A DNA stretch of 22,029 nt from a virus. The stretch spans positions 1-22,029 of the IMG/VR virus record IMGVR_UViG_3300049595_001137, one strand, 5' to 3'. The position numbers and the translations under genes were made by a program. Below are positions 1-22,029 of this stretch, piece after piece. The notes under the pieces are model-generated. The model worked only from the letters and a program-made list of their open reading frames with translations, searched no databases and was not told the DNA's origin. How positions within the stretch are numbered: position 1 is the first letter of the stretch; each line of letters begins with the position of its first letter.

Positions 1-1
1 C

Positions 2-739
2 ACTTGCCCCGTCATCACGGCCTTCATGGTCGCGTGGAATGACGCGTTGCCATCGGATGCTGACCGCGCCCGCCTGCTGCTGCCGCTGATTCCGGTGCTG
101 GTCGGGACGCGCGGGTCAAAGGCGCTCAAAACCCGCCGCGCCAATATGGCCGCTGACTGGTATATCCGGGTCCAGACGCCCGCATGGTTGCGGCTTGCCG
201 GACTGACGACGCAAGCCGAGGCTCTTGAGGCGTTCCCAGAGATCATCGACTTTTCCGCCGTGCCGTCGCTCAAGCCGACGCTAGGTGCCATCCGACAAGA
301 CGCGGCGGCGGCGTGGGATGCGGCGAGGGCGGCGGCGGGGGATGCGGCGAGGGCGGCAGCGAGGGATGCGGCGTGGGCGGCGGCGTGGGATGCGGCGAGG
401 GCGGCGGCGGGGGATGCGGCGGGGGCGGCGGCGTGGGATGCGGCGAGGGCGGCGGCGGGGGATGCGGCGAGGGCGGCGGCGCGGGCGGCGAGGGATGCGG
501 CGGGGGATGCGGCGAGGGCGGCGGCGGGGGATGCGGCGAGGGCGGCGGCGCGGGCGGCGAGGGCGGCGGCGCGGGCGGCGGGGGATGCGGCGGGGGCGGC
601 GGCGTGGGATGCGGCGAGGGCGGCGGCGGGGGATGCGGCGAGGGATGCGCTCGCTCCGACCCTGACCGCCCTACAGATCAGCGCCGTCGATCTGGTCAAG
701 CGTATGTGCGCGCTGACTGACAAAGCCAAGGGAAGGTGA
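2..739 (+). CDS. Ala-rich repeat protein of unknown function (5' partial)
   Basis: The reading frame is open to the left window edge, and the residues before the first ATG (base 26) read TCPVITAF in line with what follows. The gene therefore probably starts outside the window. The visible part has a normal globular stretch of about 90 residues (WNDALPSDADRARLL..., with the pattern LLPLIPVLVGTRGS), as I recall from N-terminal regions of small phage or plasmid proteins of unknown function. This is followed by about 120 residues of a near-perfect 8-residue repeat around DAARAAAx, and a short non-repeat tail (LTALQISAVDLVKRMC). In the repeat, Asp and Arg sit three positions apart, which would suit salt bridges along one long alanine helix; that is inference. 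Its stop overlaps the next start (TGATG), suggesting coupling. Function is unknown. Confidence 0.72.
   Translation, partial: TCPVITAFMVAWNDALPSDADRARLLLPLIPVLVGTRGSKALKTRRANMAADWYIRVQTPAWLRLAGLTTQAEALEAFPEIIDFSAVPSLKPTLGAIRQDAAAAWDAARAAAGDAARAAARDAAWAAAWDAARAAAGDAAGAAAWDAARAAAGDAARAAARAARDAAGDAARAAAGDAARAAARAARAAARAAGDAAGAAAWDAARAAAGDAARDALAPTLTALQISAVDLVKRMCALTDKAKGR
301..650 (+). repeat. In-frame 24-bp GC-rich tandem repeat
   Basis: The stretch is built from imperfect copies of a unit that reads roughly GGGGATGCGGCGAGGGCGGC with a short GGC filler, about 24 bases long and coding for DAARAAA plus Gly, Trp or Arg. Some units are shortened to 7 or fewer codons, but all length changes I can follow are multiples of three, so the frame is preserved. 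All three forward frames are free of stops here because the unit contains none. Such repeats can expand or contract by slippage or recombination. Confidence 0.85.
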
Positions 740-939
740 TGGCGACGATCATTGTTTGCGATGGCGGCTGCGGGGCGCAAAGCCCCGACCCAAAGACACG
801 ACTTCACAATGCGAACGGCTGGCTGCGGGTCCGGTCCGACGTCAACACCCGGTTCAGATACGGCGACCGTTGGAACGACAAGCTGTTCTGCGACGCCTGC
901 TCGCCTCGGGTCATCAAAGCCATGGAGCCGCAGTCATGA
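739..939 (+). CDS. Small Cys-rich (putative zinc ribbon) phage protein
   Basis: This is a 66-residue protein with two cysteine clusters: CDGGC near the N-terminus (residues 7-11) and CDAC near the C-terminus (about 51-54). The pattern suggests a small zinc-binding fold, as in many short phage proteins of unknown function. An in-frame GTG at 736 is also possible, but the ATG at 739 has AAGGGA at a better distance and overlaps the previous stop as TGATG. The end overlaps the next start as ATGA. No function can be assigned. Confidence 0.68.
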   Translation: MATIIVCDGGCGAQSPDPKTRLHNANGWLRVRSDVNTRFRYGDRWNDKLFCDACSPRVIKAMEPQS

Positions 940-1307
940 CCCCAATGACCACCCCTGACATCGCCGGTCTGTGCGAGAGGCTGCGGAAACCACGGCGAGC
1001 CGGGAGGCTGTCGCAAATGCTCATTAACCCCAACGGCCCCCAAGCAGCCGACACCCTTGAACGCCAAGCCGCTGAGATAGAGAGGCTGCGGGATAAAGTG
1101 GAGGGCCTTGAAAGCGACCTACGGTGTGCAGTTCAGGTGGCTTACAATCGAGGAGCAACCCTATGGGCGCGGCTTAACTATCCCGACATGATCGAATGGC
1201 TGGAAAGCTGCGCTGAAGACCGAGCCGCCCTTACAGGAGAAGACGCAGCCACGCTTGGTCTTTCCGGCAAAACTCAAACCGACGACCGCACAAGGAGGGA
1301 CGCATGA
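936..1307 (+). CDS. Hypothetical coiled-coil phage protein
   Basis: This is a 123-residue protein. It begins TPDIAGLCERLRKP, then has PNGPQAADTLERQAAEIERLRDK, a charged helical stretch with coiled-coil character (about residues 37-62). Proteins with this layout, a short start, a GPQAADTLE-like stretch and a coiled coil, are common small accessory phage proteins of unknown role. The start at 936 overlaps the previous stop (ATGA) and has GGAG eight bases upstream. The frame stays open further upstream to a GTG at 756, but that would lie wholly inside the previous gene and has no advantage. Confidence 0.65.
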   Translation: MTPMTTPDIAGLCERLRKPRRAGRLSQMLINPNGPQAADTLERQAAEIERLRDKVEGLESDLRCAVQVAYNRGATLWARLNYPDMIEWLESCAEDRAALTGEDAATLGLSGKTQTDDRTRRDA

Positions 1308-1465
1308 TGGTTCACTCCGCGCAAGGGCGCTACGTCCCCACCGAAGGCCAGCCTATCAGCAACGCCCGCCTTGCGGCAGAACTTCAGGCCATCGCCCTGG
1401 CTCTCCGCATTGGCGGTCTGGACGGGCTGCGGTCGGGCGCAATCAAGATCGGCGGGCGGGGGTGA
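1304..1465 (+). CDS. Very small phage protein (53 aa), unknown
   Basis: A 53-residue reading frame begins with two ATG codons (1304 and 1307). It has an excellent ribosome binding site, AAGGAGG at 1292-1298, five bases before the first ATG. The first start overlaps the preceding stop as ATGA. The product ends in a Gly/Arg-rich tail (AIKIGGRG) after an Ala/Leu-rich helix-like stretch (NARLAAELQAIALALRI). The ribosome site and coupling support a real gene; the function is unknown. It is the last plus-strand gene before the convergent minus-strand operon. Confidence 0.62.
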   Translation: MMVHSAQGRYVPTEGQPISNARLAAELQAIALALRIGGLDGLRSGAIKIGGRG

Positions 1466-1469
1466 ACGC

Positions 1470-1504
1470 AAAAGGCCCGCCGCCCCGGTGAAGGGACGAC
1501 GGGC
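1470..1504 (-). terminator. Intrinsic terminator ending the late operon
   Basis: Bases 1475-1504 form an inverted repeat: GCCCG on one side and CGGGC on the other, continuing with CG and CCC/GGG pairs broken by two mismatches, with a 6-base loop. On the minus strand the stem is followed by a run of four T. It lies about 30 bases past the stop of the last minus-strand gene (1534). In the plus direction there is no T-run, so it probably acts on the minus strand. Confidence 0.6.
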
Positions 1505-1533
1505 AACAAGTCCCTAACGGGAACGGGAATAGG

Positions 1534-1725
1534 TTAGCCCAGTTCGGCGTCCCGGTCATCAAGCGTTCCGGGGTCTGGCCGGGTATCCGTAGCCGAGCGC
1601 GGGAACGGCCTGCCGGTGTAGGTCGCCCACCTTGCCCGCTTCGCAGAGGCTTTCCGGTTCAGGCCGCGGTTCGCCTCCATAAACAGGAGCCAAGCGAAAG
1701 GATTAAGCAGCCAGCCGCTCGCCAT
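1534..1725 (-). CDS. Small membrane-associated protein (63 aa), unknown
   Basis: A 63-residue frame with a hydrophobic N-terminal segment (WLLNPFAWLLF, residues 5-15) and a basic middle (RGLNRKASAKRARW). It overlaps the end of the phosphoesterase gene by 23 bases. A GGAG motif sits seven bases before the ATG, which supports translation. It is directly followed by the operon terminator, consistent with being the last gene of the late transcript. I do not recognise a family. Confidence 0.52.
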   Translation of the reverse strand: MASGWLLNPFAWLLFMEANRGLNRKASAKRARWATYTGRPFPRSATDTRPDPGTLDDRDAELG

Positions 1726-2791
1726 GATCCCGCTCCAGAGTCAGCATCGAGACGAAGGCCAGATCGGTGATGACGCCCCCGTGGACGGTCATAGGGACCA
1801 CGCCGTGCCACCAGCCGGTCATTCCGTGCTTGGCGTAGCTTTCGACCACGCCCCAGGGCAGGGCGCACCCGATCTCGACCATGCTGATGACATCGACCGG
1901 GCCGATCTTCGCCGCGTCGTGAACCTGTCGTTTGTGCGTGTGGCCGGAGACGACGGGAACGGTCGTCTTGTTCGCCGCCCGTTGGGGGCCTGTCTCGCCG
2001 CCGAACGCGCGCCCGACGCCGTTGACCGGGTGATGGGTGAAGGCGACGCCCTCGATGTAAAAGAGTTCCCCATAAGGCCGGGTCTTCCAGCCGTATTGAA
2101 GGAAGGCTTGATCCCGCTCCGTGGTGAACGTGCCCAGGGCTTCCGGGTTGGCGTTCTCGAACCGCTCCAGCCGGTTTTCATGGTTGCCCAGAACCACCGT
2201 CTGCCGGGGCTTGTAGTCTGGCGCGATGCCCGCCCGCCATGCGGCAAGGCTGGCCTTGAGGTTTTCCATGTCCTGCGCGATGGACGGCTTATACCTTGCC
2301 CCGGCGGTGTCGTTCCGGTCGTGCTGGTTGACGCTATCCCACGTTGACCAGTCCCCGATCTGGACGATGTGATCGAACCGATGCAGCGAGGCATAGCGGG
2401 CAATCCAGGTCAGCACGTTCAGCCGGTCGGGATGGCGCGGGTCTTGATGCAAGTCGCCAATCGCCAGAACGCGGACAGCGTTGCCGGACGGTCGGCTCAT
2501 TTGCGGTTCAGGCGGCGGGGCATCTTGAACGACAGCGCGCGGAACCGGCTGCTGGTACCGTTGCGCCCGGTAAAGCGTCTGATCGGGGGCGAGGCCGTGC
2601 AGCATGAGCGCAGCCGCGAGACGGCCTTGCAGCGTCCCCTTGCTGATCCCCCATTCATCAGCCGCCGCAGCTAGGGCACCGGGGCCGGCCCCGCTCATTC
2701 CAGAGGGCCGGAAACCCTCTCGCAATTTGGCCTCGACGCGTTGGACGGCCTCTAAGGCCACCTCATACTTGAGCGCGGGTTGCGGCATCAT
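1703..2791 (-). CDS. Calcineurin-like metallophosphoesterase with N-terminal helix-turn-helix-like region
   Basis: The 362-residue protein carries the full metallophosphoesterase motif set: GDLHQD (D113, H115), GDW (D147), GNHEN (N203, H204), FTHHP (H253/H254) and SGHTHKR (H284, H286). These residues bind two metal ions in the family, so it probably hydrolyses phosphomonoester or phosphodiester bonds. The substrate is not known. The first roughly 65 residues (AAAADEWGISKGTLQGRLAAA) resemble a helix-turn-helix used to bind DNA. Two ATG codons lie at the start (2791 and 2788); the first overlaps the Rz1 stop. Its place after the lysis genes at the end of the late operon is unusual for a nucleic acid enzyme. 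Catalytic family is secure; role is not. Confidence 0.88.
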   Translation of the reverse strand: MMPQPALKYEVALEAVQRVEAKLREGFRPSGMSGAGPGALAAAADEWGISKGTLQGRLAAALMLHGLAPDQTLYRAQRYQQPVPRAVVQDAPPPEPQMSRPSGNAVRVLAIGDLHQDPRHPDRLNVLTWIARYASLHRFDHIVQIGDWSTWDSVNQHDRNDTAGARYKPSIAQDMENLKASLAAWRAGIAPDYKPRQTVVLGNHENRLERFENANPEALGTFTTERDQAFLQYGWKTRPYGELFYIEGVAFTHHPVNGVGRAFGGETGPQRAANKTTVPVVSGHTHKRQVHDAAKIGPVDVISMVEIGCALPWGVVESYAKHGMTGWWHGVVPMTVHGGVITDLAFVSMLTLERDHGERLAA

Positions 2792-3096
2792 CCACCAAAC
2801 AGTCGCGCCCAGAAGGGCCGGGGAGGGGGTGTGAGCGCCCGCGTCTGGGCATCGAAGGACTGGACCGCTAAATCACGCCGACCGTCGCACACGGCCAGCG
2901 CAGAGGCTCTGGCGGCATAGGTGGCGTCTAGATCAGCCAGCGTCGGGCTATCCGGCAGGACCGGCAGGAGGCAAGGCTGGCGGGCGACCGGCGGCAGGGT
3001 CAGGATCGGCGCAGATGGCGGGGGCGTTGTCGCACACCCGCTGATCATTGAGGCGCAGGCGATCAGCCCGCTCTTGAGATAGAGGCGTCGTCGCAT
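2788..3096 (-). CDS. Rz1-like outer membrane lipoprotein (o-spanin)
   Basis: The 102-residue product has a basic start (MRRRLYLK), a short hydrophobic segment and a lipobox MISGC with the lipidated Cys at position 21. A Pro-rich stretch follows (TTPPPSAP), as is typical of Rz1. It starts inside the Rz gene in another frame and runs past its end, a common spanin arrangement. An AAGGGA motif eight bases before the ATG at 3096 supports this start; an ATG at 3105 is the alternative. With Rz it would span the periplasm and fuse the inner and outer membranes in the last step of lysis. It implies a Gram-negative host. It is longer than the lambda Rz1. Confidence 0.78.
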   Translation of the reverse strand: MRRRLYLKSGLIACASMISGCATTPPPSAPILTLPPVARQPCLLPVLPDSPTLADLDATYAARASALAVCDGRRDLAVQSFDAQTRALTPPPRPFWARLFGG

Positions 3097-3379
3097 CGGG
3101 GGCATCCCTTGCTTCGGTTTCAGCCTGCGAGGCAATCTCGCGGATGATGGTCTCTCTGGTGTGGAACGTCTCGGTGGCGGTGCTGATCTCGGCTTGGCCG
3201 GTAGCTTGGCGCTCCAAGGTCGAGACCTGACCTTCCAGCCGCTCGGCCTTGGCCACGGCCTGACGCGCCGACCATTGCGGCGTGAACGGCACGAACCCGG
3301 CGAAGTGATTGAGCGCGGCGAGGGCCAGCAGGGCGGCGAGGACGTAGCCGACCAGCCGCCACGGGATGCGGGCAATCAC
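2948..3379 (-). CDS. Rz-like inner membrane spanin (i-spanin)
   Basis: The 143-residue protein has an N-terminal membrane anchor (about residues 9-30, LVGYVLAALLALAALNHFAG) followed by a periplasmic helical region with coiled-coil character (AVAKAERLEGQVSTLERQA) and a Pro-rich C-terminus. This layout is typical of Rz proteins. The start codon is GTG and overlaps the endolysin stop (GTGA), so translation is probably coupled to it. The Rz1-like lipoprotein gene begins inside it in another frame, which strengthens the assignment. Sequence similarity among spanins is low, so the call rests on topology and context. Confidence 0.77.
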   Translation of the reverse strand: MIARIPWRLVGYVLAALLALAALNHFAGFVPFTPQWSARQAVAKAERLEGQVSTLERQATGQAEISTATETFHTRETIIREIASQAETEARDAPDATTPLSQERADRLRLNDQRVCDNAPAICADPDPAAGRPPALPPAGPAG

Positions 3380-3759
3380 GGGTAGCGCCGCCGGTCGAGT
3401 TCGATGTGCGGCCCGTCACGCAAGGTTTTCCATGAACCGCCCCAGATGATCGGCACGTTCAGTTCCTTTGCCGCCCGCAGGAACGCTTCCGCGACCTGAC
3501 CATAAAGCGGCCAGTCCCAGCGGACCTTGCCGCCCACCAGCACCGCGAAGTCGATGGCGTGGCCGGTGATGTGCCGGGAGTTCATCGTCTGCGATGCGCC
3601 CGCCGCCTTGAGTTCACGCTGGCGAGCAACCGACCGCAGGCCCTCGGTGATGGTGAAATCGTGCGGGCTATAGGTCAGGGCAAGTTCAACCACGCGCACC
3701 AGATCAGGGTGAACGCCGGTCAAGCGGGCGCGGGAACGGGAGCCGAGAACGAACCCCAT
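3376..3759 (-). CDS. Endolysin, M15-family peptidase (L-Ala-D-Glu / D-Ala-D-Ala type)
   Basis: The 127-residue protein has the M15 peptidase zinc motifs: SRHITGHAID (H63 and D70) and DGPHIEL (H118), plus the conserved EGLRS segment at 39-43 and IIWGGSW at 104-110. It should cleave peptide bonds in peptidoglycan to open the cell at the end of infection. It has no signal peptide, so it would need a holin to reach the wall. The start at 3759 overlaps the stop of the holin candidate (TGATG), and AGGGG lies shortly upstream. The frame stays open further upstream, but that part only repeats the upstream gene in another frame. Confidence 0.9.
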   Translation of the reverse strand: MGFVLGSRSRARLTGVHPDLVRVVELALTYSPHDFTITEGLRSVARQRELKAAGASQTMNSRHITGHAIDFAVLVGGKVRWDWPLYGQVAEAFLRAAKELNVPIIWGGSWKTLRDGPHIELDRRRYP

Positions 3760-3995
3760 CACGCCACGCCCCTGATCTTTTCGATGCTCTTGATGCCGAG
3801 AACGGCGGCGGCATAGGTCAGCCACGCCACCAGATAACCCTCGTTCATGGGCTTCTCGATCATGGGGCCGACGAACCCGGCGTAGGCCGTGCCGACCACG
3901 ACGACCCAGCCAGCGGTCGGACGCCAGAGACGGTCGAACGCCTGCCAAGCCCAATGTTTGCGGATCGGGTGATCGGGGAGGGGAATGTCGGTCAT
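3759..3995 (-). CDS. Putative holin (two membrane segments)
   Basis: The 78-residue protein has a charged N-terminus and two hydrophobic segments: GWVVVVGTAYAGFVGPMI (about 29-46) and YLVAWLTYAAAVLGI (about 54-68), ending in a basic tail. The RPTAGW motif before the first segment resembles alphaproteobacterial phage and GTA holins. Holins open the inner membrane to let the endolysin through. It lies directly upstream of the endolysin and overlaps it by one base, which is the usual place for a holin. The second small membrane protein upstream could be the holin instead, or the two could act together. Confidence 0.66.
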   Translation of the reverse strand: MTDIPLPDHPIRKHWAWQAFDRLWRPTAGWVVVVGTAYAGFVGPMIEKPMNEGYLVAWLTYAAAVLGIKSIEKIRGVA

Positions 3996-4225
3996 TGCCG
4001 CTCCTTTTTCTCTATGCGGTCGAGTTGTTCCTTCATGGCCTGGGTGCGTTCATCCAGCCGGGCCAGCGTCCCGTCAGCGAGAGGACCGACGATGCGCTCA
4101 AGGCTGGCCACCCGCTGATTGATGCCGCCACCCCAGAAGATGAAGACCGCGATCTGCATGGCCAGGGTCACGATCACGCCAATCATCGCCCAGTTCAGTT
4201 TGCGGGCGTCGGAGTGCAGGGTCAT
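3992..4225 (-). CDS. Small membrane protein with coiled coil, lysis cassette
   Basis: The 77-residue protein has one membrane segment (about residues 11-32, WAMIGVIVTLAMQIAVFIFW) followed by a charged helix (LARLDERTQAMKEQLDRIEKKERQ). The arrangement is the reverse of XhlA-like proteins, in which the coiled coil comes first. It overlaps the holin candidate by four bases (ATGA). It may be a second holin component or a regulator of lysis timing, but this is inferred from context. It is the first gene of the lysis cassette after the tail fibre. Confidence 0.6.
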   Translation of the reverse strand: MTLHSDARKLNWAMIGVIVTLAMQIAVFIFWGGGINQRVASLERIVGPLADGTLARLDERTQAMKEQLDRIEKKERQ

Positions 4226-4250
4226 CGGCAGGTCTCTCGCGCGTGAAGAT

Positions 4251-4285
4251 TACAAAATAAAGCGGGGGCGGTTAGCCGATCCGCC
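4251..4285 (-). terminator. Possible weak terminator after the tail fibre
   Basis: GGCGG and CCGCC arms at 4267-4285 flank a 9-base loop that contains the fibre gene's stop codon. On the minus strand CCCGCTTTATTTTG follows. The stem is short and the T-run is interrupted and offset, so it may be only a weak or partial terminator between tail and lysis genes. Confidence 0.28.
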
Positions 4286-6269
4286 AGTTTGTTCCGTCGC
4301 TGTAAACGGGGACGCCGTTTGCTCCCGAGCCCGCCACGATGCTGGCGAAAGTCGTGGCGTTGGCGTCGGTCACAAAGGCGCGCGCACCCGCGCCGGCGGT
4401 CGCCGCAGCAGGAAGGGCCGCGACCAGGAACGTCGTGCCGATCTGGACACCGCGCAGCACGGTTTCCACCACGCCGCTATCACCGATCACCACCTGATTA
4501 CTCTTTGTGGTGATGGCGTTTGCGCCTATGGCCGTACTGTTGACGGCATCGACCTTCTGGCCAGACGGTTGCCCGGTGTTGTAGCCGAGGAATGTGCAAT
4601 AAGTGCCGGTCGTCAGGCGCGACCCGGCTTGCCGCCCGATGCCGGTGTTATAGCTGCCGCTCGACAGATTGATGAAGACTTCCGCGCCCAGCCCGGCGTT
4701 ATTTGACCCCGTGGCCGACCCCATGCCGCGATAACCAAACACGGCGTTGTCGTCGCCGTAATCAACATTTGCGACAGCGCCTAGAGCCTCGGTGCCCATG
4801 ACCGTGGTGCGGTTGGCGTTACCATAGCCGCCCGCATAGGTTCCGACGCCGCAGAAACCCGTTCCCGAGGTATGGTCCCGGCCGCAGCCATAGCCGACGC
4901 CAACAGCACTGTCTGACACGTTGAATTCGAGCGCCGTATCGCCTAGCGCCGTCCAATTTGTCGCGCTGACGGACGTTTTTCCGGCCAGTCGCCCGAGCGC
5001 GCTGCATCCGACGCCCGAAACCTGGGCGATGCCAGCGCCCGACCCGACAAAGGTATGATCTGCGCCCGTCGTTACGGCCTTGCCAGCATCCTTGCCGATA
5101 AAGACGCCCGCCACACCAGTTGTCAGCGCATTGCCCGCATCCTTACCAAAGGCGACATGGCCACCGCCGCTCGGCAGCGTGGCCGGTCCAGCGTCGCCCA
5201 GAAAATAGTTTTCATTCGGGCCGTCCAGCCGCGCCAGTTCCGGCCCGCCGTGGCCGATGCGAAGCGCGCCAAAAAAAAGGGTTTCGGTTGTCGTCGCATT
5301 GCCGAACACCGCCTGATTGTCGGCAGTCGTATAGCTTTGATAGCCGATTGCGATAGCATTGTCCGCCATCGCCAGTTGTGAACCGGAACCGGCCTCATAT
5401 CCGAGAAAAGTGTTTGCCGTTCCGCCCGTGATGGCGTTTCCAGCGCTGCCGCCGACAGCCGTGTTGACGGCCCCGGTGCAGTTAATTAAGGCGGCGCGAC
5501 CGATTGCCGTGTTGCGGACGGCTGTCGTGTTCAGTTGCAACGCGTAGGCCCCGACAGCTGTAGAGCCGGACGCCTCAGTGCCAAGAACGCCAGCAGATCG
5601 ACCGAGCATGACCGAGTCGTCAGCCGTCGTGATTGATGCCCCGGCAGAATCCCCGGCGATGACGTTCGTGGTAACTGTCAGCTTGTCATCGATCCCGGTC
5701 ATGCGAGCCAAGAGCGATGCTTCACCGTCGCGGGCCGCTACGACTTCCGCAGCATAGCTGACCTCGACGCCAACCTGCGAGAAGTTGAGCGCGGTCGTGC
5801 CGACGGTGATGGCCGAGGACGCCAGCGACAGTGTCCACCGCTCACCCGCCCCGACCGTGCCTTCCGACACAAGGAAGCCCAGATAAGCAAGCTCGGCCGC
5901 AGTGTCGGCAAAAGTCGCCCGGCTGGCCGCGCCTGACGCTACGACGGTGTAAATGCCGTTTTCGGCCGGGGCCGTCTGCGAGCCGAGGAACACATGGTTC
6001 CCGGTGGCCAAGGTCACGCCGTTGAGGGTGTCGCCATTCTCTAGAGCCGTGGCAATGGCTACGTTGCCGGTAGAGCGGACGCGGACGGCGTTTGTCGTCC
6101 AGCGAATTCCAAAAATAGCCGCAGCCTCAACGGCGTCGATCCGGTCTTCGACCACGCCGAAAGTGCCGCGAACCTCAGACTTGATGGGCTCATGAGCGCC
6201 AGATGCGGGGACGCCATCGGTCACAAAATCGCGGACAGACGAGTTGGCAGACGTGCGAATAACACCCAT
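4272..6269 (-). CDS. Tail fibre with long YadA-like G-rich repeat region
   Basis: The 665-residue protein has four parts. Residues 1-50 form a short N-terminal region that probably attaches it to the tail. Residues about 55-168 match a domain common in phage fibres (NGVTLATGNHVFLGSQTA, PAENGIYTVV, GTTALNF). Residues about 215-600 contain at least 15 loose copies of a repeat with the core N-T-A-x-G-x-x-A-G, such as NTAIGRAAL, NTAVGGSAG, NTFLGYEAG, HVAFGKDAG and NTGIGRQAG. These resemble YadA/Hia head repeats that fold as a trimeric beta roll. The C-terminus (VTDANATTFASIVAG, VPVYSDGTNWRIG) is a tail-end segment I recognise from other phage fibres. It probably binds the host surface. A GGAGAG ribosome site precedes the ATG. 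Confidence 0.82.
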   Translation of the reverse strand: MGVIRTSANSSVRDFVTDGVPASGAHEPIKSEVRGTFGVVEDRIDAVEAAAIFGIRWTTNAVRVRSTGNVAIATALENGDTLNGVTLATGNHVFLGSQTAPAENGIYTVVASGAASRATFADTAAELAYLGFLVSEGTVGAGERWTLSLASSAITVGTTALNFSQVGVEVSYAAEVVAARDGEASLLARMTGIDDKLTVTTNVIAGDSAGASITTADDSVMLGRSAGVLGTEASGSTAVGAYALQLNTTAVRNTAIGRAALINCTGAVNTAVGGSAGNAITGGTANTFLGYEAGSGSQLAMADNAIAIGYQSYTTADNQAVFGNATTTETLFFGALRIGHGGPELARLDGPNENYFLGDAGPATLPSGGGHVAFGKDAGNALTTGVAGVFIGKDAGKAVTTGADHTFVGSGAGIAQVSGVGCSALGRLAGKTSVSATNWTALGDTALEFNVSDSAVGVGYGCGRDHTSGTGFCGVGTYAGGYGNANRTTVMGTEALGAVANVDYGDDNAVFGYRGMGSATGSNNAGLGAEVFINLSSGSYNTGIGRQAGSRLTTGTYCTFLGYNTGQPSGQKVDAVNSTAIGANAITTKSNQVVIGDSGVVETVLRGVQIGTTFLVAALPAAATAGAGARAFVTDANATTFASIVAGSGANGVPVYSDGTNWRIG

Positions 6270-6302
6270 GGGGGCTCTCCAGATTCTCTAAAAGTTCGGG
6301 GG

Positions 6303-8444
6303 TTAGACGACTGTGACTGTCACAGGCCCGGCAGGATCGCTCTCGCCTGCCGCGTTTTTGTTGGTGACCCAGATCCGGTAAGTGCCGGCTGTGGCCACAT
6401 AGTTGTGCGTCTGGGTCGTGCCCGGCGTGGCCGCCAAGTCGCCGCTGTTGCCGGTGCCCGGAAAGGCGTCAGACGCGCCGCCGATATAGACCCGCGCATG
6501 GGTAACGCCCGAGCCGTTGTTCCATTGAACGGTCGCGCCGTCGGGGGTTGTTCCGTTGTCCACCGCCGAGAGGCCGGTCGGCATCGCGGGCGGAAGCGCA
6601 GCGGTCGAGGTGTCAACCGTTGCCGTCGAAGACCAGGCCGAAAGCGTCCCGCCGCCGGTCTGGTAGGCGATCTGGACATCGAGCGTCACCTCGGCGGTCA
6701 CAAATCCCGTCGTCAGCAGAACAGGCGACCCCGCCGCCGCGTCGGTGAACTGGGCCTCGACCCAGCTGGTCGCGCCGCTGACGCGCCACCGGGCAAACCA
6801 TGTCAGGTCATCACGGGCTGGGCCGTCACCATCGATCGAAAGCCGAACACCGGCACCCGATCCGGTCTCCTCGAAAAACGCCGTCACTGTGTCGATGGTC
6901 GGGGTCGCGAGCGCTTCCGGCGCAGGGCGATCAGATCCCGAAACCGCCGAGCCTTCCTCGGTCGCAGGGTTCCACGCGTCAATCCCGGTGTCGGCCAGGA
7001 TCACATCAATCACGACCGTCGCGGACATCGGGTCGAACTCAACCCCCATGACCTCGACCACGACATCCGCCATGCTCGCCAGTTCGGCGTTCTGGATGCG
7101 GATATAACGATGCCCGAAGGCGTTGAGCCCATAAAGCCCGGTCACGATCCGGCCCCGGCGAAGCGACGCCAGCCGCGACATCTTGCGTTTCGCCAAACGC
7201 CGGGCCTGTGAGCGCGATTGCACCCAGAGCAGTTGAAGGTTCTCGGGCCGCTCGAACCCGCCCGCCGCAATGTCGGTCGTGTCCAGCCACGGATCGGCTT
7301 CGGTCTCGGTATAATCGCGGGAGGGGTCCAGATACGAGACCACCAGCTTATTGACCCGCGATTCCTCAGCCGCGAGAGACGACCATTCATAGGCCGTGAT
7401 GTGGTCGCCCGTGATCGTCAGGGTCGGGGCGACATAGCGCCCGGCCTTGATCACCAGATAGCCCTTGGCGTTCGTTGACATCCACCCATCACAGGACGCC
7501 AGCATGGCATCCCGGCGCGACTGGGGCTCAAGGTTCGTCGGGCAGTTGCCGCCGAACTGATAGCGCGGCTCAGTGCCCCCGACCTTGGCCACCGAGGCGT
7601 CGCAATAGTTGGCCTCTGCCGTCAGGTCCGCGAGGACCGGCGCGATGCAGCGATCCCATGAGCGCCCGAGGCGGTGCCATTCATGATGCACCAGCCACAC
7701 GATAGGATTGCCAGACGGCCCCCAGGTGCTTTGATCGTTGCGGCGCTGCGAACCGGAGCCGCCGGCGGTGCTGTCCGCGCGCCAGTCGTAACAAACGGCC
7801 TGCCCGACAATCGACGGGATCGGCTCGCCGTTCGGAAAGTGCTTGGGGAAACTCTCGCGGCTGCGATGGGTCGCCAGCATCATCAGGGATGCCACGCCGT
7901 CACCCCGGCAAGTCGTTGGCCATGTGGCCGAGAACTTGCTGGTCATCTCGGAATAGTGGGTCTCGGTCGGTATGCCGAGCCGGGTCTTGATCTGGACGAG
8001 GTCGCCCGCGCCATAGCGCCCGTCTGCGCCCTCCTGAACCCAGCCTGACCCGTCACGGGTCACAAGGTCGTCGTTCAGGTAGATGGCCGAGATCGAATCC
8101 AGCCGCCCATCGTGGATCGCGATAACCGCGCCAAGCGTGGCACCCGATGCCTCCCAGTGCATATAGGCCCCGCCCATCCGGGACGGCAGGCCCATCGCAA
8201 AGAACCGGATGGGCCGCGACTGGCGACGGCTGATCTTGCCGACCTCCGGGTCGGGCAGCTGGGCTTGGGCCAGCGCATTGAGGCCGACCTGGACGCCGAT
8301 ATACAGGCCCGCGCTGACCGTGGCGTAAACGCCAGCCGTGACCGCAGCAGCAGCCGCGCCCGGAAGCGCAACGCCTGCCGCAGAAAGCCCGCCCGTGATG
8401 ACGCTGGTCAGGTAGCCGGCAGCAGCGGGGATCACTTGCGGCAT
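6303..8444 (-). CDS. Tail tip / host specificity protein (J-like)
   Basis: The 713-residue protein has a hydrophobic Gly/Ala-rich N-terminus (about 1-60) and then a long central region typical of tail-tip hub proteins (residues about 70-490, including GLPSRMGGAYMHWEA, ISAIYLNDDLV and NKLVVSYLDPSRDY). The C-terminal part (about 500-713) is beta-rich and looks like one or two fibronectin type III-like domains (PAMPTGLSAVDNG, GTYRIWVTNKNAAGESDP). It follows the NlpC-like gene and precedes the fibre, the position of gpJ in lambda and the last tail gene in gene transfer agents. It probably forms the tail tip and contacts the host. Length is shorter than lambda J. Confidence 0.8.
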   Translation of the reverse strand: MPQVIPAAAGYLTSVITGGLSAAGVALPGAAAAAVTAGVYATVSAGLYIGVQVGLNALAQAQLPDPEVGKISRRQSRPIRFFAMGLPSRMGGAYMHWEASGATLGAVIAIHDGRLDSISAIYLNDDLVTRDGSGWVQEGADGRYGAGDLVQIKTRLGIPTETHYSEMTSKFSATWPTTCRGDGVASLMMLATHRSRESFPKHFPNGEPIPSIVGQAVCYDWRADSTAGGSGSQRRNDQSTWGPSGNPIVWLVHHEWHRLGRSWDRCIAPVLADLTAEANYCDASVAKVGGTEPRYQFGGNCPTNLEPQSRRDAMLASCDGWMSTNAKGYLVIKAGRYVAPTLTITGDHITAYEWSSLAAEESRVNKLVVSYLDPSRDYTETEADPWLDTTDIAAGGFERPENLQLLWVQSRSQARRLAKRKMSRLASLRRGRIVTGLYGLNAFGHRYIRIQNAELASMADVVVEVMGVEFDPMSATVVIDVILADTGIDAWNPATEEGSAVSGSDRPAPEALATPTIDTVTAFFEETGSGAGVRLSIDGDGPARDDLTWFARWRVSGATSWVEAQFTDAAAGSPVLLTTGFVTAEVTLDVQIAYQTGGGTLSAWSSTATVDTSTAALPPAMPTGLSAVDNGTTPDGATVQWNNGSGVTHARVYIGGASDAFPGTGNSGDLAATPGTTQTHNYVATAGTYRIWVTNKNAAGESDPAGPVTVTVV

Positions 8445-8445
8445 A

Positions 8446-8829
8446 TCAGACCCTCCATGCCGTAATCGCTCCCGCTGTCACCACGGCCACGCCTTTGCGC
8501 CCGACCGTCATCCACCGCGCGCCGAGGCAGATGGCCGCCGTCGGGCCGTCCGTGGCCTCAATGACGCCGATGTCCCCGCGCTGGGGTTCGTCCGTCCGTG
8601 ACAGGCCCGCCAGATCAGCACCGCGCGCAACCACGCCCGCGACGCCGCCGCCCGCCTTGAGGTGCCGCAGATAGCCGAGCCGGGTTGCATACCGACCCCG
8701 CCAGGGCGAGGCCCCGTCGATCCCCGTGTTAGCCTTGACCCAGTCAGCCACCAGAAGGCAGCAATCCCAAGTCCCCGGCTGAAAGCGCCGGCCCTCGGCT
8801 TGCGCGACAAACTCATTCAGGCAGGCCAT
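8446..8829 (-). CDS. NlpC/P60-like tail assembly protein (DUF6950-type)
   Basis: The 127-residue protein has WDCCLLVADW at residues 21-30, the position of the catalytic Cys in NlpC/P60-type tail proteins. It also has GRYATRLGYLRHL, and GDIGVIEA followed by AAICLGARW. This fits the DUF6950 group, which sits in the slot of lambda K or the GTA hydrolase, between tail-tip proteins. The only histidine I see is the one in LRHL, not at the usual catalytic place after the GD motif, so peptidase activity is doubtful. The gene overlaps the upstream one by 13 bases. The role in tail-tip assembly is inferred from position. Confidence 0.7.
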   Translation of the reverse strand: MACLNEFVAQAEGRRFQPGTWDCCLLVADWVKANTGIDGASPWRGRYATRLGYLRHLKAGGGVAGVVARGADLAGLSRTDEPQRGDIGVIEATDGPTAAICLGARWMTVGRKGVAVVTAGAITAWRV

Positions 8830-9404
8830 TTAACGGTCGCGGTCTGGGTGTAGAGATCGACGCGCGAACAGAAACTGTCGTCCGACGACCGGCGGCGCTG
8901 GTCTGTGTCCGTGAAGGCGGTCAGTTGCGCCCGCGTCCGATCCGTGAAGGCCGACCCGGCGCTGATCTTGATCTGTCGGGTGACGTTCAGGCCGTTGGCC
9001 TGGCGCGAAACCGTCGTGCTGTCCGCCGTGCCGTTCCAGAGCCACGCGACCGTCGATTGCTGCCAGCTGGTGCCGAAGAAGATCAGCCCAACGTTGACCG
9101 GAGCGCGGCGCACTTGCTCAACGTCGGCATCGGCCAGAGCAAACACATCACCGGACGGAACCGACAGGGCGAACTCGAGCCGCTCGGCCACGCCGCCGAT
9201 CAGTTGACGCAGCGCCGGAACCTCGCCCAGCAGGCCGACGCCCACATAGGTTGCGGGCGCGCCCTCGACCGTATCGGCCGGGATGGCCAGATCACCGACC
9301 CCGGCCCACGCGCGGATGACTTGGCTGGTCGTCTCGATACGAACCAGGATCGAATACCTTGGCGCACCGAGCGCCGACATAGCGGCCTCTTGTTCGGGTA
9401 GCAT
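8817..9404 (-). CDS. Tail-tip / baseplate hub component
   Basis: The 195-residue protein shows a pattern I recognise in siphovirus tail-tip proteins: VIRAWAGVGDLAIPA, then YVGVGLLGEV, a region FALSVPSGDVFALA, and near the end DRTRAQLTAFTDTDQRRRSS. It occupies the place that the DUF2163 protein holds in gene transfer agents. The ATG at 9404 overlaps the previous stop (TGATG) but has no clear ribosome site. The ATG at 9380 has AAGAGG five bases upstream, so the true start may be there (187 residues). Molecular role is inferred from order. Confidence 0.66.
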   Translation of the reverse strand: MLPEQEAAMSALGAPRYSILVRIETTSQVIRAWAGVGDLAIPADTVEGAPATYVGVGLLGEVPALRQLIGGVAERLEFALSVPSGDVFALADADVEQVRRAPVNVGLIFFGTSWQQSTVAWLWNGTADSTTVSRQANGLNVTRQIKISAGSAFTDRTRAQLTAFTDTDQRRRSSDDSFCSRVDLYTQTATVKWPA

Positions 9405-10063
9405 CAGAAGGACTCGACCCAGACCGCAGTCGCGATCAGGTTGTTGTTGAGGTCCAGCGCGCCGAGGAAGTCGTCAGGGTTGGCCAGCCGGCAGACGACC
9501 GACGGCTGGGTGAAATCGAGCTCGGTGCCGACCGTGACGGCCTCGCGCAACGGCGGGCGGATGGTGATGTCGTTCCCGCTGACCCTCGAGATCGTGTAGA
9601 GCCTGCGCCCTTTCGTTGGGTGTGTGATGCTGAACCGCTCGCCGCCTTCCAGCGCCCCGACAATCATGGTCAGGGACAAGGTCGTGGCCCGAAGCGCAGC
9701 AGCCGCCGTCAGCGTCGCGCCGACCGGCACATGGCCGAACTCCGACCCGTCCGAGAAAGTGCTGTCGTCGGAAAAGGGAACCGTCGAGGCATCCGAGCCG
9801 CCCGGCGCGAACGGCGTCTCGAACACTCGCACGATGATCTCGCCGGTCCCGCCGTCGAGGCCCGCCTCAATCGCGCGGGCCGTTTTGATCTGGGCGCGCG
9901 AGTGGAAAAAGAACTCCTGCTCGATCACCCACAAGCCGCCGCCGTCCATGCGCGCCGACCGGACAATCCCGCCCACCGATTGCCCGCCGGTTATCGCCAC
10001 GCCCTGAAGGCGGGCGCGTTCGGCGCGCGGGGTCAGAAGGTTATACGGCCAGACGTCAGTCAT
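9404..10063 (-). CDS. Putative distal tail protein
   Basis: The 219-residue protein has GGGLWVIEQEFFFHSR in its first third, a beta-rich middle with a short loop-like insert (GALEGGERFSITHPTKGRRL), and IRPPLREAVTVGTELDFTQP followed by VVCRLANPDDF near the end. It comes directly after the tape measure, where Dit-like or DUF2460-like distal tail proteins lie. It overlaps the tape measure stop by one base (TGATG). I call it a distal tail protein from position; the sequence alone does not prove the fold. Confidence 0.6.
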   Translation of the reverse strand: MTDVWPYNLLTPRAERARLQGVAITGGQSVGGIVRSARMDGGGLWVIEQEFFFHSRAQIKTARAIEAGLDGGTGEIIVRVFETPFAPGGSDASTVPFSDDSTFSDGSEFGHVPVGATLTAAAALRATTLSLTMIVGALEGGERFSITHPTKGRRLYTISRVSGNDITIRPPLREAVTVGTELDFTQPSVVCRLANPDDFLGALDLNNNLIATAVWVESF

Positions 10064-11997
10064 CAGGTCGTCCCGAGAAGGCGTTGGCGGCTTTGCAGGC
10101 CGGGAGCCGACCGGCGCGAGGCGTCGAGAACTTGCCGCCCCATATTGCCCGCCGCCTGTTGAGCGACCGGCCCGGCGACACGCTCGACCTGAACGTCAAA
10201 GTAAGGCGACGGCACGACGTGAACCGCCATCTGGCCACTGCCCTGATCCTGCCCAGGCCGACGGATGTCCACCATCTCGCCCGGCGTGGCGCGGAACTGC
10301 ATCAGCTGGCTGTCGGCACCGCCGGACCCGCCGACCTTAAACGAGCCGCCGGTCTTGAAGCCGGGGATGCCCCCGGAAAAGGTTTTCAGCACCGAGCCGA
10401 CCGTGCCGAGCCAGCCCATCGCGCCACCGCCGGTCGAGCCCTTGGGGCCGCGCAGCATATTTGTCAGCGTGTCGGCGAGACCGTCGAAGAGCGCATCCCG
10501 AAGACGCTGGGCAAGGTACTGGCCGAGGTTGCCGTCCGCCGCAGCCTGAAGACCCGAGCGGATGCCGTCATAGGTGGAGGCCCGGAGGTTCTCCTCATGG
10601 TCGGCTGCAAACTGGATGGCATCCTCGCGGCGCTTTTCTGCGGCCTCGGCGTTCTCGTTTCGGATGCGTTCCGCCGCCTGTGCCAGCGGGTTGTTCCGCT
10701 CACGATCTGCGATCAGCGCAGCACGGGCACGGTTGAACGTGTCCTGACTGATCCCGCCGTTCGCCTCACCCCGAGCCCTCAAGGCTTCGAGGCGGATCAG
10801 TTCGGCGTTGTATTTTTCAAGCTCGGTTCGCGTGTCAGCAAACACGCGCGCGCTTTCAGCAGCGGCAGCTTGCGTGTCGCGCTGGGCAGCGGTCAGACGC
10901 TCAGTCTGGCGCGTCGTCCGGCCAGCGGCGTTCGCCGTGTCTTCAAGGTCTTCGGCCAGCGCGGGGACAACCGCTGAGCCAGCCTGAACCGTACTAAACA
11001 GGGCATTGATCTGGGAGAGGGTTCCACGGATCGAGGTCATAGCCTTGCCCGACCCGTACTCCCACGCCGCCGCAGCGCCAGCAAAGTCAAGATGGATCAC
11101 GCGCTCCATCGTCCTAACGAACGCAGCCATGTTCAGGCCCGCTGCCCAAATGGCTCCAGCCACGCCAACGAACACCGCGATGATCGAGTTCATCACAATG
11201 CCGAGACCGCGCCCGACAGTTTTCAGGCCCTCGGTATTTCTGGATGCCCCCGCCAGCGAACCGATCAATCGATCCAGCGACGGCAACATTCCAGTTGTTA
11301 TCTTCGTGACGATCCCGTCCTTAGTTTTGCCAAGGCGTGTCAGGTTATCGTTGAACCGTTCCGCCGCCGCCGCCGACTCGGTGTCCAGAACGACCCCGAG
11401 CTGCTCGGCCTCCTCATACATAGCCCGGAGTCCGGCCTCGCCCTCATTGAGCATCGGGATCATGTCGGCACCGGATCGACCGAAGAGCTTGATGGCCAGG
11501 GCCGTTTTGGCCGCGCCGTCCGGCAGGGTCTCAAACCGCTTGGCCAGATCACCGATCACATCGATGGCCGGTCGGATATTGCCCGCCGCGTCAGTCGCGC
11601 TGATCCCCAAGGTGCGGAACGCCGTAGCAGCTGGGCCGGTGGCGTTTTGGCTGGCATCATACAGGCCGACCGACAGCTTGCGGATCGACTTCTCAAGGTT
11701 CTCGGCGCTGACGCCCGAAAGGTCCGCCGCGTATTGCAGGCGGCTCAAGTCCTCGACCGTGACGCCGAGGGCCTGTGACGCCTCATACATCTGATCGGCG
11801 CGGTCGATCACGCCCTTCATGGCAAGCGCCATCGCACCGCCGGCGGCGACCATTGCGGTGCCGATAGCAAGGGCTCCCGCCTTGGCAACGCCCGCGAACC
11901 GCTGGAGGCCAGTCTGGGCGGTCTTCATGCCCGTGGTGAACTGAGCCGAGTCCAGCCCGAGGGTGACCCGAAGAGCGCCAACGACAGCTTGAGACAT
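10063..11997 (-). CDS. Tail tape measure protein
   Basis: The 644-residue protein starts with VVGALRVTLGLDSAQFTTGM, a typical tape measure opening, then has two hydrophobic stretches (about residues 38-62 and 263-293) and long helical segments (for example ELIRLEALRARGEANGG). The C-terminal part is Gly-rich (SGGIPGFKTGGSFKVGG) and has the TPGEMVDIRRP motif found at tape measure ends. It sets tail length. Using the rule of about 0.15 nm per residue, the tail would be roughly 95 nm, a short siphovirus tail. An AGAGGA site seven bases before the ATG supports the start. It directly follows the tail chaperones, as expected. Confidence 0.9.
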   Translation of the reverse strand: MSQAVVGALRVTLGLDSAQFTTGMKTAQTGLQRFAGVAKAGALAIGTAMVAAGGAMALAMKGVIDRADQMYEASQALGVTVEDLSRLQYAADLSGVSAENLEKSIRKLSVGLYDASQNATGPAATAFRTLGISATDAAGNIRPAIDVIGDLAKRFETLPDGAAKTALAIKLFGRSGADMIPMLNEGEAGLRAMYEEAEQLGVVLDTESAAAAERFNDNLTRLGKTKDGIVTKITTGMLPSLDRLIGSLAGASRNTEGLKTVGRGLGIVMNSIIAVFVGVAGAIWAAGLNMAAFVRTMERVIHLDFAGAAAAWEYGSGKAMTSIRGTLSQINALFSTVQAGSAVVPALAEDLEDTANAAGRTTRQTERLTAAQRDTQAAAAESARVFADTRTELEKYNAELIRLEALRARGEANGGISQDTFNRARAALIADRERNNPLAQAAERIRNENAEAAEKRREDAIQFAADHEENLRASTYDGIRSGLQAAADGNLGQYLAQRLRDALFDGLADTLTNMLRGPKGSTGGGAMGWLGTVGSVLKTFSGGIPGFKTGGSFKVGGSGGADSQLMQFRATPGEMVDIRRPGQDQGSGQMAVHVVPSPYFDVQVERVAGPVAQQAAGNMGRQVLDASRRSAPGLQSRQRLLGTT

Positions 11998-12000
11998 CGC

Positions 12001-12219
12001 TTATCCTCTTGCTGCCCACGCCGCGAAGATCGCTTCCATCTCGGAAACGGTCTGTCGGCGGGCGGTGCGCTTCGTGCCCATCAGGCTTTCAAGCGCCGGG
12101 AACTTTTCCATGCGAGGCAGGGCGGCGGTATGCCACGCCAGCCACGCCCGGTTTTTCTGATCCAGCGCAAATCGATCAGACGCCCCGGCGAAGACCAGCG
12201 CCATCACGCGCGGCGTCAC
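12001..12219 (-). CDS. Second tail assembly chaperone segment, probably made by -1 frameshift
   Basis: The frame from the GTG at 12219 gives 72 residues (ending in KRTARRQTVSEMEAIFAAWAARG), but the same frame stays open well upstream and reads WDWPSLLQAWVSIGQPEERFWLVTPR before that GTG. This upstream part looks like genuine conserved protein, and the GTG has no good ribosome site. The segment AWLAWHTAALPRM is typical of the second tail chaperone of siphoviruses. The likely product is a fusion with the upstream chaperone, made at the slippery site at 12303-12309. That fusion would be about 210 residues. In lambda the matching pair is gpG/gpGT. Confidence 0.68.
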   Translation of the reverse strand: MTPRVMALVFAGASDRFALDQKNRAWLAWHTAALPRMEKFPALESLMGTKRTARRQTVSEMEAIFAAWAARG

Positions 12220-12245
12220 CAGCCAGAAGCGCTCTTCGGGTTGGC

Positions 12246-12632
12246 CTATTGAGACCCAAGCTTGAAGGAGCGACGGCCAGTCCCAGCCGCCGCTCCCTTC
12301 CGAGGGTTTGCGGGTTCGTCTTTCGCGTCAGGGAAAGCCGAGACCAGCGCCTTGCCGATACCGTCGAGGGCGAGGCCAGGGCCTCCCATCTCTTCGATCA
12401 GATTGCCCGCGCCGATCAGGTCAACGTCGGCATGCTGCTGGCGCAGACCGCCCCAGAGAAGGGCGCGAACAACGTGCAACGGCGGGGAACTCGCCAGAGC
12501 GCGAAGGATCTGATCGGTCGAGAGGTTGAGGATATACTCGACCTCGCACATCGCATTGATGTTGAAGGCCAGCGTGTAATCCCGCTGGCCAACACGGATC
12601 GACGCCTCACCCTTTTGGGCGTTCGCACCCAT
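12246..12632 (-). CDS. Tail assembly chaperone (GTA-gp10 / gpG-like)
   Basis: The 128-residue protein has IRVGQRDYTLAFNINAMCEVE and LSTDQILRALA, a pattern of the short tail assembly chaperones found between the tail tube and tape measure genes, including those in gene transfer agents. It would coat the tape measure during tail assembly. The C-terminal 25 residues are Ala/Gly/Arg-rich and unlike the rest. In this region lies an in-phase slippery heptamer that would divert a fraction of ribosomes to the -1 frame. The short form ends at TAG (12246). Confidence 0.77.
   Translation of the reverse strand: MGANAQKGEASIRVGQRDYTLAFNINAMCEVEYILNLSTDQILRALASSPPLHVVRALLWGGLRQQHADVDLIGAGNLIEEMGGPGLALDGIGKALVSAFPDAKDEPANPRKGAAAGTGRRSFKLGSQ
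12303..12309 (-). promoter_or_regulatory. -1 ribosomal frameshift slippery site A_AAC_CCT
   Basis: On the minus strand the bases read AAACCCT, the canonical X_XXY_YYZ form, and the reading phase is right: the chaperone codons are GCA AAC CCT. Slipping back one base gives AAA CCC TCG, which is the frame of the downstream chaperone segment; that frame has no stop from here to 12001. A GC-rich stretch with possible stem structure follows within 10-30 bases. Confidence 0.7.
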
Positions 12633-12636
12633 AGGC

Positions 12637-13053
12637 TTAGCCCGCCGCGTAAACGGGCTTGCCGGTCACTTTGATCGTCAGGCTCATGGCCACCTTGTCA
12701 TCGATCACGACATCATCGAACGCAAAGGCGGTCGGAATGCCCGAGAAGGTGAAGGTCGAGGAACCGGGGAAGGTCACGCGCCACGTCTCGACACCGGCCA
12801 GAACCAGCGTCTGGAGCAGGGTCGCGCTGGCCTCGACATAGTTCAGGTTGACGGTGACCTCGCCGCCGTCCTTCAGGCTGGGGATGTATTCGCGGAAGCC
12901 ATCGTCGGACCCCATGTGGGTCGTCTCGACCGTCTCGACATTGATCGAGGGCGGGGTGACCGACAGAACCTCGGCCAGCGAGGTGTAGGTCGAAGGCGCG
13001 GATTCATAGGCGAAGACCGCCCCAAACCCGTTAACAGCAGCGGAAGCGGCCAT
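12637..13053 (-). CDS. Major tail tube protein
   Basis: The 138-residue protein starts GFGAVFAYESAPSTYTSLAEV and has VETTHMGSDDGFREYIPSLKDGGEVTVNLNY, the hallmark of siphovirus tail tube proteins of the lambda gpV/TTP type. The C-terminal half is beta-rich (VTFPGSSTFTFSGIPTAF, MSLTIKVTGKPV). It polymerises into the hollow tail around the tape measure. AGGAG nine bases before the ATG supports the start. Neighbours on both sides fit: tail completion before, chaperones after. Confidence 0.87.
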   Translation of the reverse strand: MAASAAVNGFGAVFAYESAPSTYTSLAEVLSVTPPSINVETVETTHMGSDDGFREYIPSLKDGGEVTVNLNYVEASATLLQTLVLAGVETWRVTFPGSSTFTFSGIPTAFAFDDVVIDDKVAMSLTIKVTGKPVYAAG

Positions 13054-13065
13054 GTGTGTTGCTCC

Positions 13066-13458
13066 TTAAGAGGCGTTGGCGTGATGGACCATCAGGTCCA
13101 GTGACGTGCGGAAAAGAGGGGTGGTCTCGTCGGTGGAATCGTCTCGCTCGGAGTCGATCAGGATCACGTCAAAGCGCACCGCGCCTTGGGTGAAGGTTTG
13201 CGCCGTGATGGCGGTTTCAACGGCACGGGCGACGGCCTTGGCCGACCCGTAGGACGCGCCCCAGCAATCGACCTGGACCCGGCTGACAACGAGGCCCGAG
13301 GCCCCGGCGTGGTGAACGTCAGGCGCACCAGAGACCCGGTGCAGCACGATGGCTGGCAGCGCCGCGCCTTGCACACGACGGCCCCAGTTAATGCGGGTCG
13401 AGACCAGCGCGGCGACACCAGCCGTGGCCAGCAGCTTTGCGATCAGGGCGGCTTCCAT
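13066..13458 (-). CDS. DUF3168 tail completion protein
   Basis: The 130-residue protein has ALIAKLLATAGVAALVSTRINWG, PAIVLHRVSGAPDVHHAG, VQVDCWGASYGSAKAVARAVE and the ending LFRTSLDLMVHHAN. This series is typical of DUF3168, the siphovirus neck/tail completion (gpU-like) protein. It caps the head-proximal end of the tail tube. It lies between the gp10-like protein and the tail tube, its usual place. Confidence 0.85.
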   Translation of the reverse strand: MEAALIAKLLATAGVAALVSTRINWGRRVQGAALPAIVLHRVSGAPDVHHAGASGLVVSRVQVDCWGASYGSAKAVARAVETAITAQTFTQGAVRFDVILIDSERDDSTDETTPLFRTSLDLMVHHANAS

Positions 13459-13461
13459 GCG

Positions 13462-13944
13462 TTACCCCTTCGCGGCCAGTCTGGCGGCCTTCTTGGCCTG
13501 CCTTGCGGCGGCTTTGCTTATCTCGGCCCAGAGGTCGTCAGCGATGCCTTCCAGCAGCGCATCCTTGCCGCCATCCCAAGCGGGTCGCATGAACGGCTGG
13601 GGTGGGTGGTTCTTGTTGCCAAACTCTTGCTGGGTGCCCTGCGGTGGCACTTTGCCCGCCGGTCCAGCCGGCCCCATGTAAGCCTCGGCCTCGCTCTTGC
13701 TGCGCCGGTTTATCTTGCCTTGGCGTTTGCCCAGCTTCGTCGAGACCGCGATGCTGGTCTTTAGATCGTTTCCGCCCGTGTCCGGGTCGTCTGGGGCCAA
13801 CCGCCGGGCCTCTTCGGCCATTGGCTCCAGCCGGGCGACGGCGACCCGCCGCATCACGTTCCGGCCTGTTGCCTTGCCCAGTTCACCGAGGGCCGCGTCA
13901 ACCTCACGCAAGCCTTCAATCGTGACCGTTGTGCCCTTAGACAT
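13462..13944 (-). CDS. HK97 gp10-like neck/tail protein
   Basis: The 160-residue protein starts TVTIEGLREVDAALGELGKATG and contains RRVAVARLEPMAEEARRLAP and the C-terminal HPPQPFMRPAWDGGK, all typical of the HK97-gp10 family, involved in joining the tail to the head. Two features are less usual: a basic loop with GPAGPAGK in the middle and a Lys/Ala-rich C-terminal helix (KAAARQAKKAARLAAKG). It overlaps the head closure gene by eight bases. Confidence 0.85.
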   Translation of the reverse strand: MSKGTTVTIEGLREVDAALGELGKATGRNVMRRVAVARLEPMAEEARRLAPDDPDTGGNDLKTSIAVSTKLGKRQGKINRRSKSEAEAYMGPAGPAGKVPPQGTQQEFGNKNHPPQPFMRPAWDGGKDALLEGIADDLWAEISKAAARQAKKAARLAAKG

Positions 13945-14272
13945 CAGCCCGGACGGTCGCGCTGATCTCGATGCCCTCGCGCCGGCCGATCTCCTTGACG
14001 TGCAGGATTTGCCACGCCGCGCCGTCGAAGGTCAGTCGGTCCTTCGGGTTCAAGTCCGCGACCGCTGCCGAGTGCCGGATGACAAACCGCGCCGAAGCCG
14101 TTGCCGCTGTCTCGGCCGCCCGGAACCGCTCGCCGTCGCTGATCGGCTCATATGACGCCCAGCGTGTTGCCAGAGCGCCCCAGGCTTTCACCGGCTCGTT
14201 GAACGCATCGACGGTCTCGGTGAACCGCTCCAGAGTGATCCGGCGGTCCATTTTGCCCGCCGCGAGCGCCAT
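13937..14272 (-). CDS. Head-tail joining (head closure) protein
   Basis: The 111-residue protein has the common start of head closure proteins, AGKMDRRITLERFTETVDAFNEPV, with WASYEPISDGERFRAAE and DRLTFDGAAWQILHVKEIG following. These match the phage head-tail joining family (SPP1 gp16 / HK97 gp9 type), a short beta-barrel ring below the connector. No strong ribosome site precedes the start, but the length fits the family. Confidence 0.85.
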   Translation of the reverse strand: MALAAGKMDRRITLERFTETVDAFNEPVKAWGALATRWASYEPISDGERFRAAETAATASARFVIRHSAAVADLNPKDRLTFDGAAWQILHVKEIGRREGIEISATVRADV

Positions 14273-14275
14273 GAT

Positions 14276-14683
14276 TTAGAGAGCCACGCCAGAGGGCTGG
14301 ATGTTGACCGACAGCACCGAGGTGCTTTTCGCGATGCCGACGATGCAGGGATATTCGCCAGACCCTAGGTCAGCGACCGGGCAGATGCCCCCCGGGGTGT
14401 CCGACAGATAATAGGCCACGCCAGCGGTCATCGTCCCGCCGATGGTGATGTCGCCACCCTTCTGGACAGACAGCGGCTGGCCGTTTGACGCTCCGTTTAG
14501 CGCAATGCCATTCGGCACGCGAAGGGCTGCCGCGCCGTTGGAGTCGGCCAGCTTGAACCTCATGTCCGAGGTGTCGAGGTAGACCAGCTGCCCGGCGGTG
14601 ACGGTCGCGCCGGCGGTGCCGGATTCGCGCACCGCGTCAGAGCCCGCGACCACATTGGCGGCGGTGATTGAAATGTCGGCCAT
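14276..14683 (-). CDS. Possible capsid decoration/stabilising protein
   Basis: The 135-residue protein is beta-rich and rich in Gly, Ala and Thr. It has SGTAGATVTAGQLVYLDTSD, SNGQPLSVQKGGDITIGG and AYYLSDTPGGICPVADLGSG. Proteins of this kind lie among head and neck genes of siphoviruses; some are related to DUF2190-type capsid decoration proteins. A GAGGGAG motif is upstream of the start. Its position between the connector and head closure genes fits a virion component. The exact role is not certain. Confidence 0.62.
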   Translation of the reverse strand: MADISITAANVVAGSDAVRESGTAGATVTAGQLVYLDTSDMRFKLADSNGAAALRVPNGIALNGASNGQPLSVQKGGDITIGGTMTAGVAYYLSDTPGGICPVADLGSGEYPCIVGIAKSTSVLSVNIQPSGVAL

Positions 14684-14711
14684 GCGGCGCTCCCTCGGTT
14701 AGGTTGTGAGT

Positions 14712-15287
14712 TCAGACCCCGACGCGCCGGTAAGGGCGGATCAGGGCGTCAACGGCCATCGGCACGTCATACATCTGGCCAGGGGCGACCGCCTCGCGGT
14801 TGGCATACCAGTGGCCGACCATCAGCAAGATCGCGTGTTTGATTGGCGCGGGAACCGCACTGTCGGCAACCCCGGCAACATAGGTCACCGAGATCGCATC
14901 CCGGCGGGAATAGACAGACGGGAAGGTCTGGTCCGGCTTCAGCGCCAGATATGCCCCAAACTCATCTGCAAACAGTCCATAGACCGTGCCGGCCAGCGTC
15001 TGGACGGCATTGTCGGCGTCGTAATAGGTGACGCTGGTAATCGACGCGACCGGCCCGAGCGCCAACCGAAGCGGGTCAGAGAATGACTCCAAATCCTGCC
15101 GCCAAGTCTGGGTGACCAGCGCGCGCCCGAGGACGCCCTCATAGCCGTCAAGATAGGCCGTTGCCGCCGAGATCAGCAGGCCGATCAGGGTGTCGTCGTC
15201 GCTATGATCGACGCGGCATTGTGATTTCGCTTCCGTCAGCGTGACGGGGTTTGTCGCCGGGGCAGAAGTGCGAACCGGGGACAGCAT
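14712..15287 (-). CDS. Head-tail connector (gp6-like)
   Basis: The 191-residue protein has VTLTEAKSQCRVDHSDDDTL, LISAATAYLDGYEGVLGRAL and a C-terminal helical part HAILLMVGHWYANREAV, typical of gp6-like head-tail connectors (HK97 gp6, DUF3168-adjacent slot). It forms a ring below the portal. The ATG at 15287 overlaps the stop of the upstream gene (TGATG) and has GAGGG seven bases upstream. The frame is open to 15341, but that extra part lacks family features and overlaps the upstream gene. Confidence 0.85.
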   Translation of the reverse strand: MLSPVRTSAPATNPVTLTEAKSQCRVDHSDDDTLIGLLISAATAYLDGYEGVLGRALVTQTWRQDLESFSDPLRLALGPVASITSVTYYDADNAVQTLAGTVYGLFADEFGAYLALKPDQTFPSVYSRRDAISVTYVAGVADSAVPAPIKHAILLMVGHWYANREAVAPGQMYDVPMAVDALIRPYRRVGV

Positions 15288-16090
15288 CAGAGATCCCTCG
15301 CCGCGCTGATAATGCGCTCCAGCACCGACCGGGCGTCGCATTGAACCGTCTGGCCGTTCGTCAAGTCGAACGAGAACACGCCAAAGTCGTCCAGCGACAC
15401 GGCCTTCACCGTCGCGCCGGGTTCGCCGCGCTCGCCCTTGTCGCCCTTGTCGCCACGCTCGCCAGCCGCGCCGCGCTTGCCTTGGGCCGACATCAGTTGC
15501 CAGCCCTCGCCGGGGCAGGGACCGGGGTTGTCGATCTTGGCCACAAAGGCAGCACCGTTCAGGGCCACGACATCGAGGGCCTGATATTCGTTCTCGGTCG
15601 CCCAGGTTCCCCGGATGACCATGCCGGGCGCATCCCGGCCATCAGCGCCGCGCTCGGCAATGCAAGCCCAGTCGTCCGATCCCGGTTCGCTGCCCGTGTC
15701 CTTCAGGGCCTGCCAAGTCTGGCCGGCATGGGTGACCACGTCGCCCGCATAGTAAACCTCAGACGCCCATGCCTTCGCGACCGGCAGCATCCCGGCGGGT
15801 CCGCGTTCGCCGCGTTCGCCGGGGTCGCCTTTGTCACCGCGCTCGCCGTCCGTGAGCTTCTCCAGCCGGGCCGTGATCGCGGCGTCGAGGGCGTTAAGCC
15901 GCGCTTCCGATTCTGCGGCCTTCGCGCTTGCCGTTGCCATAATGGCCTCGGCCTGGGCCTTCAGCAGATCAAGTTCTCCCCGCGCGCGGGACACGACCTG
16001 ACCGAGCGAACGCTCCAGCGCCTCAGTGTAGGAGGGCGAAGGCATTGATGCGTTCGGAGATTGCCTCGGGAGAGTCTGCGCTCTGGTCAT
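15287..16090 (-). CDS. Collagen-like protein with carbohydrate-binding modules in the head module
   Basis: The 267-residue protein has a coiled-coil-like helix (about residues 21-80), then six Gly-X-Y triplets (82-99), a domain with WASEVYYAGDVVTHAGQTW (about 108-145) resembling chitin-type carbohydrate-binding modules of family 5/12, a second similar region (about 160-200, with WATENEYQALDVVALNG), eight more Gly-X-Y triplets (204-227) and a short C-terminal domain. Collagen-like triplets form trimeric rods. Its place between portal and connector suggests a virion surface or head fibre; that is inference. It overlaps the portal end by 68 bases from ATG 16090. An in-frame ATG at 16045 would give 252 residues. 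Neither start has a strong ribosome site. Confidence 0.75.
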   Translation of the reverse strand: MTRAQTLPRQSPNASMPSPSYTEALERSLGQVVSRARGELDLLKAQAEAIMATASAKAAESEARLNALDAAITARLEKLTDGERGDKGDPGERGERGPAGMLPVAKAWASEVYYAGDVVTHAGQTWQALKDTGSEPGSDDWACIAERGADGRDAPGMVIRGTWATENEYQALDVVALNGAAFVAKIDNPGPCPGEGWQLMSAQGKRGAAGERGDKGDKGERGEPGATVKAVSLDDFGVFSFDLTNGQTVQCDARSVLERIISAARDL

Positions 16091-17381
16091 CCTGCTGATC
16101 TTCCTCGGGGGCGACGGGCGCGCTTGCGGCAGGCTCCGGCGGTTTCATTTCGCTGCCGTAACTCAACGGGACGACCTGCTGCTGAACGCGCGGCATCGCA
16201 CCGTGACCGCCCTCGACAGCCGGCAGGTCTTCGGACGCGCGGGCCTCGTCGGGGCTGTAAATGCCACTGATGACGCCCCGGGCTAGACCTTCCATGCGCT
16301 CACGGTAGGCGCTGCGGAGAAGGGCGCGCGTGTCGAACTCAAGATACTCGTCGGGCAAACCACGCAGGCCGAACAGTTGGCCGAATGCTTCCTCAATGTG
16401 ATTCAGCGCAAAGCCCAGACCGGAGGCGATCCACGATTGCATCAGCAGTTCGGTCGAGGCGAAGGCGGTGCCGCCGAGGCCGAGAACCTGAAGCGGCAGA
16501 CGGAACGCCAGCGCGACGCTCTGGTCCGACATCTTGAGCATTTCAGCCAGTTGGCCGTCCTGCGGAGAGATGCTGACCGGCTTGGCCTTCAGGCCCCAGG
16601 TCAGGATCGGGGTGCCGCCCGCGTTGTCGCCTTGGGTCTGCTCATTCCAGCGCGCTCGCAGAGCGTCGGTCTGTTCTTTCGTCAGCTTCTCGTCCGTCTC
16701 CAGCATGAAGGACGGGCGGGCCTGATTGAGATAGAACGCCACTTGCTGATTGAGCGCCGCGCCGGCCATAGCACGGTCCAGAACCGTGGACAGGATCGGG
16801 CTCTCACCCTTCAGCGGGTGGCGCGGGGTGTGTAGGCGCAGATGAAGGACATCGCGCGCCGGAATGGGGTTGCTCAGATCGAATCGCAGATCGACGATGT
16901 CGTTCCCGCTCAGATCATAGAAAATCGTGCCGTCAACTGCGAGGCGCGGGACGCCGAACTGCATCAGGTGAAGCTCGGTGATCTCGCCGCGATTGTTTCG
17001 GATGGCCAGCGCGAACGTCTCGCCCTTTTCGTAAAGGCGGCGGGTCAGGTTCAGCATCAGGTCCGAGATGGACTGATAATCGTTGGGGCGTTTCAGGATG
17101 CGGCTCAGGGCCGAGTTGACGACGCGCTGACGGCCGCCGTTCTCCAGCTTGCGCCAGTGGTCGCCCGGACACATGGCCACCGTCTGGGAATAGGCCGAGA
17201 CACACGCCTCGACCATTGCGCCGCTCTCGCCGTAGGGGCTGGGCGAGTAACCCATCTGCCACCAGTTCATGAACCGGCCAGCGACGGACGTGAGCAGGCC
17301 ATCGCTGAGGGCATACGGGCCGGGGCGATATTCGCCCTCCGACGCCTTGCTCTTTCCGCCTAGCCAGACCGGGAGGCGCAA
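16023..17381 (-). CDS. Portal protein (HK97 type)
   Basis: The 452-residue protein has the standard HK97-type portal series: MVEACVSAYSQTVAMCPGDHW, LKRPNDYQSISDLMLNLTRRLY, GETFALAIRNNRGEITELH, then VLHLRLHTPRHPLKGESP and AFRLPLQVLGLGGTAFAS with the long helix after it. It forms the dodecameric ring through which DNA enters and leaves the capsid. The C-terminal 60 residues are Pro, Glu and Asp-rich and probably disordered. The start appears to be TTG (17381); the next ATG is about 38 residues in and would lose the N-terminus. The position after, rather than before, the capsid gene is unusual. Confidence 0.92.
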   Translation of the reverse strand: MRLPVWLGGKSKASEGEYRPGPYALSDGLLTSVAGRFMNWWQMGYSPSPYGESGAMVEACVSAYSQTVAMCPGDHWRKLENGGRQRVVNSALSRILKRPNDYQSISDLMLNLTRRLYEKGETFALAIRNNRGEITELHLMQFGVPRLAVDGTIFYDLSGNDIVDLRFDLSNPIPARDVLHLRLHTPRHPLKGESPILSTVLDRAMAGAALNQQVAFYLNQARPSFMLETDEKLTKEQTDALRARWNEQTQGDNAGGTPILTWGLKAKPVSISPQDGQLAEMLKMSDQSVALAFRLPLQVLGLGGTAFASTELLMQSWIASGLGFALNHIEEAFGQLFGLRGLPDEYLEFDTRALLRSAYRERMEGLARGVISGIYSPDEARASEDLPAVEGGHGAMPRVQQQVVPLSYGSEMKPPEPAASAPVAPEEDQQDDQSADSPEAISERINAFALLH

Positions 17382-17382
17382 G

Positions 17383-17610
17383 TCAGCCGGCCTTCGATTC
17401 GCGGGTCTTGTAACCGCCAGCCTTGGCCGCCGGCTTCAGGTCGCGGGCCTTGCCGCGCTCTTCGGCCAGATCGACGCCACGCGAGGACGGCACACCGTTT
17501 CGATAAGCCACCGGGCCGGACTTGTGGCGCAGCAGGCCAGCCGCGTCCGAAACGACCTCGCGCGGATCGACCGCTTGGCCGTTTTCCAGAACATACCAGG
17601 TCTCGCGCAT
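17383..17610 (-). CDS. Small conserved phage protein, unknown
   Basis: The 75-residue protein reads METWYVL-like at the start (MRETWYVLENG), then AVDPREVVSDAAGLLRHKSG and a charged C-terminus (DLAEERGKARDLKP). Short proteins of this layout lie near portal and capsid genes of siphoviruses; no function is known. A GGAGG motif six bases before the ATG at 17610 decides the start; a GTG at 17616 is also in frame but is inside that spacing. It is directly upstream of the portal gene, two bases apart from its start. Confidence 0.66.
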   Translation of the reverse strand: MRETWYVLENGQAVDPREVVSDAAGLLRHKSGPVAYRNGVPSSRGVDLAEERGKARDLKPAAKAGGYKTRESKAG

Positions 17611-17634
17611 TGCCACCCTCCAGATTCACAAACG

Positions 17635-17660
17635 AAAAGGGGCGACCCGAAGGCCGCCCC
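17635..17660 (-). terminator. Hairpin terminator with UUCG loop
   Basis: On the minus strand a GGGGCG/CGCCCC stem, extended by a G-T wobble and CC/GG pairs, closes on a TTCG tetraloop, then four T and CGTTTG follow. This is a strong intrinsic terminator. It lies 7 bases past the 126-residue gene (stop at 17667) and before the small gene and portal. Confidence 0.8.
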
Positions 17661-17666
17661 AGTTCA

Positions 17667-18047
17667 TCAGTCCTCGACCACGATGTGGAACGCGCCGACC
17701 TTGGCGTTGCCGCCTTGGGCCAGAACGATCTTGACGCGGTCGCCCGAGCCCAGACGGATCAGGTCATTGACCGCGCTTCCGCCGGCCGCATAGAGGGCGG
17801 CCACACCGGCGTTGGAGTGCGTCGGCGCGCGGGGATAGCAATAGTCCGTCGCGTTGACGTTGGACTCGGTCCAGAGGGTCTCGCCCGTGCCTTCGGACGT
17901 GATCGTGAAGTCGACGCCGTCGGCATAGTCTTCCTTGATGTAGTGGATGGCGGCGATCTTGCCGCCACGGATCAGCGAGGGCGAGTAGGCGGTAGCGGAA
18001 CCGTCCGCTGCGGTAGTCACGGACACAACGTGTCTGCGGATTGCCAT
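17667..18047 (-). CDS. Head-associated protein of unknown function
   Basis: The 126-residue protein is beta-rich: AIRRHVVSVTTAADGSATAYSP, IHYIKEDYADGVDFTITSEG, TLWTESNVNATDYCYPRAP, then DRVKIVLAQGGNAKVGAFHI near the end. I recall similar small proteins in phage structural modules; they may be minor virion or head decoration proteins. An AAAGG motif nine bases before the ATG supports the start. It is the only gene between the capsid gene and the two strong hairpins that flank it, which suggests expression matched to the capsid. Confidence 0.6.
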   Translation of the reverse strand: MAIRRHVVSVTTAADGSATAYSPSLIRGGKIAAIHYIKEDYADGVDFTITSEGTGETLWTESNVNATDYCYPRAPTHSNAGVAALYAAGGSAVNDLIRLGSGDRVKIVLAQGGNAKVGAFHIVVED

Positions 18048-18071
18048 GGCGTTGAGCCTTTCAGATGCAGG

Positions 18072-18101
18072 AAAAAGGGGTGGGGCGGCCTAAGCCGCCC
18101 C
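18072..18101 (-). terminator. Hairpin with T-run after the capsid gene
   Basis: On the minus strand an eight-base GGGGCGGC/GCCGCCCC stem with a TTAG loop is followed by ACCCC and then five T. The T-run is five bases away from the stem, so termination may be partial. It lies just past the capsid stop (18108). It might instead protect the capsid transcript end. Confidence 0.6.
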
Positions 18102-18107
18102 TGTGGG

Positions 18108-19994
18108 TCAGTAGCTGGTGCCGTTGATCCACTGGACGACGCCGCTGCGGCGCATGGTCCAGCTTACGTCCAGCACCATGCGGACGCCCATCGAGTTGGT
18201 CTGCCAGAGCGAGCGAACCGGATCAGCCGTGGTCGGGCCGGTGCCGCTGACGATTTCCAGAGGCGTGGTGTCCTCCATGTGGATCGTCGCCTGCTCGGAC
18301 ACGTCAAACGCGGGGTTGCCGCCGGCCGCCACGAAGTCCGAGTTGCGGAGCGCAACCAGACGCCCGGCGGTGGCCGAGGTGGACTCGATGATGGTGACGC
18401 GGTCGCGGATTCGCTGGAACCAGTTCGGATCGCCGACCGGGCCTTCCATCAGGGACAGGGCGAGGCCCTGAGCCGGATTGATGACGACCGTGATGTTGTC
18501 GGCGGCATTGGCCGTGAAGAACGGTTGGAGCAGGGCTTGGAAGTCGGCACGGACGGCAGCATAGTCACCACCGGCATAACCGGCAGCAGCAGCCGAGACG
18601 CCGTTCAGGAGGCCGGCAGGACGCGAGGTGCTGGAAGCGGTGGCGTCCAGCAGGATCGGGTCCAGGGCGGCGGCGGTGTCTTCGAGGATGGCTTGGCGCA
18701 CGATGGCCTCGATGGCCGGGGTCGAGCGGTTGGCCAGTTCCTTCGAGAACGCGACGATGACGCCCATTTTCTTCGGGGTCAGGGTAGCGGCAGCGGTCGT
18801 GATGCGACCGACCTTGATGGGCGAGCCTTCACCGACAAAGCCACCGGCAGCGCCGCCAGCGGTGCGGCTGGGCAGCTTGATCTCGCCGTAGCGGTCGAAC
18901 GCCAGCGACAGACCACGACCGGCGAGGGCCGGATAGATCGAGAACGGCTGGAGGGCGTTCAGGAACCCGAAATAGCCGGTCTGCATCAGTTCAGCGGACC
19001 AGCCCGAGACCGTGGTGGTGCCGATGGTCTGGTCGGCCTTCATGATGACGCCGAGGGCTTCGTGGCCGGTGTAGCGTTGCTCGATGACCTGATCGACGGT
19101 CTGGCCGGTGTGAGCCGCGATGCCTCGAACGACGGCGGCGCGGACGATCAGGTCCATGCCGTCCTTTTCGGTGTGGCCCAGAACGCGGCGCGGCGAGGCC
19201 GGCACCGAGGCGGGGCTCGAGCGTTCAGCGTTGACGCCGATCTTGGCTTCCGACGCCTTCAGGGCGTTGAAGGTGCGCTCGGCGGTGCTGACGATCTCGG
19301 TCTGGGCTTCGATGGCATCCAGATCGAGGGTTTCGGCAGCGTTCAGTTCGGACAGGCGGTCGCGCGAAGCGTTCAGGTCGTCCTGAGCCTTCACGACGCG
19401 GTGGGCGAGGGTGTTTTCCATTTTGGAGGGGTTCCTTGGAGATTGAGGGAGGTCGGCGGATCGGGCTTGCTCGCCCTTGGACACGTCCCGCCGCCTCACT
19501 TCGGCTTGCTCGCCAAAGGCCAGGGACATGATTTCTTCGGACACTTGCATCGACTTCGCGACCGCGAGCGCGGCCGGGTTTGCCGGGACAGAGACCAGAG
19601 AGGTTTCGAGCAGTTCCTGCTCGAGATAGCGTTGGCCGGCGTAGGGCTTGCTGGGATCGATGGGCTCGGCCTTCTTCGGCATGAACCCGACCGAGACCGC
19701 CCGCAGGATGCCCTGCTCGACCAGTCCGATTAGTTCGTCGATCCGGGCACTGGTGCCGCGCGCCGCGAGGTTCAGTCTGCCGATCAGCTTGCCGCCCTCG
19801 ACGCGAAGGTCGGACCAGCGGCCGATGGGGTAGTCGTGCGAGTGCCCGAACAGCGCGATGGGATTGCGCTCGAACGACGCCAGATCCCAGCCCTTTGCCA
19901 CAATCGAGTCGCCGTAGCGGTCAACCGTGGCATCGGACAGGACAAACTCCATCCCATCGCCACCACCGGGCGAAGCCTTGCGGATAAGGGTCAT
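18108..19994 (-). CDS. Fused prohead protease and major capsid protein (HK97 type)
   Basis: The 628-residue product has two parts. Residues 1-165 form an HK97-type (U35/S78) prohead protease: H51 in LFGHSHD, S101 in AVSVGF, and E130 in LLETSLVSVPANP. After a linker, residues from about 192 form the capsid protein: a scaffold-like helix (VVKAQDDLNASRDRLSELNA) as the delta domain, then the HK97 fold with VSGWSAELMQTGYFGFLNAL, GVIVAFSKELANRSTPA and WFQRIRDRVTII. An in-frame ATG at 19421 (residue 192) has AAGGA about 11 bases upstream and could make a separate 437-residue capsid protein, which would be needed in far more copies than the protease. GGAGG eight bases before the ATG at 19994 supports the main start. 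Confidence 0.9.
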   Translation of the reverse strand: MTLIRKASPGGGDGMEFVLSDATVDRYGDSIVAKGWDLASFERNPIALFGHSHDYPIGRWSDLRVEGGKLIGRLNLAARGTSARIDELIGLVEQGILRAVSVGFMPKKAEPIDPSKPYAGQRYLEQELLETSLVSVPANPAALAVAKSMQVSEEIMSLAFGEQAEVRRRDVSKGEQARSADLPQSPRNPSKMENTLAHRVVKAQDDLNASRDRLSELNAAETLDLDAIEAQTEIVSTAERTFNALKASEAKIGVNAERSSPASVPASPRRVLGHTEKDGMDLIVRAAVVRGIAAHTGQTVDQVIEQRYTGHEALGVIMKADQTIGTTTVSGWSAELMQTGYFGFLNALQPFSIYPALAGRGLSLAFDRYGEIKLPSRTAGGAAGGFVGEGSPIKVGRITTAAATLTPKKMGVIVAFSKELANRSTPAIEAIVRQAILEDTAAALDPILLDATASSTSRPAGLLNGVSAAAAGYAGGDYAAVRADFQALLQPFFTANAADNITVVINPAQGLALSLMEGPVGDPNWFQRIRDRVTIIESTSATAGRLVALRNSDFVAAGGNPAFDVSEQATIHMEDTTPLEIVSGTGPTTADPVRSLWQTNSMGVRMVLDVSWTMRRSGVVQWINGTSY

Positions 19995-20009
19995 TCAAGG
20001 GCCTCCAGA

Positions 20010-21515
20010 TCAGCCGATCATGCCGCCGATGTCCGCCGGGGCTGCGGGGGCTTCCAGAGCCATGACGCCGACAGCCATTGCCAGCGAGACCATGCCGTCG
20101 ATCCGGCCGGTCGATTTCGACTTGTCCATTTTGCGGTTGCCCGCCGCGTCCTCGACGATGATTGCGTTGGCCGCGCACATAGTCATCACCGGGTGTCCAC
20201 CGTGGCGGAACCGTTCGTGAAGGAACTCAATCTCGGCCCGGTCAACCGCCGGCCCCATGCTGACGAAGCCCTGGCCGAACTCTTCAAACGGCAGGACCAC
20301 ATCCAGCCGATCCAGTTCCGCCTGTAGCGTCTTCATCCGGTGCCGGTCGAAACCGATCTTGCGGATGTCCATGCCCTCGGTCAGCGCAGCAATGTCGCGC
20401 GCGACGAAGTCATATTCCACCGCAGGGCCGGGCGTGGCCTTCATAAACCCGTCGCGGACCCACGCGTCATAGGGCGTCCGGTCCTTTTTGGCCCGATCCG
20501 CCAGCGTTGACTCCGGCGTCCAGAAGACCGGCTTAACGTGCCAGACCCCGTCCTTCATCGCGATCAGGACCAGCGCCGTCAGGTCGGTCGTCAGCGAGAG
20601 GTCGAGCCCGCCATAGACCGGGCCTTCATAGAACGCCGCGTCATCGACCGGACCCGAACAGGCTTTCCAGATCGATGGGCTGACGAACGGGGTGTGACGC
20701 GTCACGCGTTGGTTGAGATACAGGTTCCGAAAACTGTTTTCGACCGAGGGCATCCGCTGCGCTTCGGCGGCCTTGTTTGTGATCTCGACCAGCGACCTAA
20801 ATGAGCCCAGCGCCGGGTTCGCCGCCTCCCATGCCTTCGGATCGCCCAGGTCCGCATCCTCGGACGCGGCGTAGACGTGGCAGACGATGGTTGGATCACC
20901 CGACCGCTTCGCATCGTCGATCCTGATTGACAGCATATCCGCGTCGTTCGGGGCCTGCGTCGAAATTACAATTTGCAGAGCGTCGTCGTATGCGCCCTGC
21001 GCCGTCTCAATCGCCTCGATAAACGGGTCGAACTCGCCCCGGACTTGACCCATTTCGTCGTGGATCGCCAGCACCGGGGACAGGCCGTGAGCCGTGCCGG
21101 CCTCGGCCGCGAGCGCCTGATACTCGGTATTCATCGTCAGGCCGTGGAGCGTCTTGCCCGAGGGCGTCGCCTTGACGATGGCCCGAAGTTCCGGGGACAA
21201 CGCGACCATCTTGGCCGCGAGGTTGTAAACGATGGCCGCTTGCTTCCGGCTCCGGGCACCAGAGACAATCTGGCTGTTTTGCCGCGCCTCGGGGCCGACC
21301 AGATGCGCCAGCACAATCGCCGCGATCAGTCCGCTCTTGCCGTTCTTGCGGGCCACCGACAGGATCGCCAGTCGAGTGCCGGCGGGGTTGTCGTAAATCT
21401 CCCGGATGAACCGGATCTGGAACGGCTCCAGAACCATCGGCTTGCCGACGTGTTTGCCTTCGGGGACGCGGCAATAGCGCGCGATGAACGCCAGAACCTT
21501 CTCGGCGCGGGTCAG
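20010..21515 (-). CDS. terL: Terminase large subunit
   Basis: The protein packages DNA into the prohead by ATP hydrolysis and cuts the genome. Numbered from the ATG at 21437, the Walker A motif is ARKNGKS (29-35), Walker B is VLAIHDE (122-128), and the nuclease half has GGLDLSLTTDLTAL (about 275) and an Asp near the end (GRIDGMVSLAMAVG). The frame upstream of that ATG encodes what looks like genuine terminase N-terminus (LTRAEKVLAFIARYCRVPEG), but it contains no ATG, GTG or TTG before a stop near 21550. I therefore give a CTG start (21515) that overlaps the TerS stop (CTGA), giving 501 residues. The alternative is 475 residues from ATG 21437. Coupled translation is likely. Confidence 0.85.
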   Translation of the reverse strand: MTRAEKVLAFIARYCRVPEGKHVGKPMVLEPFQIRFIREIYDNPAGTRLAILSVARKNGKSGLIAAIVLAHLVGPEARQNSQIVSGARSRKQAAIVYNLAAKMVALSPELRAIVKATPSGKTLHGLTMNTEYQALAAEAGTAHGLSPVLAIHDEMGQVRGEFDPFIEAIETAQGAYDDALQIVISTQAPNDADMLSIRIDDAKRSGDPTIVCHVYAASEDADLGDPKAWEAANPALGSFRSLVEITNKAAEAQRMPSVENSFRNLYLNQRVTRHTPFVSPSIWKACSGPVDDAAFYEGPVYGGLDLSLTTDLTALVLIAMKDGVWHVKPVFWTPESTLADRAKKDRTPYDAWVRDGFMKATPGPAVEYDFVARDIAALTEGMDIRKIGFDRHRMKTLQAELDRLDVVLPFEEFGQGFVSMGPAVDRAEIEFLHERFRHGGHPVMTMCAANAIIVEDAAGNRKMDKSKSTGRIDGMVSLAMAVGVMALEAPAAPADIGGMIG

Positions 21516-21982
21516 TTGAAGATACTCGGCCTCGCCAGCAGATTGTCACCCGCCAGCGGATTGCCCGCCTCAATTTCTTTCGCCTGCGTCCTGCGCTTTG
21601 CGACATCCTCGACCCGGCCATTGGCCCGACCGTGTATGTAAAGCGACTGACGCGCCGCTCTGATCTGGGCGTGAAGGCCATGAACCACCGACACGCGCGG
21701 GTTGGTCATTGCCGTCCCGGATGCGTTCTCCAGAACCTCACCCTCGGTCCGCAGCTTCTGGCGGTTCTCGACCAGCTGGGCCATCGCGTTCGCCATGTCT
21801 GACGCGCAAGTCAGGTCGTGGTCATTCCACTCGCTCAAAGCCCTGGCCGAAATGATCTCCGACCAAAACGGCAAGGCATCGCAATCCAGCGGGGCGTGAG
21901 CCGGCGGCTCAATCGTGCGGGTCGCCTTAACCATGACCTCAACGGCCCCGGTCGTGCTGTCGATCCTTTGCTTACGGGGCAT
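21512..21982 (-). CDS. terS: Terminase small subunit (P27-like)
   Basis: The 156-residue protein has ALPFWSEIISARALSEWNDHDL, followed by a helical DMANAMAQLVENRQKLRTEG and VLENASGTAMTNPRVSVVHGL, a series found in P27-family small terminases. It recognises phage DNA and recruits the large subunit. GGAG six bases before the ATG at 21982 supports the start. It is the first gene of the late operon seen here. The 47 bases to the right edge hold no gene that I can see. Confidence 0.84.
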   Translation of the reverse strand: MPRKQRIDSTTGAVEVMVKATRTIEPPAHAPLDCDALPFWSEIISARALSEWNDHDLTCASDMANAMAQLVENRQKLRTEGEVLENASGTAMTNPRVSVVHGLHAQIRAARQSLYIHGRANGRVEDVAKRRTQAKEIEAGNPLAGDNLLARPSIFN

Positions 21983-22029
21983 TGAAACTCCGTGCGCGCG
22001 AGAGAGTGCGGTTAGCGTTGGTTTTGAAC

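Follow-up and report, generated by a model that had tools for sequence, protein, structure and literature searches.

The locus and its genes

In the window, by which the whole stretch of 22,029 nucleotides analysed here is meant, the tail tube and tape measure genes flank two small reading frames that overlap, and the question arises how the second of these is translated. An earlier note had proposed that ribosomes slip back by one base on a heptamer in the first frame and in this way make a fused tail chaperone. The window is a 22-kb virus record whose minus strand carries the structural genes of a tailed phage, namely those for the small and the large terminase, the portal, a fused protease-capsid protein, connectors, and the tube protein, the two small ORFs, and the genes for tape measure, tail tip, and fibre. 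The order tube protein, ORF1, ORF2, tape measure was obtained from the ORF list and from profile searches in the window. The features are as follows.

12246..12632, minus strand: ORF1, tail assembly chaperone (G-like), 128 amino acids, from the ORF list with profile and fold matches
12001..12303, minus strand: ORF2, -1 frame extension (T-like), 100 amino acids, beginning with TCG 12303 and closed by the stop at 12003-12001
12001..12632, minus strand: predicted frameshift product (derived), ORF1 residues 1-110 (..DEPANP) followed by SEGSGGWDWPSLL.., 210 amino acids
12303..12309, minus strand: slippery heptamer A_AAC_CCT in the phase of ORF1, with the conserved core C_CCT at 12306-12303
12265..12298, minus strand: putative stimulatory RNA hairpin with a stem of 12-14 bp and the loop GGGACU, 4-6 nt past the site
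12637..13053, minus strand: major tail (tube) protein, the upstream neighbour (PF16461 Phage_TTP_12, E=7e-14)
10063..11997, minus strand: tape measure protein, the downstream neighbour (phrog_8462, E=3e-74; PF10145)

The range 12246-12632 given in the earlier note covers ORF1, but the feature as a whole extends to 12001. In a reading-frame scan the -1 frame was free of stop codons from 12327 until the one at 12003-12001, the end given in the note, and its overlap with ORF1 measures 82 nt.

Some other genes of the window were recorded on the way. The prohead protease (Peptidase_S78) and the HK97-type major capsid protein form one fused ORF of 628 amino acids (18108-19994, minus strand), a fusion likewise annotated in Paracoccus phage Pben1. 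Between the portal and connector genes an ORF of 267 amino acids (15287-16090, minus strand), which overlaps the end of the portal gene, has a CBM_5_12 match and collagen-like Gly-X-Y repeats. A calcineurin-like phosphoesterase (PF00149; 1703-2791, minus strand) is found near the lysis region, and a Peptidase_M15_4 protein resembling D-Ala-D-Ala carboxypeptidases (3376-3954, minus strand) is the probable endolysin. On the strand opposite to the structural genes, a 237 amino acid ORF (26-739, plus strand) consists mostly of an alanine-rich repeat (DAARAAAGDAAWAAA..) and contains a tandem array of 24/48 bp with 14.8 copies at 304-649; this region is open in several frames, and a Pfam search with the ORF gave no match.

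Protein families of the two reading frames

ORF1 matches phrog_2115, a tail protein family (E=5e-10), and ORF2 matches phrog_19318 (E=2e-21) from WDW onward. The Phage_TAC_11 family of gene transfer agent (GTA) gp10 (PF11836) is matched by 10 of 12 members of the ORF1 family with a best value of 1e-6, the window protein itself reaching E=0.024 and 15.2 bits where the curated cut-off is 27.8. Phage_TAC_6 (PF09550) is matched by 7 of 12 ORF2 family members (best 2.5e-4); the window ORF2 has no Pfam match to it, and its match to TIGR02216 (E=0.0026, 18 bits) lies below the cut-off of 56. ORF1 is probably a distant relative of GTA gp10, and ORF2 one of Phage_TAC_6. A structure predicted for ORF1, computed from alignment rows of the window and virus contigs only, had a pLDDT of 81 and weakly resembled annotated phage tail assembly chaperones in a viral structure library and, also weakly, the ORF1 of Caulobacter phage Kronos; a search of the model against the PDB gave no significant match.

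The slippery site in the window

ORF1 reads GCA AAC CCT CGG at the site, so that AAACCCT lies at 12309-12303 of the minus strand in exactly the position and phase that the earlier note had given. ORF1 contains three in-phase X_XXY_YYZ patterns, AAAGGGT at 12615, TTTCCCT at 12336, and AAACCCT at 12309, of which only the last leads into the open -1 frame; it is also the sole one within the 82-nt overlap. TTTCCCT at 12336 was rejected as a slip site, a -1 slip there meeting TGA at once. At a background of 0.0048 per codon, at least one heptamer would be met by chance in about 28 codon positions in roughly 13% of cases, and the decision must therefore come from relatives. No upstream stimulator of the Shine-Dalgarno type is visible in 12340-12310. 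The heptamer had been called canonical, and it does fit the X_XXY_YYZ pattern, but with C as Y it falls outside the efficient motifs. In A_AAC_CCU, X and Z are moreover of different kind, which makes it less shifty by the rules for E. coli (PMC4066793) and counts against frameshifting here.

Conservation of the site among relatives

With ORF1 and ORF2 as queries, relatives were sought among viral contigs, in the records of phages and plasmids, and in genomes. Genome contigs scanned with ORF1 gave no match, and a genome scan with a narrower ORF2 query gave two loci. The 55 distinct loci analysed, isolates and bacterial prophages included, form 31 clusters at less than 70% identity in ORF2. With ORF1 taken as the zero frame, ORF2 lies in the -1 frame in every one of the 31 clusters, and by comparison the proposed -1 frameshift to a tail chaperone fusion is well supported. 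An in-phase heptamer occurs in the overlap in 21 of 31 clusters, where 4.3 would be expected from the rate elsewhere in ORF1; when C_CCN is counted as well, all 31 have a site (14.4 expected).

The earlier note had suggested looking for the heptamer itself in related chaperones, and the answer was divided: many relatives lack AAACCCT, yet they have C_CCU or C_CCC in the same place or another slippery heptamer. AAACCCT is present in the near relatives of the window and in L045, L060, L061, L097, L102, L105, and L106. In the near family the codon preceding C_CCU varies among AAC, CGC, GAC, and CAC, and in those relatives with CGC, GAC, or CAC ahead of CCT or CCC the first tRNA is unable to re-pair. 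More distant relatives have G_GGA_AAG (L018, L062, L092, L109, L110) or G_GGA_AAC (L047, L093, L099, L017), and single ones A_AAA_AAG (L016), C_CCC_CCG (L108), or G_GGC_CCT (L014). The proline codon of the C_CCN site is CCU in 18 of 19 clusters as compared to 17% of proline codons in the same ORFs (p = 2e-13), a value which is optimistic, since the clusters share ancestry, and to which protein constraint may add, the U of CCU being also the first base of a serine codon in the -1 frame. CCG makes up 51% of the proline codons in these ORFs. The codon ahead of C_CCN ends in C in all 19 clusters (p = 3e-6 against background usage, likewise optimistic). Within the near family it is C_CCU that is kept as the core, and not the whole heptamer.

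A hairpin downstream of the site

Folding of the 47 nt past the site gave -26.7 kcal/mol with a z score of -3.8, whereas the stability of the full 101-nt region is ordinary for its composition (z = -0.8). The hairpin, at about 12298-12265, starts 4-6 nt beyond CCT depending on the basal pairs counted. Frameshift-stimulating structures usually begin 5-8 nt downstream of the motif (PMC4066793). The hairpin lies within the range of about 4-10 nt past a Z_ZZN or X_XXZ_ZZN motif that serves as a criterion for a signal with an RNA stimulator (PMC4066793). The relatives keep the same spacing, with stem lengths differing by 3 bp between groups; the arms were paired by register, MAFFT having misaligned the left arm between groups of unequal stem length. 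Complementarity of the arms scored 308 within sequences, against 270.5 +/- 5.5 when arms were permuted between sequences (maximum 286 of 500 permutations), in a test which ignores phylogeny and in which kinship inflates the score. Compensatory double changes are found from C-G to A-U in L040 and L097 and from G-C to A-U in L097 and L111. A different stem is formed in L060 and L106, and the hairpin is weak or absent in L041, L101, L105, and L107. The earlier note overlooked this strong structure and overstated the heptamer.

Start codons and alternative explanations

As the earlier note had pointed out, the first ATG, GTG, or TTG of the -1 frame is GTG 12219, and starting there would cut through the conserved part, the homology of ORF2 beginning at WDWPSLL upstream of every start codon. 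The conserved FW motif is preceded by no ATG, GTG, or TTG in 21 of 31 clusters, and only 2 of the 31 have a start at least 15 residues ahead of it; in most clusters ORF2 can therefore be no separately started gene. Nor do the relatives begin ORF2 at a conserved start of its own, the outcome named in the note as speaking against its proposal: across the 31 clusters no such start was found. Annotators have usually chosen a separate gene starting at GTG 12219 or elsewhere. In two bacterial chromosomal homologues (L095, L094) the second gene does own a start, placed where it overlaps the first gene in GTGA or ATGA. The public record of Agrobacterium phage Rivra lists two genes, the second from an internal GTG, and those of Kronos and Paracoccus phage Psul1 do likewise. 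An internal start, however, would remove WDWPSLL..FW, the most conserved part of ORF2. The first start comes after FW in most clusters, at a place that differs each time and that in L041 is as late as residue 72 of 104. Such a start would also leave the conservation of C_CCU and of the hairpin unexplained, and we regard a separate gene as improbable. Truncated ORF2 calls are present in the records of Rivra, Kronos, Psul1, and Pben1, and in a Devosia plasmid (NZ_CP063402.1, L111:1561-1812) the ORF2 homologue was missed and a gene on the opposite strand annotated over it.

If the frames are joined during translation, the slip might also occur elsewhere in the overlap or be a +2 shift, as the open frames by themselves leave the slip point unfixed within 82 nt. 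Three relatives (L038, L046, L048), however, have a stop of the ORF2 frame just upstream of the site, which places the slip at the site or later, and in others ORF1 itself ends soon past it, within 13-22 nt for instance, so that a short stretch is left in which C_CCN or a heptamer is the only re-pairing site. This stretch is a composite of different sequences, and on it we consider another slip point or a +2 shift less probable still than a separate gene. A sequencing error or a gene broken by an indel could be entertained for a single contig, but the arrangement is repeated in 55 distinct loci of 31 clusters, isolates and bacterial prophages among them, by which this reading is already refuted. 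Hard to credit as well is slippage of RNA polymerase, which does yield mixed frames in some bacterial genes but requires runs of about eight or more A or T, where the site has only AAA CCC.

Proposed mechanism

The arrangement of the ORFs, the site, the hairpin, and the conservation of all these can be read directly from the sequences, and it is very likely on this comparative ground that a -1 frameshift at 12309-12303 joins the two tail-chaperone ORFs. From them we infer the slippage itself, its efficiency, the tRNA that moves, and the role in assembly. In all likelihood the phage produces a tail-assembly helper protein in two forms by means of a -1 slip and an RNA hairpin, and the relatives reveal on which part of this signal selection acts. 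The majority of ribosomes would read ORF1 through to its stop and yield the short chaperone. Some would stall at the hairpin with tRNA-Pro on CCU, in the A site or moving to the P site, and this tRNA would re-pair one base back, from CCU to CCC, where in the window tRNA-Asn could partly follow from AAC to AAA. Translation in the -1 frame would then give a fusion of 110 + 100 = 210 amino acids, with the junction between ...DEPANP and SEGSGGWDW... (DEPANPSEGSGGWDW... as the predicted junction sequence) and DEPANPSEGSGGWDWPSLLQAWVSIGQPEER as the predicted junction peptide of the window phage. On the model of lambda gpG/gpGT, assigned here by analogy, coating of the tape measure protein would fall to the short form and recruitment of the tail tube protein to the fusion, the two being made at a set ratio.

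The minimal -1 motif is Z_ZZN (PMC5009743), and C_CC.U and C_CC.C are shift-prone tetramers in E. coli, well above background, for which a strong stimulator is required (PMC4066793); of the C_CC.N tetramers, just these two shift efficiently there, and they correspond to CCU and CCC, the codons found at the site. We lean, with some reserve, towards a phage family of alphaproteobacterial type which would form its chaperone fusion via a single tRNA-Pro slip at C_CCU rather than a two-tRNA heptamer, together with a covarying hairpin. A_AAC_CCU would be one of several recurring upgrades, and GTA-like chromosomal copies would have swapped frameshifting for stop-start coupling, or the reverse.

Comparison with known systems

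Frameshifting in tail chaperones has long been known, and the pair of the window is a lambda G/GT-like one of the kind usually misannotated. In lambda G/GT-type systems the fusion is made at a low set ratio and is needed for tail assembly. As in lambda, two overlapping ORFs lie between tube and tape measure genes, the second is in the -1 frame without a start of its own, and the first has towards its end a slippery site, which is kept in phase among relatives, although the exact heptamer varies and in the near family the C_CCU core is what is conserved. For lambda gpG/gpGT the programmed -1 frameshift occurs at G_GGG_GGA and has many siphophage counterparts (Xu, Hendrix, Duda 2004, as cited in PMC5009743), and in the model the short form sits on the tape measure while the fusion recruits the tube protein (PMC5009743). 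Unlike the lambda pair, that of the window belongs to other chaperone families, as probable relatives of Phage_TAC_11 and TAC_6, uses another slippery motif, and has a strong conserved hairpin with compensatory changes. Chaperone frameshifts have been reported in general for Rhodobacter capsulatus phages (PMC8601537); a limited literature search turned up no description of the ORF1/ORF2 family as frameshifted and no chaperone pair that naturally employs C_CCU. The additions made here are the member itself, the hairpin, a conserved core of C_CCU in place of the heptamer, and the difference from GTA-like copies. A complete candidate signal of site, spacer, and hairpin is now at hand for a chaperone family whose two parts stand in public records as separate genes, the second product truncated.

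The same ORF pair and frames occur in Rivra (CGC_CCC), in the Paracoccus phages Shpa (A_AAA_AAG), Pthi1 (G_GGA_AAC), Pben1, and Psul1 (both G_GGA_AAG), and in Kronos (C_CCC_CCG), whose records list two separate hypothetical genes. The C_CCU sites resemble the Z_ZZN tetramers, of which IS1222 G_CGA_AAG is an example (PMC5009743) and whose C_CC.Y forms have been measured in E. coli (PMC4066793): re-pairing is open only to the tRNA on the second codon, and the shift depends on a strong structure downstream. Nature has here provided a series in which the conserved hairpin is combined with C_CCU after four different codons and with several full heptamers, and which lends itself to the question of whether slippage takes a single tRNA or two. 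GTA gp10 and the rcc01693-type protein (Phage_TAC_6; TIGR02216), whose genes follow one another as ORF1 and ORF2 do, are their probable distant homologues. In the two chromosomal TAC_6 copies, which are probably GTA genes, the second gene has its own ATG or GTG in a 4-nt stop-start overlap and a frameshift is unneeded, which suggests that frameshifting and translational coupling alternate, as two solutions for gene pairs that are homologous between phages and GTA-like elements.
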